The notes under the pieces are model-generated. The model saw only the letters and a program-made list of their open reading frames with translations. It was not told the DNA's origin and ran no database searches. Below are positions 1 through 64,000 of a DNA stretch of 64,000 nt, one piece after another (positions within the stretch are counted from its first letter, which is position 1; the number at the start of each line of letters is the position of its first letter). Source of the stretch: Idiomarina sp. (GTDB taxonomy: Bacteria; Pseudomonadota; Gammaproteobacteria; Enterobacterales; Alteromonadaceae); NCBI GenBank assembly GCA_022565355.1, contig JAIUMU010000004.1, positions 1 through 64,000 on the forward strand. The letters run 5' to 3'. The translations under genes and the position numbers were made by a program.

Positions 1-79
1 CGAACTCAGAAGTGAAACATGTCAGCGCCGATGGTAGTGTGGGGCTTCCCCATGTGAGAGTAGGACACCGCCAGGCTCC
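1..79 (+). rRNA. rrf: 5S ribosomal RNA, 3' part
   Basis: The first ~79 bases match the 3' two thirds of a bacterial 5S rRNA, including the segment CATGTGAGAGTAGGACACCG and the closing GCCAGGCTCC. The 5' ~36 bases lie outside the window. The terminator that follows directly marks this as the end of an rRNA operon read on the + strand. The exact 3' end is uncertain by a few bases. Confidence 0.92.
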
Positions 80-91
80 TAATACGACAAG

Positions 92-119
92 AACCCCAGC
101 TTAACGGCTGGGGTTTTTT
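92..119 (+). terminator. rRNA operon intrinsic terminator
   Basis: A strong hairpin has arms CCCCAGC (94-100) and GCTGGGG (107-113), extended by A-T pairs, and is followed by a run of six T. It lies about 13 bases after the 5S rRNA and ends the rrn transcript. Confidence 0.9.
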
Positions 120-153
120 CGTTTGCGCTTCTAATAAAGCCGACAGATCCCTT

Positions 154-162
154 TGGTATACT
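154..162 (+). promoter_or_regulatory. putative extended -10 promoter of the TonB receptor
   Basis: TGGTATACT is an extended -10 element (TG, one base, TATACT) in the gap between the rRNA terminator and the receptor gene. It would start RNA near 169 and leave a leader of about 80 bases. No good -35 element and no obvious Fur box were seen. This is inferred from motif only. Confidence 0.4.
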
Positions 163-250
163 TTAGTCTGATCTAGTCTTGTTGAATCCGCGTTATTCAC
201 CTAAGTTGTAATAATAAAGCACAATGGTAGTTCAGTAACGAAGGGAAAAC

Positions 251-2650
251 ATGATGAAAAAGACGTCGATCGGTTTAGCAATTACAGCAATACTTGTTGC
301 TCCAGCAGTTTCATCCGCACAAGAGCGTTCCACAAGCGCAACAGATCCTGAACGAATACAAGTAATTGGTTCACGATTAAGTGTTCGTACCGCAACCGAG
401 GGTAATGCCCCGGTGGATATTATTAGCGGTGAAGATTTGATCGCTGCCGGCTTTACTGAAACAGCTAAGGCTTTGCAGTACGCGGTACCAAGTTTTAACT
501 TTCCAAGCTCCTCAATTACCGATGGTTCAGACGCCGTACGGCCTGCTTCGCTACGCGGCCTTTCACCGGACCATACTCTCGTACTTGTAAACGGCAAACG
601 CCGTCATAGCAGCTCACTAGTGCATCTAAACGGTACTACCGGTAGAGGTAGCTCAAACGCTGATTTAAATGCGATTCCAATTTCAGCAATCAAACGTATA
701 GAAGTTTTGCGTGACGGTGCATCAGCGCAATATGGTTCAGATGCTATTGCCGGTGTGATCAACATCGTGTTGAAGGACAACGCTGAAGGTGGTGATCTTA
801 ACTTGAGCGTAGGGCAAACCTATGAGGGTGATGGAGAACAGATTAAGGTACATGGTAGCTTTGGTGTGAACTTGAATAACCAAGGCGCATTAATGATTGC
901 GGCTGAGTATCATGATAAAGCACGCACAAATCGCGCAGGCTTAGATCCTCGTCAACAATATCCGCTAGTAGACGGTGAGCTTGACCCACGTGAAGCAACG
1001 TTTGATCGAAGAAGCCATCACGTAGGCGATGCGGAATTTGAAAATATCGCCCTGTTCTTTAATGCAGATTACCTAGTTGGTGATGGCCAGTTTTATGCAT
1101 TTGGCGGTGTAAGCGAGAGAACCTCGAAATCTGGTGCATTTTACCGCCGCGCGCTCGACGCGCGAAACGTATTGGAAGTATACCCAGATGGATTTTTACC
1201 ATCGTTAGCACCTGAAACCAGTGATATCTCGATTGCTTCGGGTTACCGGTTCGATATTGGTGATTGGTATGCAGATGCCAGTGTTGTATACGGTGAAAGT
1301 GAGTTCAATTATCGGTTAGAGAACTCGTTGAATGCTTCGTTCGGGCCTGCCTCACAAACTGAATTTGATGCAGGTACGTTAATTCACGATGAGCTTAATT
1401 TGAACTTTGAAGTATCGCGGTTAATTCCTTTTGTAAATTATTCAGATCTCTCATTGGCGATGGGAATTAGCTATCGTGAGAACGGTTACCAGATTAAGGC
1501 TGGTGAACCTGCATCATATGAAGATGGCGGCTTTGATAATCGTGCTGCGGGCAGCCAAGGGTTTACGGGTTTCCGCCCGGATTCTGAAATTAGCGAATCG
1601 CGCAATAATACCGGTGTATTTGTGGAAGTTGAGAACCAACTTACCGATCAGTTCCAATGGGCGGCAGCGTTACGCTTTGAGGACTACTCCGATTTCGGTA
1701 GCAACGTAAGTTGGAAGGTGTCTGGTCGTTATGAATTAAATGATCAGCTAGCTTTACGAGCAACGGCTAATACTGGTTTTCGAGCGCCGGGCGTACAGCA
1801 ACTCTATTTCACCAATATTTCTACCTTGTTCGTAAATCGTGATGGTGAGCTCGTGCCAGAGCAATCAGGTACTTTCAATAACCTGAGTGCGGTGGCGCGT
1901 GAACTAGAAGTAGGTGCGTTACAACCAGAAGAATCACAAAGCTATAGCATGGGTGTGGTTTGGAATGGGTACAGCGGCCTCTCGTTAACCGTTGATGCGT
2001 ATCAGATAGAGATCGACGATCGGATTATTCTATCGAGCTCCTTAGTGCCGGGTGATTCCCCTGCCGTAGCTGATGCGCTAGCTGCTGCGGGCGCCGATAA
2101 CGCTCGTTTCTTTATCAATGCGGTTGATACCACCACCCGTGGTATTGATGTTGTATTAGCCCAGCAATTTGATCTCAACGAATGGGGTTCGTTACGCGCG
2201 CAAGCGGCCTATGGTTACAATAAAACCAAAGTAAACTCGGTGAATGTGCCACCTATTTTAGATGGTTTAGAAGGGCGTTTATTTGATAATGTAGAACGTA
2301 CGCGAATGACGCGTTCGGTGCCACGCAATAGCGGCACGTTATCACTCACCCATAATTACGAGAAACTACAAACCCATTTAGCCTTTAGTTATTTTGGTGA
2401 CTATGTGTTGGAAAATAACGCTGGCACACGCACTACGTTCAGTGGCAAATGGATTGTGGATTTGTCGGCTCGTTACCAAGCAACAGAATCGATAGCGGTT
2501 CGAGTGGGGGCGCAGAACTTGTTCGATACCTACCCGGATAAACAGTTACCAGAGAATCAGTTTAATGGCATCTTTTTGTATCCTAATACAAATGCGCCGT
2601 TTGGTTTCAATGGCGGCTACTACTATGCCGAGTTGAGTTATCGTTTCTAA
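251..2650 (+). CDS. TonB-dependent outer membrane receptor
   Basis: This 799-residue protein has the full layout of a TonB-dependent receptor. A signal peptide is cut after about residue 23 (AVSSA). A TonB-box-like ERIQVIGSR lies at 34-42. The plug domain at about 50-178 includes LVNGKRRHS and the IEVLRDGASAQYGSDAIAGV region. A 22-strand-type barrel ends in the aromatic residues expected for BAM insertion (YAELSYRF). It would carry a scarce ligand across the outer membrane using TonB-ExbBD energy. The ligand cannot be told from sequence: there is no siderophore gene next door and no Fur box was seen. AAGGG at 241-245 supports the start at 251; ATG 254 is an alternative. It appears monocistronic, with terminators on both sides. 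Confidence 0.92.
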   Translation: MMKKTSIGLAITAILVAPAVSSAQERSTSATDPERIQVIGSRLSVRTATEGNAPVDIISGEDLIAAGFTETAKALQYAVPSFNFPSSSITDGSDAVRPASLRGLSPDHTLVLVNGKRRHSSSLVHLNGTTGRGSSNADLNAIPISAIKRIEVLRDGASAQYGSDAIAGVINIVLKDNAEGGDLNLSVGQTYEGDGEQIKVHGSFGVNLNNQGALMIAAEYHDKARTNRAGLDPRQQYPLVDGELDPREATFDRRSHHVGDAEFENIALFFNADYLVGDGQFYAFGGVSERTSKSGAFYRRALDARNVLEVYPDGFLPSLAPETSDISIASGYRFDIGDWYADASVVYGESEFNYRLENSLNASFGPASQTEFDAGTLIHDELNLNFEVSRLIPFVNYSDLSLAMGISYRENGYQIKAGEPASYEDGGFDNRAAGSQGFTGFRPDSEISESRNNTGVFVEVENQLTDQFQWAAALRFEDYSDFGSNVSWKVSGRYELNDQLALRATANTGFRAPGVQQLYFTNISTLFVNRDGELVPEQSGTFNNLSAVARELEVGALQPEESQSYSMGVVWNGYSGLSLTVDAYQIEIDDRIILSSSLVPGDSPAVADALAAAGADNARFFINAVDTTTRGIDVVLAQQFDLNEWGSLRAQAAYGYNKTKVNSVNVPPILDGLEGRLFDNVERTRMTRSVPRNSGTLSLTHNYEKLQTHLAFSYFGDYVLENNAGTRTTFSGKWIVDLSARYQATESIAVRVGAQNLFDTYPDKQLPENQFNGIFLYPNTNAPFGFNGGYYYAELSYRF

Positions 2651-2672
2651 TCACCTTCGCAGTTTAAGTAAC

Positions 2673-2699
2673 AAGCAGCCTTTCGGGGCTGCTTTTTTT
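2673..2699 (+). terminator. intrinsic terminator of the TonB receptor gene
   Basis: The hairpin AAGCAGCC / GGGCTGCTT with a TTTC loop is followed by seven T, 22 bases after the receptor stop codon. Confidence 0.85.
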
Positions 2700-2707
2700 A
2701 TGCCGAG

Positions 2708-2761
2708 TAGCGGTAGTGAAAACCGCTATTTGTTAGTGCTTTCTGCACTCTTTCGGAGTGC
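2708..2761. other. two inverted repeats upstream of a sigma-54-type promoter
   Basis: TAGCGGT (2708-2714) pairs with ACCGCTA (2722-2728), and GCACTC (2745-2750) pairs with GAGTGC (2756-2761). They lie roughly 100-150 bases upstream of the -24/-12 element at 2858-2874, where a bacterial enhancer-binding protein would sit. They could instead be mere RNA hairpins. I cannot match them to a known activator site. Confidence 0.3.
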
Positions 2762-2857
2762 TGAGGTTGAGTACTGATTACCCATTCATCAGGATTGATA
2801 CCGCATGGTTTACGCGAAACTCACTATTTATATGGGCCACAGGATGTTTTTATAACA

Positions 2858-2874
2858 TTGGCACGAAATTTGTA
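2858..2874 (+). promoter_or_regulatory. sigma-54 (RpoN) -24/-12 promoter
   Basis: TTGGCACGAAATTTGTA matches the sigma-54 consensus TGGCACG-N4-TTGC(A/T) at all but one key base. The -24 GG (2860-2861) and the -12 GT (2872-2873, usually GC) are exactly 10 bases apart. The predicted start is near 2885, about 38 bases before the ATG at 2923, with the ribosome site in between. The site serves only the small membrane protein gene and possibly the copper chaperone after it. Confidence 0.65.
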
Positions 2875-2922
2875 TCTTCATAGGTAATGAAATAACAAAT
2901 AGCTGAATTGCAGGAGATACAA

Positions 2923-3216
2923 ATGAAAACTTTATTCTGGGTGTTGTTAACGATCGTACTATTGGCGGTATTTGGCCCTACTATCGTGGGCTTTATTATT
3001 AGCTTATTTGCGGTGGTTCTCGTGCCATTACTTGTGATTGCATTATTAGGCGGCATTGCTTTCGTAGTAGGAACCGCATTATTTGGTAGCGTAGCTTTGG
3101 CTACTGCAATCGCGGCAGGTGTTTTGGTGTTAGTAGGGTTCAGCTTGTTTTGGCCAATTATATTAATTGCTCTAGTGGTGTGGCTTTTTAGCCGCAGCCG
3201 TACCCAAACGGTATAA
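2923..3216 (+). CDS. small multi-spanning membrane protein, PspG-like
   Basis: This 97-residue protein is almost wholly hydrophobic, with about three membrane segments (roughly 4-25, 28-50 and 55-92) and a short basic tail (SRSRTQTV). It has no catalytic motif. The start is ATG 2923, set by AGGAG at 2912-2916; an in-frame TTG at 2908 lacks a site. A good sigma-54 promoter lies just upstream. A small inner-membrane protein under sigma-54 control recalls PspG of the phage-shock response, but the sequence itself is too featureless to prove homology, so the name is an inference. The copper chaperone gene starts 44 bases later and may be co-transcribed. Confidence 0.6.
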   Translation: MKTLFWVLLTIVLLAVFGPTIVGFIISLFAVVLVPLLVIALLGGIAFVVGTALFGSVALATAIAAGVLVLVGFSLFWPIILIALVVWLFSRSRTQTV

Positions 3217-3260
3217 AATTGGTTAAAGTAGGTTCATCTTATTGTAACGGGACATCGTTC

Positions 3261-3719
3261 ATGAAAAACCTACTAAAAACTACCAGTGTTGCTGCTCTTA
3301 CTTTTCTATTGGCTACTGTAACGCCGGCCTATGCAGACGTTGATGTTGAAAGCCTTTGGTTGCGTGAATCTATTCCAGGGCAACCCAACGGTGCAGGTTT
3401 TGGCGTGCTGCGTAATCGAGGCACCGAAGATATGCTGTTAGTAGGTGCTAGCACCAGTGTGGCTAATGATGTTGAAATTCACCAGCATGTTCGGGAAGGC
3501 GAGCAGATGCGGATGGAGCAGATGGACATGTTAGTAATCCCTGCGGGCGAATCGGTAACCCTACAACCTGGCGGATATCATTTGATGTTGATGCAGTTGA
3601 GTGAACCCTTGCGAGTAGGAGATGCTCACGAAGTTACTCTTATTTTTAGCGATGGATCGTCATTAAACGTTGCTGCCGAAGTGCGTGCGCTGGTGCAGAA
3701 TCGCCATGGTGGTCACTAG
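3261..3719 (+). CDS. PCu(A)C family periplasmic copper chaperone
   Basis: This secreted protein of 152 residues has a signal peptide cut after AYA (residue 25) and a PCu(A)C domain. It carries the family copper motif exactly: His74, ten residues, Met85, 21 residues, His107-X-Met109. A second His-rich end (NRHGGH) closes it. The family binds Cu(I) in the periplasm and hands it to the CuA site of cytochrome c oxidase. The start is ATG 3261 because the signal peptide begins there; the longer reading from TTG 3219 would put 14 residues before it. No Sco or cox gene is adjacent, so the partner is unknown. Confidence 0.82.
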   Translation: MKNLLKTTSVAALTFLLATVTPAYADVDVESLWLRESIPGQPNGAGFGVLRNRGTEDMLLVGASTSVANDVEIHQHVREGEQMRMEQMDMLVIPAGESVTLQPGGYHLMLMQLSEPLRVGDAHEVTLIFSDGSSLNVAAEVRALVQNRHGGH

Positions 3720-3875
3720 TATTGTTACTTAGGTTACTGCCTTTAAACTGATCTACCGAGGCAAAGAAAGTGCCGAAAATATTGCGTAAATCCGCATTTC
3801 TAATAGTGAGAATGCGGCAGCGGTGCCCATTCTGGTGTAATATGTGGGAAAGTTCTGTAGTAAAGGGTAGTGATC

Positions 3876-4652
3876 ATGAATAGAAAAAATCAAGGAATGA
3901 AGTACAGTTCAACGGCTCTTGCTGCTGCCAGTGCCTTACTATTTTCGGCCACCGCATCAGCCGATATTCTCAGTGTTGAAGCCGAGGTTCAGTATTGGCA
4001 ATCTAAGCCTAGCGGTGGGCATACACCGCAAGTGGTAACGCTTCCTGGTGGAGTAGTGATAGATAATGAACCGCGGCAATATCGTTGGAGTGATAGCGGC
4101 CAAATGCGTTTAGGTTTATCGTTGTATCATTTCATACCTCTAGTGCCAAATATCAAAATAGAAACACAGGAACTGAAGTTTAACGCGCCTCGAGGCTCAG
4201 CCCCGATGTCGGGAAGCAGCCATACAGTGAATATGGATTTAGGCCATGAAACTTATACGTTGTTTTATGCGCCACTTGATAATGGCCTAACAGAAGTGAA
4301 GTTTGGCGTTAGTTTAAAGCAATTTGATGGCCATATCACCGAGTTTGAGGATACCAGTACGTACGCGATGTGGCGTGTTAAAGAATATATCTACTCAGGA
4401 TACCTTCGAGGTGCTGCAAGCCTCCCATTTACAGGCTTTTCGGTTGTAGCTCAAGGCCATGTTGGTGTTGGTAGCCATGAGTTTCACGATGTAGAAGCTG
4501 CAGTTCGATATCGTTTTCTAGATAGCATGATGTTTGATGGCCATGTAAGTTTGGGCTATCGCTCAATGAAGTTGCACTTCGATAACGAGCGCTCTATTAA
4601 TACTCATCATGAGTTCAAAGGGCCGTTTTTGAATTTAGCTTTGCGCTTCTAA
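3876..4652 (+). CDS. outer membrane beta-barrel protein, TIGR04219-like
   Basis: This 258-residue protein has a signal peptide ending in ATASA-D. It is followed by alternating beta strands rich in Tyr, Phe, Gly and His, and ends in LNLALRF, a BAM-type last strand with terminal Phe. The opening DILSVEAEVQYW and the length fit the small outer-membrane family known as TIGR04219, whose function is unknown. AAGGG at 3863-3867 favours ATG 3876; GTG 3870 is too close and ATG 3897 is possible. It appears to be a single-gene unit, closed by the terminator at 4669-4700. Confidence 0.65.
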   Translation: MNRKNQGMKYSSTALAAASALLFSATASADILSVEAEVQYWQSKPSGGHTPQVVTLPGGVVIDNEPRQYRWSDSGQMRLGLSLYHFIPLVPNIKIETQELKFNAPRGSAPMSGSSHTVNMDLGHETYTLFYAPLDNGLTEVKFGVSLKQFDGHITEFEDTSTYAMWRVKEYIYSGYLRGAASLPFTGFSVVAQGHVGVGSHEFHDVEAAVRYRFLDSMMFDGHVSLGYRSMKLHFDNERSINTHHEFKGPFLNLALRF

Positions 4653-4668
4653 TTCCTAAATGCGATTA

Positions 4669-4700
4669 CAAAAAAGGTCACTGCGAAGTGACCTTTTTTT
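4669..4700. terminator. bidirectional terminator
   Basis: AAAAAAGGTCACT pairs with AGTGACCTTTTTT around a GCGA loop. The A run on one side and T run on the other let it end both the barrel gene (+) and the DUF3299 gene (-). Confidence 0.85.
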
Positions 4701-4720
4701 GTGCCAGTTTTTGCGCTCTA

Positions 4721-5212
4721 TTAAAAATAAGAGATAACGCTACTGGCATCCAATTGGTAACCTACCAGCGCTAGGTCTGAATCACGATGCTCCACCTTCA
4801 TGGTGCCGGTAACCCAAACCGCATCATAAGTAACAGGATAAGGCACACCTTCTGGGAAGGTTACGTGAATGATTTGATTTGGCGGCGGAGGCGGCACGTG
4901 AATACAGGCACCAAAGTAAGGCACGAGTAGGAATTCAGTAACACGGCGATCATCACCCTCTAACTGCACAACATATCCTGGTATTTTTACGCGCTCACCA
5001 TCGAGTTCTGGAATTACCGGTGCATCCAAATTAGTTTGCACTTGCATATCAGGATTCTGTTCATAAAACATGGGATCGCGCACTGCAGGGGCCATCCAAT
5101 CAGATGGCTTTAAATCATTCCATTTTAACTCGCGCACATCTGCACTAGCTGAATGCACTGATAAAGCAAAGGCTGCACTTGCTACTACTGCCAAGTAATT
5201 TACTAACTTCAT
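4721..5212 (-). CDS. DUF3299 periplasmic protein
   Basis: This 163-residue protein has a signal peptide (about 1-24, ending SASA) and a DUF3299 domain. Marker segments are LKWNDLKPSDW, IPGYVVQLE, FLLVPYFGACIHVPPPPPNQ and WVTGTM. The single Cys and the nearby His (CIH) are conserved in the family as I remember it. Its role is unknown. DUF3299 proteins are often found beside LolCDE-like ABC genes in marine gammaproteobacteria, as here. Its ATG follows the permease stop directly (TAA then ATG), so the two are translationally coupled. The His-rich permease upstream suggests a role in metal handling, by inference only. Confidence 0.8.
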   Translation of the reverse strand: MKLVNYLAVVASAAFALSVHSASADVRELKWNDLKPSDWMAPAVRDPMFYEQNPDMQVQTNLDAPVIPELDGERVKIPGYVVQLEGDDRRVTEFLLVPYFGACIHVPPPPPNQIIHVTFPEGVPYPVTYDAVWVTGTMKVEHRDSDLALVGYQLDASSVISYF

Positions 5213-6658
5213 TTATAACCTCATGGATAAACCATCTGTTAATGAATTACGGTAAGCTTGCCAGGCCGGTATTAAACTAATAACGAAACCAGCGCCTAAA
5301 ACGATCGCAACTCGTAACCATTCGGCACTTGATATACCGCCTAGTTCAACTACCACACCGAAATTACTTTGAATATACGGTGCCAGCGCAAAGATAAAGC
5401 CATACAGCATGCCAATACCTACAGCGATACCCGCTAAAGTAAGCACAACCGTTTCGCTCACTAATAGAGTAAATATAGTTCCGGGGCCAGCGCCAATGGA
5501 TCGCAGTACTGCCATTTCCCGTCTGCGTTCGCGTAGGCTAGCTAAAATGGTTGCCAGCATTCCGAGTAAACCAGCCAGCAGCACAAAGCCAGAAACTACC
5601 GATAGTGCCCGCTCAAAACCACTCAGGGTGCGCCATAAATCTTGTAATGTAGCACCTGGCATAATGGCGGTAAGCGGCTCAGGGCGATAGGTGTTGATTT
5701 CCCGCTGCATGAAAATAGCTCGCGGCCTGCTTTGCAAACCTAGCATAAAGGCACTTACGCTTGGGATGGGCGGCTGTTCGTGCTGCTGCTCATCACCATG
5801 GTGGCTGTGATGCTCGTGGTGCTCCTGCTCATCACCATGCTGGCTGTGATGCTCGTGGTGTTCATGCTCATCACCATGATGGCTGTGATGCGCATGGTGT
5901 TCATGCTCATCACCATGATGGCTGTGATGCGCATGGTGCTCATGTTCATCACCATGATGTTCGTGATGGTCATGGTGCTCATGCTCGTCATTATGATGCT
6001 CGTGGCCATGATCATCGTGTGCATGGCCACCGTGCATGATGTCGAGATCACGCAAACTAATATAGATCGCTTGATCCACAGGTGTGCCGGTGCGCGCCAA
6101 CACACCGGCAATGGTAAGGGGTTGATCATCGTGTTCATGAAAACTAATACTGCCGGTGCCGTGGGCTACTACCAGCTCATCACCAAGCTGCAAACCAAGC
6201 CGGCGTGCTACTTCGGCGCCAATTACGGCATTTTCTTGGCTAAAGGGCGCACCGCTGGTGAATACAAGCGGCTGCTGTTGGCCATAGCGGAAATGCTCAA
6301 AAAAGGTAGGCTCGGTAGCAACTACTGGGAATCCACGCACGCTATCACCAAGTGCTATCGGCACGCTCCACGTAACTTGGCTATTATTGGCCCAATGTTG
6401 ATAGGTTTCCCAGCTCACATTATTTGTAGGGTTGCCAATATGAAAAACTGAGTACAGCAATAAGTTCACGCTGCCGCTGCGGGCGCCAACGATAAGATCA
6501 GTGCCGGAAATCGTATTTGCAAAACCGGTGCGAGTTTCTTGGCTTACGCGCTCAACCCCAAGCAGCAGCATTACGCTAATGGCAATCGCGAGCAGGGTAA
6601 GAATGGCATTCGATTTGCGGCTGAGTAGGCTTGCGATCGCAAGTTTAATTACCTGCAT
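5213..6658 (-). CDS. FtsX/MacB-type ABC permease with histidine-rich repeat loop
   Basis: This 481-residue permease has the LolC/MacB plan: one membrane segment near the start (about 16-34), a large periplasmic domain (about 40-345) and three C-terminal segments (about 351-373, 396-428 and 446-466). The FtsX-domain motif REMAVLRSIGA lies at 380-390. The unusual part is residues 209-294, where an insert contains His, Glu, Asp, Ser and Gly almost exclusively. It includes tandem 13-residue units of the type HEHHAHHSHHGDE, and over 40 His fall in this stretch. This should be a periplasmic metal-binding arm, most plausibly for zinc, nickel or copper. It overlaps the ATPase gene by 14 bases and abuts DUF3299. 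The set recalls the zinc-regulated Zrg genes of Vibrio; the substrate is not proven. Confidence 0.85.
   Translation of the reverse strand: MQVIKLAIASLLSRKSNAILTLLAIAISVMLLLGVERVSQETRTGFANTISGTDLIVGARSGSVNLLLYSVFHIGNPTNNVSWETYQHWANNSQVTWSVPIALGDSVRGFPVVATEPTFFEHFRYGQQQPLVFTSGAPFSQENAVIGAEVARRLGLQLGDELVVAHGTGSISFHEHDDQPLTIAGVLARTGTPVDQAIYISLRDLDIMHGGHAHDDHGHEHHNDEHEHHDHHEHHGDEHEHHAHHSHHGDEHEHHAHHSHHGDEHEHHEHHSQHGDEQEHHEHHSHHGDEQQHEQPPIPSVSAFMLGLQSRPRAIFMQREINTYRPEPLTAIMPGATLQDLWRTLSGFERALSVVSGFVLLAGLLGMLATILASLRERRREMAVLRSIGAGPGTIFTLLVSETVVLTLAGIAVGIGMLYGFIFALAPYIQSNFGVVVELGGISSAEWLRVAIVLGAGFVISLIPAWQAYRNSLTDGLSMRL
5791..5985 (-). repeat. 39-bp in-frame tandem repeat (His-rich loop)
   Basis: On the + strand CATCACCATG recurs at 5791, 5830, 5869, 5908 and 5947, a strict 39-base period over five units with small base changes. 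Each unit encodes 13 residues of the permease loop. The period is a multiple of three, so slippage would change loop length without breaking the frame. The last unit is more diverged than the rest. Confidence 0.93.
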
Positions 6659-7358
6659 GGCTTACCTCCGCCGTATTCATATCAGCGAGCTCTATAATGC
6701 GATCAAAATGATGGCTGAGCGTGGCATCGTGGGTTACAAACACTAACGTAATATTCTGCTGCTCACACTCTTCTTGCAGGAGTTGCAGGAAATTATCGCG
6801 CGCATCAGTATCGAGTGCAGAAGTGGGTTCATCAGCGATGAGTAATTCGGGAGCGCCAAGCAAAGCTCGCGCTGCTGCAACTCGTTGTTGCTGGCCTACA
6901 CTAAGATTACCGGCTTGCGCGTGCCACAAGCTTTCGGCAATACCTAAGCGTGTAAGTAGGCGCTTACTTTCATCTTCGGCGCTTACATTTTGCGCCTGCA
7001 AACGAGCTTGCCGTGCTTTCGAGAAACTGGCCGCAAGCACTACATTCTGCAGCGCACTTAAATAGGGGAGCAAGTTGAATTGCTGGAAAATATAGCCAAC
7101 GTGGTCGGCCCGAAAGCGATCGCGTTGGCGTTGGGAAAGCTTACTTAAATCTGCATCGAGCACCATTAAGGTGCCCGATTGGGTTTGGTGTACACCAGCC
7201 AAGAGCGATAGTAGCGTTGATTTGCCGCTACCACTTGGGCCTCGTAACAGCACACGCTCACCTTTAGCAACTGCAAATTCAGCAATGCTAAGGGTAGGTT
7301 GCTTGTTACCTGGCCAGCAAAATTCAAGTTGCTGGCCCTGAATACACCAGTTACTCAT
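6645..7358 (-). CDS. ABC transporter ATP-binding protein, LolD/MacB type
   Basis: This 237-residue ATPase has every motif in order: Walker A GPSGSGKST (40-48), Q-loop Gln92, signature LSVGQQQR (152-159), Walker B LLIADEP with Asp176-Glu177, and the switch His in VFVTHD. The signature has V where LSGGQQ is usual. It should drive the His-rich permease encoded next, whose start lies 14 bases inside this gene. Its own ATG sits 3 bases after the ppa stop with no clear ribosome site, so it is probably co-transcribed with ppa and translated by coupling. LolCDE-like exporters move lipoproteins or small hydrophobic cargo; metal-linked relatives also exist. Confidence 0.9.
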   Translation of the reverse strand: MSNWCIQGQQLEFCWPGNKQPTLSIAEFAVAKGERVLLRGPSGSGKSTLLSLLAGVHQTQSGTLMVLDADLSKLSQRQRDRFRADHVGYIFQQFNLLPYLSALQNVVLAASFSKARQARLQAQNVSAEDESKRLLTRLGIAESLWHAQAGNLSVGQQQRVAAARALLGAPELLIADEPTSALDTDARDNFLQLLQEECEQQNITLVFVTHDATLSHHFDRIIELADMNTAEVSHAGN

Positions 7359-7361
7359 GGC

Positions 7362-7895
7362 TTACTTGTTTTCTTGCGCTCGAGCGTATGAAGATTCGAT
7401 TTCCGCTTTTGCTTCATCGATATCGCCCCAACCTTCAACTTTCACCCACTTGCCTTTTTCTAGCTCTTTGTAGCGCTCGAAAAAGTGCGTGATTTGCGCG
7501 CGCAATAGCTCAGGTAAATCATTTACGTTTTCAATATGATCGTACTCTTTGCTCAATTTGCTGATTGGCACAGCGATTACTTTGGCATCTTCACCTGATT
7601 CATCGCTCATTTTCAACACACCTACTGGGCGGCAGCGAATTACTGAGCCAGCTTGCAGTGGGTATGGTGTAGGAACCAAGATATCTACTGGGTCGCCATC
7701 AAGTGACAAGGTGTCGTTTACATAACCGTAGTTGCACGGATAGAACATGGGTGCCGACATGAACCGATCAACGAACAATGCGCCAGTATCTTTATCTACT
7801 TCGTATTTAATCGGATTCGCATTAGCTGGAATCTCGATGATTACGTTAATTTCGTCTGGCAGATTTTTGCCCGCAGGTATGTCTTTCAAGCTCAT
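7362..7895 (-). CDS. ppa: inorganic pyrophosphatase, family I
   Basis: This 177-residue soluble enzyme hydrolyses pyrophosphate to two phosphates and so pulls biosynthetic reactions forward. The family I signature DGDPVD is at 66-71, with the active-site segments [23 protein letters not shown] and KWVKVEGW in the expected order. Its length equals the E. coli protein. It needs Mg2+ and acts in the cytoplasm as a hexamer. It has its own 111-base upstream gap after fbp, while the ABC ATPase gene follows after only 3 bases. Confidence 0.97.
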
Positions 7896-8006
7896 ATCAA
7901 TATCCTTACTTCATACAAATGATAATGTTTAAATTAAAATGGTTTACGATGGCTTCAGTATATCTAACGTTGTATCAGAATCCCAAAGTAATCGAACGAT
8001 TATGGA

Positions 8007-9008
8007 TTAAACTTTAGGCGTATCGGGCCGATCGCACTGATACTTTTTATAGTAGCCTAGGCAGGAATCCACCTCTGCACGAGAACCCATAATTACCGAT
8101 ACGCGCTCGTGAATATCGGTAGGCTGAATACTCATAATACGTTCATAGCCAGTACTTGAACGTCCGCCCGCTTGTTCAACTAAAAAGCTCATTGGGTTCG
8201 CTTCATACATTAAGCGTAATTTGCATGGCTTTTCTGGGTTCTTACAATCGGCGGGATACATAAAAATACCGCTGCGTGAAAGCACGCGATGCACATCAGA
8301 AACCATGGCTGCATTCCAGCGCATATTAAAGTTCTTTTTGCGCACACCAAGCTCACCCGAGAGCAAATCCGAAATGTAATGTTCCATCGGGCTAGTCCAG
8401 AAGCGCCGGTTCGACATGTTAATCGCGAATTCCTGCGTTTGTTCCGCAAGCGTTACTTTTTCCACGGTAAGTAAGAACTCGCCGATGGAATGATCTAGGG
8501 TAAACATTTTCACGCCGTTGCCAGTAGTAAGTACTAACATCGTTGAAGGGCCATATAAGATATAGCCCGCTGCGATTTGCTCATCGCCCGTTTGCAGAAA
8601 CAATTCAGTGCCTTCAGCAGGATGGTCTGGTTTTTCCAGAATGGAGAAAATAGTGCCTACTGAGCCGTTGATATCAATGTTGGAACTGCCATCGAGAGGA
8701 TCAAAAGCCACTAAATACTTAGCATCTGGATTTCCCATTACCACGAAATCTTCTTCTTCGGAGGCAACGGCATGCACCAAGTTGGTTTCTAACAACATGC
8801 TTTTTATGAGCTGATTGGATACTACATCAAGCTTCTTTTGGGTTTCGCCTTGCACGTTTTCATCTAGCGTTGAGCCAAGCGTGCCAGCCAAACTGCCTTG
8901 GTGAAGACGGAAAGAGATTTCTTTTGCTGCAATGAGAAGGGTGTTGATCACGGAAATTAAGTGCAAAGGAACGTGATCGTTGTTCAGAACGGGAATCAAG
9001 CGTTGCAT
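8007..9008 (-). CDS. fbp: fructose-1,6-bisphosphatase class I
   Basis: This 333-residue enzyme of gluconeogenesis removes the 1-phosphate of fructose 1,6-bisphosphate. It shows [11 protein letters not shown] (metal and phosphate site) and the class I signature region around [19 protein letters not shown]. The length matches E. coli Fbp (332). The start is supported by AGAGG shortly upstream. It is transcribed away from mpl. With fba, pgk and tkt later in the window it forms part of the sugar-phosphate set, although it is not in their operon. Confidence 0.97.
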
Positions 9009-9117
9009 GATTAGCCTCTGGTTTTGAGTTTAGTACGTTACTGGGAACGCGCGCTAGTTTACCTGAAAGCGTAGCTGAAAGCTTCCTTTTTGCGCAGATG
9101 CTAGCGTGAATGCGAAG

Positions 9118-9126
9118 TGGTATAAT
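9118..9126 (+). promoter_or_regulatory. extended -10 promoter of the mpl operon
   Basis: TGGTATAAT gives a perfect -10 TATAAT (9121-9126) with the upstream TG of an extended -10. No good -35 is seen, which is usual for this type. Transcription would begin near 9133, about 40 bases before mpl, and probably covers the genes through panP. Confidence 0.6.
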
Positions 9127-9172
9127 CCGAGGTTATTCGTGAAGCGCTAGCGTAAAGCAGCAGGGGCACTTG

Positions 9173-10636
9173 ATGGCACATATTCATATTCTTGGTATCT
9201 GCGGTACATTTATGGGCGGTATCGCCGCGTTGGCTAAATCGATGGGGCACCGAGTTACCGGCAGCGATCGGAATATTTATCCACCGATGAGCACGCAACT
9301 TGAAAAACTAGGTATTGCTGTATTCGCAGACGATGATTTGAGCCAGCTTGAGCCAGCGCCTGATTTAGTGATTATTGGTAATGCGCTTAGCCGTGGCCAT
9401 GTTCTTGTTGAGCATGTGTTGCAGCGCCGGCTGCCCTATACCTCAGGCCCGCAATGGCTTGGTGAGCAGGTGTTGCGCCAAAAGCATGTGCTAGCGATAG
9501 CCGGTACCCACGGGAAAACAACCACCGCTTCTATGTTGGTGTGGATTCTCGAACAAGCAGGCCTCGACCCAAGTTTCTTGGTGGGTGGCGTGGTGCAGCC
9601 TTATGGTGAAACGGCGCGGTTAACAACCAGCCCATATTTCGTAATTGAGGCTGATGAGTACGATACAGCGTTCTTCGATAAGCGCTCTAAGTTCTTACAT
9701 TATTTTGCCAACACCTTGGTGATCAATAATCTTGAATTTGATCATGCCGATATTTTTTCTGATTTAGCGGCAATCCAACAGCAGTTTGCCTACGTTATAC
9801 GCACGGTGCCAAGTGATGGCCAAGTGATTTATCCACAGCAACCTTCAGTGCAGGAAGTATTGGCACGTGGATGCTGGTCGCAACGCATTGCAACGGGCAC
9901 CGCAGAAGGTTGGCAAGTACACTTACTGAATGCGGCGGGCAATGCATTCCAAGTACTGCATCATAATCAGGTTGTTGCCCAAGTGGATTGGCAGTTGATT
10001 GGTAAGCACAATGCCGAAAATGCGTTGATGGCCATCATAGCCGCAGCACAAGTGGGTATAAAGCCAGAGCAAGCTGCCGCTGCATTGCAGCAATTTACGG
10101 CACCGGCGCGCCGTTTAGAATTTAAAGGCGCCTATGGTAACGTGCGGGTGTACGATGATTTTGCTCATCACCCCACCGCTATCGCAACCACCATTCAGGC
10201 GATGCGGGCGCAAATAGGCCCGAACGATCGTTTAATCGCCATTTTTGAACCCCGTTCCAATACAATGAAAGCGGGAGTGCACAAAAATACCTTAGCCCCA
10301 GCATTTGCAGGCGCTGATATGGTGTATGGTTTACAACCCGAGCAACAAGGTGGCTGGCAACTTCATCAGGCTTTAGCGGCGGCTGGAATGCCGGTGCATG
10401 TTGCGCAAACGGTGCCGGAGTTAGTAGCGGAATTGCAACAGCATTATCAAGATCGACAGGCAACATCCGCTGGTTCACATGAACTAAATGCAAACGCGCA
10501 AAACAGCAAAGGCGAACACGCTAAGGCGGCAGTGCAAGAACACTGGGTAGTAATGAGCAATGGCGCTTTCGGCGGTATTCACCCACTATTGGCAACAGCA
10601 TTAGAAGGCGTAGCGAACTATGAAAACAGCAGATAA
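9173..10636 (+). CDS. mpl: UDP-MurNAc:L-Ala-gamma-D-Glu-meso-DAP ligase
   Basis: This Mur-ligase family enzyme of 487 residues re-attaches the tripeptide freed during wall turnover to UDP-MurNAc. Visible features are the N-terminal nucleotide fold ([12 protein letters not shown]), the ATP loop [10 protein letters not shown] (111-120), [26 protein letters not shown], and [10 protein letters not shown] typical of Mpl and MurC. The residue after GICGT is F, a mark of Mpl rather than MurC. AGGGG at 9162-9166 favours ATG 9173 over TTG 9170. Its 3' end overlaps ubiX by 17 bases. Together with anmK, amgK and murU further along it equips the cell for wall recycling. Confidence 0.95.
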
Positions 10637-11246
10637 GCGAATTACCTTAGCAATCACGGGTGCATCTGGAGCGCCATATGCGCTGCGCTTATTGGAGTGT
10701 ATGTTGGCGCAAGGGCAGGAAGTTTCATTGCTGATCTCTAGTGCTGCGCGAGTAGTATTTGCTACAGAAGAAAACTTAAAGTTGCCGGGTTCGCCTGAGG
10801 CACTACAAACATTTTTATGTGAACGCTATCAAGTACCAACATCACAACTGAAGGTGTATGGCAAAGAAGAGTGGTTTTCCCCTGTAGCTTCTGGGTCGGC
10901 GGCACCAAAGCGCATGGTGGTATGCCCGTGCTCTACCGGTACGCTATCGGCGATCGCTACCGGCGCGAGTGATAACCTTATTGAACGCGCCGCCGATGTG
11001 GTGATAAAAGAGCGCGGACAGCTTATTTTAGTGCCGCGCGAAATGCCGCTGAGCAGCATTCATTTAGAACATATGCTGAATCTTTCGCGCTTGGGCGTTA
11101 CAATCATGCCCGCCGCACCTGGTTTTTATCATCAACCACAATCCATTGCTGATTTGGTTGATTTTGTGGTGGCCCGTATCCTTGATCATTTGGGCCTTGA
11201 TCAACAATTAATGAGCCGCTGGGGCTACGACCAGCGCAATTCTTAA
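10620..11246 (+). CDS. ubiX: flavin prenyltransferase UbiX
   Basis: This 208-residue protein of the UbiX/Pad1 flavoprotein family makes prenylated FMN, the cofactor of the decarboxylase UbiD in ubiquinone synthesis. It shows [15 protein letters not shown] near the start, [14 protein letters not shown], and the C-terminal [18 protein letters not shown] that shapes the FMN and prenyl site. Its start lies inside the end of mpl, so it is probably translated by coupling. The mpl-ubiX order is common in gammaproteobacteria. ubiD is not in the window. Confidence 0.95.
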
Positions 11247-11268
11247 GCGAATTTACCCGGAGTATTCA

Positions 11269-12201
11269 ATGACCAACGCTCTCGAAATTAGCGGGCTGCG
11301 AAAAATCTATCGCGGCGGCTTGGTAGCCTTGAAAGGGCTCGATTTAACCGTTAAGGAAGGCGATTTTTACGCATTGCTCGGCCCAAATGGGGCAGGTAAA
11401 TCTACTACGATCGGTATTATCTCTTCACTTGTGAATAAAACCGCAGGGCAGGTAAAAGTATTTGGTTATGATTTAGATACCCAGATTAACCAAGTAAAAG
11501 AACACATCGGCTTGGTGCCGCAAGAGTTTAACTTCAATCAATTTGAAACGGTTCTGCAAATTGTTGTAAACCAAGCAGGTTATTACGGTGTTTCCCGCGC
11601 GTTAGCGCGCGAGCGTGCAGAGAAATATTTGAATCAATTAGGGCTATGGGAAAAGCGCAATGATCGTGCCCGTACTCTTTCTGGTGGTATGAAGCGCCGC
11701 CTGATGATCGCTCGCGCTTTGTTGCACGAACCAAAATTGTTAATTCTTGATGAGCCCACCGCTGGTGTGGATATCGAATTGCGCCGCTCCATGTGGGAGT
11801 TTCTAACGCGCATTAACAAGCAGGGCGTAACCATTATTCTCACCACGCACTATCTTGAAGAAGCGGAAGTGTTGTGCCGGAATATTGGCATTATCGATAA
11901 AGGGCAAATTATCGAGAACACCACAATGAAATCGCTACTGGGTAAACTTAATATTGAAACCTTCGTGCTGGATATCGCCGAGAATGGCAAAACGCCGGTA
12001 ATAGAAAGTGCCACGATGCGCATCATTGATGATCACACCATAGAAGTGGATGTTGCTAAATCGGCGGGCTTAAACTCGGTGTTCAGCGAGTTAACCGAAC
12101 AAGGTATTAAGGTACTTTCTATGCGTAATAAAGCGAACCGCTTAGAAGAATTATTCGTTAACCTGGTGGAACAGGGCCGCGATACGAAGGAGCAAGTGTA
12201 G
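11269..12201 (+). CDS. yadG: ABC exporter ATP-binding protein, YadG family
   Basis: This 310-residue ATPase has Walker A GPNGAGKST (38-46), signature LSGGMKRR, Walker B LLILDEPTAGVD, switch THYLEEAE, and a C-terminal extension of about 80 residues typical of ABC-2 exporters. It pairs with the permease that begins 1 base after its stop. The pair matches E. coli YadG/YadH, whose substrate is not known. It starts 22 bases after ubiX behind an ACCCGGAG-type ribosome site. Confidence 0.9.
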   Translation: MTNALEISGLRKIYRGGLVALKGLDLTVKEGDFYALLGPNGAGKSTTIGIISSLVNKTAGQVKVFGYDLDTQINQVKEHIGLVPQEFNFNQFETVLQIVVNQAGYYGVSRALARERAEKYLNQLGLWEKRNDRARTLSGGMKRRLMIARALLHEPKLLILDEPTAGVDIELRRSMWEFLTRINKQGVTIILTTHYLEEAEVLCRNIGIIDKGQIIENTTMKSLLGKLNIETFVLDIAENGKTPVIESATMRIIDDHTIEVDVAKSAGLNSVFSELTEQGIKVLSMRNKANRLEELFVNLVEQGRDTKEQV

Positions 12202-12202
12202 T

Positions 12203-12976
12203 ATGCGAAATCCAATTCATTTCACGGCATTGAAAACCATTTGGATTAAAGAGTGCACGCGGTTTTTACGCATTTGGGTGCAAACCTTAGTACCGCCAGC
12301 AATCACCATGACCCTCTATTTCGTTATTTTCGGTAGCCTTATTGGTAGCCGTATCGGCGAAATGGGCGGCGTAAGCTACATGGAATTTATTGTGCCTGGC
12401 TTAATTATGATGTCGGTGATCACCAATGCGTATTCGAATGTGGCATCGTCGTTCTTTAGCGCCAAGTTTCAGCGCAACCTTGAAGAAATGTTGGTAGCGC
12501 CAGTATCGAATATTACGATTATTCTTGGGTATGTGGGCGGCGGTGTTGCGCGCGCATTAATTGTTGCCGTGATCGTTACTTTGGTGTCGGGTATCTTTGT
12601 TGATTATCGTATCGAAAACTTTGCCATGGTTGTGCTTACCGTAGTGCTCACCGCCACCTTGTTTGCGATGGGCGGCTTATTGAATGCTATGTTCGCGAAA
12701 ACCTTCGATGATATCTCCATTATTCCAACCTTTATACTTACGCCGCTTACCTATTTAGGTGGGGTATTTTACTCGATCACGTTGTTACCTGATTTTTGGC
12801 AAACGGTTTCTCAGTTCAACCCGATTATCTATATGGTAAATGGCTTCCGTTATGGCTTTATTGGCGTTTCGGATATTGCTCCGGTTACCGCCATTGCGGT
12901 TTTGTTGGTGTTTAATGCAGCCTTCTTTGTGCTCGCTTGGTGGCTACTACGCCGCGGCACCGGTACCCGTACCTAA
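12203..12976 (+). CDS. yadH: ABC-2 permease, YadH family
   Basis: This 257-residue membrane protein has six hydrophobic segments and the ABC-2 signature zone (FSAKFQRNLEEMLVAPVSN, then PTFILTPLTYLGGVFYS and LPDFWQTVSQFNPIIYMVNGFRYGF). It forms the channel of the YadGH exporter. The cargo is unknown. The stop TAA shares bases with the next start (TAATG), implying coupled translation with the methyltransferase-like gene. Confidence 0.9.
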   Translation: MRNPIHFTALKTIWIKECTRFLRIWVQTLVPPAITMTLYFVIFGSLIGSRIGEMGGVSYMEFIVPGLIMMSVITNAYSNVASSFFSAKFQRNLEEMLVAPVSNITIILGYVGGGVARALIVAVIVTLVSGIFVDYRIENFAMVVLTVVLTATLFAMGGLLNAMFAKTFDDISIIPTFILTPLTYLGGVFYSITLLPDFWQTVSQFNPIIYMVNGFRYGFIGVSDIAPVTAIAVLLVFNAAFFVLAWWLLRRGTGTRT

Positions 12977-13779
12977 TGAGTGAGTTTGCATCACGCGCCA
13001 TTACCAGCAACCAAACGGGGATTCATGCTGATATTCCCGCTTTGGTTGCCAAGTATTGGCAGCACGAGTTTTTAAAGCCCGTAGCTGAACATAGCCAAGC
13101 AGCTTTCGCACAAGTAGCAGAGCGATTGGCGAGCTTCGCTGGGCCGCTAATTTTAGATTCTTGCTGCGGTGTTGGCGAAAGTACTGCCGAGTTAGCGCAG
13201 CGTTATCCAGAAGCGCTAGTGGTGGGTATCGATAAATCGGCGCATCGCTTGGGTAAGCATGTGTTTCATAAAAAAGCTTCAGCACATTGTGGCGAGTACA
13301 TATTGGTGCGGGCCGATTTAAATGATTTTTGGCGGTTGGCTGCAGCAGCAAATTGGCAGCCGAAGCGCCACTTTTTGCTTTATCCGAACCCATGGCCGAA
13401 GAAAAAGCACCTTGGCCGCCGTTGGCATGGCGCACCGGTATTTCCAGCCTTTGTGCAATTGGGCGGCACGATAGAGTTACGCAGTAATTGGCCCATTTAT
13501 GTTGGTGAGTTCGCTTTGGCGCTGGCGTGTGTAGGAATAAACGCCGAGGTTCGGCAGTTGCCTGAGCAAGTTGAGCCAATCACCCCATTTGAGCGTAAAT
13601 ACCAAGCGAGTGGGCAACCTTTGTGGCAGTTAACGGCCAATCTAGCTGGGGCGAACCTCGTAGCACCGGAAAACATTGAATATTTGGCGCAGCACGCCGC
13701 CGAACTAGCCGAAAGCGGTGAGGGTGTGCTAAAGTCTGCGGCTCGAAATTTTGCGTTAGGAGATGCGCGTGGCGCCTAA
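12976..13779 (+). CDS. TrmB-like SAM-dependent methyltransferase
   Basis: This 267-residue protein has a Rossmann methyltransferase core. Motif I is LILDSCCGVGESTAELAQR, the acidic motif II is VVGIDKSAHRLGKH, and YPNPWPKKKHLGRRWHG corresponds to the F-P-D-P-W-x-K-K segment of tRNA (guanine-46-N7) methyltransferase TrmB. The D of PDPW, which is important in TrmB, is N here, and GSG is replaced by CCG. It may therefore be a divergent paralogue with another RNA target rather than the housekeeping TrmB, which usually sits elsewhere. ATG 12976 overlaps the yadH stop. Confidence 0.75.
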   Translation: MSEFASRAITSNQTGIHADIPALVAKYWQHEFLKPVAEHSQAAFAQVAERLASFAGPLILDSCCGVGESTAELAQRYPEALVVGIDKSAHRLGKHVFHKKASAHCGEYILVRADLNDFWRLAAAANWQPKRHFLLYPNPWPKKKHLGRRWHGAPVFPAFVQLGGTIELRSNWPIYVGEFALALACVGINAEVRQLPEQVEPITPFERKYQASGQPLWQLTANLAGANLVAPENIEYLAQHAAELAESGEGVLKSAARNFALGDARGA

Positions 13780-15415
13780 ATCCACTGCTGAAGCAAGTAT
13801 GGAAGCCCTCTACAGGATCTTTACCGTTCCTGAGGCACCTGATTCCACACTTGGTAAAATCGAAAAGCATTTATCTGAGAATCTTGAAGGGTTCCTTTCT
13901 TCGCATATTGTTACGCAAGAACGGCCCTTGCATGAGATTGAGCGTGATTTTGCCTATAGCGATATCCCCGAACAACCAGAGTTTGTATCTGATCACACCG
14001 ATAAATTACTAAAAAAACTAGTAGCGCAATCTGTGCACACGGCTTCACCACGGTTTATCGGCCACATGACCTCGGCGTTACCGTATTTTCTTTTACCATT
14101 AGCGAAACTAATGGTGGGTTTGAACCAGAATTTGGTGAAGATCGAAACCTCGAAAGCCTTTACGCCAATGGAGCGGCAAACGCTCGGCATGATGCACCAT
14201 TTGGTATACGGCGAGCAGCCAGCGTTTTATGAACGATGGATGCATAATGCGGATCACTCGCTCGGAGCCTTTTGCTCTGGCGGCACCATTGCAAATATTT
14301 CTGCACTTTGGGTGGCGCGTAACAACTTATTGGCGCCACGCGATGATTTTGCCGGGGTTGCTGCGGAAGGATTAGCAGCAGGTTTATCAGCGTATGGCTA
14401 TAAACGCTTAGTGGTATTAGTTTCGGAACGTGGCCATTATTCATTAAGTAAGGCTGCTGATGTATTAGGCATTGGCCGCAAGAACTTTGTAAGTGTACCT
14501 GCCGATGAAAATAACCGCATAAAGCTCGATGCCCTACGCGAAATTGCCGCACAAGTAACTGCTGAAGGCGGCCGGGTAATGGCTATTGTAGGTATTGCCG
14601 GCACTACGGAAACGGGCCATATCGATCCGCTCCGAGAAATGGCGGCGGTAGCAAAAGAATATGCCGCGCACTTCCATGTAGATGCCGCATGGGGTGGCGC
14701 CACCTTGATGTCGTCTACGTATCGGAAATTGCTGGATGGTATTGAACTAGCCGATAGTTTAACCATTGATGCGCATAAGCAAATGTATGTGCCCATGGGC
14801 GCAGGTATGGTGCTATTTAAAGATCCGGCCCTAGTAAACGCTATCGAACATCACGCGGAATATGTTATTCGCCGCGGCTCCAAAGATTTGGGTAGCCATA
14901 CCATGGAGGGCTCTCGCCCAGGCATGGCCATGTTGGTATATTCCGCTTTGCATGTAATGGGCCGAACAGGCTATGAATTGTTGATTGATACCGGCATTGA
15001 GCGAGCGAAGAAGTTTGCCACAATGATTGAGCAACAAGACGACTTTGAGGTAATTTCATACCCTGAATTATGTTTGCTTACTTATCGGTATGTGCCGAGT
15101 GAAATCAAAGCCGCGCTGGTAAATGCAACGGCTGAACAGGTAGCTGCCGTTACGCCGCACTTGAACATTCTTACGCGTTTCATTCAGAAAACGCAGCGTG
15201 AAAACGGCCGCTCGTTTGTTTCCCGTACTAAATTAAACCCAGTTAAATATCATCGTGAAGGGACGTTAGTATTTCGTACGGTATTGGCGAATCCACTTAC
15301 TACCGCAGAGATGTTGGCAGAAATAATCGCCGAACAGCGCGAGATAGCCGCTAGCGCGCCATCCTTGCGGCAACACATTCTTGATGCGGCAAAACGCTGT
15401 GGATTAACGGCATAG
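13769..15415 (+). CDS. panP: PLP-dependent aspartate 1-decarboxylase PanP
   Basis: This pyridoxal-phosphate group II decarboxylase of about 548 residues makes beta-alanine from aspartate for pantothenate. It shows HMTSALPYFLLPLAKLM, the cofactor-stacking and Asp region HVDAAWGGA, and the Schiff-base Lys337 in TIDAHKQMYVPMGAG. The pattern and length fit Vibrio/Shewanella-type PanP better than glutamate decarboxylase. I chose GTG 13769 because AGGAG at 13758-13762 is properly spaced; ATG 13763 two codons earlier has no spacing at all. It overlaps the preceding gene. It converges on panC-panB, so context supports the role, and no panD is seen in the window. Confidence 0.87.
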   Translation: MAPKSTAEASMEALYRIFTVPEAPDSTLGKIEKHLSENLEGFLSSHIVTQERPLHEIERDFAYSDIPEQPEFVSDHTDKLLKKLVAQSVHTASPRFIGHMTSALPYFLLPLAKLMVGLNQNLVKIETSKAFTPMERQTLGMMHHLVYGEQPAFYERWMHNADHSLGAFCSGGTIANISALWVARNNLLAPRDDFAGVAAEGLAAGLSAYGYKRLVVLVSERGHYSLSKAADVLGIGRKNFVSVPADENNRIKLDALREIAAQVTAEGGRVMAIVGIAGTTETGHIDPLREMAAVAKEYAAHFHVDAAWGGATLMSSTYRKLLDGIELADSLTIDAHKQMYVPMGAGMVLFKDPALVNAIEHHAEYVIRRGSKDLGSHTMEGSRPGMAMLVYSALHVMGRTGYELLIDTGIERAKKFATMIEQQDDFEVISYPELCLLTYRYVPSEIKAALVNATAEQVAAVTPHLNILTRFIQKTQRENGRSFVSRTKLNPVKYHREGTLVFRTVLANPLTTAEMLAEIIAEQREIAASAPSLRQHILDAAKRCGLTA

Positions 15416-15431
15416 CCATTGAATTGTATTA

Positions 15432-15476
15432 ACGCATATGAAAAAGACGCATATGAAAAAGGTGCATACGAAAAAA
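15432..15476. repeat. three tandem copies of a 15-bp unit
   Basis: ACGCATATGAAAAAG occurs twice in a row (15432-15446 and 15447-15461), followed by a third copy with four changes (15462-15476) that runs into the terminator stem. It lies between the convergent panP and panC genes. No open frame or known function is apparent. Confidence 0.8.
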
Positions 15477-15495
15477 GGGCCGCAAGGCCCTTTTT
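15471..15495. terminator. bidirectional terminator between panP and panC
   Basis: AAAAAAGGGCC and GGCCCTTTTT pair around a GCAA loop, giving a T run in both directions. It serves panP (+) and the dksA-panC unit (-). Confidence 0.85.
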
Positions 15496-15519
15496 CTATG
15501 TACTGCGCAAATAGAGGAA

Positions 15520-16383
15520 TTACAGGCTTACTTCAAGGTTATCAATAAGCCGAGTTTTGCCCATGTAGGCAGCCACTAAGATCACGAGCTCACGCTCACC
15601 TTCTCGCACTGTTCCCAAATCACGCTGGCTGCGAATGCTTACATAATCTGGGGTAAAGCCAGCTTGCTTCAATTGCAGTTGGCATTGGCTCTCAATGGTT
15701 TTAATGTGTTCTTCGCTTACGCTAGGTGCGTGCTCTTGCAAAGCAGCCGCAGCGCTTTGCATGGTGCGGTAAATAGCGGTTGCTTGCTCGCGTTCGCCAG
15801 CCGATAGGTAGCCATTTCGCGAGCTCAGGGCTAGGCCATTGCTGGCGCGTTCAGTAGCTACACCGTGAATGATTACAGGCATCGAAAGATCAGCCACCAT
15901 CAGGCGAATTACCATCAGTTGTTGATAATCTTTTTTGCCAAATACCGCATGATCTGGCTGCACCATGTTAAATAGCTTATTTACGATAGTGGCTACACCG
16001 CGAAAATGCCCAGGCCTTGAAGCACCACAAAGAATATCGCTGATCGCGGGCACTTCAATATAGGTTTGCTCTGCTAACCCTCGTGGGTACACCATTTCAG
16101 TAGTAGGCGTAAATACCGCATGCGCACCGGCTTGTTCGAGCTTTTCCATATCAGCGGCAAGGGTACGCGGATAGCTATCCAAATCTTCGTTAGCGCCAAA
16201 TTGCATTGGGTTTACATAAATACTTACGATCACTTTATCGGCAAGCGTTTTGGCGTGCTCCACCAAGCGTAAATGACCCGCATGTAAGTTGCCCATGGTA
16301 GGCACGAAAGCCACACTGGCCTGTTCATTGGCCCAGGCCGTACGGGTGTTTCGAAGCGCTTCAAGGGTGCTTAGCTGTAGCAT
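15520..16383 (-). CDS. panC: pantothenate synthetase
   Basis: This 287-residue nucleotidyltransferase joins pantoate and beta-alanine using ATP, the last step of pantothenate synthesis. The HIGH-type motif HAGH is at 34-37 after VAFVPTMGNL. FGKKDYQQLMVIRLMVADL and LSSRNGYLS are further family landmarks. It lies 79 bases after panB as the last gene of the unit that starts near dksA, and it faces panP, which makes its beta-alanine. Confidence 0.97.
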   Translation of the reverse strand: MLQLSTLEALRNTRTAWANEQASVAFVPTMGNLHAGHLRLVEHAKTLADKVIVSIYVNPMQFGANEDLDSYPRTLAADMEKLEQAGAHAVFTPTTEMVYPRGLAEQTYIEVPAISDILCGASRPGHFRGVATIVNKLFNMVQPDHAVFGKKDYQQLMVIRLMVADLSMPVIIHGVATERASNGLALSSRNGYLSAGEREQATAIYRTMQSAAAALQEHAPSVSEEHIKTIESQCQLQLKQAGFTPDYVSIRSQRDLGTVREGERELVILVAAYMGKTRLIDNLEVSL

Positions 16384-16462
16384 AACGAGTTCTCTGTTCT
16401 GTAGTGCGATTCAGTGCCATTTAGTGCAACAAGGCTGGTGCGGCTTACTCTAACCATCGCTG

Positions 16463-17260
16463 TTATTCTGCGAAGCTATGCTCTGGCCCCGGGAAGCTGC
16501 CATCTCGCACTGCACTTACATAAGCGCTTACGGCGGCGGCAAGGCTATCGTGGCCAGTTAAAAAGTTTTTGGTGAACTTGGGCAAATAATCTGCATTCAT
16601 GCCCAGCATATCGTGCATCACCAAAATTTGCCCATCGGTACGGTTGCCGGCACCAATGCCAATTACTGGCATGTTTACGGCTTGTGCAACGCGCTCACCC
16701 ACATCACTTGGAATACATTCTACAACGGCTAATTGTGCACCAGCAGCTTCTAGCGCTTGCGCATCATGTACTAACTTATCGGCCGCTTCACTATTGCGCC
16801 CTTGCACCTTATAACCGCCAATTACATTCACGGATTGCGGGAGCAAGCCAAGATGCGCACATACAGGAATTCCTTGGCGCGTTAGTGCGGTTACGATCGG
16901 CACGAGCCATTCGCCACCTTCAAGTTTCACCATGTTAGCACCTGCGCGCATCAGTGTTGCCGCTTCTTGGCAGGCTGTGGCCACATCCGGGTAGCTCATA
17001 AACGGCATATCGGCGATAACAAATGCATTTTTAGCGCCATTGCGCACACAGGTAGTGTGGTAGGCCACATCTTGCGTAGTTACCGGTAAGGTAGAATCAA
17101 GCCCTTGTAACACCATGCCCAGTGAATCACCTACCAACATCACATCCACACCGTTATCCGCAAAAAGCTTTGCGAAGCTCGCATCATAGGCGGTAAGGGC
17201 GGTAATCTTTTTGCCCTCTTGCTTCATTTTCAGTAATCCAGCAGTACGAATTCGGCTCAT
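16463..17260 (-). CDS. panB: 3-methyl-2-oxobutanoate hydroxymethyltransferase
   Basis: This 265-residue TIM-barrel enzyme transfers a hydroxymethyl group from methylene-tetrahydrofolate to ketoisovalerate, the first step of pantoate synthesis. Metal and substrate segments [22 protein letters not shown] and MVKLEGG are in the expected order, and the C-terminal [19 protein letters not shown] is typical. It follows folK by 26 bases. The ketopantoate reductase panE is not in the window. Confidence 0.97.
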
Positions 17261-17286
17261 AGCGTGGTCCTGTGTATTGGTTTCAC

Positions 17287-17820
17287 CTAAAGTGAAGTAA
17301 TGGGTGGGTGAGCAATAATGTGTAAACCATTCTTAGCAATGTTGGCTGCCGCCCACTGTACTGAGTTTCCGCTAGGTAAATCAAGTGTTGGTGCAATTTC
17401 AGCGAGTGGAATTAATACAAACTCGCGTAACTCGAGCCCCGGATGAGGCACGCTCAGGCGCGGTGTTTGTATGGTTAACGGGAGGTTGTTTTGATACAGC
17501 AGCAGAATATCTAAATCGAGGGTGCGAGGGCCCCAATGCTGGTTGCGCACTCGGCCATGTTGATTTTCAATCTGTTGCAGTAAATCCAGTAGCTCAAGGG
17601 GCGCGAGCTCACTTTGCAAGGTGGCAACGGCATTCGTGTAATCCGGTTGATCTTGCGGCCCCATGGGCTTGCTTTGATATAGCGAAGAGCATTGCACCGC
17701 ACTAATGCGCGGATGCTGAGCAAGCGCATTCAGCGCGCTGCGGATGGCTTGCTCTGGAGTTGCTAAGTTCGCCCCAAGGCCAATGTAGCAGCGATATGGT
17801 GCCACTGAGCTAGTACTCAT
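17287..17820 (-). CDS. folK: HPPK, 6-hydroxymethyl-7,8-dihydropterin pyrophosphokinase
   Basis: This 177-residue folate enzyme moves pyrophosphate from ATP to the pterin alcohol. The family signature [14 protein letters not shown] includes the two Mg-binding Asp, and the start [15 protein letters not shown] is typical. It lies between pcnB (5 bases) and panB (26 bases) in the order known from E. coli, so a common transcript is likely. Confidence 0.96.
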
Positions 17821-17825
17821 AAGTG

Positions 17826-19238
17826 CTACCCGTTATTACCGGTGCTACCACCTGCGCTTGGCCCTGATTTACGGCGATTCGGGCCACGTTTACGTGGGCG
17901 CCGAGCCGATTTCGGTTTGGTGCCGGTGGCCTGAACTTCGTTAGGGTTTTGTTTCTGATAATCGGTCCAGAACTTACCAAGCTCAATCAGTTCTTTATTA
18001 TTTTCCACCTTGCCGCGCAGCAGCAGAAAATCATAGCCAGCACGAAACTTAGGATGGCTAAGTAAGCGTAAAGCACGGCGCGGATGGGTTTGCTGCAACC
18101 TGAGTTGCAACAGCCAAATATCACGCATGGGAATACTGAAACGCTTCGGAATAGAGATACTGCGGGATTGCCGGCTGAGCGTATCAGCAGCAGCAATTTG
18201 CATGGCATCGTAGATTGGCAAACCACTTTCTTGCACAATTTCATCGGCGCGCGCCGACATTGGGTACCACAACAAGGCGGCAAATAAATAGGCCGGGTTT
18301 ACACCCTTATCGATACCCAGGCGTTGATCCGTATCGGCAAATACTTGGTTGGCAATGCGGTATTCAAGGCTATCGTGTTGCTTCAACGGTGCTTTCAGTA
18401 CCGGAAATAAATATTGGAACAAATTCAGTTCGGTAAGGCGCTCGAAGTTTGCTTGCGCACGATTGGCCAAGAATAACTTTAAGAACTCTTCAAATAAGCG
18501 CGCTGGCGGAATGTTGTCCAACAAACCCGATAGGCGTTTAATCGGCTCTTCGGTTTTTTGCTCAATTCGTAAGCCAAGCTTAGTGGCGAAGCGAACAGCG
18601 CGTAACATCCGTACTGGATCTTCCCGGTAGCGTTGCTCTGGGTCGCCTAATAAACGCACTAACCCTTGCTCTAAATCGGCGATACCGTTGGCGAAATCAT
18701 AAATCGCGAAATCGGCGATTGAGTAATACAGTGCATTAATAGTGAAATCGCGGCGCTGGGCATCTTCTTCAATGGTGCCGTACACATTATCGCGCACCAA
18801 CATACCATCTTCATTTTGCTTGGAGATGTTTTGGCCACTATCACTTTCATCGGAATGATGGCCACGGAAGGTTGCTACTTCAATGATATCTCGGCCATAC
18901 ACTATGTGTGCTAGGCGAAAGCGGCGGCCGATTAGGCGGCAATTACGGAATAAGCTACGAATTTGCTCAGGGCTGGCATTGGTGGCCACATCAAAATCTT
19001 TCGGTACTACCCCAAGTAACAAATCACGCACGCAACCGCCCACTAGGTATGCTTCAAAGCCACCTTTGTGTAAACGGTACAATACCTTCAGGGCATTTTC
19101 AGAAATGTCATTGCGCGAAATAGGGTGCTTAGAGCGCGGAATTTTGATTGGTTCAGGTAACACTTCAGCTACTGCACTCACGCTTTTAGCGGGCAGCATT
19201 TTTTTAGCAAATTTAGCGAGTTGCTTAATAATCGCCAT
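17826..19238 (-). CDS. pcnB: poly(A) polymerase I
   Basis: This 470-residue class II nucleotidyltransferase adds 3' poly(A) tails that mark RNA for decay. The head motif GGCVRDLLLGVVPKDFDVAT holds the catalytic D-x-D, followed by RRFRLAHIVYG and RRDFTINALYY. The tail is strongly basic (RRPRKRGPNRRKSG) and probably binds RNA. PcnB and not CCA-adding enzyme is indicated by the basic tail and by the dksA-gluQ-folK context. The start is ATG 19238, preceded by AAGGAG; a longer in-frame reading to 19289 has no ribosome site. Confidence 0.95.
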   Translation of the reverse strand: MAIIKQLAKFAKKMLPAKSVSAVAEVLPEPIKIPRSKHPISRNDISENALKVLYRLHKGGFEAYLVGGCVRDLLLGVVPKDFDVATNASPEQIRSLFRNCRLIGRRFRLAHIVYGRDIIEVATFRGHHSDESDSGQNISKQNEDGMLVRDNVYGTIEEDAQRRDFTINALYYSIADFAIYDFANGIADLEQGLVRLLGDPEQRYREDPVRMLRAVRFATKLGLRIEQKTEEPIKRLSGLLDNIPPARLFEEFLKLFLANRAQANFERLTELNLFQYLFPVLKAPLKQHDSLEYRIANQVFADTDQRLGIDKGVNPAYLFAALLWYPMSARADEIVQESGLPIYDAMQIAAADTLSRQSRSISIPKRFSIPMRDIWLLQLRLQQTHPRRALRLLSHPKFRAGYDFLLLRGKVENNKELIELGKFWTDYQKQNPNEVQATGTKPKSARRPRKRGPNRRKSGPSAGGSTGNNG

Positions 19239-19360
19239 ACTCCTTATAAACTCATTTAGCGGTGCACTCGTTGCACAAATTGGCGGCAATTTTAACCTAC
19301 TTTTATGCTAGCAGCCATTCGTTTCATGATCCGCGCAGCTATTCTTTTGCAAAACAGGCC

Positions 19361-20245
19361 TCAAGCGTACTTGCCCTGCCAGGCGTGCACCGCAATCTGC
19401 AAATATGCTTGCAGCGAATCGTATTCGCTTGGGTGCGGTAATTTAAGGCCAAGCGCCTTGCTTGCCATATGTAAGTTCTCTGCCGCATTCGCCGCAATAA
19501 TTGGCGTTGCATGATTCTGTTTACTGAGCTTGCGGCCATCCTCACCAAGGATAAGCGGCAAGTGCGCTAACCGCGGTAGGGAACCACCCTGATCGAGTTG
19601 GCTAAAAATTTGCCAAAGGGTAAGTTGCCAACCACTGGCGTGCAATAAATCTTCGCCCCGCACAATATCGGTGATTCCGCTGGCATAATCATCTGCCACT
19701 ACCGCGAGTTGATAAGCCCATAATTGGTCGCGGCGGCGCAGTACAAAATCTTCATTCGCTAGTTCAGGTGCTAACTGCACGTTACCATGCCAACGATCGT
19801 GGAATTGTTGTATTGGTTGCAGATTAAGTAAGCGAATAGCAGCGCCATGAGGGCCGTGCTGCAAATTACGACAAAAGCCATCGTAATGATTACCACGTGC
19901 TTTAATTTCGGCTCGTGTGCAGGTACAGAAATAGGTAAGCCCTGCGGCTTGCAGTTGCTGAAGGCGTTCTAGATAGCGCGGCGAATTTTGGCTTTGCCAG
20001 GTAACGGGCTCATCCCAATACAAACCATGGCTTTCAAGTTGCTGCAAAATGGTATCGGCCGCACCCGCAATTTCCCGAGGTGGATCGATATCTTCAATGC
20101 GCACCAGCCAAGTGCCGTGATGGGCGCGGGCATCGAGGTAGCTACCTAAAGCAGCTACCAACGAACCAGCATGCAGCGGCCCAGAAGGGCTAGGGGCGAA
20201 GCGCCCACGATAGCTAGGAACCGCTGCTGGTGTTGCCATAGGCAT
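19361..20245 (-). CDS. gluQ: glutamyl-Q tRNA(Asp) synthetase
   Basis: This 294-residue GluRS catalytic-domain paralogue without anticodon-binding domains attaches glutamate to the queuosine base of tRNA(Asp). It shows RFAPSPSGPLHAGSLVAAL with the HIGH-type site, zinc ligands in CTCTRAEIK and DGFCR, and KLSKQ in place of KMSKS. It lies 7 bases after dksA, the conserved dksA-gluQ pairing. Its substrate base depends on the queuosine pathway, of which queA begins at the far end of this window. Confidence 0.96.
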   Translation of the reverse strand: MPMATPAAVPSYRGRFAPSPSGPLHAGSLVAALGSYLDARAHHGTWLVRIEDIDPPREIAGAADTILQQLESHGLYWDEPVTWQSQNSPRYLERLQQLQAAGLTYFCTCTRAEIKARGNHYDGFCRNLQHGPHGAAIRLLNLQPIQQFHDRWHGNVQLAPELANEDFVLRRRDQLWAYQLAVVADDYASGITDIVRGEDLLHASGWQLTLWQIFSQLDQGGSLPRLAHLPLILGEDGRKLSKQNHATPIIAANAAENLHMASKALGLKLPHPSEYDSLQAYLQIAVHAWQGKYA

Positions 20246-20252
20246 TTGGCAA

Positions 20253-20708
20253 TTAATGCCCTTTCATTTGCTTTTCGCGGATTTCTGCAAGGCTCTTACA
20301 ATCGATACATAAATCAGCTGTAGGCCGCGCTTCTAAACGCCGGATACCAATTTCGATGCCGCAAGATTCGCAGTAACCGAAATCATTGCGCTCAATTAAC
20401 TCGAGCGTTTTTTCGATTTTCTTAATCAGCTTACGCTCCCGATCACGGGTACGTAGTTCAATCGCAAACTCTTCTTCTTGCGCTGCACGATCAACTGGAT
20501 CAGCGTAATTCGAAGCTTCTTCCTTCAAATGCCCAACGGTGCGATCCACTTCTTCGCGTAACTGCGAGCGCCAGGCTTGGAGAATACGGCGAAAGTGCTC
20601 ACGTTGCGCATCATTCATGTATTCTTCGCCTGCTTTCTCTTGGTATGGCGATAAATCAGCCATAGCCAAAACCCCGTGCGCTTTCTTTTCCTTAGCCGCA
20701 TCAGACAT
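20253..20708 (-). CDS. dksA: RNA polymerase-binding transcription factor DksA
   Basis: This 151-residue protein reaches into the RNA polymerase secondary channel and, with ppGpp, tunes rRNA and amino-acid promoters. The coiled-coil tip motif DPVDRA is at 70-75 (E. coli D71, D74, A76), and the zinc site is complete: Cys113, Cys116, Cys134, Cys137. The length equals E. coli DksA. A good ribosome site (GGAGG) lies just upstream. It heads the unit gluQ-pcnB-folK-panB-panC. Confidence 0.98.
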
Positions 20709-20844
20709 GTTTTCAATCCTCCAGGAGGCGATACCTACCTAAAAATAAGCCCACTCAAATAAAAAGATGGGTATGTATATCAGAATAAAATAAGGCGTGC
20801 AATTTAATCGCCAGCGGCCTTAGTTGGGGCACATTACACAAATT

Positions 20845-21561
20845 TCAAGGTTGCTGCTGTGAATTACTGCCAGTACAAACAATTTTTTTCTCATTAATGT
20901 TAAAAAACACTTCAATGATTTCCACACCGGCTGCTTTGGCTTCTGCTAGTAGCTCGCCATAGCGTGGGTCTATATGTACAGCAGGACGCACATTTTGGAT
21001 CGCAGAGTGCAACACCGCATATACTAAAACTGCGCGATACCCCTCTGCACGCATTGCCATTAACGCAGCCAGATGTTTGTGCCCTCGGGTAGACACTGCA
21101 TCAGGAAAGTATCCTTGGCCATCTTCACACAGGGTTACACTTTTTACTTCTACGAAGGCATCAGCCGCGCTGCCCGCACTTAACTTAATATCCACGCGGC
21201 TATTTTCCGCATACTTCACTTCCCGCTGCAGGGTTGCGTAACCGTTTAACTCAGTAATGTGGCCATCGCGAATGGCTTGTTCTACTAAACCATTGGCGCG
21301 GCCCGTGTTCACGCATATCCAATCACCGTTTTTGGTATGGGTAAGCTCCCATGTATGAGGGTATTTGCGGTTTTTGTTGCTACTTGTGCTATACCAAACC
21401 GTACTGCCGGGTTCAGCGCAACCGGTCATTGCACCCGTGTTGGGGCAGTGAATGGTAATCACATCACCGGCATTTGTTTCAATATCAGCCAAGAAACGTT
21501 TGTATCTTCGGTGTAGAATAGCGTTATTCAAAGGGGCATTGTGTGGCAGTTCAAATTGCAT
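20845..21561 (-). CDS. sfsA: SfsA family DNA-binding/nuclease-like protein
   Basis: This 238-residue protein is of the SfsA family, first seen as a sugar-fermentation stimulator, with an OB-like N-terminal and a nuclease-like C-terminal domain. Marker segments are [35 protein letters not shown] and FVEVKSVTL. Its precise activity is unsettled. ATG 21561 is preferred over GTG 21567 on spacing to GGGAAAG. It lies upstream of dksA, as in E. coli. Confidence 0.93.
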
Positions 21562-21664
21562 CGGCACTTGCTTTCCCGTTACAGTGTTAATTCAAAGCGC
21601 GAAAGTTTCGATTAGCAACTTTCCTGCTTTATGATTCCAGGCAAAATACGCGGAGATTATTATT

Positions 21665-22963
21665 ATGTCTAGTGCAGTACAGGTTCACTTAACAGAAACG
21701 CCAGCCCCAGCTCATTATCGCGGCAGTAGCCGTTGTTATTTAAATGATGCGGGTATGCATGTAATTTTGCAGGGCGATGAAGCGTTGTTATTACGCAGCA
21801 TTCAGCAAGCGGGGCGTAAGCTTGAACAACTAGGAATCACCGAGATTGAGCCAGTAGGAAACAACTGGAATGTAGATCGGCAGTGGGCGTTAAGCATGGG
21901 CTTTACGGATACCAAAAGCACCAACCAGGTAAATTTCCAAGCTGCAGACAAACCGCAACTGCAGGCGATTACCGAAGCAAGCCGATGGGCACGTGAGCTG
22001 ATTAATTTACCCTCTGCAGAAATCTATCCAGAAGAGCTGTGTGAGCGGGTAGTGGAAAAACTAACCCAAGCTGCCGGTAAGCACATTTCCCATCGCTTGG
22101 TTGCTGGCGATGCGTTATTGGAAGAGGGCTGGTATGGCATTCATACGGTTGGCCGCGCCAGTAAACGTGCCCCAGCGTTATTAGAGCTTGATTTTAACCC
22201 AACTGGTGATGATAGCGCCGCGATCGATTTTGCCTTAATTGGTAAAGGCATTACGTTCGATACGGGCGGATATAGCATTAAAAGTAACGAAGGCATGGTG
22301 GCAATGAAGTGCGATATGGGTGGTGCAGCCACTGTTGCAGCCGCACTTCTGTTGGCGATTAAAAATGGCCTGAACAAACGCGTAAAACTACTCCTTTGCT
22401 GTGCTGAAAACATGATTGATGGTACCGCTTATAAGAATGGCGATATTATTACTTACAAGAATGGCGTTACTGTGGAAATTGTGAACACGGATGCTGAAGG
22501 CCGCGTTGTGTTAGCGGATGGCTTATTACGTGCTGGCGAATTGGGTGCGAAGCGCATTATTGATGCAGCTACGCTAACGGGCGCAGCGCAAGTTGCTGTA
22601 GGTACAGAATACAATGCGTTATTCAGTGTGGACGAAGAGTTCGCCGAGTTCGCATTGCAAGCAGCGAAAGCGGAAGCCGAACCATTATGGCGTTTACCAC
22701 TTACCCCTTGGCACCAAGATAACTGCCCTTCAGCGTTTGCTGATACGGCGAACAGTAAGCCCGTTAAAGGCGGTGGTGCGGGCGGTGCGAGCAATGCAGC
22801 CGGTTTCTTATTACGATTCGCTCCTGAACAAGGCAAAGGCTGGTTACATTTCGATTTAGCCGGCGCTTACCATGGCACTGCCAATGGTTTGTGGGCAGCA
22901 GGCGCCACTGGTTTGGGTATTCGCAATATCGCGCGAATCTTAAACACATATAATGAAGCGTAA
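21665..22963 (+). CDS. pepB: peptidase B, M17 leucyl aminopeptidase family
   Basis: This 432-residue M17 aminopeptidase depends on two metal ions. The signature NTDAEGRVVLADGLL and the upstream GKGITFDTGGYSIK and KCDMGGAATV give the metal and catalytic residues. The short N-terminal domain and overall sequence follow E. coli PepB (427) rather than PepA (503). It would trim N-terminal residues from short peptides in the cytoplasm. It starts divergently from sfsA and ends at its own terminator. Confidence 0.93.
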   Translation: MSSAVQVHLTETPAPAHYRGSSRCYLNDAGMHVILQGDEALLLRSIQQAGRKLEQLGITEIEPVGNNWNVDRQWALSMGFTDTKSTNQVNFQAADKPQLQAITEASRWARELINLPSAEIYPEELCERVVEKLTQAAGKHISHRLVAGDALLEEGWYGIHTVGRASKRAPALLELDFNPTGDDSAAIDFALIGKGITFDTGGYSIKSNEGMVAMKCDMGGAATVAAALLLAIKNGLNKRVKLLLCCAENMIDGTAYKNGDIITYKNGVTVEIVNTDAEGRVVLADGLLRAGELGAKRIIDAATLTGAAQVAVGTEYNALFSVDEEFAEFALQAAKAEAEPLWRLPLTPWHQDNCPSAFADTANSKPVKGGGAGGASNAAGFLLRFAPEQGKGWLHFDLAGAYHGTANGLWAAGATGLGIRNIARILNTYNEA

Positions 22964-22977
22964 ATGAACTTCGGATA

Positions 22978-23000
22978 GGGGCTCTTTAGAGCCCCTTGTT
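22978..23000 (+). terminator. terminator after pepB
   Basis: GGGGCTC (22978-22984) and GAGCCCC (22989-22995) form a seven-pair stem with a four-base loop, followed by TTGTTG. The T run is short, so read-through into hrpB is possible. Confidence 0.65.
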
Positions 23001-23022
23001 GTAAGCACAACGATAGGTGCAT

Positions 23023-25617
23023 ATGAGCACATCTGCATTGCCGGTTACGGCGATTATTCCCGAATTATTGCCAGCTCTGGCAACCCACGTATGTATTTTG
23101 CAAGCACCGCCTGGTGCAGGTAAATCCACTGCAATCCCTTTAGCGTTATTGGCGGCATTGCCCACTGCCGATCAGCAACTCATCATTTTAGTTCAGCCAC
23201 GTAGAGTGGCGGCTGTAAGTATTGCCCATTATCTGGCCGAAACACTCGGTGAGCAGGTAGGTGAGCGGGTAGGATATTGGGTTCGGCAGGAGCGTAAGAA
23301 TTCTGCAAAAACAAGGCTGCTGGTGGTTACTGATGGTATGTTAACGCGCATGTTACAACAGAACCCTGAGCTTCCCGATGTGGGGCTCATTATCTTTGAT
23401 GAGTTCCATGAACGAAACTTGCATTGTGATCTTGGGCTCGCCCTAGCGTTGGAAGCTCGTGAGTTAAAACCAGAATTGCAGCTGTTGATTATGTCGGCAA
23501 CATTGCCAGGTGCGGCGTTAGCGCAATGGTTAACCCAGCAAGATGTAGCAAACCAAGTGTTTCACAGCTCTGGGCGGCAATTTCCGATACAGCACTATTA
23601 CCGTTCGCCGGCGCACGCTGCCGATTGGCTTAAAGCGATGCCGGCGGTGATTAACGAAGCACTGGCGTTAGCCGAACAAGGCGTGTTGGTGTTCTTGCCT
23701 GGCCAACGCGAAATTCGCTGGCTACGACAACAGCTGTCGTTAACTAATGCAGTGTGCTGTATCGAATTGTACGGTGGTTTGGCGTTGGCAGAACAGCGGG
23801 TGGCGCTTACCCCGTTAGCGAAAGGGCAAGGGATTAAATTGGTGCTTGCTACCAATGTGGCGGAAACCAGTTTAACCATCCCAGATATTGATGTTGTGGT
23901 TGATAGTGGCCGTGAACGGCAAGCGAAGTATTTACCGAAATACCAATTTACCCAGCTGCAAACCCGTTACATTTCTCAAGCTGCGGCAACTCAGCGTGCA
24001 GGAAGGGCAGGAAGAACCGGCCCTGGGCATTGTTTTCGTATGTGGCCAGAAGGTATGCAGCAAGGCTTTGCGGCGTATGCGGTGCCAGCAATTGAGAGTG
24101 AAGATTTACGCAGTTTGGTGATTGAAGCATGCGCTTGGGGCAGCGCGCCAGAACACATGGCATGGTTTACGCCGCCACCGAGTAACGCGTTGCATTCTGC
24201 TCGTTTGCAATTGTGTGCAAGTGGCTTACTTGCGGAGAAATCAACGCAACAGGATACCTATCAGCTTACCGATATCGGCCGAGCAGCTCAGCGCTTTGGT
24301 GCAGATATTGATGTGGCGAATATGCTGGCGCTAGTTACTGAAACACCGCGTTATGCTGAGAATGTGGAATATCGCCAAGCAGCGGTATTACTGGCAGGCC
24401 ATTTTGATGCGCAGGAGCACCGTGAACCAGGAGAGCTGCGAGATGTGTTGCAGGAGTTGCTAGCAGCCGCGAACCTTGGGGCGCAGGGCAACGGCAAAGG
24501 CGCTCATGGATATCGGCAAACGCAGCGGCGCTTGGCACATTGGTGCAAGGTACTAAAGGTGCAGTTGCCGGAACGTGTGCTCAGCAACGAGATTTTAGCC
24601 GAACTGTTGTTACAGGTAATGCCCAAACGGCTATGCCAGTTGCAAACTCGCCCGGTAAGCTCTGGTAAAAGTGGTGCGGTTGCGAGCCGCTATCAAATGG
24701 CTACCGGTGTAGCCTTGCAACCAGCAGGTGGCACTCAGGCAGAATGGCCGCAATGGTACTTAGCAACGCAATTAAGTTGGCAAGAGAAAGATAACGAAGC
24801 CCGAATGTGGCAAGGCTTAGCACTATCGGATACCTGGCTAAAAGAGTGGGTAAAAAAATCGATACCGGTTACGGAAAGTTGGCGCTGGCAGGGCAATAAA
24901 GGCAAGTTGCAGTTAGTGGCCGAGCAACGCTTAGGTGCGTTGTTATTTAGCGAACAAGCACTTGCTGCCGAGCCGAATGAAGAGCAGCGCTTAGCGGCAG
25001 TAGCAGAGGTTATTAAAGCGCGCGGTACAGCATTATTCTCTGCTACGGACAACGCATGGCTATTGCGGGTACAGATGGCCGCGCAAGAGTTAAACTTAGC
25101 ATCCGCCGATTGGCAGCCGAGCCAGTTGATGGCAAATTTTTCGGCCTGGGCAATGCCGTATTTGGCAGGTGTGAAAACCTATCAGCAGGCATTAGTTTGG
25201 CAACCGAGTGAAGCGTTACGCGCTTATTTTGGCCAAGCCACAAATTATCGGGGTGAGCAACAGCTGGCCGAACTCTTGCCTCTGGTGTGGCAAGCACCCA
25301 GTGGCCGCAGCCATAAAATTGTGTATGAGCAGCATGGTGCTGCCGTGTGTGCGTTGAAACTACAAGAAGTGTTCGGTACGCCGATATCGCCACGGCTTTT
25401 ACGTGGTAACTTGGTGCTTACATTTGAATTGTTATCACCTGCTGGAAGGCCGTTACAGAAAACCAATGATTTGGCTTCATTCTGGCGAAATGGTTATGTA
25501 GATGTTCGCAAAGAGATGCGCGGGCGGTACCCAAAACATCCATGGCCAGAACACCCTGAATCGGCACAAGCAACACATTTAACGAAACGTGCATTAGGAA
25601 ACCAAGAGCAACGATGA
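23023..25617 (+). CDS. hrpB: ATP-dependent helicase HrpB
   Basis: This 864-residue DExH-box helicase has Walker A APPGAGKST (28-36), DEFH in IIFDEFHERN, the SAT motif MSATLPG, and RAGRAGRTGPG for motif VI, followed by HA2 and HrpB C-terminal domains. Its cellular substrate is not well known. ATG 23023 has an AGG five bases upstream; GTG 23017 does not. Its stop shares bases with the mrcB start (ATGA), so the two are translationally coupled, as in related genomes. Confidence 0.95.
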   Translation: MSTSALPVTAIIPELLPALATHVCILQAPPGAGKSTAIPLALLAALPTADQQLIILVQPRRVAAVSIAHYLAETLGEQVGERVGYWVRQERKNSAKTRLLVVTDGMLTRMLQQNPELPDVGLIIFDEFHERNLHCDLGLALALEARELKPELQLLIMSATLPGAALAQWLTQQDVANQVFHSSGRQFPIQHYYRSPAHAADWLKAMPAVINEALALAEQGVLVFLPGQREIRWLRQQLSLTNAVCCIELYGGLALAEQRVALTPLAKGQGIKLVLATNVAETSLTIPDIDVVVDSGRERQAKYLPKYQFTQLQTRYISQAAATQRAGRAGRTGPGHCFRMWPEGMQQGFAAYAVPAIESEDLRSLVIEACAWGSAPEHMAWFTPPPSNALHSARLQLCASGLLAEKSTQQDTYQLTDIGRAAQRFGADIDVANMLALVTETPRYAENVEYRQAAVLLAGHFDAQEHREPGELRDVLQELLAAANLGAQGNGKGAHGYRQTQRRLAHWCKVLKVQLPERVLSNEILAELLLQVMPKRLCQLQTRPVSSGKSGAVASRYQMATGVALQPAGGTQAEWPQWYLATQLSWQEKDNEARMWQGLALSDTWLKEWVKKSIPVTESWRWQGNKGKLQLVAEQRLGALLFSEQALAAEPNEEQRLAAVAEVIKARGTALFSATDNAWLLRVQMAAQELNLASADWQPSQLMANFSAWAMPYLAGVKTYQQALVWQPSEALRAYFGQATNYRGEQQLAELLPLVWQAPSGRSHKIVYEQHGAAVCALKLQEVFGTPISPRLLRGNLVLTFELLSPAGRPLQKTNDLASFWRNGYVDVRKEMRGRYPKHPWPEHPESAQATHLTKRALGNQEQR

Positions 25618-28037
25618 GCAAGAAACAACCATCGCGCCCAGCAAAGCGCTCGCAGAAAGCAAGCAAGGGCAATGCTGGTAAAACTGCGCATAAGCAGAAA
25701 ACGCAACGCAGCTGGCAACGCAGGCTGTTTGGGGTGCTGTGGAAGCTGGCAGTATTAGGGCTCGTGTTGCTGGTGTTCTACCTCATGTATTTAGACACCA
25801 TGCTAAGTAAACGTTTTGCCAATGCACGTTACGAGGCTCCGGCATTGCTGTATAGCCGGGCAATGGTAATTGATACCCAGCAACAACTGCAGCGTGATGA
25901 GATTCTGCGCGAGTTGCAAACTCTTGATTATCGCAATAGCCGTTATGCGCGGAATCCTGGCGAATATCAGCAACAGGGCAATGATCTCTTGGTGTTTCGC
26001 CGCGCTTTTGATTTTCCTGATCGTGTAGAGCCGGGCGTAAGAATTCGTTTGCGGTTTACCGCAAATGGGCAATTGGTTGGCTTAGAAAGCTGGCCAGAGC
26101 AACAGGCGTTGAACGAGATTCGTTTAGAACCGCAGCTGATTGGCAGATTTGCTTCTGATAATAATGAAGACCGCTTGTTGGTTGGTTTGGAGCAAGTGCC
26201 GGTATTGATGCAAGACACTTTATTATTGGTGGAAGATCAGGATTTTTATCATCACTTTGGTATTAAGCCCAGCTCAATAGTACGCGCGGCATTGGCCAAT
26301 ATTGCGGCAAGACGCACAGTGCAGGGTGGCAGCACCATTACCCAACAGCTGATTAAGAATATGTATTTAACCCATGATCAAACCATTCGGCGGAAAATTA
26401 ATGAAGCCTTTATGGCGCTCATTCTTGATTATCGGTTTAGCAAAGATGAAATTCTGGAAGCCTATTTTAACGAAGTGTACTTTGGCCAAGATCGCGGCCA
26501 TGCAATTCATGGTATCGGCTTGGCGAGCCAGTTTTTCTATGGCAAAACTCCCGAAGATCTAACTCCCGCGGAGATAGCCATGTTGATTGGCATGGTAAAG
26601 GGGCCTTCCTTGTATAACCCTTACCGGCATCCTGAGCGAGCTCAAGACCGCCGCGATTTGGTGCTGCGCTTAATGTATAGCGGCGATTTAATCAGCCAAA
26701 CGCAGTATCTCGCAGCGATTGAAGCACCGGTAGTAACCCGAGCTAGCAATCGTTTGGTAGCCCGCCAGCGTGCCGATTATGTTGATTATGTGCAGCGTGA
26801 GCTGCGCGAACTAGTGCCAGGGAGTGCTTGGCAAGAAACCGGCTTACGGGTATTCACATACTTTGATCCTTGGCTGCAAACCATGTTGGAGCATGCGGTA
26901 GTGGAACGTATGCAAGAGCTGCCGGATACCGAGGTGCAAGCTGCAGCAGTGGTTACCGATTATCAAACCGGTACTCTACGTGCAATGGTGGGTGGGCGCA
27001 TGCCCGTGCAAGGCGGCTTTAATCGCGCTTTCCAAGCGCGCCGCCAAATTGGCTCACTGATTAAACCATTCGTGTATACCTTGGCACTAGAAGATTCAGC
27101 ACAGTTTAGCTTAGCTACCATTTTGGATGATAGTGAACTGAGTTTGCGCAACGAACGCGGCGATGAGTGGCGGCCCACTAACTTTGATAATGAGTTTTTG
27201 GGGCCTCTACCGCTTTATCAGAGTTGGCTTGATTCACGGAATATTCCGGCAATCCAAACTGCGCTGGCAATAACACCGGCCAAAGTTCGGGAAAAGCTGT
27301 ATAGCATGGGGGCAACGGGAGCCATTCATGCGTACCCATCGCTGGCGCTTGGCACCATTGATTTAAGCCCTGTACAGGTAAATCAGTTATATGGCTTTTT
27401 AGCCAACCATGGCGAAGGTTATGCCCTTAGTAGTATTGCTGGCATTACTACTCATCGTGGCGAACTGGTGTATTTAGATCAACGCGAACCACATCGCGCG
27501 TTCAGCGAAGAAGCCGCATACTTGGCTAGATATGCATCCTTTGGTGCAGTGGAGTACGGTACGGGAAGAATGCTAGGCCGAGAGATACGAGAGCCGCTCG
27601 GTGGTAAAACAGGCTCTACCAATGAACTACGCGATAGCTGGTTCGTATCCTTTGATAATCAGTACATCCTCACCGTATGGCTCGGCAGAGATGACAATCA
27701 ACCGATTGGCTTAACTGGTAGCCATGGTGGTATTCCCGTAGCCCAGCGGTTATGGCAGCAAACAGGCGTGCGGGCGTTAGATTTAACACCGCCGAACAAT
27801 GTGCAGATGTATGCGTGGAATGCCGATTCCGGCATTTGGCTTGCTGAGCATTGCTTTACTAATAATACCCGCGCTAGCTCTCGGCCCGATAGCGTGCGTT
27901 TACCCGGTATAACGCGGCCTGAATATGCCACGGTAGATTGCAGCGAGTATGAACAACAAGTGCAGGAAGCCTTGCAGGAAAAAGCGGAAGAGGAGCGGCC
28001 ACGCAGTTGGTGGCGGCGGGTTTTCTCGAGCGGTTAA
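25614..28037 (+). CDS. mrcB: bifunctional penicillin-binding protein 1b
   Basis: This 807-residue class A PBP polymerises and cross-links peptidoglycan. In order it has a basic cytoplasmic tail (1-38), one membrane segment (about 40-60), a UB2H domain, the GT51 transglycosylase with Glu207 in EDQDFYHH and GGSTITQQL, and the transpeptidase with Ser481-L-I-K484 and Lys665-Thr-Gly667. The UB2H domain is the docking site for the lipoprotein LpoB. It overlaps hrpB by four bases. Confidence 0.96.
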   Translation: MSKKQPSRPAKRSQKASKGNAGKTAHKQKTQRSWQRRLFGVLWKLAVLGLVLLVFYLMYLDTMLSKRFANARYEAPALLYSRAMVIDTQQQLQRDEILRELQTLDYRNSRYARNPGEYQQQGNDLLVFRRAFDFPDRVEPGVRIRLRFTANGQLVGLESWPEQQALNEIRLEPQLIGRFASDNNEDRLLVGLEQVPVLMQDTLLLVEDQDFYHHFGIKPSSIVRAALANIAARRTVQGGSTITQQLIKNMYLTHDQTIRRKINEAFMALILDYRFSKDEILEAYFNEVYFGQDRGHAIHGIGLASQFFYGKTPEDLTPAEIAMLIGMVKGPSLYNPYRHPERAQDRRDLVLRLMYSGDLISQTQYLAAIEAPVVTRASNRLVARQRADYVDYVQRELRELVPGSAWQETGLRVFTYFDPWLQTMLEHAVVERMQELPDTEVQAAAVVTDYQTGTLRAMVGGRMPVQGGFNRAFQARRQIGSLIKPFVYTLALEDSAQFSLATILDDSELSLRNERGDEWRPTNFDNEFLGPLPLYQSWLDSRNIPAIQTALAITPAKVREKLYSMGATGAIHAYPSLALGTIDLSPVQVNQLYGFLANHGEGYALSSIAGITTHRGELVYLDQREPHRAFSEEAAYLARYASFGAVEYGTGRMLGREIREPLGGKTGSTNELRDSWFVSFDNQYILTVWLGRDDNQPIGLTGSHGGIPVAQRLWQQTGVRALDLTPPNNVQMYAWNADSGIWLAEHCFTNNTRASSRPDSVRLPGITRPEYATVDCSEYEQQVQEALQEKAEEERPRSWWRRVFSSG

Positions 28038-28060
28038 GCAATAGTAATAGCAGTAGTAAT

Positions 28061-28104
28061 AAAAATGCCGAGCTATTGCGGTTACTGCAAAGCTCGGCAT
28101 TTTT
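28061..28104. terminator. bidirectional terminator between mrcB and maeA
   Basis: A 14-pair stem AAAAATGCCGAGCT / AGCTCGGCATTTTT has a 16-base loop whose ends (TTGC, GCAA) pair further. It serves mrcB (+) and maeA (-). Confidence 0.88.
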
Positions 28105-28129
28105 GTAGCACTTTACATTAAGCGCGGAA

Positions 28130-29824
28130 TTAAATACTCACGCGCTTGTACTCGCGATAGTGTGCACGCCAGAAGTTACTTTCAATGCGCTGCTCTAACA
28201 CCTCATCGGCAAGCTCAAGTGCATGGCCTTGCTCTTGCGCCACCTTACCCACCGCAAAAGCAATTTTCTTACTTAGTTCGGCAATTTCAGTAATCGCAGG
28301 CAACAAGTGGTTCGATTCCCCATTGGCTAATGGTGATGCATCTGCCAAGGTGCGGCTTGCTGCAACCAGCATTTCTTCAGTAATGCGGGTGGCTTTAACC
28401 GCCAATACTCCGAGGCCGATACCTGGGAAAATATAGCTATTGTTGCACTGGGCAATAGGATACGTAGTTTCACCGCGATGCACAGGTGCAAAAGGGCTGC
28501 CTGTTGCCACCACAGCATTGCCATTGGTCCATTCCAATACATCGCTCGGTAGCGCTTCTACCCGGCTTGAAGGGTTGGAAAGCGGGAAGATGATCGGGGC
28601 TGGTGTGTATTGGTGCATGGCCCGAATCACTTGCTCTGTGAATAATCCGGGTTGTCCAGAAACACCGATAAGCACGGTAGGCTGCGCACAGTGCATTACA
28701 TCAAGTAATGAGGCGAAATCACCGCTGTATTGCCAATCCGCAAGCGCGGCTTTGCTCTGTACCAGCTCTTCTTGGAAATCGCGCAGGCCTTCCATTCCCT
28801 CGCTAAGCAAGCCAAAGCGATCCACCATGAAAATTCGTGCTTTTGCTTCTTCGCGGCTAAGGCCTTCTGAACACATATGCGAAATAATATGCTCGGCGAT
28901 ACCACAGCCCGCTGATCCTGAGCCTACAAATACTACTTTCTGCTCAGAAAGCTTTTGCCCGGTTGATTTACAGGCGGCCAATAACGTACCTGCGGTAACC
29001 GCAGCTGTGCCTTGAATATCATCGTTAAAGCAGCATACCTGATCTTGGTAGCGGCGCAGAATAGGCATCGCCGTTTGCTGGGCGAAATCCTCAAACTGAA
29101 TCATTACGTTTGGCCAACGGCGTTTTACAGCTTGAATAAATGTATCTACGAAATCATCGTATTCTTTACCAGTTATTCGTTTATGGCGGGCGCCCATGTA
29201 CATCGGATCATTGAGTAGCTTTTCATTGTTGGTACCTACATCCAGCATCACTGGCAAGGTATAGGCTGGGCTAATACCACCACAGGCGGTGTAGAGTGAG
29301 AGCTTCCCAATCGGAATACCCATGCCGCCAATCCCCTGATCGCCAAGCCCCAATATGCGCTCGCCATCAGTAACTACAATTACTTTTACGTTACGTTTAG
29401 TGGCGTTGCGCAAAATGTCGTCCATTTGCTCACGCTCGGCGTAGGAAATAAACAGCCCTCGCGAACTACGGTAAATATCCGAGAACTTTTCGCACGCATT
29501 GCCCACTGTAGGTGTGTAGATAATGGGCATCATCTCTTCAAGATGCTTGCTCACCAACTTATGAAACATGGTTTCATTGTTATCTTGAATGGCACGCAAA
29601 TAAATATGCTTGTTCAGTGGTGTATCGAAGCTCTGGTATTGCATGTAGGCGCGATTTACTTGCTCTTCAATAGTTTCATAGCGCGGTGGCAATAACCCGG
29701 TAAGGTTAAATGCGATGCGCTCTTCGCGAGTAAACGCGCTGCCTTTATTTAGCAGTGGTGTTTCTAACAACGAAGGCCCTGCGTGCGGAATATATAAAGG
29801 GCCTTTTGAACGTTCACTACTCAT
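28130..29824 (-). CDS. maeA: NAD-dependent malic enzyme
   Basis: This 564-residue enzyme oxidatively decarboxylates malate to pyruvate. It is nearly the length of E. coli MaeA/SfcA (565), without the phosphotransacetylase-like tail of Mae[17 protein letters not shown] and [10 protein letters not shown] mark the malate site, [19 protein letters not shown] holds the catalytic Lys, QFEDFAQ the metal site, and [15 protein letters not shown] the NAD fold. It lies 67 bases after hemL and may be a separate unit. Confidence 0.95.
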
Positions 29825-29891
29825 GCTTTCTCCAACAACTGCAATAAATTCTTACTAACTATAGCGTATTTGCTTTGCGTGCCTGGTATGT

Positions 29892-31175
29892 TCACTTCAA
29901 CAAGCTGAAGGCATGCTCGGCAACTTGTAATGTTTCTTCAATATCACTTTCACTGTGTGCAAGCGACATAAAACCAGCTTCATAAGCACTTGGCGCTAAG
30001 TACACGCCACGTTTCAGCATTTCATGATAGAAGGTGCGGAAGTGATCCATGTTGCAGTGGGTTGCTTGCTCGTAGGTGGTTACTTTTGCTTCTTCACTGA
30101 AGAAGAACCCAAACATGCCGCCGGCTTGGCTAGTGGTAAACGGAATACCTTTGGCGTCGGCAATTTCCTGCAAGCCCGAAGTAAGTTCGGTAACACGGCT
30201 TTCTAGTTGTTGATATAAAGAGCCTGAGTTCAATAAATTCAGAGCGGCTAAACCGGCTGCCATCGCAACGGGGTTACCCGATAAAGTGCCCGCCTGATAA
30301 ACCGGGCCCATTGGTGCAATATGGTCCATAATTTCGCGTTTACCGCCAAAGGCGCCAACAGGCATACCACCGCCAATTACTTTACCTAAGCAGGTTAAAT
30401 CTGGAGTTACATTAAAGAATTCTTGCGCACCGCCACGAGCAACGCGGAAGCCGGTCATTACTTCATCAAAAATAAGTACCGCGCCATATTCATCACAAAT
30501 AGCGCGCAAGCCCTCTAAAAACCCTGGCTCTGGTAAAATTAAATTCATATTGCCAGCTACTGGCTCAACGATAATACAGGCAATTTGTTCGCCTACATCC
30601 GCAAATACTTGGCGAACTTCATCTAGGTTATTAAAGCTAACCGTAAGTGTATGTTTGGCGTAATCTGCCGGAATGCCTGGGGAATTAGGCACACCCAAAG
30701 TAAGCGCGCCGGAACCTGCTTTTACCAGCAAGGAATCGGCATGGCCATGGTAACAACCTTCAAACTTGAGGATTTTATCGCGGCCGGTATAGCCGCGCGC
30801 TAAACGAATAGCGCTCATAGTTGCTTCAGTACCAGAATTCACCATGCGCACTTTCTCAATGGAAGGCACCATGGAAATTACTTTTTCAGCCATGGTAATT
30901 TCAGCTGAAGTAGGGGTACCAAAGCTCAAACCACGCTCTGCAGCTTCAATGGCGGCATCACGAATTTCTGGGTGGTTGTGGCCAAGAATCATAGGCCCCC
31001 AAGAGCCGATATAATCGATATAACGATTACCATCTACATCGAATAAGTAGGCGCCTTGAGCACGCTCAATAAAAATAGGGGTACCGCCTACGCCTTTAAA
31101 GGCGCGCACTGGGGAATTTACCCCGCCAGGAATCGAAAGTTGTGCTTTTTGAAATAGATCTTCAGAACGAGACAT
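29892..31175 (-). CDS. hemL: glutamate-1-semialdehyde 2,1-aminomutase
   Basis: This 427-residue PLP enzyme makes 5-aminolevulinate, the start of heme synthesis by the C5 path. [16 protein letters not shown] at the start, [30 protein letters not shown] and [17 protein letters not shown] with the cofactor Lys are all present. The length equals E. coli HemL within a residue. It sits 11 bases behind pyrB on the same strand. The partner hemA is not in the window, but hemJ lies just upstream of pyrB. Confidence 0.97.
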
Positions 31176-31186
31176 GCAATAACCTC

Positions 31187-32203
31187 TTAACTATTGGCTT
31201 TGTCGCTATACCAAATAACATCGGTATCGTAGCGGCTAACAAGGTGTTCAACTCCAAGCGTAGCGGCAAATAGCGCCATACGGATTAACACGCCGTTATC
31301 GGCTTGGCGAAAAATCGCTAAATTTGGATTTTGGTTCAAATCATTATCAAGCTCATTCGCTTCCGCACGAGAATCACGCGGAAGTGGGTGCATGATCACC
31401 GTATTGGGCTTGTAATGCTTGGTGTATATTTCACTATTCAAACGAAACCGGCCGCGATATTTATCTGCTTCATCTAAGCTGGTAAAGCGTTCTTGTTGAA
31501 TACGTGTTTGGTACACGATATCGGTGTCTAAAGAGCCGGCAAGTTCGTTTACCTGCTGCACTTGGTGGCCAGCATTGGTAAGTAAATCTACGATGTATCC
31601 GGGCATTGCCAGTTCCGGTGGTGAAACCAAGGTAAGGCGAATATTCGTAAACATGCACAACAATTTCGACAAAGAATGTACGGTACGCCCATATTTGAGA
31701 TCACCAATCATGCAAATATGCATACCATCAATACGGCTGCCGTGGTCGGAAAGCTCTTTTTCAATGGTGTATAAATCGAGTAGCGCTTGGGTGGGGTGTT
31801 CATTGTCACCATCACCGCCATTAATCACCGGTACGCGGCTGCCTTCAGCAAATTCGGCAACAGAACCCGCTTTGGGGTGGCGCATGGCAATCACATCGCT
31901 GTAGCTCGAGAGTACCCGAGCGGTATCAAATAGCGATTCCCCTTTGGCTAGCGCCGAACTTTCCATACCGGTGGTTTCGCGTACTTCACCGCCGAGTAAG
32001 TTGAACGCAGTACCAAAGCTTACGCGTGTGCGCGTTGAAGGCTCAAAAAACAGATTACCTAAAATAGCGCCATCCAGCACCCGAGTGCGTTTACGCCGAT
32101 GAGCATAGGGTTCCATAAGATCAGCAATACGGAAAATGTGCTCGATTGCCTCTCGATTAAACTGGTCAACCGAGAGTATGTTTGCGCCGGTAAAATTCAT
32201 CAT
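31187..32203 (-). CDS. pyrB: aspartate carbamoyltransferase catalytic subunit
   Basis: This enzyme of pyrimidine synthesis joins carbamoyl phosphate and aspartate. The carbamoyl phosphate loop [33 protein letters not shown] and [10 protein letters not shown] are all present. It is a longer relative of the E. coli chain (311) and has no pyrI next to it. The start is uncertain: the frame is open to ATG 32263, but that reading crosses a terminator-like hairpin after hemJ, and I recall relatives starting near MMNFTG. I give ATG 32203 (338 residues); no candidate has a strong ribosome site. Confidence 0.93.
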
Positions 32204-32250
32204 TTGCGAAGGTTCCAACGTGATAGGCTGTTGGGGCTGTAGCATAGCAG

Positions 32251-32282
32251 AAAGCCGCCGCATGAGAAATGCTGGCGGCCTT
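32251..32282 (-). terminator. possible terminator or attenuator between hemJ and pyrB
   Basis: On the - strand GCCGCC and GGCGGC pair around a loop of about 14 bases and are followed by CTTTCTGC. It lies right after the hemJ stop. The T run is poor, so it could be a partial terminator or a control element of pyrB. Confidence 0.4.
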
Positions 32283-32285
32283 AGT

Positions 32286-32723
32286 TTAGGGCTTTAATAC
32301 GGCTAAAATGATAATGATAAATAATAAAATCACCGGCATTTCGTTAAACCAACGGAACCAACGCCCTGAACGGGTGATTTGATCATTCTTAAAATCGCGC
32401 AGCAAGGTAAAGCAATACAGGTGGTACACCACGAGCACGAGCACTAATGCGAGCTTAATGTGCATCCAGCCACTCATGCGTAACCAATCGAGGCCATAGA
32501 TATAGATCATGCCGAAGCCAAAAATTAGCGTAAGCACCATAAAGGGGGTAATAAAGAATAGTAGCCGCCGCTCCATAATCTTTAATTGCGCATGTACTTT
32601 CGGCTCAACCGATTCGGCATGATAAACAAACAGGCGGGGTAAATAAAAAATGCCCGCGAACCACGCCACCATAAAGATCAGGTGTAGCGCTTTAAACCAT
32701 TGAAAAACTAAGAATTCTGTCAT
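32286..32723 (-). CDS. hemJ: HemJ-type protoporphyrinogen IX oxidase
   Basis: This 145-residue membrane protein has four helices and matches HemJ (older name UPF0093), the heme-bearing enzyme that makes protoporphyrin IX. The conserved His in KALHLIFMVAWFAGIFYLPRLFVYH and the Lys in MHIKLALVL are present. It is read towards pyrB and hemL, with an oddly placed hairpin in between. Confidence 0.92.
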   Translation of the reverse strand: MTEFLVFQWFKALHLIFMVAWFAGIFYLPRLFVYHAESVEPKVHAQLKIMERRLLFFITPFMVLTLIFGFGMIYIYGLDWLRMSGWMHIKLALVLVLVVYHLYCFTLLRDFKNDQITRSGRWFRWFNEMPVILLFIIIILAVLKP

Positions 32724-32846
32724 TGTTCACCTGTAGTGGTTAAAAGCGCCAAAGCGCTGCTTTCGTAGCCTATTCATCGAGTTTTAGTTAACATCATGCT
32801 GGCAATAATTTAGCATAAGCATCTGCGAAACAATAGGAATCAAAGC

Positions 32847-33575
32847 ATGCACCGGAAACCACCAGAAACAAGAGAGCACAGTGAAACGCGTAGGCTAGTT
32901 CTGCTGTTTATCGGAATCGCGATAGCGTTTTCCGTTGCCGGCTATTTGGTGGGGAACATCCGCTTGATCTATTTGGAGCAAGAAGCCCGTTTATTTGCAC
33001 AACAGCGTGATAGTTTACATCAACGTATGCAACAACAAGAATACCGGAGCAACATTCTGCAGGTTGAGCTGGATGTGGAGCGGGCGGCAACGCAAGCGCT
33101 GCAACAAGAGCTGCGCAGTACCCAAGATGAGAACGCGAATATTCGCCGCGAGTTAATGTTTTATCAGCGGGTAATGGCGCCTGAATTAGATGCCGATGGT
33201 ATCAGCATTGATTCCATGACAGTGAATACCTTACCAGGTAACAATAGCTTCTATTTTCGTTTGATTTTGCTGCAACAAGAACGTATTCAACAACTTGCAC
33301 AAGGCTCGTTGCGATTAACCTTGCGTGGTTTGCGAGATGGAGAACGCCAAGAATACAGTTTGCTCACACTGGCAGGTATTGATGAAGGCTCTACACAGTT
33401 CGTAATGAGTTATTTTTCGTTAACAGAGGGAAGTTTTACGTTACCGGAGAACTTTGTGCCAGAAACCTTGCATGTAAATGTGCGTTCGCGGCAGGGCCGG
33501 CAAACAGAGCGTACCTTCCAGTGGCAAGAATTAGTTGCTGCTGAGCCAGAACAGCAGGAACAAAACGCGAATTAA
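32847..33575 (+). CDS. membrane-anchored coiled-coil protein, DUF6776-like
   Basis: This 242-residue protein has one membrane segment (about 17-41), a long coiled coil (about 45-115, rich in Gln, Glu, Arg) and a beta-rich C-terminal domain (about 120-230). Topology is inside to outside, with the domain in the periplasm. It resembles the DUF6776 proteins that often sit just before erpA in gammaproteobacteria; the function is unknown. It ends 79 bases before erpA. Confidence 0.75.
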
Positions 33576-33654
33576 ATGCGTAGCTGTTGATCGCTTACCC
33601 TGCATAAGCGACAATACGGGTATTGAAGTTTTATTAAGCCTTGGAGCGACCGCG

Positions 33655-34002
33655 ATGAGTGAAGTACAGCAAGCGATGCCGATTGAGTTTTCTGAATCAG
33701 CTGCGATTCGAGTGCGGACGTTAATTGCCGAAGAAGAAAATCCAGAATTGAAATTACGCGTGTTCGTTTCCGGCGGCGGCTGTTCTGGTTTTCAGTATGG
33801 GTTTACCTTTGATGAAAAAGTGAATCCAGGTGATATGGAAATTCAGAAAGAAGGGGTAACCCTAGTGGTAGATCCAATGAGCTTACAATACTTGGTGGGC
33901 GGTGTTGTGGATTACGAAGAAGGGCTACAAGGTGCGCGATTCTTTGTAAACAACCCAAATGCAACCACTACATGCGGCTGTGGTGCTTCGTTCGCCGTAT
34001 AA
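33655..34002 (+). CDS. erpA: iron-sulfur cluster insertion protein ErpA
   Basis: This 115-residue A-type carrier delivers Fe-S clusters to target proteins, including the isoprenoid enzymes IspG and IspH. The three cluster Cys are present: Cys43 in [11 protein letters not shown], and Cys107 and Cys109 in [12 protein letters not shown] 33655 follows TTGGAG at 33641-33646; the reading frame opens earlier but that part is not family-like. Confidence 0.97.
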
Positions 34003-34255
34003 TTTTTCGCGAATGCGTATACCCCTGTTGCAAAATTGTACTGCCATGCATGGCTTGAGTTGCTAGCCCTTGGCTTTAACGTAAGGTTAAAACCTACCTA
34101 ATTCCTCATAGCATCGTTATTTTAGCCAGTGAATAATTAACAAAATCGCTACACAAAAGCACTTGCCTTTTTACTCTGTAAGCGAAAAAATGACCAACGA
34201 TTCAAACACCACACGTTCTTGTAAGTGTATTCTTAGCAAGGTTAAAGGAAGTTTT

Positions 34256-34702
34256 ATGAATCGATGGTTTGTTGTCATCGTTGCTTACATCATCAGTTTA
34301 CCCTGCTTTGCAAATCCTGCTTTTGCTGGCCAACACGAACCTACTCGGCAATCGGCTCAGTTAAGCCAGATATTGCTGTATCAGGGATTTGTGGGTGAGA
34401 ATATCGGCAAAGATATTTGTTACAGTATCAGTGCGGATAATCGCCGTGAGTTTCAAAATATCATCGATCGGCATAACCTCAGAATTCGGGGTATGTACAC
34501 GGCTATTCGCTGTAATGGCCTAACTCTACTGCAGTTTGCGATTATTGCTGAAGCAGCCGATACCGGCTTGTTGCTAACCCGCAACTTACCGATTCGCTTA
34601 ATACTCGAACACGATGATAATGGTCATTCCATTTTAGAGTGGGCGGAAACAACGGGGTATGGCAATTCACCTATCATTCGCGCTATCCGCGAACGCACTT
34701 AA
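34256..34702 (+). CDS. small secreted protein, DUF3718-like
   Basis: This 148-residue protein has a signal peptide (1-24, ending AFA) and then a domain with two cysteines, Cys55 in GKDICYSIS and Cys86 in IRCNGLTLLQFA, which may form a disulfide. The pattern recalls the DUF3718 family of short periplasmic proteins; the assignment is from memory and function is unknown. ATG 34256 is set by AAAGGAAG. It stands alone between erpA and pepQ with gaps of about 250 and 120 bases. Confidence 0.6.
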   Translation: MNRWFVVIVAYIISLPCFANPAFAGQHEPTRQSAQLSQILLYQGFVGENIGKDICYSISADNRREFQNIIDRHNLRIRGMYTAIRCNGLTLLQFAIIAEAADTGLLLTRNLPIRLILEHDDNGHSILEWAETTGYGNSPIIRAIRERT

Positions 34703-34823
34703 ACCACGCCTTCAACTAATAGAAACTACCTTTCACCGCGCTGCGTTTCAGTGTTCACGCGGAATTTGCTATCATTCGTGGTAGCCGATAGATTTATTTC
34801 TGGTTTTAACCCTCGAGGATTCT

Positions 34824-36128
34824 ATGAGTTATTATTTAAAGCATTTGCAAGTAGTTGCCGAACGGTTTGATGAAGCGTTAACGAGCCAAGGCTTTGATAG
34901 CGTTTTGATTTATGCTGGGCAACCGCGGGTTGCATTCTTAGATGATAATGCTTACCCCTATCGCGTGAATCCGTTTTTTAAATATTGGGTACCGGTAACA
35001 GAGAGCCCGAAAAGCTTTATTTTTTACCGTAAAGGCGAGAAGCCACGAGTATTCTTGTTTCAAGCGCGGGATTTCTGGCATGCGCAGCCACAACTGCCAC
35101 CAGGTGAATGGAAAGAAGCATGTGATGTAACGCTTATTGATAACATCGCTTCTGTGCGCAGTGCATTAGGAAAAGAGCTCGAGAATACCGCATTTATTGG
35201 CGAAACATTCCCGCCAATGGATGAGTGGCCGGTAGCGGCGATAAATCCACAAGGGTTGATTGATCACCTACATTACCAACGCGCGGTAAAAACCGATTGG
35301 GAAATCGACAACATGTTCAAGGCTAATGTGCTTGCTGCGCGCGGCCATAACGCAGCTCGAGATGCATTTTTTGCAGGCAAATCGGAATTAGAAATTAATC
35401 AGGCGTATTTGCAGGCAATGAAATTCCGCGAAACGCAGGTGCCGTACAATAGTATTGTGGCGTTAAACCAGCACGGCGCGGTATTGCATTACGATGTGTA
35501 CGATCCTGAAGCTCCAGCTGAACATCGCTCGTTTTTAATTGATGCAGGGGCTTATTACAACGGCTACTGTGCCGATATCACCCGTAGCTATGCGGCCAAA
35601 GATGGCTTTTACGCAGAACTAATTGAAGCGGTTGATGCTGCTGAACAAGCCATTATTGCAGACGTGAAGCCAGGGGTTTCTTATCTTGATTTGCATGTAA
35701 GTATGCATCAAAAGATTGCGCAGATTCTCGCAGAGTTTGGTTTCTTCAAAGTAGATGCGAACACAATTTATGAGCGCGGTTATACCCGAGCGTTCTTCCC
35801 GCATGGCTTGGGCCACTTTATCGGCTTACAGGTGCATGATGTGGGTGGTTTCTTGAAAAATGCACAAGGTGATGCGTTTGAACGCAATCCGCAGCATCCA
35901 TTTTTGCGCTTATTGCGTGAGGTAGAAGAAAACCAAGTGTTTACCATTGAGCCTGGAATCTACGTAGTAGACCAATTGCTAGAAGAGTTTGATGGTAATG
36001 AAGATTTCAACTGGAATCGCATTGCGGAACTGCGCCCATTTGGCGGTGTTCGCATTGAAGACAGTGTGCGCGTAACGGCAACCGGTGCAGAAAATATTAC
36101 TCGCGATGCTTTTACTAGTTTGAAATAA
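34824..36128 (+). CDS. pepQ: Xaa-Pro dipeptidase
   Basis: This 434-residue M24 family dimetal hydrolase cleaves dipeptides with C-terminal proline. The five metal ligands lie in FLIDAGAYYNGYCADITRSY, FFPHGLGHFIGLQVHDVGG, FTIEPGIYV and RIEDSVRV. The length and N-terminal domain (MSYYLKHLQVVAERFDEAL) match bacterial PepQ (E. coli 443), not aminopeptidase P. GAGGA precedes the start. It probably forms its own unit. Confidence 0.95.
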   Translation: MSYYLKHLQVVAERFDEALTSQGFDSVLIYAGQPRVAFLDDNAYPYRVNPFFKYWVPVTESPKSFIFYRKGEKPRVFLFQARDFWHAQPQLPPGEWKEACDVTLIDNIASVRSALGKELENTAFIGETFPPMDEWPVAAINPQGLIDHLHYQRAVKTDWEIDNMFKANVLAARGHNAARDAFFAGKSELEINQAYLQAMKFRETQVPYNSIVALNQHGAVLHYDVYDPEAPAEHRSFLIDAGAYYNGYCADITRSYAAKDGFYAELIEAVDAAEQAIIADVKPGVSYLDLHVSMHQKIAQILAEFGFFKVDANTIYERGYTRAFFPHGLGHFIGLQVHDVGGFLKNAQGDAFERNPQHPFLRLLREVEENQVFTIEPGIYVVDQLLEEFDGNEDFNWNRIAELRPFGGVRIEDSVRVTATGAENITRDAFTSLK

Positions 36129-36136
36129 AGAATAGG

Positions 36137-36169
36137 TGCTGGTGGGCGCAATGCCTGCCAGCATTTTTT
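36137..36169 (+). terminator. terminator after pepQ
   Basis: TGCTGG (36137-36142) pairs with CCAGCA (36158-36163), with further inner pairs, followed by six T. The AnmK gene ends at 36191 on the other strand. Confidence 0.7.
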
Positions 36170-36190
36170 AATGATCAATTGGTTCTGTGA

Positions 36191-37357
36191 TTAATTGGCT
36201 GGGAAATAGCCACCTAGAATTGCCGGGCGGCTGGCGCCTGTAACCGAGCTAAGGTTGATTTGTTTACCCGCGCAATGCGCCCACGCTAACCACGCAAATA
36301 ACACGCCTTCAACCCAATCTGGATGAACCCCTAACGCTTCCGTAGTAAGCCACGCCATTTTCGCTGGCAGGTTACTAGCATTGGTAAGCTCTTGACAACG
36401 TTTCAGCAATTGCTTGTTTTGCGCGCCGCCGCCACATACGTAAACTTCCACCTCAGGCTGCGTAGCAAGGCCCTCAAGCTGGATAATCGCATCGGTAAGG
36501 CTGTGTGCAGTTAGTTCTAACAATGTTGCCTGCACGTTCTCTGGGGCTATTTGCGAGCGGCGCTGTAATGCTTTTGCCAGCCAATTCGCTGTGAAGTATT
36601 CGCGCCCAGTGCTTTTCGGGGCTTGGCGGTGAAAATAGGGGTCGCTAAGTAGTTCGGCAAGTAAAGGGCTATCTGCGGTTCCTTGCGCTGCCCATTCGCC
36701 ATTACGATCAAATGGCGTATGCAGGTGTTTTTGCACCCAATGATCCATCAGTGTATTGCCAGGCCCAGAATCAAAGCCAATTACCTTGGTAGCGGCACTT
36801 TCGTCGGCAACTTGGTGAGGTGGTAGGGCGGTAATATTGGCGATGCCGCCAATATTGGCAATCACCCGGTAGCGATCGCGGCTCGCAAAGAGCTGTTGGT
36901 GTAAAGCGGGCGCTAAAGGTGCACCTTCGCCACCTAAGGCAATGTCTTTCTGCCGAAATTGAGCAACCACATCAATACCTGAAAGCGCTGCAATGGTATG
37001 TGGGCAACCTAGTTGCATGCTAAATGCGGGTGTAAGCTCGGGATGGTGGCGAATTGTTTGACCATGGCTGCCAATGGCTTGAATGTCTTTGGCTTGTAAT
37101 TGATTACGGTTGAGTAACTCTTGTATGCCTGCTACTACCGCCAGTGCAAACTGGCGGTCGGCGATACCTAAATGCACAATTTCATTATTACCCGGAGTAC
37201 ACAAAAGCGCACAACGTTGTTGTAAATCAGCAGGTAGTGGCCAGTTTAGCGCATCGGTTTGTTGTACGTTACCACTGTTCGTTATGGTGGTAAGAACAAT
37301 ATCCAGCCCATCTAGGCTAGTGCCCGATAGTACGCCTATATAGTGGCCACCGTGCAT
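36191..37357 (-). CDS. anmK: anhydro-N-acetylmuramic acid kinase
   Basis: This 388-residue sugar kinase turns 1,6-anhydro-MurNAc, released by lytic transglycosylases, into MurNAc-6-phosphate. The ATP loop GVLSGTSLDGLDIVL opens the protein, with ANIGGIANIT, GFDSGPGNTLMDHW (catalytic Asp) and CGGGAQNKQLLKR following. Its start overlaps the M23 endopeptidase stop (TAATG). The product can feed the AmgK/MurU route further along if a MurNAc-6-P phosphatase is present elsewhere. Confidence 0.95.
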   Translation of the reverse strand: MHGGHYIGVLSGTSLDGLDIVLTTITNSGNVQQTDALNWPLPADLQQRCALLCTPGNNEIVHLGIADRQFALAVVAGIQELLNRNQLQAKDIQAIGSHGQTIRHHPELTPAFSMQLGCPHTIAALSGIDVVAQFRQKDIALGGEGAPLAPALHQQLFASRDRYRVIANIGGIANITALPPHQVADESAATKVIGFDSGPGNTLMDHWVQKHLHTPFDRNGEWAAQGTADSPLLAELLSDPYFHRQAPKSTGREYFTANWLAKALQRRSQIAPENVQATLLELTAHSLTDAIIQLEGLATQPEVEVYVCGGGAQNKQLLKRCQELTNASNLPAKMAWLTTEALGVHPDWVEGVLFAWLAWAHCAGKQINLSSVTGASRPAILGGYFPAN

Positions 37358-38664
37358 TAATCAGCCATCGCAACATAGAAGCGCTTACGGCCTTCGATCA
37401 TTGCCAGTTTCTCATCGGCAATTGCTCTAAAGGCTACCATTTCAGAAGCCGGTAATGATTCGGCTTCAGGCAGGTTTACCGTACGCGGATTGCGATGCAC
37501 GCCATCAACGAGGAATTCATAATGCAAGTGCGCGCCAGTTACCCGGCCGGTAGCGCCTACACGGCCTATAACTTGGCCTTGGCGCACGCGCTCGCCGTTT
37601 TGTACTTGTCGGCGGCTTAAGTGCAAGTATTTAGTAACATAGCGCTCGCCGTGCTGAATAAAAATATAATGGCCATTCAGATTATTATAATTGCTCGCAA
37701 TTACGCGGCCATCACCAGAGGCCATTACTGGCGTGCCGGTAGGGGCTACATAATCAATGCCGCGATGCGGTGCAACCCGGCCCGTTACAGGGTGCAACCT
37801 GCGCGGGTTAAACTCTGATGATACGCGGTTAAATGCTACCGGAGCACGTAAGAAAGTTTTCCGCATATTGCGGCCTTCATCGGTGTAGTAATTACCATTC
37901 TCGTGCAGAATCGCTCGAAAGGTGTCACCTTGGTTCTTGAACTCTGCCGCTACGATGCGGCCAGTGCCAACATATTCACCATCAATAAAGCGCTCTTCAT
38001 AGAGCACACTAAATTCATCACCGCGGCGAATATCGAGGGCGAAATCAACGTCCCAACCGAATAGCTCGGCAAGGCTCATAATTTGGCCTTGGGTTAAGCC
38101 AGCCTGAACTCCAGCGTTCCAGAAGTTGCTGGTAATTTCTGCCCGCGCAAAGGCAATGCGTACATCGGTAGTTTTCGCCTCCCGTGAACTGCTATAGGTA
38201 CCGTCCTCTTCGCGAACAATAACGAGAGTATCGGTTTCACTTAAGCGGAAATGCAACGCCTGCACTTGGTTATCGGCGTCTTTGGCGAAACGTAACGTAT
38301 CTCCGGGGTGAATGCGGCGCAGCAACGCTGCATCTTCAGCTTGCGTTAAATCGTGTAGTTGGCGTGCACTAAACCCTAAGCGTTGAAAAATACGCGCCAT
38401 GCTATCGCCAGAGCGAATTTCATAATCTAACCAGGTGTAATCGCCAGTGGCAGCTTGTTCAGGCGCAGAGGTTTCGCCCAAGTGCAGTTCTAAATCGTAA
38501 CGTATGCCCGGTTCGAGCGCTTCGAACTTAGCCATATCGCGAGAGGCCTGCGCTTGTTCACTGGGCCACACGAGTAATACGAGTAGCAGCAAACTTACGC
38601 TGGCGATAATAATTTGATGGCGCCTTGGTAAGCGTTGGAAAAAAGATTGAATTGGCTTCACCAT
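37357..38664 (-). CDS. M23 peptidoglycan DD-endopeptidase with LysM/OapA region
   Basis: This 435-residue MepM-like protein has one membrane segment (about 18-33), a LysM/OapA region that binds wall (about 80-126), a central domain, and an M23 peptidase with zinc ligands His300, Asp304 (HRGIDYV) and His379-x-His381 (GAHLHYEF). The metal site is complete, so it should be active and cut cross-links to allow wall growth. It is followed by anmK with overlapping codons and lies back to back with tyrS, an arrangement also found in pseudomonads. Confidence 0.92.
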   Translation of the reverse strand: MVKPIQSFFQRLPRRHQIIIASVSLLLLVLLVWPSEQAQASRDMAKFEALEPGIRYDLELHLGETSAPEQAATGDYTWLDYEIRSGDSMARIFQRLGFSARQLHDLTQAEDAALLRRIHPGDTLRFAKDADNQVQALHFRLSETDTLVIVREEDGTYSSSREAKTTDVRIAFARAEITSNFWNAGVQAGLTQGQIMSLAELFGWDVDFALDIRRGDEFSVLYEERFIDGEYVGTGRIVAAEFKNQGDTFRAILHENGNYYTDEGRNMRKTFLRAPVAFNRVSSEFNPRRLHPVTGRVAPHRGIDYVAPTGTPVMASGDGRVIASNYNNLNGHYIFIQHGERYVTKYLHLSRRQVQNGERVRQGQVIGRVGATGRVTGAHLHYEFLVDGVHRNPRTVNLPEAESLPASEMVAFRAIADEKLAMIEGRKRFYVAMAD

Positions 38665-38796
38665 GGTGTTCTGGTCCTCTGTACTTCGTTCCGGCGCGCT
38701 TATTGTGAGTTGCTTTGTACAAAAAGTAAACGCTTGCCGCGTGTATTATTCGACATCAGGGGAACGCATTTTAATTGATTGCTAGTGTCGCTTTGT

Positions 38797-38809
38797 TGCT
38801 ATCATAGCA
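38797..38809. other. short palindrome upstream of tyrS
   Basis: TGCTATCATAGCA is a perfect 6-1-6 palindrome in the 251-base gap between the M23 gene and tyrS, near plausible promoter sequence. It could be an operator, but I know no matching regulator, and short palindromes occur by chance. Confidence 0.25.
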
Positions 38810-38915
38810 TTATTCTTTAAATAAGCAGAAATTCAGCGCTTAAAAGCATCTGCTGATTCAAGTAGAATGCAGGATAACAAAAAAGTTCAGCGCATTTGAG
38901 TAAATTGGAGTAAAG

Positions 38916-40115
38916 ATGAGCAAATCGGTTGCGGAAGCCCTTGCGTTAATTACCCGCGGTGTAGATGAAGTTCTAGTAGAACAAGAGCTTAAAGATAAAT
39001 TATCAGAGAATCGCCAGCTTATTGTAAAGGCGGGGTTTGATCCAACAGCACCAGATTTACACTTAGGCCACACGGTTTTAATTAACAAACTGCGGATTTT
39101 TCAAGAACTCGGCCACAAAGTGGTGTTTTTGATTGGTGATTTCACCGGCATGATCGGTGATCCCACCGGCAAAAATGTAACCCGTAAGCCACTCAGCCGG
39201 GAAGATGTGCTCGCAAATGCGGAAACCTATAAAGAGCAGGTATTTAAAATTCTGGATGCTGAAAAAACCGAAGTGCGCTTTAACAGTGAGTGGATGAATA
39301 AGCTAGGCGCGGCGGGGATGATTAAATTAGCTTCACGGCAAACTGTTGCGCGCATGCTGGAACGGGATGATTTCAAGAAGCGCTATCAGGGCGGCCAACC
39401 CATTGCTATCCACGAGTTTATTTACCCCTTGGTACAAGGCTGGGATTCCGTAGAATTGCGGGCTGATATCGAAATGGGTGGTACTGATCAACGTTTTAAC
39501 CTATTGATGGGGCGTGAGCTGCAGAAAGAGGAAGGGCAACGGCCACAAACGGTAATTACTGTGCCGCTGCTCGAAGGCCTAGATGGCGTGCAGAAAATGT
39601 CAAAATCGCTTGGTAATTACGTAGGTATTACCGATGCCCCGAACGATATGTTCGGTAAAATTATGTCGGTTTCTGATGAGCTCATGTGGAAGTACTTCGA
39701 TTTACTCAGTTTCCGCAGCGACGAAGAACTCGCTGAACTGAAACAACAGGTTGCGGATGGTGCAAACCCGCGCGACGCGAAAGTAGCGTTGGCGAAAGAA
39801 TTAATTGCACGTTTTCATAGTGAAGCCGATGCGCAAGCTGCTGAGCAAGATTTCATTCAACGCTTCCAGAAAAATGCAATTCCAGACGAAATGCCAGAAG
39901 TTAGCTTCACGTTAACCGAAGATGAGCGCGGTTTGGCGAATGTGTTGAAAGAAGCGGGCTTAGTGGTTTCCACATCAGAAGCGATGCGCATGGTAAAACA
40001 GAACGCCGTACGAATTGATGGTGAGAAAGTAGCGGATGCACGCGTTACGTTGCCGCTAGGAACTGCGGTGTATCAAGTGGGTAAACGCAAATTTGCCCGG
40101 ATTACGCTAGCTTAG
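38916..40115 (+). CDS. tyrS: tyrosyl-tRNA synthetase, KMSKS type
   Basis: This 399-residue class I synthetase charges tRNA(Tyr). [19 protein letters not shown] carries the HIGH-type motif, and QKMSKSLGN is a full KMSKS loop, unlike the KFGKT of E. coli TyrS (424 residues). A C-terminal S4-like RNA-binding domain (about 335-395) closes it. It belongs to the second TyrRS subfamily (TyrZ-like) found in Pseudomonas and Haemophilus. TTGGAG precedes the ATG. Confidence 0.96.
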
Positions 40116-40145
40116 GAGCTTAAGGGCTTCAAAGCTTATATAGAA

Positions 40146-40964
40146 TCAGCGTTGCCAGCCCGGCACGCTGATTTTTTTATTACTCTCAACATCCAACAAA
40201 GTAAGCGATTCGCCCCACACACAGCCCGTATCGAGGGCAATAACATCGCTTCGTGAACTATGCCCCATTAAACTTGCCCAGTGGCCAAATACAATGCGCC
40301 AATGGCTTTGTGGCCAGGCGGCAAACCAAGGCATCAACGCGCTACTTGCAGGCAGTTCTGCCGGTGGTGATTTTTCGGTTAAATCTAATGCTAATGATTG
40401 TTTTTCCAGATAGCGCATGCGGGTGAATACATTCACGATAAACCGCCAGCGTTCAACCCCAGTTAAATCCTCATGCCACAATACCGGATGATTGCCATAC
40501 ATCTGCTCCAGAAACTGCACAAAGTTATTACTACGTAACACGAGCTCTACTTCTTGGGCATGGCCAGCGGCTTCATCAACGCTCCACTGTGGAAGGATAC
40601 CCGCATGGGTAATGAGTAGTGATTGTGTTGCATCAGCTAATAACAGTGGCTGTTTGCGCAACCATTCTACCCAGAAATCACGGCTTGTTGAGTGCAGTAG
40701 GTCTGCAGTGTTGTCTTTGGGGTTCGGCCGGCGCAGCTCGCATAACACAGCTAATGCGTGTAAATCATGATTACCAAGAACGGTTTGAAATGCTGGCCCC
40801 AAATCGGCTAAAAACTCTAGCGTAGCTTGTGCCTCTGGACCTCGGCCAATTAAATCACCTACCGCCCAAAGTTGGTCGTAACGGGGATTAAATTCAACCT
40901 TGGCCAGTAAGTTCTGCAGTGGTTGCAGGCAGCCGTGAATATCACCAACTACGTAATGGGCCAT
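40146..40964 (-). CDS. apaH: diadenosine tetraphosphatase
   Basis: This 272-residue metallophosphatase cleaves Ap4A into two ADP and can also remove Np4 caps from RNA. The metal motifs are intact: VVGDIHGCLQPL, AVGDLIGRGPEA and GNHDLHAL. It lies 3 bases after rsmA, where apaG normally stands in E. coli. It is the last gene of the lptD unit. Confidence 0.96.
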   Translation of the reverse strand: MAHYVVGDIHGCLQPLQNLLAKVEFNPRYDQLWAVGDLIGRGPEAQATLEFLADLGPAFQTVLGNHDLHALAVLCELRRPNPKDNTADLLHSTSRDFWVEWLRKQPLLLADATQSLLITHAGILPQWSVDEAAGHAQEVELVLRSNNFVQFLEQMYGNHPVLWHEDLTGVERWRFIVNVFTRMRYLEKQSLALDLTEKSPPAELPASSALMPWFAAWPQSHWRIVFGHWASLMGHSSRSDVIALDTGCVWGESLTLLDVESNKKISVPGWQR

Positions 40965-40967
40965 AGC

Positions 40968-41774
40968 TTAACTGCCACGCTCACTTAAGTAGTTCGCCAT
41001 TTTTACGATATCGGCTACGTGCAATGTTTCTGGGCGTACGGTTGGATCGATACCTAATTCCTCAAGCTCCTCAGCAGACATGAGCTCTTTCATGTTATTG
41101 CGCATGGTTTTACGGCGTTGGTGAAACGCAGTATGGCAAACATGGTTAAGCATGGCGCGATCGATTACAGGCCATGGCGATTCGCTGTAGGGCTCGAGGC
41201 GCACCACTGCAGAATCTACTTTGGGTGCAGGGTTAAAGGCTTCAGGCGGTACTTCAATCACCGGAATAACTTTACAGGCTTGTTGTATCATTACGGTTAA
41301 GCGGCCAAACGCTTTGCTACCTGGCTCGGCTGCCATACGCTCAACCACTTCTTTTTGCAGCATGAAATGCATATCGCTAATGCAATTTAAGTGGCTCAGC
41401 AAATGGAAAATTAGCGGTGTAGAAATGTTATACGGCAAGTTACCAAATACACGCAGGGGTTTACCTAGCTCTGCCGATAAGGCCGCGAAATCATATTTCA
41501 ATGCATCGGCACGGTGTACGGTAAGTTTGCCAGCAAATTCTGGAGCATTCTCTAAACGAGCCGCCAAATCACGGTCTAGCTCTACTACATGTAGATGGCC
41601 AGCGCGGTCGGCTACCGGCCGAGTAAGCGCGGCTAATCCGGGGCCAATTTCTACAATGGGATCACCCGGTTGTGGTGCAATTGCGGTAACAATTGCATCA
41701 ATAATCATCTCATCTTGTAAGAAGTTTTGGCCAAATCGTTTACGGGCGCGGTGCCCATCGAGAGCTTTACTCAT
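40968..41774 (-). CDS. rsmA: 16S rRNA dimethyladenosine transferase
   Basis: This 268-residue enzyme (KsgA) dimethylates A1518 and A1519 of 16S rRNA late in small-subunit assembly. It begins with [27 protein letters not shown] is the SAM loop and [15 protein letters not shown] holds the NLPY active site. It lies 69 bases after pdxA and 3 bases before apaH. Confidence 0.97.
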
Positions 41775-41843
41775 GCGGTGTTGGTATTCCTAACTGATAT
41801 GTGCGAATTAATAACGATGCTAGCAGCGCTTTACGTATTTGTA

Positions 41844-42839
41844 CTAGGCATTTTCGAGTTGCTGGCTGGCCATATGAATAGCTTGCTCAAGCGCAATCTT
41901 GAAACTGCCGCTATCGGCATTACCTAATCCGGCTAAATCAAGCGCGGTACCATGGTCTACCGAGGTTCTTACGAATGGCAAGCCAAGGGTAATGTTCACA
42001 GCTGCACCAAAACCTTTATATTTTAGCACGGGAAGGCCTTGGTCGTGGTACATGGCTAACACTACGTCGGCGTTCTCTAAGTACTTTGGTTGAAAAATGG
42101 TATCTGCTGGCAATGGTTCCGAGAGATTGTAGCCATTTTGCTCACGCAAGAGGTTGAGAGTAGGGGCAATAACATCAATCTCTTCATAGCCTAAATGTCC
42201 GCCTTCGCCGGCGTGTGGATTTAAGCCACATACTAAGATGCGCGGATTATCGAGGCCGAACTTGTGCACCAAATCATGGTGTAAAATATGAATTACTTGG
42301 CTTAAGCGATCGGGAGTAATGGCTCGTGATACGCACGCAAGTGGAATGTGAGTGGTCACTAGCGCCACCCGCAAGCCCTTTGTTGCGAGCAGCATTACTA
42401 CGTCTTTGCAGTTGGCTTGCTGAGCAAAATATTCAGTGTGGCCACTGAAAGCAATACCCGCTTGGTTAATTATCCCTTTGTGTACCGGGCCGGTAACCAC
42501 TGCGGCAAACTCGCCATTAATATTGCCTTGGCTGGCACGTTGTAGGGTATCAATAACATAGGCCCCATTTGCCTCATTAAGAGTTCCTGCTACTGCAGGT
42601 ACTCGTAACGGAATGTTGCATAGTGTAAGCGTACCCGCTTGCTGAGGTTGTGGTGCTTGTTCGGGGCAATACGGCAGTAATTGCAGCGGCAAGCCGAGTT
42701 GCCTAGCACGCTCCGCTAGTAATTCTCCATCGGCACAAACAACAAGCTCAGCAGGCCAAGGCTGCTGAGCAAGTGTAATGATTAAATCTGGACCAATGCC
42801 CGCTGGTTCCCCAGGGGTTACTGCGATGCGCAAGGTCAT
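41844..42839 (-). CDS. pdxA: 4-hydroxythreonine-4-phosphate dehydrogenase
   Basis: This 331-residue enzyme of the DXP-dependent pyridoxal phosphate path oxidises 4-phospho-hydroxy-threonine. The metal His residues lie in [20 protein letters not shown] and [17 protein letters not shown]. The start abuts the surA stop with no gap. epd at 59190 encodes the first step of the same path. Confidence 0.96.
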
Positions 42840-44123
42840 TTAGGTGCGAATATCCACGAAGGCATCATCACGTAATTCCTGTAACCAAACATCAAGTTCT
42901 TCTTGGAACTTACGGCTGTACAAGATTTGTTGCGCCTGTTCCCGCAAACGTTGCTCAGTTACATCCTGTTCCCTACGCTCTAGTACCTCAACAATGTGCC
43001 AGCCATGGGTAGTACGGAATGGTTCAGAAATAACATTTAAATCCAGTTGGCGAACTTGGTCGCGGAACTCTGGTACGTACACATCGGGAGCTGCCCATTG
43101 TAGAACGCCGTTTTCTGCCGCGGAGCCAGGATCTGCTGAATGCTCACGAGCCAATTCGCCAAATGATTTCTCGCCAGCAATTACTTGCTCACGAAACTCT
43201 TTCAGCATTTGTTGGGCACGATTTTCCGATAAAATTACCGAAGGGCGAATAAGAATATGGCGTGCTAAAACTTCCTCATTGGTAGCTTGTTGCGCACCAC
43301 GTACATCTTGAATTTTCAAAATATGGTAGCCCAAGCCGCTGCGCAATAAACCGGCAACATGGCCTTTTTCTTGGTTTTCTAGTGCATTGGCAAACAAGGT
43401 TGGCATTGAATTGATGGTCATCCACCCCATATCACCACCTTCAAGCGCGTTTTGCGCACTGGAAGCGGTAATGGCGAGTTGGCCGAAATCGTCACCGGCC
43501 CGAGCTAACTCGAGCACACGCTCGGCCCGCTGGCGCGCCGCAGGCTCATCAGTTCTGCCTTCTTCATCTTGTAAACTTACCAAGATATGAGCTACGCGAT
43601 ATTCAGTGCTTTGATTGCCTTGCTGAGAAATAATATCAGCTAACAAGTTGATTTCTTGTGGGCTCATATAAATACGGCGCTGAATGCTTGCACGCTGCAC
43701 TTCCGACATCACGATTTGCTTACGAATTTCTTCGCGATATTCTGCCCAACTTGCGCCTTCGCGAGTTACTTCTTGGCGTAGCGCATCTACCGGCATGTTG
43801 TTTTCATTGGCGATACTGGCAATTGCTTGATCCAAGTAAGCATCATCAATACGAATACCCATCCGCTCCGCCATTTGCATTTGCAGCTTCTGCAAAATTA
43901 AGCGCTCTGCGGCTTGGGTTTTTAACGCGGTATCGGAAGGCATAGTGCCGCCACTGTTACGCACTTCTGTGCGCACGTTCTCGATTAGCTCGTTGAGCTC
44001 GCTTTCGAGAATAACTTGCTCATTTACCACGATAGCAACGCGGTCAAGAAGAGTTTCTGCGTACGCCATAGTGCTGGCCAGCATGGCAACAACACCAAAA
44101 GCCAAGGCTGTAATTTTTCTCAT
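42840..44123 (-). CDS. surA: periplasmic chaperone and prolyl isomerase SurA
   Basis: This 427-residue periplasmic protein has a signal peptide (1-22), an N-terminal chaperone domain (about 25-165), two parvulin domains (about 173-273 and 284-383, with YRVAHILVSLQ and LARHILIRPS) and the C-terminal helix. It guides unfolded outer-membrane proteins, including LptD encoded just upstream, to the BAM complex. It lies 11 bases after lptD and directly before pdxA. Confidence 0.97.
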   Translation of the reverse strand: MRKITALAFGVVAMLASTMAYAETLLDRVAIVVNEQVILESELNELIENVRTEVRNSGGTMPSDTALKTQAAERLILQKLQMQMAERMGIRIDDAYLDQAIASIANENNMPVDALRQEVTREGASWAEYREEIRKQIVMSEVQRASIQRRIYMSPQEINLLADIISQQGNQSTEYRVAHILVSLQDEEGRTDEPAARQRAERVLELARAGDDFGQLAITASSAQNALEGGDMGWMTINSMPTLFANALENQEKGHVAGLLRSGLGYHILKIQDVRGAQQATNEEVLARHILIRPSVILSENRAQQMLKEFREQVIAGEKSFGELAREHSADPGSAAENGVLQWAAPDVYVPEFRDQVRQLDLNVISEPFRTTHGWHIVEVLERREQDVTEQRLREQAQQILYSRKFQEELDVWLQELRDDAFVDIRT

Positions 44124-44134
44124 AAAGCTTCCAA

Positions 44135-46477
44135 TTAATTACTTAAATAAAACGGTCTACGGTACCCGAAGATCCCCTGTTGCAGCATATCCATCATGCC
44201 GCTAGCACTGTTGCTCAATCCTGTGAGTATGAATTGAACGCTAATACCATTATCAAAATCTGCTGCTGGTAACGGACCATCAGCAAAGGTTAAATCATAA
44301 TTTCTATTTACCCGCCGATACGCACTTACTCGCATCGACCAACAACAACTATCATATTGCAATCCAACCAGCGCATCCATTGTGCGGTTCGTGCGCATAT
44401 CCGAGTACCAGTGGCTTGCTACAGACCAGTTGTCGGCGAGTTTCCAAGCGGCGATTAAACCTACTTGTTCAACTTCTTCATCGGTACCTACTAAACTGCG
44501 CACTCTACGATGGTTCAACTGTATCAAGTTCCCATGATCTTTACGATACTCAACCGCAACTCTACTTTTCCGTACCGAACTAATATCGGTATCGTATTGC
44601 ATGGCTGAACTTACATACCAGCGCGTGCTAAGTTGAAAATCGAGCTCTGCCGCAACCTCTGAATTACTTGCAGTTACCCTGCTTGTTTCATCAAACAATT
44701 GGGTTTGGCTCTCATCAAGGTAAATTATCTGACCTAAGCTAAAGCGCAGAAGTTCCTCAGCGTTATCATCAAAAAAACTAGTAGTTGCACCCACGGTAAC
44801 TTGGTGGGCATCCGCAATGCGATCTAACCCAGAGAAACGGCGGGGTCTAAACAAGCTGTGATAATCATCCTGCATGAGAATGGTATCGTAAATACCGATT
44901 TGCGTTTGGTCTTGTTGCGGCACATACAAATACTGCACTTGCGGCGTTAAGGTTTGTAACCCGCGGCTACTATTAAATGGGCGCTCTAGGTGAATTCTAC
45001 CATGCCAGCGGAACTGGGGCAGGTAGCGTGTTACCGATGCTGCCCGAGTAGCATCTTCAGTTTGCTCAAAGTGCGTAAGCATGTAACTTAAATCAGCCTG
45101 CCAATCCCAAGCAGGGCGCACTACTTCATAACTTAGCGTAGGTTCCGCATGCCATCGAGTAGCGCTATCATCGGCATCGTTAGGGTTGCGAAAATGGCTG
45201 AATTCGGAAAACATTTTCAGGCGAAAATTACTCGCCAGCGCTTGATCGTGCCATAGGCTTGCCCGCGGCAAGGTGCGATAAGGCGCGCGGTAGGGGCCCA
45301 GCATTTGAAAATCTTCAAACTGAATTTGCGCGCGGGTGGCGCCACTATTGTAATCAACTTGCCCACGGCGATATAAGTGCGGATCTGCACGATTAAAGAA
45401 ATCACTACCAAAATCATTGATATAAGCACTATCACTTACTTGGGCTACATCAATGTAACCACTCCAGCGCTCATTAAAACTACTTACATTTTCAACCCGC
45501 CAGAACGAACGGCTGTTATTGTTATTACTTTCGTTATCATTGGGTAGCAGCTCGAAGGTTACATCTACTTCGTGTTGCTCACTCAGGTAGCGAACCTCAG
45601 TGTTCGCCATAATCCCGCGGCGGCTCATAAAGCGCGGGGTAAAGGTTAAATCATAGTTTTCGGCCAGATTAAGATAGTAGGGAACTTCCAGTTCCACGCC
45701 GTTGCGAGCCGAGCTGCGCACAGTAGGATATAGAAAACCTGATTTGCGCTCATCGTTTAACGGAAATGAAAAACGCGGCACATAGAGCACAGGCACATTA
45801 AAAATACGGAATTGGGCGTGGTGAGCAACACCCCAACTATCTTCCTCACCTACATCAATTTGCGCGGCTTTAATTAACCAGGCTGGGCGTTCACCAGGGC
45901 AACTAGTAAAGGTGCCATCATGCAATGAAACAACCCGTTCGCCTTCGCTAGCGTTTATATCAATGCGGCCGGCGGTGCCAAAGGCAGCGTTTGGAATTAA
46001 GTAATATTCACTATCCAAGATGCTCGCACTTTGCGATAAGCTATCGGCTGCAATATCAGCAGCGCGCACGGCAATATAGCCATCGGAATAGGTAAGCCCA
46101 CCGCTGGCACTAAATTGGTTGGTAAGTTGATCAAAACTTGCACTTTGGGTGGTTAGCCGCTGATCACCTTGCAAAAAGAATACATTGCCCCGAAACTCGG
46201 CAAATCGATTGGCTTCAATATGGGTTTCGTCGGCGCGTACTAAAATATCATCTACGGCGAACTCAGCGCCGCGTATACTTTGTTCGCGCCGCGGAATATC
46301 AGTTACCCAAGTAGGCACAACGTGGCAAGCGTTTATTTCCGGTAAAGTGGCTTGAGGCTCTGGCAGAGAATCATTATCTTGGCCAACAGCTGGCGCGCTC
46401 ATGGCTACTGCACAAGCAGCAGCAACAATGCTAAGGCGAAGCGATTTTAATGTTGTTGAGTGCGCCGTTGAAATCAT
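44135..46477 (-). CDS. lptD: LPS-assembly outer membrane protein LptD
   Basis: This protein of about 780 residues, with LptE, places lipopolysaccharide in the outer leaflet. It has a signal peptide (ending PAVGQ), an OstA/LptA-like jellyroll (about 75-190) and a large barrel. Cysteines occur at 51, near 192 and as a pair (SCCW) near 710, the same four-Cys layout that forms the two disulfides in E. coli LptD (784 residues). ATG 46477 is chosen because the signal peptide begins there; an in-frame reading to 46531 would add 18 residues. Confidence 0.95.
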   Translation of the reverse strand: MISTAHSTTLKSLRLSIVAAACAVAMSAPAVGQDNDSLPEPQATLPEINACHVVPTWVTDIPRREQSIRGAEFAVDDILVRADETHIEANRFAEFRGNVFFLQGDQRLTTQSASFDQLTNQFSASGGLTYSDGYIAVRAADIAADSLSQSASILDSEYYLIPNAAFGTAGRIDINASEGERVVSLHDGTFTSCPGERPAWLIKAAQIDVGEEDSWGVAHHAQFRIFNVPVLYVPRFSFPLNDERKSGFLYPTVRSSARNGVELEVPYYLNLAENYDLTFTPRFMSRRGIMANTEVRYLSEQHEVDVTFELLPNDNESNNNNSRSFWRVENVSSFNERWSGYIDVAQVSDSAYINDFGSDFFNRADPHLYRRGQVDYNSGATRAQIQFEDFQMLGPYRAPYRTLPRASLWHDQALASNFRLKMFSEFSHFRNPNDADDSATRWHAEPTLSYEVVRPAWDWQADLSYMLTHFEQTEDATRAASVTRYLPQFRWHGRIHLERPFNSSRGLQTLTPQVQYLYVPQQDQTQIGIYDTILMQDDYHSLFRPRRFSGLDRIADAHQVTVGATTSFFDDNAEELLRFSLGQIIYLDESQTQLFDETSRVTASNSEVAAELDFQLSTRWYVSSAMQYDTDISSVRKSRVAVEYRKDHGNLIQLNHRRVRSLVGTDEEVEQVGLIAAWKLADNWSVASHWYSDMRTNRTMDALVGLQYDSCCWSMRVSAYRRVNRNYDLTFADGPLPAADFDNGISVQFILTGLSNSASGMMDMLQQGIFGYRRPFYLSN

Positions 46478-46610
46478 GAATCCCGTTATTTCTATCTTGG
46501 TTGTTCGTGCAAGAGCAACATAATAAAGCAATTTCCTTCTGCGGGCTATTTGCTAAGATGCACAATTACTGAATTCACTATGAAAAATTGAACTGCAAAG
46601 GAAATCTCCT

Positions 46611-47666
46611 GTGGTAAATGAACGAATCGTGCAACTGGCAGCTTGGGTTGCTAAGGCATTAAGTACCATTCACGGCACCACTATTCACACTCGTAATCTG
46701 AAGATTGCAACGCTTGCAGGCGATGCCAGCTTTCGTCGTTACTTTCGCGTAATACTCACAACGAAAGTGCGGTCTGTAACTTATGTGTTGGTGGATGCGC
46801 CACCGCCAGAATCACTCGAACCCTTTGTATCGATTGCTCTTGCCTATTCAGAAGCAGGTGTGCGGGTACCGAAAGTGTTGGCGAGTAACGCTAAGTTAGG
46901 TGCCATGCTACAAGAAGATTTTGGCGATCAGCTGTTTTTTGCTGCTGCCGAGCAAAGTGCTAATGCCCTCGAACTATACGATGCGGCGATTCAGAGCTTA
47001 CCGGCGATTATGCAGGTTAAAGCGCATCGCCAGGGTACGTTGCCACTCTATGATCGAGCATTGCTAGAGCGTGAAAATAGTTTGTTCCGTGATTGGTTGT
47101 TAAGTACCCATTTACAGTTAAGCCTCAGTTCAACAGAAGAACGTGTGTGGCAAAACTTTAGTGAAGCGTTGATTCAGAATGCGTTACTGCAACCGCAAGT
47201 GGGGGTGCATCGCGATTATCATTCCAGAAATCTAATGGTGTTGGGTGCTAGTGAGGAAGCGCTAGGCGTGATTGATTTCCAAGATGCAGTAGTAGGCCCA
47301 ATTACCTACGATGTGGTGTCGCTGCTCCGTGATTGCTACCGAGTGTTGCCGGCTGAGCAGTTGCACGCATTGCGTAATACCGCTTACCAGCTGTGCCTGC
47401 AAGAGCAGTTATTACCCGCCAGTATTAGTGCCGAGCAATGGCAACGTTGGTTTGATTTGATGGGCCTACAGCGGCATACCAAAGCGGCAGGGATTTTTGC
47501 GCGCTTGTATCATCGAGATGGTAAAGCCGGTTATTTAGCTGACATTCCTACCACAGTGGCATACTTGCAGAACGTTGCTGGCCAATACGCGGAATTTGCC
47601 GAGTATCAGCAGTTACTTACCGATAAAATACTGCCTGCAATTGCCGCACAAAATGTGGAGAGCTAA
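46611..47666 (+). CDS. amgK: N-acetylmuramate/N-acetylglucosamine kinase AmgK
   Basis: This 351-residue kinase of the aminoglycoside-phosphotransferase fold phosphorylates MurNAc at C1. The catalytic loop is VHRDYHSRNL with Asp202, and the metal motif is VIDFQDAVVGP. It starts at GTG 46611 with AAGGA eight bases upstream. murU follows after 3 bases, and lptD-surA is divergent on the other side, the same layout as in Pseudomonas. It bypasses the first two steps of wall-precursor synthesis. Confidence 0.9.
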   Translation: MVNERIVQLAAWVAKALSTIHGTTIHTRNLKIATLAGDASFRRYFRVILTTKVRSVTYVLVDAPPPESLEPFVSIALAYSEAGVRVPKVLASNAKLGAMLQEDFGDQLFFAAAEQSANALELYDAAIQSLPAIMQVKAHRQGTLPLYDRALLERENSLFRDWLLSTHLQLSLSSTEERVWQNFSEALIQNALLQPQVGVHRDYHSRNLMVLGASEEALGVIDFQDAVVGPITYDVVSLLRDCYRVLPAEQLHALRNTAYQLCLQEQLLPASISAEQWQRWFDLMGLQRHTKAAGIFARLYHRDGKAGYLADIPTTVAYLQNVAGQYAEFAEYQQLLTDKILPAIAAQNVES

Positions 47667-47669
47667 GCA

Positions 47670-48389
47670 ATGAACCCACGCATGCCTGTTGATACAAGCA
47701 TCCGCAAACAAGCCATGATTCTTGCTGCGGGGCGTGGTGAGCGTATGCGGCCACTCACCGATAAAACCCCAAAACCGTTATTAACCTTGGCGGGTAAGCC
47801 GCTGATCGTGTGGCATATCGAAAAGCTCGTAGCGGCAGGCATTACTGATATTGTGGTGAACACAGCGTGGCTGGGTGAGCAATTACAGCAGCAGTTGGGC
47901 AATGGCGAGAAGTGGGGCGTGCGTATTCATTGGTCGCCAGAACCGGCAGGTGGCCTAGAAACGGCCGGGGGCATTATTCAGGCATTACCCCACTTTCAAG
48001 AACAGCCCTTTATTGTAGTAAATGGCGATATTTGGAGTGATTTTGCTTATTCCAAACTGCTTACCAAGCTTACCGAAATGGCAGCCATGGAAAACGTACT
48101 GGCGCATTTGGTGTTGGTAAATAACCCACTTCATCATCCCGCTGGCGATTTCACGCTAGGGGACACGGGGATAATAGATGCCCCTGGGCTTACCTTTAGT
48201 GGCATGAGTGTGCTGCATCCGCAGTTGTTTCATGGCTCAGAAGGTGGTTTTTTGAAATTACGGCCATTTCTAAGTGCGGCCATGCAGCGCCATAAGGTAA
48301 CAGGTGAGCACCACCAAGGGCAGTGGGCCGATATCGGCACACCAGAGCGGCTCCGTGAACTTAACGCGCAGCTCAGCTCGGCAGATTAA
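47670..48389 (+). CDS. murU: N-acetylmuramate-1-phosphate uridylyltransferase
   Basis: This 239-residue nucleotidyltransferase makes UDP-MurNAc from MurNAc-1-P. The UTP loop AMILAAGRGERMRPLTDKTPKPL is near the N-terminus, VNGDIWSD is the metal motif and WADIGTPERL is at the end. The short length and pairing with amgK favour MurU over larger sugar-nucleotide transferases. The product re-enters wall synthesis after MurB and so avoids MurA, the target of fosfomycin. Confidence 0.92.
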   Translation: MNPRMPVDTSIRKQAMILAAGRGERMRPLTDKTPKPLLTLAGKPLIVWHIEKLVAAGITDIVVNTAWLGEQLQQQLGNGEKWGVRIHWSPEPAGGLETAGGIIQALPHFQEQPFIVVNGDIWSDFAYSKLLTKLTEMAAMENVLAHLVLVNNPLHHPAGDFTLGDTGIIDAPGLTFSGMSVLHPQLFHGSEGGFLKLRPFLSAAMQRHKVTGEHHQGQWADIGTPERLRELNAQLSSAD

Positions 48390-48431
48390 CCTGTTTACTG
48401 GCGTTTCGCGGCTACCTGCGTAAGCGGTGCA

Positions 48432-49115
48432 TTAGAACTGTGCGGGAAGGAAGAACTCCATCGGTGCGCCGGTACTCGGATGGATAAAAGCAAGGTATTC
48501 GGCATGCAGCATTAAGCGTGGGGTTGCGGCAGTGATTGCCGGCGTTCCATAGAGGCGATCACCCAAAATAGGGTGGCCAAGTTGTTGCATGTGCACGCGT
48601 AATTGGTGCGAACGGCCGGTGATTGGGGTAAGCAATACCTCACTCCACGGCATCGTTTCAGTAGTTGCGTGCTGGGCAGAATCAGCACTTACATGCACCC
48701 GCTCATAATGGGTAATCGATGGCTTTCCTTGTTCATGGCATACCATTTGTTTTGGTCGATTTGGCCAATCACAGCGCAGCGGTAAATCAATACTTCCAGA
48801 AGCATTGTTCACACTACCGGCTACCCGGGCGCGATATTGTTTTTTCACTAATCGCTGTTCAAACTGTTTCCCCAGCTCACCCTGAGTGGGCTTGTTTAAC
48901 GCCATTAACAACAACCCAGATGTGGCCATATCCAGCCGATGCACAATGCGCGCTTCCGGTAGCACTCGGCGTACCCGCAGTTCAAGGCAATCTTTGTGCT
49001 CTAATGCTTTGCCGGGAACCGTAAGTAGCCCTGCTGGCTTGTGCAGCACGAGCAAATCATCATCGCGATAGATAAATTCGAGATACGGCTGTTGCGGTGG
49101 ATTATAGATCAACAT
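48432..49115 (-). CDS. rluA: pseudouridine synthase RluA
   Basis: This enzyme of about 227 residues makes pseudouridine at position 746 of 23S rRNA and 32 of some tRNAs in E. coli. The catalytic Asp is in IVHRLDMATSGLLL, and LRCDWPNRPKQMVC and PITGRSHQLRVHMQQLGHPILGDRLYG are typical of RluA. It lacks an S4 domain, also typical. The start is unsure: ATG 49115 aligns with the family (YNPPQ), ATG 49151 is possible, and neither has a clear ribosome site. Confidence 0.92.
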   Translation of the reverse strand: MLIYNPPQQPYLEFIYRDDDLLVLHKPAGLLTVPGKALEHKDCLELRVRRVLPEARIVHRLDMATSGLLLMALNKPTQGELGKQFEQRLVKKQYRARVAGSVNNASGSIDLPLRCDWPNRPKQMVCHEQGKPSITHYERVHVSADSAQHATTETMPWSEVLLTPITGRSHQLRVHMQQLGHPILGDRLYGTPAITAATPRLMLHAEYLAFIHPSTGAPMEFFLPAQF

Positions 49116-49233
49116 GAGTAGGTTCAAATTAGTGAAAACGGCGGCAAGCATAGCAGAAATGCGCGCTAGAAAAAATTAGCAAAAAAACTTCATTTGGTAA
49201 TAGCAGGTTCATGTTCATAGGCTAAGCTTAAAG

Positions 49234-49250
49234 TGACAACAACAACAACA
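49234..49250 (+). repeat. ACA trinucleotide tract before phoH
   Basis: Five ACA triplets run together between a possible GTG (49233) and the GAGG ribosome site of the PhoH gene. Read from the GTG they would encode poly-threonine; read from the likely ATG 49266 they are untranslated leader. Such unstructured CA-rich leaders can aid initiation. Confidence 0.5.
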
Positions 49251-49265
49251 AATGAGGCGCTTAAT

Positions 49266-50684
49266 ATGGCGAAAAATAAGCCGGATACAGCATCAGCTCC
49301 TGCGCAAACCGAAGTTAAATACTACGTACTTGATACCAATATTTTACTACACGAACCGCTCGCCTTTCTTAATTTTCAAGAACATAACGTTGTGATACCG
49401 ATGGTGGTGCTCGAAGAGCTCGATCATATTAAAGATCGCCAAAAAGATGTTAGCCGTGATGCACGGGTAGCCATTCGTTCATTAGAGGAAGCATTACACG
49501 AAGCAACACCGGAGCAAATTTCCGCAGGCGTGCCACTCACGCGTATTAGTGGTGAGCATCAAGCCGAAGGGCACTTATCTATTTTTCCTGATTTCCAACT
49601 GCAGCAAACCGAATCGGCGCTATCGTTGAATGAGAATGATCACCGCATTATTCAAACGGCATTGCAGCTGCAGGCGAGTAAAGCGCCACAAAAAGTGGTG
49701 TTGGTTACCAAAGACATCAATATGCGCTTGAAAGCGAAAGGCGCTGGGGTGAAGTTAGTAGAGGATTACCGCACTGACCAGCTCATTGATGATATTCGCC
49801 TACTCGCGAAAGGCTTTTATCAATTTGAGGGGGATTTTTGGGACACCGTAGGCGAAGTAAAATCCGAGCAAGATGGCCGCGACACCTATCACTTTATTGC
49901 CCGAGATGTGTTCCCTGCCGTGTATCCAAATGAATATTTACTCGATGAAACAGAAAAGTTTGCTGCGAGGGTAGAAAGCTTTACTGATAGCCATGTGAAA
50001 ATCCTGGATCTTGGCCGTGAACGGCTAATGAGCCAACGCGCATGGGGTATTAGCCCAAAGAATATTTACCAAGCCATGGGTATGCATGCATTGCTGGATG
50101 CTAGCCAAGATTTAGTGATACTCACAGGCCCCGCAGGCTGTGGTAAAACTTTATTAGCGCTGGCTACGGCGCTTGAGCAAATTGTGGAAAAGGGCATGTA
50201 TGAGAAAATCATCGTTACGCGCAACACTCCTGAAATTGCCGAATCGATCGGTTTTTTACCGGGCACGGAAGAAGAAAAAATGGCGCCTTGGTTAGCCGCC
50301 ATTACCGATTCGTTGGAAGTGCTGCATAAGAATGATGAGAACATGGAATCCAGCCTTGATTTCATTATCAAAAAAGCCAACATTCAATTTAAATCACTGA
50401 ACTTTATGCGTGGGCGCAGTATTCAAAATGCCATTGTTATTCTCGATGAGGCGCAAAACCTAACGGCCGGACAGCTAAAAACCATTATTACGCGCTGTGG
50501 CGCAGGCACAAAAATTATTTGCTCAGGTAATTTGGCTCAAATTGATAGTTATTACTTAACGGCCGTTACTTCAGGCCTTACGTTTATTGTGGAGCGCTTC
50601 AAAAATTACTATGGCGGTTCTACGATGAACTTAAATGGGGTGGTGCGTTCGGGGCTGGCGCAATATGCAGAGGAAAACTTGTAG
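49266..50684 (+). CDS. PIN-PhoH family ATPase
   Basis: This 472-residue protein joins a PIN nuclease domain (about 18-150; YVLDTNILLHEP with the catalytic Asp23, and VVLEELDHI) to a PhoH ATPase/helicase domain (about 240-465; GPAGCGKT with Lys294, and VILDEAQNL). This PhoH2 layout is linked to RNA unwinding and cleavage. It is distinct from the YbeZ-type PhoH that lies near ybeY. ATG 49266 follows GAGG at 49254-49257; the longer GTG 49233 start lacks a site. Confidence 0.9.
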   Translation: MAKNKPDTASAPAQTEVKYYVLDTNILLHEPLAFLNFQEHNVVIPMVVLEELDHIKDRQKDVSRDARVAIRSLEEALHEATPEQISAGVPLTRISGEHQAEGHLSIFPDFQLQQTESALSLNENDHRIIQTALQLQASKAPQKVVLVTKDINMRLKAKGAGVKLVEDYRTDQLIDDIRLLAKGFYQFEGDFWDTVGEVKSEQDGRDTYHFIARDVFPAVYPNEYLLDETEKFAARVESFTDSHVKILDLGRERLMSQRAWGISPKNIYQAMGMHALLDASQDLVILTGPAGCGKTLLALATALEQIVEKGMYEKIIVTRNTPEIAESIGFLPGTEEEKMAPWLAAITDSLEVLHKNDENMESSLDFIIKKANIQFKSLNFMRGRSIQNAIVILDEAQNLTAGQLKTIITRCGAGTKIICSGNLAQIDSYYLTAVTSGLTFIVERFKNYYGGSTMNLNGVVRSGLAQYAEENL

Positions 50685-50714
50685 CGCTATGTTTGCAGCG
50701 CTGGGGTTGTAGCA

Positions 50715-51125
50715 TTAGGCTTGCGCACTAAAATGATCTTCTAAAATAGTACAGGCCGCGGCACTATCCACGCGGCCTTTTGTTAGCTCGCGAAAGCCGC
50801 CACGGGCGAACAATTCTTCGCGCACGCTAGCCGTGGTAAGGCGCTCATCTTGCAGCTTAATTTGCACGCCAAAGCGGCCATGCAAACGGTTGGCAAATTT
50901 GCGGGCGAGATCCGTAAGCGGTTGTTCAGTGCCATCCATATTCAAGGGCAAGCCCACCACACAGTATTCGGGCTGCCATTCTTTAATTAGCTTTTCGAGC
51001 GTTTGCCAATTGGGGATCCCTTCTTTCGCAGCAATAGCAGGTAAAGGCGAGGCGGTGCCAGTAAAGGCCGAACCTACGGCCACGCCAATACTTTTAGTGC
51101 CAAAATCGAAGGCGAGAATGCTCAT
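50715..51125 (-). CDS. ruvX: YqgF/RuvX RNase H-fold nuclease
   Basis: This 136-residue protein has [14 protein letters not shown] at the start, DERLTT in the middle and a final Asp in [14 protein letters not shown], the acidic set of the RNase H-like fold. It is listed as a putative Holliday junction resolvase and in E. coli helps 16S rRNA end maturation. It lies 11 bases after yqgE, the usual partner. Confidence 0.95.
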
Positions 51126-51136
51126 ACTATTCCTTG

Positions 51137-51766
51137 TTACGCGTGGCCAGCTTGGCTTGATAATTGGCCAATTTCAAAGCCTAAGCTTTCGGCAGCCTTG
51201 CCCCATCGTTCCGCAGTAGGCGTAGTAAACATTAAGTTGGCATCGGCCGGTATAGTGAGCCAGCTATTGTCGGCAAGTTCTTCTTCTAACTGCCCAGCTT
51301 CCCAGCCAGCATACCCAAGGGTAAGTAAAAATTTCTGTGGCGCCCGATCAGAACCCAGCGCTTCCAGAATATCGCGTGATGTAGTAATCATGATTTCGCT
51401 GCTTAATTGTAGGCTACTGCGCCATCCTTCTTGCGGTGGGTGCAATACAAAGCCACGGTCGGTTGCTACTGGGCCACCGGTAAGTACCTGCAGGTCTTCG
51501 AAATTACGATTATGCGTTATTTCTACATCAATCTGCTCCAATAGGCTGGCAACGGTCATGCCAATTGGCTGATTAATAATTAAGCCCATCGCGCCGTCTT
51601 CATTGTGCTCGCATACATAGGTAACGGTGTGGTGAAAAAACGGGTCGTCTAAGCCTGGCATCGCAATCAAAAAGTGATTGGCAAAGCTTTGAAACTCGCT
51701 TGTTTCCCCGCTTAGTTCCTCGCTTAGTTCTTCGCTTAGTTCTGAATTATGCTTTTCATCAGCCAT
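51137..51766 (-). CDS. yqgE: YqgE/AlgH family protein
   Basis: This 209-residue protein is of the UPF0301 (YqgE/AlgH) family, function unknown. The core [37 protein letters not shown] is typical and begins at about residue 31. The first ~25 residues are extra compared with E. coli YqgE (187) and consist of repeated EELS units, encoded by a 12-base DNA repeat. GAGGAG before ATG 51766 supports the long start. It lies between gshB and ruvX as in many relatives. Confidence 0.92.
51709..51744 (-). repeat. 12-bp in-frame tandem repeat in yqgE
   Basis: On the + strand CGCTTAGTTC plus two variable bases occurs three times end to end (51709, 51721, 51733). It codes for an EELS-type unit in the N-terminal extension of YqgE and keeps the frame on gain or loss of a unit. 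Confidence 0.85.
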
Positions 51767-51836
51767 GTTTACTCCTCATGTTGCCCGTGGGCATTCGTTA
51801 TTGGCTTCGTATCTTCTAGCAACATCGCTGTAGGTG

Positions 51837-52793
51837 TTAGCGTCGCGTTGCCTCAAGATCTGCCACAACAGCATCGAATAGCTGCCCGGCAATATTCAGC
51901 CCATAGGCATTTTCAATCTCACGCATACAGGTAGGGCTGGTTACATTAATTTCGGTAATGCGATCACCAATTACATCAAGCCCTACTAAGTACAAACCTT
52001 TTTCTTTCAATACTGGGCCTACCGCATTGGCCAAGGCGAAATCACTATCGCTCAAGGGCTGTGGCCTACCAGTACCGCCGGCCGCTAAATTACCCCGAGT
52101 TTCGCCTGCCGAAGGCACGCGCGCTAATGAGTAAGGTACCGGCTCGCCGTTAATGATTAAGATGCGCTTATCACCATCTTTGATCGCAGGTAAATATTCC
52201 TGCGCCATGGCAAAGCGATTACCAAGTGCGGTAAGGGTTTCAATAATTACGCCAAGGTTACTGCCGCTCTCATCAACCCGGAAAATCGAGGCGCCGCCCA
52301 TGCCATCTAATGGCTTTAAAATAATGTCTTTGTGCTTGCTGTGAAACGCTCGAATCTGCTCTGCGCTGCGGCTAACCAGTGTTGCTGGAATTAAATCTGG
52401 GAACCAAGCGGTAAACAACTTTTCGCTACAATCGCGCAGGCTTTGTGGGCGGTTCACCACTAATGCACCATCTCGTGCTGCTAAATCTAACATATGGGTG
52501 GCGTACACAAATTCAATATCAAACGGCGGATCTTTACGCATGAAGATCACATCAAGCTCGCCCATCGCTACAATTTCGGCCTTGCCGAGTTGATAAAAAT
52601 CCTGCTCTCGATCGGTTACCTGTAGCGGCTGCACGCGCGCCATTGCCGTACCTTGTTCGATAAACATATCGGCTAGCTCTAAATACAACAGCTCATAACC
52701 ACGCGCTTGCGCTTCTAGAGCAATGCGGAAGCTGGTGTCTTTATAGGTTTTTACGGTTTGGATCGGGTCCATTACGATAGCGACACGAAGCAT
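51837..52793 (-). CDS. gshB: glutathione synthetase
   Basis: This 318-residue ATP-grasp enzyme adds glycine to gamma-glutamylcysteine. FMRKDPPFDIEFVYATH, ILKPLDGMGGASIFRV, RVPSAGETRGNLAAGG and EINVTSPTCMREIE match the bacterial family, and the length matches E. coli GshB (316). GGGAG lies upstream of the ATG. It follows rsmE by 21 bases, a conserved pair. Confidence 0.97.
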   Translation of the reverse strand: MLRVAIVMDPIQTVKTYKDTSFRIALEAQARGYELLYLELADMFIEQGTAMARVQPLQVTDREQDFYQLGKAEIVAMGELDVIFMRKDPPFDIEFVYATHMLDLAARDGALVVNRPQSLRDCSEKLFTAWFPDLIPATLVSRSAEQIRAFHSKHKDIILKPLDGMGGASIFRVDESGSNLGVIIETLTALGNRFAMAQEYLPAIKDGDKRILIINGEPVPYSLARVPSAGETRGNLAAGGTGRPQPLSDSDFALANAVGPVLKEKGLYLVGLDVIGDRITEINVTSPTCMREIENAYGLNIAGQLFDAVVADLEATRR

Positions 52794-52814
52794 AAAAAAA
52801 CTCCCGGAACAGGT

Positions 52815-53555
52815 TTAGGCGAGATCGCCAAAATTAGATTGTAACGCAGTAATGGCTGCAAGTGCTGCAGTTTCTGTGCGTAACACGCGTGGGCCCAATT
52901 GCACGGGGTGGCAGTGGTGTTGTTGAGTAAGTTGCACCTCATGCTCACTAAAACCGCCTTCGGGGCCAATCAGTAAATGATACGTATTGTGGGCCGGTAA
53001 TTGTTTAAAACTATCTTGCGCCGTAGGTTCAAGCGTAAGGGTTAGGCCTTGCCGTTGGGTATTAAGCCACTCGTTAAGGGTAAGGGCAGGCATTACTTGC
53101 GGCACCGTATTGCGGCCACACTGCTCACAGGCGCTGATCACGATTTTTTGCCACTGCTCCTGCTTTTTCGCTAAGCGTTCGGCATTCAGCTTCACGTTAC
53201 AGCGCTCGGTAAATAGCGGAGTAATGCTATGCACCCCAAGCTCCACCGATTTTTGCAGCACAAAATCCATGCGATCGCCTTTCGAGATGCCCTGGGCTAA
53301 ATGAATTGCTAGAGGCGATTCTACATTTGCGCTAATCTGTTCTAACACCTTTACCGTTACTACCTTCTTGGTAACCGCAATTATTTCGGCGGGGTAGCGA
53401 TGATTATCACCGGTAAATAGCTCTACTAATGCCCCAGGCTGTAAACGCAGTACGCGGCCAACATGGTTACTGGCCTCAGCGCTAAGCTCAACCGGTTGTT
53501 GTACCTGAAGTGCAGGTTCTGCTGCTATGGGGTGATAAATGCGGGGAATGCGCAT
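52815..53555 (-). CDS. rsmE: 16S rRNA m3U1498 methyltransferase
   Basis: This 246-residue SPOUT methyltransferase has an N-terminal PUA-like domain (MRIPRIYHPI, NHVGRVLRLQPG) and a C-terminal knot with LLIGPEGGFSEHEV and LGPRVLRTETAAL, the SAM site. It methylates U1498 of 16S rRNA in the decoding region. It heads the rsmE-gshB-yqgE-ruvX unit. Confidence 0.96.
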   Translation of the reverse strand: MRIPRIYHPIAAEPALQVQQPVELSAEASNHVGRVLRLQPGALVELFTGDNHRYPAEIIAVTKKVVTVKVLEQISANVESPLAIHLAQGISKGDRMDFVLQKSVELGVHSITPLFTERCNVKLNAERLAKKQEQWQKIVISACEQCGRNTVPQVMPALTLNEWLNTQRQGLTLTLEPTAQDSFKQLPAHNTYHLLIGPEGGFSEHEVQLTQQHHCHPVQLGPRVLRTETAALAAITALQSNFGDLA

Positions 53556-53772
53556 AGTAAGCCTTAATGGTTAAACGGATAAGTAAAAGCGGCATCGCGT
53601 ATTGTTAAACTGCTCGCTGTGATACCTGTGATCATAGCTGCCATGTTACCCGCGGCAGGCGGCTGCGGCAACTGTTTGGCCGTGAATAAGCGTTGGTTAT
53701 TGGCGTAATAAATAGCAAGAGTATTCCTGCTGAATGCAGCGAACGTAACCCGAGCAAAAGTGAGAGATTATT

Positions 53773-54690
53773 GTGGCAGATGCAAATCCAGCAGCGAACG
53801 AACATATTATTCTCAGTACGCGTGGCCTTACTAAGCGCTACGGCGATGTTACCGTGGTGAATCAGCTTGATTTAGATATTCGCGAGGGTATCTGTTTCGG
53901 TTTGTTGGGCCCAAATGGAGCGGGTAAAACCACCACGATAGAAATGCTTGAAGGCATTTTGCAGGCCAATGCAGGAGCAATTCTTTACCGGGGTAAACCT
54001 GTAGATAGCAGCTTCTTTCAAAAAGTAGGTATTCAATTTCAGCACACGGCACTGCCAGATTTTCTCAAGGTTACCGATGTACTAAATCTATTTAGCCGTT
54101 TCTACGCTGAGCCCATGGATAGAAACGAACTTATTCGTTGGTGTAATTTAGAAGATATTTTGGATCGGGATCATCGTAAGCTTTCGGGGGGGCAAAAGCA
54201 GCGTTTGCTATTGGCGCTGGCGCTGATGAATGATCCAGATTTGTTGTTTCTCGATGAACCCACCACGGGGCTAGATCCGCAAGCGCGGCGCAATTTTTGG
54301 CAACTGGTGCGCTCTATCCGCGATCGTGGCAAAACCGTGCTGCTTACCACCCATTACATGGATGAAGCGGAACAGCTGTGTGATGAAATTGCTGTGCTTG
54401 ATGAGGGCAAGATTATTGCCCAAGGCGCTCCTCGCGCGCTATTGAACCAGCACTTTCATGGTGCCCTCATTCGCTTACCACGGGCCAACTTTCTCGCAGG
54501 TAGTTTGCCACCCGTATTTGCCGAAGCCGAGGCGCAAGGTGAGTTTTATCAATTGCAAGCCGAGGCGGTAGATACTACTTTGGCTGCGTTAATCGCTAGC
54601 GGTGTTTCCCTGCATGGTTTGCAGGTTGAATCGGCAACCCTTGATGATTTGTTTTTAAAGTTAACTGGCCATGAGTTGCGGGGTGAATGA
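53773..54690 (+). CDS. ABC-2 exporter ATP-binding protein
   Basis: This 305-residue ATPase has Walker A GPNGAGKTT, signature LSGGQKQR, Walker B LLFLDEPTTGLD and switch TTHYMDEAEQ, then a C-terminal domain of about 80 residues as in CcmA/DrrA-type exporters. It starts at GTG 53773. The permease gene overlaps its end by four bases. The cargo is unknown; nothing nearby suggests one. It is a separate system from YadGH in this window. Confidence 0.88.
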   Translation: MADANPAANEHIILSTRGLTKRYGDVTVVNQLDLDIREGICFGLLGPNGAGKTTTIEMLEGILQANAGAILYRGKPVDSSFFQKVGIQFQHTALPDFLKVTDVLNLFSRFYAEPMDRNELIRWCNLEDILDRDHRKLSGGQKQRLLLALALMNDPDLLFLDEPTTGLDPQARRNFWQLVRSIRDRGKTVLLTTHYMDEAEQLCDEIAVLDEGKIIAQGAPRALLNQHFHGALIRLPRANFLAGSLPPVFAEAEAQGEFYQLQAEAVDTTLAALIASGVSLHGLQVESATLDDLFLKLTGHELRGE

Positions 54691-55727
54691 TGTTTTGGAA
54701 ACGTTTTATTGGCGTATTTACCGCTCGCAACCTCGAATTTTTACGCGATAAAGAATCGCTGAGCTGGAACTTGGTTTTCCCGCTCGTATTGGTGGCCGCT
54801 TTCGCTTTTTTGTTTGATAGTGATGATCGTACTATTGTGAGCGTGGGCGTAGTGCACGAAGCAGCGCAGGAGCAAGTAGGCAGTGAGCATACGGTTCGAG
54901 TGCCAGAGCTCGAAAGCTTAGGCTTCGTGGAGCAAGTACCCTATACCAATCGCGAACAAGCATTGCGGCGCCTGCAGCAACACCAACTCGATTTAGTAAT
55001 TGCGCCCGCTGAGCAGCGTTATTGGTTGAATGAAAGTTCGCCTGGAAGTGCACTAGCCGCAGAATTGTTAACCGCCCGTAGCGATGCCTATACGCAAGAA
55101 ATATTAACGGGCCAAGCGTTGCGGTATGTAGATTGGGTACTGCCGGGCATTTTAGCCATGAACCTAATGTTCAGCTGCTTGTATGGCGTGGGCTATGTAA
55201 TTGTGCGGTACCGGAAAAACTCGGTACTCAAACGCTTACAAGCAACACCGCTTTCGGCATTCGAGTTTTTGCTCGCTCAGGTAGCCTCGCGGGTATGGTT
55301 GGTAATCGTAACGCTGATTGTGGTGTATTTAATCTGCAATGCAATTTTCAGTTTTGTGATGGAAGGCAACTATTTGTTGCTGATCCTCTTAGCTTTCCTA
55401 GGCTCTCTTTGTATCTCCGCATTGGGGCTATTGATTGCGGCACGCACGCGCAGTGAGGAACTCTCGCGCGGGCTACTCGATTTTGTTGCCTGGCCCATGC
55501 TATTGCTCTCGGGGGTATGGTTTTCTCTGGATAGCTCGCCAATGTGGGTGCAACAGTTTGCGCAAATATTCCCGCTTACCCATTTGCTGGATGCTGCCCG
55601 CGCGGTAATGTTCGATGGCGCTGGGTTGGTGGAAATTTTACCGCAAATTATGATTCTGCTGGCGATGACCCTCGCGTTCTTGCTGGTAGGCGCGCGTTTA
55701 TTCCGCTGGATAGGGGATGGCCGCTAA
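54687..55727 (+). CDS. ABC-2 family permease with periplasmic domain
   Basis: This 346-residue permease has one N-terminal segment (about 25-45), a soluble periplasmic domain (about 50-145) and five C-terminal segments with VRYRKNSVLKRLQATPLSAFEF and LPGILAMNLMFSCLYGVG, the YhhJ/DrrB-like ABC-2 pattern. It forms an exporter with the preceding ATPase by overlapping start (ATGA). The substrate is unknown. Confidence 0.87.
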   Translation: MMFWKRFIGVFTARNLEFLRDKESLSWNLVFPLVLVAAFAFLFDSDDRTIVSVGVVHEAAQEQVGSEHTVRVPELESLGFVEQVPYTNREQALRRLQQHQLDLVIAPAEQRYWLNESSPGSALAAELLTARSDAYTQEILTGQALRYVDWVLPGILAMNLMFSCLYGVGYVIVRYRKNSVLKRLQATPLSAFEFLLAQVASRVWLVIVTLIVVYLICNAIFSFVMEGNYLLLILLAFLGSLCISALGLLIAARTRSEELSRGLLDFVAWPMLLLSGVWFSLDSSPMWVQQFAQIFPLTHLLDAARAVMFDGAGLVEILPQIMILLAMTLAFLLVGARLFRWIGDGR

Positions 55728-55750
55728 GCGCATTGCTATAGCTGTAAACT

Positions 55751-55786
55751 AAAATGCCCGAGTTACTGCAGTAACTCGGGCATTTT
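55751..55786. terminator. perfectly palindromic bidirectional terminator
   Basis: A 36-base perfect inverted repeat with no spacer (each arm 18 bases, AAAATGCCCGAGTTACTG and its complement) lies between the exporter permease (+) and metK (-). It ends in T on both strands. The central bases must open to form the loop. Confidence 0.88.
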
Positions 55787-55800
55787 GTTGGTGGTGTAAA

Positions 55801-56943
55801 TTATAGCGAAGCGCGAATGGCGTCTACTTTGTCAACCCGTTCCCAAGGGAACTCATCGCGGCCAAAGTGGCCGTATGCTGCGGTTGGTAAATAGATTGGG
55901 CGCTCTAAATCAAGCATTTTTAAAATGCCATAAGGGCGTAAATCAAAATGCTGGCGCACGATCCGAATCAACGTTTCTTCATCGTATTGGCTGGTGCCGA
56001 AAGTTTCGATACTAATCGAGGTTGGCTCAGCAACACCAATGGCATATGAAACTTGCAGCTCAAGGCGATCGGCAACGCCGGCAGCCACTAAGTTTTTCGC
56101 TACATAACGGGCGGCATACGCGGCGCTACGATCTACTTTAGAAGGATCTTTGCCCGAGAATGCGCCACCACCATGGCGTGCCATACCGCCATAGGTATCT
56201 ACAATAATCTTGCGGCCAGTTAAGCCACAATCACCCATAGGCCCACCGATAACAAAGCGGCCGGTTGGGTTGATATGAATCTGTGTTTTGTTGGATAACC
56301 ACTCAGCTGGTAATACAGGTTTAATAATGGTTTCCAGCACCGCCTCACGTAACTCTGGCAATTCAATTTCTGGCGCATGCTGAGTTGAAAGTACAATGGC
56401 ATCAATCCCCACTGGCTTACCATCTTCATATATGAAGGTAAGCTGGCTTTTCGCATCTGGGCGTAACCATTTTAGTTCGTTGCGGCGCACCTTGGCTTGC
56501 TGCTGCACAAGTTTATGCGCATACATTACCGGTGCTGGCATGAATTCAGCGGTTTCATTGCTGGCATAACCAAACATCAAACCTTGGTCGCCGGCGCCTT
56601 GATCTTCAGGGCGAGCGCGATCTACACCTTGGTTAATATCTGGCGATTGTTTGCCAATGGCGTTTAATACTGCACAGCTATCGGCATCAAAGCCCATATC
56701 GGAATGGGTATAACCAATTTTGCGCACGGTAGAGCGGGTAAGCTCTTCGATATCTACCCATGCATTGGTATTTATTTCACCGCCTACTAAAACCATACCG
56801 GTTTTTACGTAGGTTTCACACGCAACGCGGGCGCGTGGGTCTTGTGCAAGAATAGCATCAAGCACTGCATCCGAGATTTGATCAGCTATTTTATCTGGGT
56901 GTCCCTCAGAAACTGATTCTGAAGTAAATAAATGACGTGCCAT
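55801..56943 (-). CDS. metK: S-adenosylmethionine synthase
   Basis: This 380-residue enzyme makes S-adenosylmethionine from methionine and ATP. The start [19 protein letters not shown], the hexapeptide-type [12 protein letters not shown] and the P-loop-like [17 protein letters not shown] are all present. ATG 56943 is chosen; the in-frame TTG 56961 adds six non-family residues. Tandem Met boxes 65-90 bases upstream point to MetJ control. The product serves the methyltransferases in this window (RsmA, RsmE, TrmB-like). Confidence 0.98.
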
Positions 56944-57007
56944 AGTTTTTCCGAGCTCCAATAATTTGCGGCAATGGTAGCGTAATATCTTGCATAAATC
57001 TACTTTT

Positions 57008-57031
57008 AGACGTCTATCTGTCTAAACGTGA
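57008..57031. promoter_or_regulatory. tandem Met boxes (MetJ operator) upstream of metK
   Basis: The perfect 8-base Met box AGACGTCT (57008-57015) is followed in register by ATCTGTCT (57016-57023) and AAACGTGA (57024-57031), each matching about five of eight consensus bases on the metK strand. MetJ binds such tandem boxes with SAM as co-repressor, and metK is a known MetJ target in enteric bacteria. The metJ gene is not in the window. Confidence 0.72.
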
Positions 57032-57186
57032 ATAAAACGTTAAATTCTTCATACCTATCGATTCGTAGCGATGCGCAGATAAGTGATGCTTTCAATTTGC
57101 GTGCATCGGCCGAATGATAGACAATATGCGCCAGCCAACTTACGGCTTTCGCCTTTCAAATGATCACAAAATGCCAGGAGTTTCTG

Positions 57187-59178
57187 ATGTCAGATCGTCG
57201 TTACCTCGCCAATGCGATTCGCGCCCTTAGTATGGACGCAGTGCAGCAAGCCAAATCAGGCCACCCAGGTGCGCCTATGGGAATGGCGGATATCGCCGAA
57301 GTGTTGTGGCGTGATTTTCTCTCCCACAATCCAGTAAACCCTAACTGGCCAAATCGTGATCGCTTCGTGCTTTCGAATGGCCATGGCTCAATGTTAATTT
57401 ACTCGCTGTTGCATTTAACAGGTTACGATTTAAGCATTGATGATCTGAAAAATTTCCGCCAATTGCACTCAAAAACTCCAGGGCATCCTGAGTATGGTTA
57501 TACCCCAGGGGTAGAAACCACTACTGGGCCACTTGGCCAAGGTGTTACCAATGCAGTAGGCATGGCCATTGCCGAGAAGGTACTGGCTGCCCAGTTCAAC
57601 CGTGCAGATTTCGATATTGTTGATCATTACACCTACACCTTTTTAGGCGATGGCTGTTTAATGGAAGGTATTTCCCATGAGGCGTGTTCACTGGCAGGTA
57701 CGCTTGGTTTAGGGAAACTTATCGCGTTTTACGACGATAACGGTATTTCTATTGATGGCGAAGTAGAAGGCTGGTTTACCGATGATACGGTGAAGCGCTT
57801 CGAAAGTTATGGTTGGCAAGTAATTGCTGATGTTGATGGCCACGATAGCGCAGCGGTGCAGCAAGCCATTACCGAAGCGCGTGGCGATACGAAACGGCCT
57901 ACACTGATCTGCTGCAAAACGGTAATCGGTTTTGGCGCGCCAAATAAGCAAGGTACTGAAAGTTGCCATGGTGCTCCACTTGGTGAAGAAGAAATTGCGG
58001 CTACCCGTGCGGCACTAGGTTGGGAACACGGCAAATTTGAAGTGCCGGAAGATGTGTATGCTGCCTGGTCTGCCCGTGAAAAAGGGGCTCACGCAGAGAA
58101 ATGCTGGAATGAATTATTTGCAGCCTATGCTGAGCAGCATCCTGCGCTTGCGCGCGAATTTAGCCGCCGCATGAATGGCGAATTGCCAGCGAACTGGGCT
58201 GAAGTGGCGCAAGGGTACGTAGAGAAATTACAAGCGAACCCAGAAAAAGTAGCTACTCGCAAAGCTTCACAGAATGCCTTGAATGCATTTGGCCCAGCTT
58301 TGCCAGAGCTACTCGGTGGCTCGGCTGATTTGGCCGGCTCAAACCTTACTATTTGGAATGATTCTAAGCCGCTTACACAAACTGATGCGAGTGGTAATTA
58401 CATCTATTACGGTGTGCGTGAATTTGGTATGTCGGCGATTATGAATGGCCTGCAATTGCACGGTGGCTTCCGCCCATATGGCGCTACGTTCTTGATGTTT
58501 ATGGAATATGCGCGTAATGCCATTCGTATGGCAGCACTGATGAAGCAGCCGGTAATTCACGTGTATACTCATGATTCTATTGGCTTGGGTGAAGATGGCC
58601 CTACGCATCAGCCGGTAGAGCAAATGGCTAACTTACGTTTAACGCCAAACTGCGAAACATGGCGCCCATGCGATCAAGTGGAATCAGCGGTAGCATGGCA
58701 AGCCGCAATTGAACGCACCGATGGCCCAACGTGTTTGGTGTTTACCCGCCAAGGCGTGGCGCAAATGGATCGTGATGCAGAACAGCTCGCGGCGGTGCGC
58801 AAAGGTGGCTATGTACTAAAAGATTTTGCTGCAAACCCTGAATTGATTTTAATTGCTACCGGCTCTGAAGTGGAGTTGGCGATGCAAGCCGCTGAGCAGT
58901 TAAGCGCTAACGGTGAGAAAGTACGGGTAGTTTCAATGCCTTCAACTTGTGTGTTTGATAAGCAAGATAAAGCATATCGCGATAGCGTATTGCCACCAGC
59001 AGTGCGCCGCCGAGTGGCAGTGGAAGCTGGTATTGCTGATTTCTGGCAAAAATATACTGGTTTTGATGGCGCTATTGTAGGTATGCGTAGTTTCGGTGAA
59101 TCGGCACCTGCCGATCAGTTGTTTAAGCATTTCGGCTTCACTGTAGAAAACGTAGTGAAGGTAGCGAAAGGCATTTAG
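57187..59178 (+). CDS. tkt: transketolase
   Basis: This 663-residue thiamine-diphosphate enzyme of the pentose phosphate path has the same length as E. coli Tkt[20 protein letters not shown] is at the start, [19 protein letters not shown] with the ThDP metal site follows, then [14 protein letters not shown] with the catalytic Glu and the C-terminal domain ending in KVAKGI. AGGAG at 57175-57179 sets ATG 57187; a longer frame to 57160 has no site. epd follows after 11 bases, and the two share erythrose-4-phosphate. Confidence 0.97.
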
Positions 59179-59189
59179 AGGCATAAACA

Positions 59190-60266
59190 TTGAACGAAGC
59201 AGTAAGTGGTGCACGGTCAGCGCGGAAAACGCGGGTAGCCATTAATGGTTTTGGCCGCATTGGCCGCAGTGTAGTGCGCGCGTGGTTGGAATCGGGTTGG
59301 CATGAACAGATCGAGTTGGTAGCCATTAATGAGCTGGCAAGTAGCGATGGCATGGCCCACCTACTGCAATACGATTCTACCCATGGCCGTTTTGCTGCGC
59401 AGGTGCGTGCGGAACAAGATGTGCTGATTATTGCCACCCAAAATGGTAGGCAACCGGGCAATGTAGTGGCGGAAATTCAGTTGTTCCATCGTGCACAAAT
59501 TGCCGATTTACCATGGCGTGAACTTGATATCGATGTGGTGTTGGAATGTACTGGTGTATTTGGTAGCCGTGCCGATGGGCACGCGCATTTATTAACGGGT
59601 GCGAAGCGCGTATTGTTCTCTCATCCAGCATCACCGGATGTGGATTTTACCATTATTCAGGGCATCAACCAGCACGAGCTGCTGCCAGAGCATCGCATTG
59701 TTTCTAATGGTTCCTGTACTACGAACTGTATTGTGCCAGTAATTAAGGTACTTGATGATGCGTTTGGTGTAGATAGCGGTACTATCACTACGATTCACTC
59801 GGCAATGAATGATCAGCAAGTAATTGATGCATACCATGATAATTTGCGCTTAGCGCGTGCTAGTTCGCAATCAATTATTCCGGTAGATACGCGTTTAGCG
59901 CGTGGTATTGAACGTATTTTGCCGAAATTTGCCGGCCGCTTTGAAGCCATTGCCGTGCGTGTGCCTACCACCAACGTTACCGCGATGGACTTAAGCGTAA
60001 CCTTACAAAGTAAAGTAGATATTGCATCGGTAAACCAAGCATTGGCAACCGCTGCTGCAGAACAATTGCCAGAAATTTTGGGTTACACGGAAATCCCGCT
60101 CGTTTCCGCTGATTTTAACCATGATCCACGTTCCAGTATTGTGGACGGTACGCAAACCCGCGTGAGCCATAAACAACTGGTAAAAGTGTTGGCATGGTGC
60201 GATAACGAATGGGGCTTTGCGAACCGAATGTTAGAATCGGCAATAGATTTAGCTAAATTGAATTAA
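59190..60266 (+). CDS. epd: D-erythrose-4-phosphate dehydrogenase
   Basis: This 358-residue member of the GapA family oxidises erythrose-4-phosphate to 4-phosphoerythronate for pyridoxal phosphate synthesis. [21 protein letters not shown] is the NAD fold, and the active Cys is in [20 protein letters not shown]. The long match to E. coli Epd ([33 protein letters not shown]) argues for Epd over GapA. It starts at TTG 59190 with GAGG at spacing 8; no ATG is available nearby. It sits in the tkt-epd-pgk-fba run. Confidence 0.93.
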
Positions 60267-60276
60267 GGATACTTCG

Positions 60277-61455
60277 ATGACTGTGAAATACATGAACGAT
60301 ATTGATTTACGTGGCAAACGTGTATTGATTCGCGAAGATTTAAATGTGCCGATAAAAGATGGCAAAGTAGCCTCTGATGCGCGCTTGCGCGCTGCCTTGC
60401 CAACCTTGCAACGCGCCCTAGAGCAAGGCGCGAAAGTAATGGTGATGTCGCATTTAGGCCGTCCAGAAGAAGGCGAGTTTACCGCTGAATATTCACTGGC
60501 ACCGGTGGTTAAGTATTTAGCCAATGCCTTGTCATTCCCAGTGCGCCTAGAAACCAATTATTTAGATGGCGTAGATGTAGCGGGCGGCGAGCTCGTAGTA
60601 TTTGAAAACGTGCGCTTCAATGTGGGCGAAAAGAAAAATGACCCAGCGTTAGCAAAGAAGATGGCGGCGCTCTGTGATGTATTTGTAATGGATGCATTCG
60701 GCACAGCTCACCGTGCGCAAGCTTCAACTTATGGTGTTGCGCAATACGCTCCCATCGCGTGCGCTGGCCCGTTATTGGCCGCGGAGCTAGATGCCCTTGG
60801 CAAAGCGTTAGAAAGCCCGAAGCGGCCGTTAGTGGCAATCGTAGGCGGCTCGAAAGTGTCTACTAAGCTGATGTTACTGAATTCGTTGGTACGCAAAGTA
60901 GATCAGTTGATTGTGGGCGGCGGTATTGCGAATACCTTTATTGCAGCTGAAGGTCATGATGTTGCTAAATCATTGTATGAACAAGATTTGGTAAAAGAAG
61001 CATCACGCTTAGCCGAATCTGGTAAAACACGTGGAGCGGTAATTCCTGTTCCTACTGATGTGGTAGTGGGCGATCACTTTGGCCCTGATGCAAAAGCAGT
61101 AACAAAAGCAGTGCATGAAGTAGGTGGCGATGATCAAATTTTTGATATTGGCCCAGAAACCGCAGCACATTTGGCGGCTATGCTTAAAAATGCTGGCACC
61201 ATTGTATGGAACGGCCCAGTAGGGGTATTTGAGTTTGATCAGTTCGGTGAAGGTACACGAGTACTCGCAAATGCAATTGCCGATAGCGATGCATTTTCAA
61301 TTGCCGGCGGTGGTGATACGCTTGCAGCCATCGATAAATATGGCATTGCCGATAAAATCTCCTATATTTCTACCGGTGGTGGCGCATTTTTAGAATTTTT
61401 AGAAGGTAAGAAATTACCAGCAGTAGCAATTTTAGAAGCTCGCGGTAGCGAGTAA
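60277..61455 (+). CDS. pgk: phosphoglycerate kinase
   Basis: This 392-residue glycolytic kinase transfers phosphate between 1,3-bisphosphoglycerate and [53 protein letters not shown], and GGGDTLAAI near the end follow the family. AAGGA precedes ATG 60277, 10 bases after epd. The next gene is fba. Confidence 0.98.
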
Positions 61456-61494
61456 GTAACGATTTTAATTAAAGAAGATTAAGGAGAGTTTCAA

Positions 61495-62559
61495 ATGGCA
61501 TTGATTTCGATGCGGCAAATGCTCGACCACGCGGCGGAGTTCGAATACGGAATTCCAGCGTTTAACGTGAATAACCTAGAGCAAATGCGCGCCATTATGA
61601 TGGCAGCCGATGAAACTGATAGCCCGGTGATCGTGCAGGCTTCTGCGGGTGCTCGCAAATACGCTGGCGCACCATTTTTGCGCCACCTAATTTTAGCAGC
61701 TGTTGAAGAGTTCCCGCATATTCCAGTGGTAATGCACCAAGATCACGGCACGTCTCCAGCAATTTGCCAACGCTCTATTCAGTTGGGTTTTAGCTCGGTA
61801 ATGATGGATGGCTCATTACGTGAAGATGGTAAAACCCCAGCAGATTACGATTACAACGTTGATGTAACGCGTCGAGTGGTAGAAATGGCACATGCGTGTG
61901 GCGTATCTGTTGAAGGTGAACTAGGTTGCCTAGGCTCGCTAGAAACAGGGCAAGCAGGTGAAGAAGATGGCGTGGGTGCTGAAGGTACATTAAGCCACGA
62001 TCAGTTACTAACCGATCCAGAAGAAGCGGCAGATTTTGTGAAAGCTACGCAAGTAGATGCTTTGGCAATTGCCTGTGGTACCTCGCATGGTGCCTACAAG
62101 TTCTCGCGGCCACCAACTGGCGATATTCTTGATATCGGTCGCATTAAAGATATTCACAAGCGCATTCCGAACACGCATTTGGTTATGCATGGTAGCTCGT
62201 CAGTTCCACAAGAGTGGCTGGCGATTATTAACGAGTTTGGCGGTGAGATTCCAGAAACCTACGGGGTTCCGGTTGAGCAAATTCAAGAAGGCATTCGCCA
62301 CGGTGTGCGCAAAGTAAACATTGATACGGATCTGCGCTTAGCATCTACAGGTGCAGTGCGTAAGTTCATGGCTGAAAACAAGGCCGAGTTTGATCCGCGT
62401 AAGTTTTTACAGGCTTCTACGCAAGCTATGTACGATATCTGTAAGGCGCGTTATGAAGCATTCGGTACCGCCGGAAATGCGAGTAAAATTAAGCCAATTT
62501 CACTAGAAACCATGTTTATGATGTATGAGCGCGGTGAGTTAACAGCAACAGTGAAGTAA
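61495..62559 (+). CDS. fba: fructose-bisphosphate aldolase, class II (type B)
   Basis: This 354-residue zinc aldolase splits fructose 1,6-bisphosphate. Zinc His residues lie in [28 protein letters not shown] and [10 protein letters not shown]. The pattern and length match the class IIB Calvin-cycle subtype, as in Pseudomonas, and not the E. coli FbaA class IIA. GGAGAG precedes the ATG. It closes the tkt-epd-pgk-fba unit and has its own terminator. Confidence 0.96.
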
Positions 62560-62580
62560 CTAATTTTTACGAAAAACTCC

Positions 62581-62611
62581 ACCACCGCAGCGTAAAATGC
62601 GGTGGTTTTTT
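62581..62611 (+). terminator. terminator after fba
   Basis: ACCACCGCA (62581-62589) and TGCGGTGGT (62598-62606) form a nine-pair stem with an eight-base loop, followed by a T run. Confidence 0.88.
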
Positions 62612-62729
62612 CGTTTTATGGGTTCGAAAAGCAGCTGAATTCCGTTAGAATACAGGAAATAGTGATAAAAACTTTGCAGATTGGCCAAAAAATAACAAAC
62701 CAATCAGTGGATGATTTGAAGGGGGCCTT

Positions 62730-63515
62730 GTGCGTCTAAAATTAATTGCATTAGCCTTGTTAGGTTTTTCTGGTGCCGCATCATCATCAACGTTTATGTT
62801 TGATGATATTCAGGATGTTGATCCAGCAGCGAAAGATGGTAAGTGGCGCGCTACTGCTGAACTTGGTGTATTGCTGCGCTCAGGGAACACCGATTCACGT
62901 TCTTGGAAAGGCAAACTCGATTTACAGCGTGATACCGAAAATTGGCGTAAACGTGCAGTTTTAGATTACTACCTACAAGAGCGGAAAACGTTTGAAGGTG
63001 ATCGGGTAACCGATGCCGATCGCTTTTTCGTATCTGGGCAAGGTAACCGCAAATTTAATATAGGCAGCCATTCTTCGGTCTTCATCTATGGCTCATACGA
63101 AGATGACGCGCTCAACAGTTTTGAATATCAATCAACGATTGCGGCCGGTTATGGTGCTCGTTTTTTGCATAACGAGAATATGTTCACCGATTTCGAAATT
63201 GGTCCGGGTTATGCGTACGATAAACGTCGTGATACTGGTGAAACGGATGGTGATTTAATTGTTCGTGCTGCGGCTAACTTTGAATGGCAAATTAGCGAAA
63301 CCGCCCGTTTCACACAATTAGTTTCTACGGAAATGGGTGATGATAATACCCGTTCGCGAGCGGTGGGTGCCTTAACTGCAAACCTAAACTCGCGTTTGGC
63401 GATGCGGTTAACTCTTACAGTTACCCATAACAGCACTGTGTATGAGCAAGCGAATGGTCGTACTCCAGAGAAACTAGATACAGAAACAGCGGTTACTTTG
63501 GTATATACCTTCTAA
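62730..63515 (+). CDS. DUF481 outer membrane barrel protein
   Basis: This 261-residue protein has a signal peptide (about 1-20, ending ASSS) and a DUF481 region of alternating beta strands. Typical segments are WRATAELGVLLRSGNTDSRS, FEYQSTIAAGYGARFL, and the final AVTLVYTF with terminal Phe. Such proteins (YdiY-like) are salt- or stress-linked outer-membrane barrels of unknown job. It starts at GTG 62730 behind GGGGG. It stands alone between fba and queA. Confidence 0.8.
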   Translation: MRLKLIALALLGFSGAASSSTFMFDDIQDVDPAAKDGKWRATAELGVLLRSGNTDSRSWKGKLDLQRDTENWRKRAVLDYYLQERKTFEGDRVTDADRFFVSGQGNRKFNIGSHSSVFIYGSYEDDALNSFEYQSTIAAGYGARFLHNENMFTDFEIGPGYAYDKRRDTGETDGDLIVRAAANFEWQISETARFTQLVSTEMGDDNTRSRAVGALTANLNSRLAMRLTLTVTHNSTVYEQANGRTPEKLDTETAVTLVYTF

Positions 63516-63562
63516 TTAGATCACTACAGCACATGTTGTAATGTATTGATTTAGCAAATTAA

Positions 63563-63594
63563 AGCGCCGGTACCTTGTTGTGCCGGCACTTTTG
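63563..63594 (+). terminator. possible terminator after the DUF481 gene
   Basis: GCCGG (63566-63570) pairs with CCGGC (63583-63587), with partly paired flanks, then TTTTGT. The stem is short, so this is only a likely terminator. Confidence 0.4.
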
Positions 63595-63627
63595 TATTTA
63601 CTGTTTGTTTTTTCCGGTTGGAGCTCA

Positions 63628-64000
63628 ATGAAGCGTTCAGATTTTTCTTTTCAGTTGCCAGATCACCTAATTGCGCGCTACCCACAAGCGGATCGCAGTG
63701 GCAGTAGGTTGCTTACCTTAAATGGTGATAACGGTGAGATCGCGCATAAGAATTTCCGTGATTTGCCTAGCCTATTAAACCCCGGTGATTTACTCGTGTT
63801 TAACAATACTCGCGTAATTCCAGCGCGGTTATTGGGGCAAAAAGTATCCGGTGGCAAAATTGAGGTTCTCGTAGAGCGCATGCTAGATGAGCACCGCGTG
63901 TTGGCCCATGTGCGTGCCAATCGAGCGCCAAAGGCCGGCACTGAGTTATTGCTAGAAAATGCGGTGCCCGCAACCATTACCGGCCGTGATGATGCGCTGT
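63628..64000 (+). CDS. queA: QueA, S-adenosylmethionine:tRNA ribosyltransferase-isomerase (5' part)
   Basis: The open frame from ATG 63628 runs off the window after 124 codons. [45 protein letters not shown] and the following segments match the start of QueA, which makes epoxyqueuosine in tRNA with a ribosyl unit from SAM. TTGGAG lies just upstream. The rest (about 220 residues) is outside. tgt usually follows it in related genomes. Its product base is also the site charged by GluQ. Confidence 0.93.

Follow-up and report, generated by a model that had tools for sequence, protein, structure and literature searches.

Phage-shock systems are best known from enterobacterial pspABC and pspG. Our analysis of a 64,000-nucleotide stretch of Idiomarina sp. 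DNA (hereafter, the window) points to a small gene, encoding a predicted two-helix inner-membrane protein of 97 amino acids, that is likely to be switched by PspF and sigma-54 and to be the surviving gene of a second psp operon, of which it has retained the promoter and the enhancer. Its regulation by sigma-54 and PspF is well supported by the make-up of its upstream region and by the setting of its homologues. The features on which this reading is built are collected in Table 1.

Table 1. Features in and around the small gene (window coordinates)
Feature	Position	Strand	Basis
Hairpin resembling a terminator, with a T tail, downstream of the TonB-dependent receptor gene	2673..2694	+	Site scan of 2600-4000
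Predicted PspF enhancer (UAS), ACCGCTATTTGTTAGTGCTT	2722..2741	+	Matrix score 11.8; centred some 129 bp before the -24 GG
Sigma-54 -24/-12 promoter, TGGCACGAAATTTGTA	2859..2874	+	Sequence match; kept in relatives; resembles the genome's own pspA promoter
Ribosome-binding sequence, AGGAG	2912..2916	+	Read from sequence
Small inner-membrane protein gene, 97 aa	2923..3216	+	ATG open reading frame; predicted two-helix hairpin
PCu(A)C copper chaperone gene, taken to start at an ATG	3261..3719	+	PF04314, E 9.5e-37
TIGR04219 outer-membrane beta-barrel protein, conserved neighbour	3876..4652	+	182.6 bits, cut-off 105

The product of the small gene agrees with the tiny membrane protein described in the preliminary description of this DNA. 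It is strongly hydrophobic (GRAVY 2.06), has only three charged residues (K2, R91 and R93) and is modelled by AlphaFold2 as a hairpin of two helices (residues 2-54 and 57-90; mean pLDDT 92.2, pTM 0.60); from its hydropathy, the protein would reside in the inner membrane. When named genomes were scanned with the window protein as sole query, no relative turned up. A profile built from 26 homologues (A1) matches 269 of the 395 sampled genomes of the family, and within the sample all 17 genomes of the window's genus are matched.

The setting of these homologues identifies the kind of system to which the gene would belong. In Colwellia, Thalassotalea and their kin they lie in a second psp operon, in the order leader-pspA2-pspC2-small gene. 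In 18 regions chosen from other genera, pspA2 lies upstream in all 18 and phmmer finds a short pspC upstream in 14; the regions without a phmmer pspC hit are L173, L174, L176 and L180, and in the two genomes that supplied L173 and L174 pspC-like ends could be read by eye ahead of L068 and L056. The one pspA2 product that was checked exceeds the cut-off of the pspA model (271.5 against 242.95 bits), and none of the 18 regions gave a pspB or pspF hit. A sigma-54 site precedes the leader or pspA2 in these regions, with no mismatch in five, one in six and two in seven, and their enhancer scores (see below) are raised, eight of the 18 exceeding the 95th percentile set by other segments of these loci. 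A larger set of 69 loci, mostly from Colwellia and Thalassotalea, holds pspA2 in 67 and pspC2 in 68. Where enough upstream DNA was present (66 loci), the operon's sigma-54 site has no mismatch in seven loci, one in 47, two in 11 and three in one; at most one mismatch is thus seen in 54/66 loci, against 36/1128 control segments from which the true promoters had been left out. The shared form of this promoter is TTGGCA(C/T)(A/G)NCACTTGTAATA. The enhancer scores of the same 66 loci have a median of 6.4 against 0.7 in controls that still included the true sites, and 16/66 exceed the 95th percentile. The leader gene, of about 100 amino acids and with a signal-peptide-like start, stands ahead of pspA2 in many regions (for example at 3082-3399 of L163); one leader protein was searched, and it matched no Pfam family.

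In the window's own genome the small gene is not adjacent to pspA or pspC genes, the co-directional neighbours that it has in relatives. In this genome a single PspA exceeds the cut-off and a single PspC is encoded, and therefore pspA2 and pspC2 are absent from the assembly, which is 94.95% complete. An intermediate state, in which a pspA paralogue lies directly upstream of the small gene, occurs in two of 30 close relatives, a set chosen as gene-bearing from three small-genome genera (17 genomes of the window's genus, plus six and seven) whose shared kinship means that counts within it are not independent. One of these two paralogues falls below the cut-off of the pspA model (233.3 against 242.95). 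We infer that pspA2 and pspC2 were lost in the window's lineage, rather than never having been there, and the gene looks like a remnant of the second psp operon that has kept its promoter. Since relatives place it in a second phage-shock operon, the small gene is probably a new member of the membrane-repair response. The preliminary description had guessed at such a response, and its guess is borne out both by the psp-type operon of the homologues and by the pspF, rpoN and pspABC genes of the genome. Like the pspF-pspABC operon, the second locus has the same type of regulator, the same type of promoter and enhancer and, in relatives, psp-type neighbours; unlike it, the second locus has its own pspA, a short pspC, a leader gene with a signal-peptide-like start and a membrane protein named by no library searched.

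The more specific suggestion of the preliminary description, that the gene is pspG, was not supported. Neither Pfam nor NCBIfam places the protein in the PspG family (PF09583) by family model: for the window protein and 25 homologues, PspG models are absent from the best 25 of 31 Pfam families and from the best 25 of 33 NCBIfam families. Among 247 sampled genomes of the order, 46 have PspG over the cut-off; among 147 sampled genomes of the family none does, and the one match below the cut-off contains an internal stop. It is nevertheless conceivable that the small protein is a true PspG, so highly diverged that it escapes the curated models. Two membrane helices are predicted for E. coli PspG, which is termed an effector of the Psp response in the part of the source available to us (PMC2763126), and the small protein is of similar size, has the same predicted two-helix hairpin and carries near its C-terminus a P-W / W-P ... 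W motif. Comparison of A1 with ten PspG sequences by hhalign gave a probability of 74.5% (83.2% with query and template swapped) and a score of 31.6, where 100 column permutations reached no more than 15.6; with larger alignments the score was 21.2, above the 9.9 to 16.4 of reversed and other-family controls. With a 70-sequence alignment, however, the probability was 11.4% over 20 residues, and because the signal obtained with ten PspG sequences weakened with 70 homologues we do not claim remote homology. In addition, the 26 members have no PspG model among their listed matches, and the homologues sit in an operon, whereas E. coli pspG is an orphan. We therefore consider a diverged PspG unlikely. 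As with PspG, which in E. coli and Yersinia is an orphan target of PspF, the protein is small with two predicted membrane helices, and its gene has a sigma-54 promoter and a PspF-type enhancer of its own, separate from pspABC. The differences lie in the C-terminal motif, W-P in the small protein and P-W in PspG, and in the membership of the homologues in a pspA2-pspC2 operon. The gene is better described as a remnant of the second psp operon than as pspG.

The next gene had been read as a copper chaperone, and it clearly encodes a PCu(A)C protein; what sets it apart from the known setting of such chaperones is that it lies beside a psp-type gene. A PCu(A)C gene follows the small gene on the same strand in 29/30 close relatives (the exception, L132, retains the barrel gene), and it does so likewise in 13/18 of the regions from other genera and in 61/69 of the Colwellia/Thalassotalea-type loci. 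This recurrence, together with the lack of a terminator-like site between the two genes in the window, could mean that the small protein has the copper chaperone as a working partner, perhaps to restore copper-dependent respiratory enzymes after a fall in proton motive force. Against such a partnership, a gene on the opposite strand intervenes in 5/18 regions, and the gap between the two genes, 44 bp in the window, has a median of 954 bp in the 61 loci. Furthermore, PCu(A)C travels with DUF2333 and the TIGR04219 barrel, and for this reason it is perhaps a separate unit. A transcript shared by the small gene and the PCu(A)C gene is thus possible in the window but would not be general among relatives, and we regard the copper partnership as quite doubtful. 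We are equally sceptical of its wider form, in which a second sigma-54 Psp system would extend across this marine family, with a PspA, a short PspC and a signature membrane protein of its own, and would couple inner-membrane stress to respiratory copper delivery through the PCu(A)C-DUF2333-barrel neighbours. Further along the window, the minus strand (5213-6658) encodes a permease of the FtsX type that contains a long insert rich in histidine. The adjoining genes are a DUF3299 gene and one for an ABC-type ATPase, and the permease is presumably a metal-related transporter.

How would the small gene be controlled? The genome encodes a single copy of rpoN, the sigma-54 gene, and carries pspA, pspB and pspC in order, each above its curated cut-off. 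Its PspF scores above the cut-off of TIGR02974 (549.5 against 443.55 bits) and below that of a second model, NF008622 (504.9 against 529). The search for pspF and pspABC elsewhere in the genome, proposed in the preliminary description, thus found both, and rpoN in addition. Besides PspF, the proteins clearly of activator type are NtrC, TyrR and an NtrC-like response regulator that is over no equivalog cut-off shown. The GAFTGA motif is required for sigma-54 activation, and the TyrR sequence is without it.

The enhancers of PspF were modelled by a matrix of 20 bases built from the best seed match in each of the 30 pspA upstream regions (19 distinct cores), some of these training matches being poor, with up to 7/20 mismatches. 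Seven of the 30 pspA upstream regions (L138, L139, L140, L142, L143, L144 and L147) are without a strict GG-N10-G site (at most three mismatches, over 200 bp), and the best match to the enhancer seed in these regions is mostly weak, at 3 to 7 mismatches of 20. The E. coli K-12 pspA and pspG genes provide an independent check of this matrix. At pspA it gives one hit of at least 6 in the surrounding 5.0 kb, with a score of 22.3, and at pspG only two such hits in the surrounding 4.5 kb, which overlap (15.5 and 11.1). According to the accessible part of PMC3709507, PspF binds two enhancers at pspA and one at pspG, so that the matrix finds one place at pspA against the two described there.

In the window, a score of at least 11 is reached at two places, the predicted enhancer and position 29165 (13.5). 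The score of the predicted enhancer was reached by 2/900 shuffled regions. When the 45 sigma-54-like sites of the genome are ranked by the matrix, the window site comes third, behind pspA and a DUF2884 gene that scores 21.7, and ahead of a fourth site at 8.1. The pspA score of 25.3 is far above the window's 11.8, though pspA was also among the regions used for training. The promoters of the small gene in the 30 close relatives have a median enhancer score of 7.1, against 0.2 in 900 shuffled regions (Mann-Whitney p 6e-14); 15/30 lie above the 95th percentile of the shuffles and the other 15/30 below it, with five scoring 3.6 or less. Between enhancer and promoter, no IHF site better than three mismatches was found. 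The PspF-type enhancer match, the pspF gene of the genome and the psp-type operon of the homologues agree with the earlier suggestion that PspF controls this promoter, which is probably correct. The DUF2884 gene, on contig 4 at 83985 and so beyond the window, has a zero-mismatch sigma-54 site and is likely to be a further PspF target. DUF2884 is present in 11/30 relatives, with GG-N10-G upstream (at most three mismatches) in 11/11 and enhancer scores from 0.4 to 21.7.

A sigma-54 promoter might instead be served by another activator, either NtrC, in response to nitrogen, or the NtrC-like response regulator of this genome. Such an arrangement would draw on the presence of NtrC, whose gene lies beside histidine kinase and glutamine synthetase genes recognised by eye, on the second response regulator and on a dyad, TGCACTCTTTCGGAGTGCT, which is found at 2744-2762, between enhancer and promoter, with a spacing unlike that of an NtrC site. 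The best NtrC-type dyad, however, has 3/10 mismatches and the best GlrR-type pattern 4/8, the upstream region has a PspF-type enhancer match, and the homologues lie within psp operons, all of which makes control by another activator improbable. Another candidate for the enhancer was the CACT-N7-AGTG dyad at 2746-2760; it was not picked by the pspA-trained matrix, and the place at 2722-2741 was preferred.

The promoter to which PspF would act keeps the GG-N10-G layout, with GG at 2860-2861 and GT at 2872-2873, and lies 64 bp ahead of the ATG. TGGCACGAAATTTGTA has one mismatch to TGGCACGNNNNTTGCW, or none if C or T is allowed at -12, and is the sole place within the 64-kb window with at most one mismatch to this pattern. 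It differs from the promoter of the genome's own pspA, TGGCACGCTATTTGTA, at two bases, both in the unconstrained N4. Places with at most three mismatches occur in the window at chance level (144 against 139 expected), and in the whole 2.72-Mb genome 45 sites have one mismatch or none, where the reversed pattern that served as control has 23; the bare -24/-12 match is, genome-wide, weak to modest evidence.

Conservation is the stronger argument for the promoter. A GG-N10-G site with at most three mismatches to TGGCACGNNNNTTGYW is found in 30/30 close relatives, before the small gene in 28 and, by a wider search, before the directly upstream pspA paralogue in two. The best site has no mismatch in eight genomes, one in 12, two in seven and three in three. 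The controls, 185-bp segments of these loci that still included the two pspA-paralogue promoters, have no mismatch in one case, one in none, two in seven and three in 50, or 58/762 with at most three; at most one mismatch is therefore seen in 20/30 relatives and in 1/762 controls. The near-consensus sigma-54 promoter of the preliminary description, with GG-N10-G intact and the site conserved before the gene in relatives, is on these comparisons of sequence confirmed as real. That the match is an accident, as the 45 genomic occurrences against 23 for the control pattern might allow, and that an ordinary sigma-70 promoter drives the gene is scarcely credible, given that the site is kept in 30/30 relatives and that the sole sigma-70-like match in 2600-4000, of a kind about as frequent there as by chance, falls within the small gene itself. 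On its upstream side, the terminator-like hairpin probably separates the TonB-dependent receptor gene from the small gene; alone this hairpin is weak, because two such sites occur in 2600-4000 against 1.6 expected in shuffles.

We propose that membrane damage would draw PspA off PspF, and that freed PspF, bound near 2722-2741, would contact the sigma-54 polymerase at 2859-2874. The small protein would then be produced together with PspABC and, once in the membrane, may have an effector role in the Psp response similar to that of PspG. An ancestral operon, leader-pspA2-pspC2-small gene, would have lost its upstream genes in the window's lineage while promoter and enhancer stayed. In this proposal, the promoter, the enhancer match, the pspF, rpoN and pspABC genes and the psp-operon setting of the homologues are seen in the sequences themselves, and the dependence on PspF in the cell and the effector role of the small protein are inferred.

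The second psp operon of marine bacteria is apparently undescribed. None of the literature matches listed describes it, as far as their titles and the beginnings of their abstracts tell, and it is not mentioned in the accessible portions of the large psp surveys PMC9239133 and PMC11237479; the words PspG, Alteromonad, Shewanella, Idiomarina and DUF2333 are absent from the main text of the latter. It resembles other pspA operons with extra membrane genes, as presented in the available text of Ravi et al. 2024 (PMC11237479), in combining PspA with small membrane partners, and differs from them in that the partners described in that text are others.

Some relatives hold the full operon and the window's lineage what looks like a single remnant gene, and this contrast makes the role of a minimal PspF-controlled membrane effector directly testable. 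That a second psp operon, one gene of which encodes an unnamed membrane protein, is widely conserved suggests that current models miss Psp effectors outside the enterobacteria.
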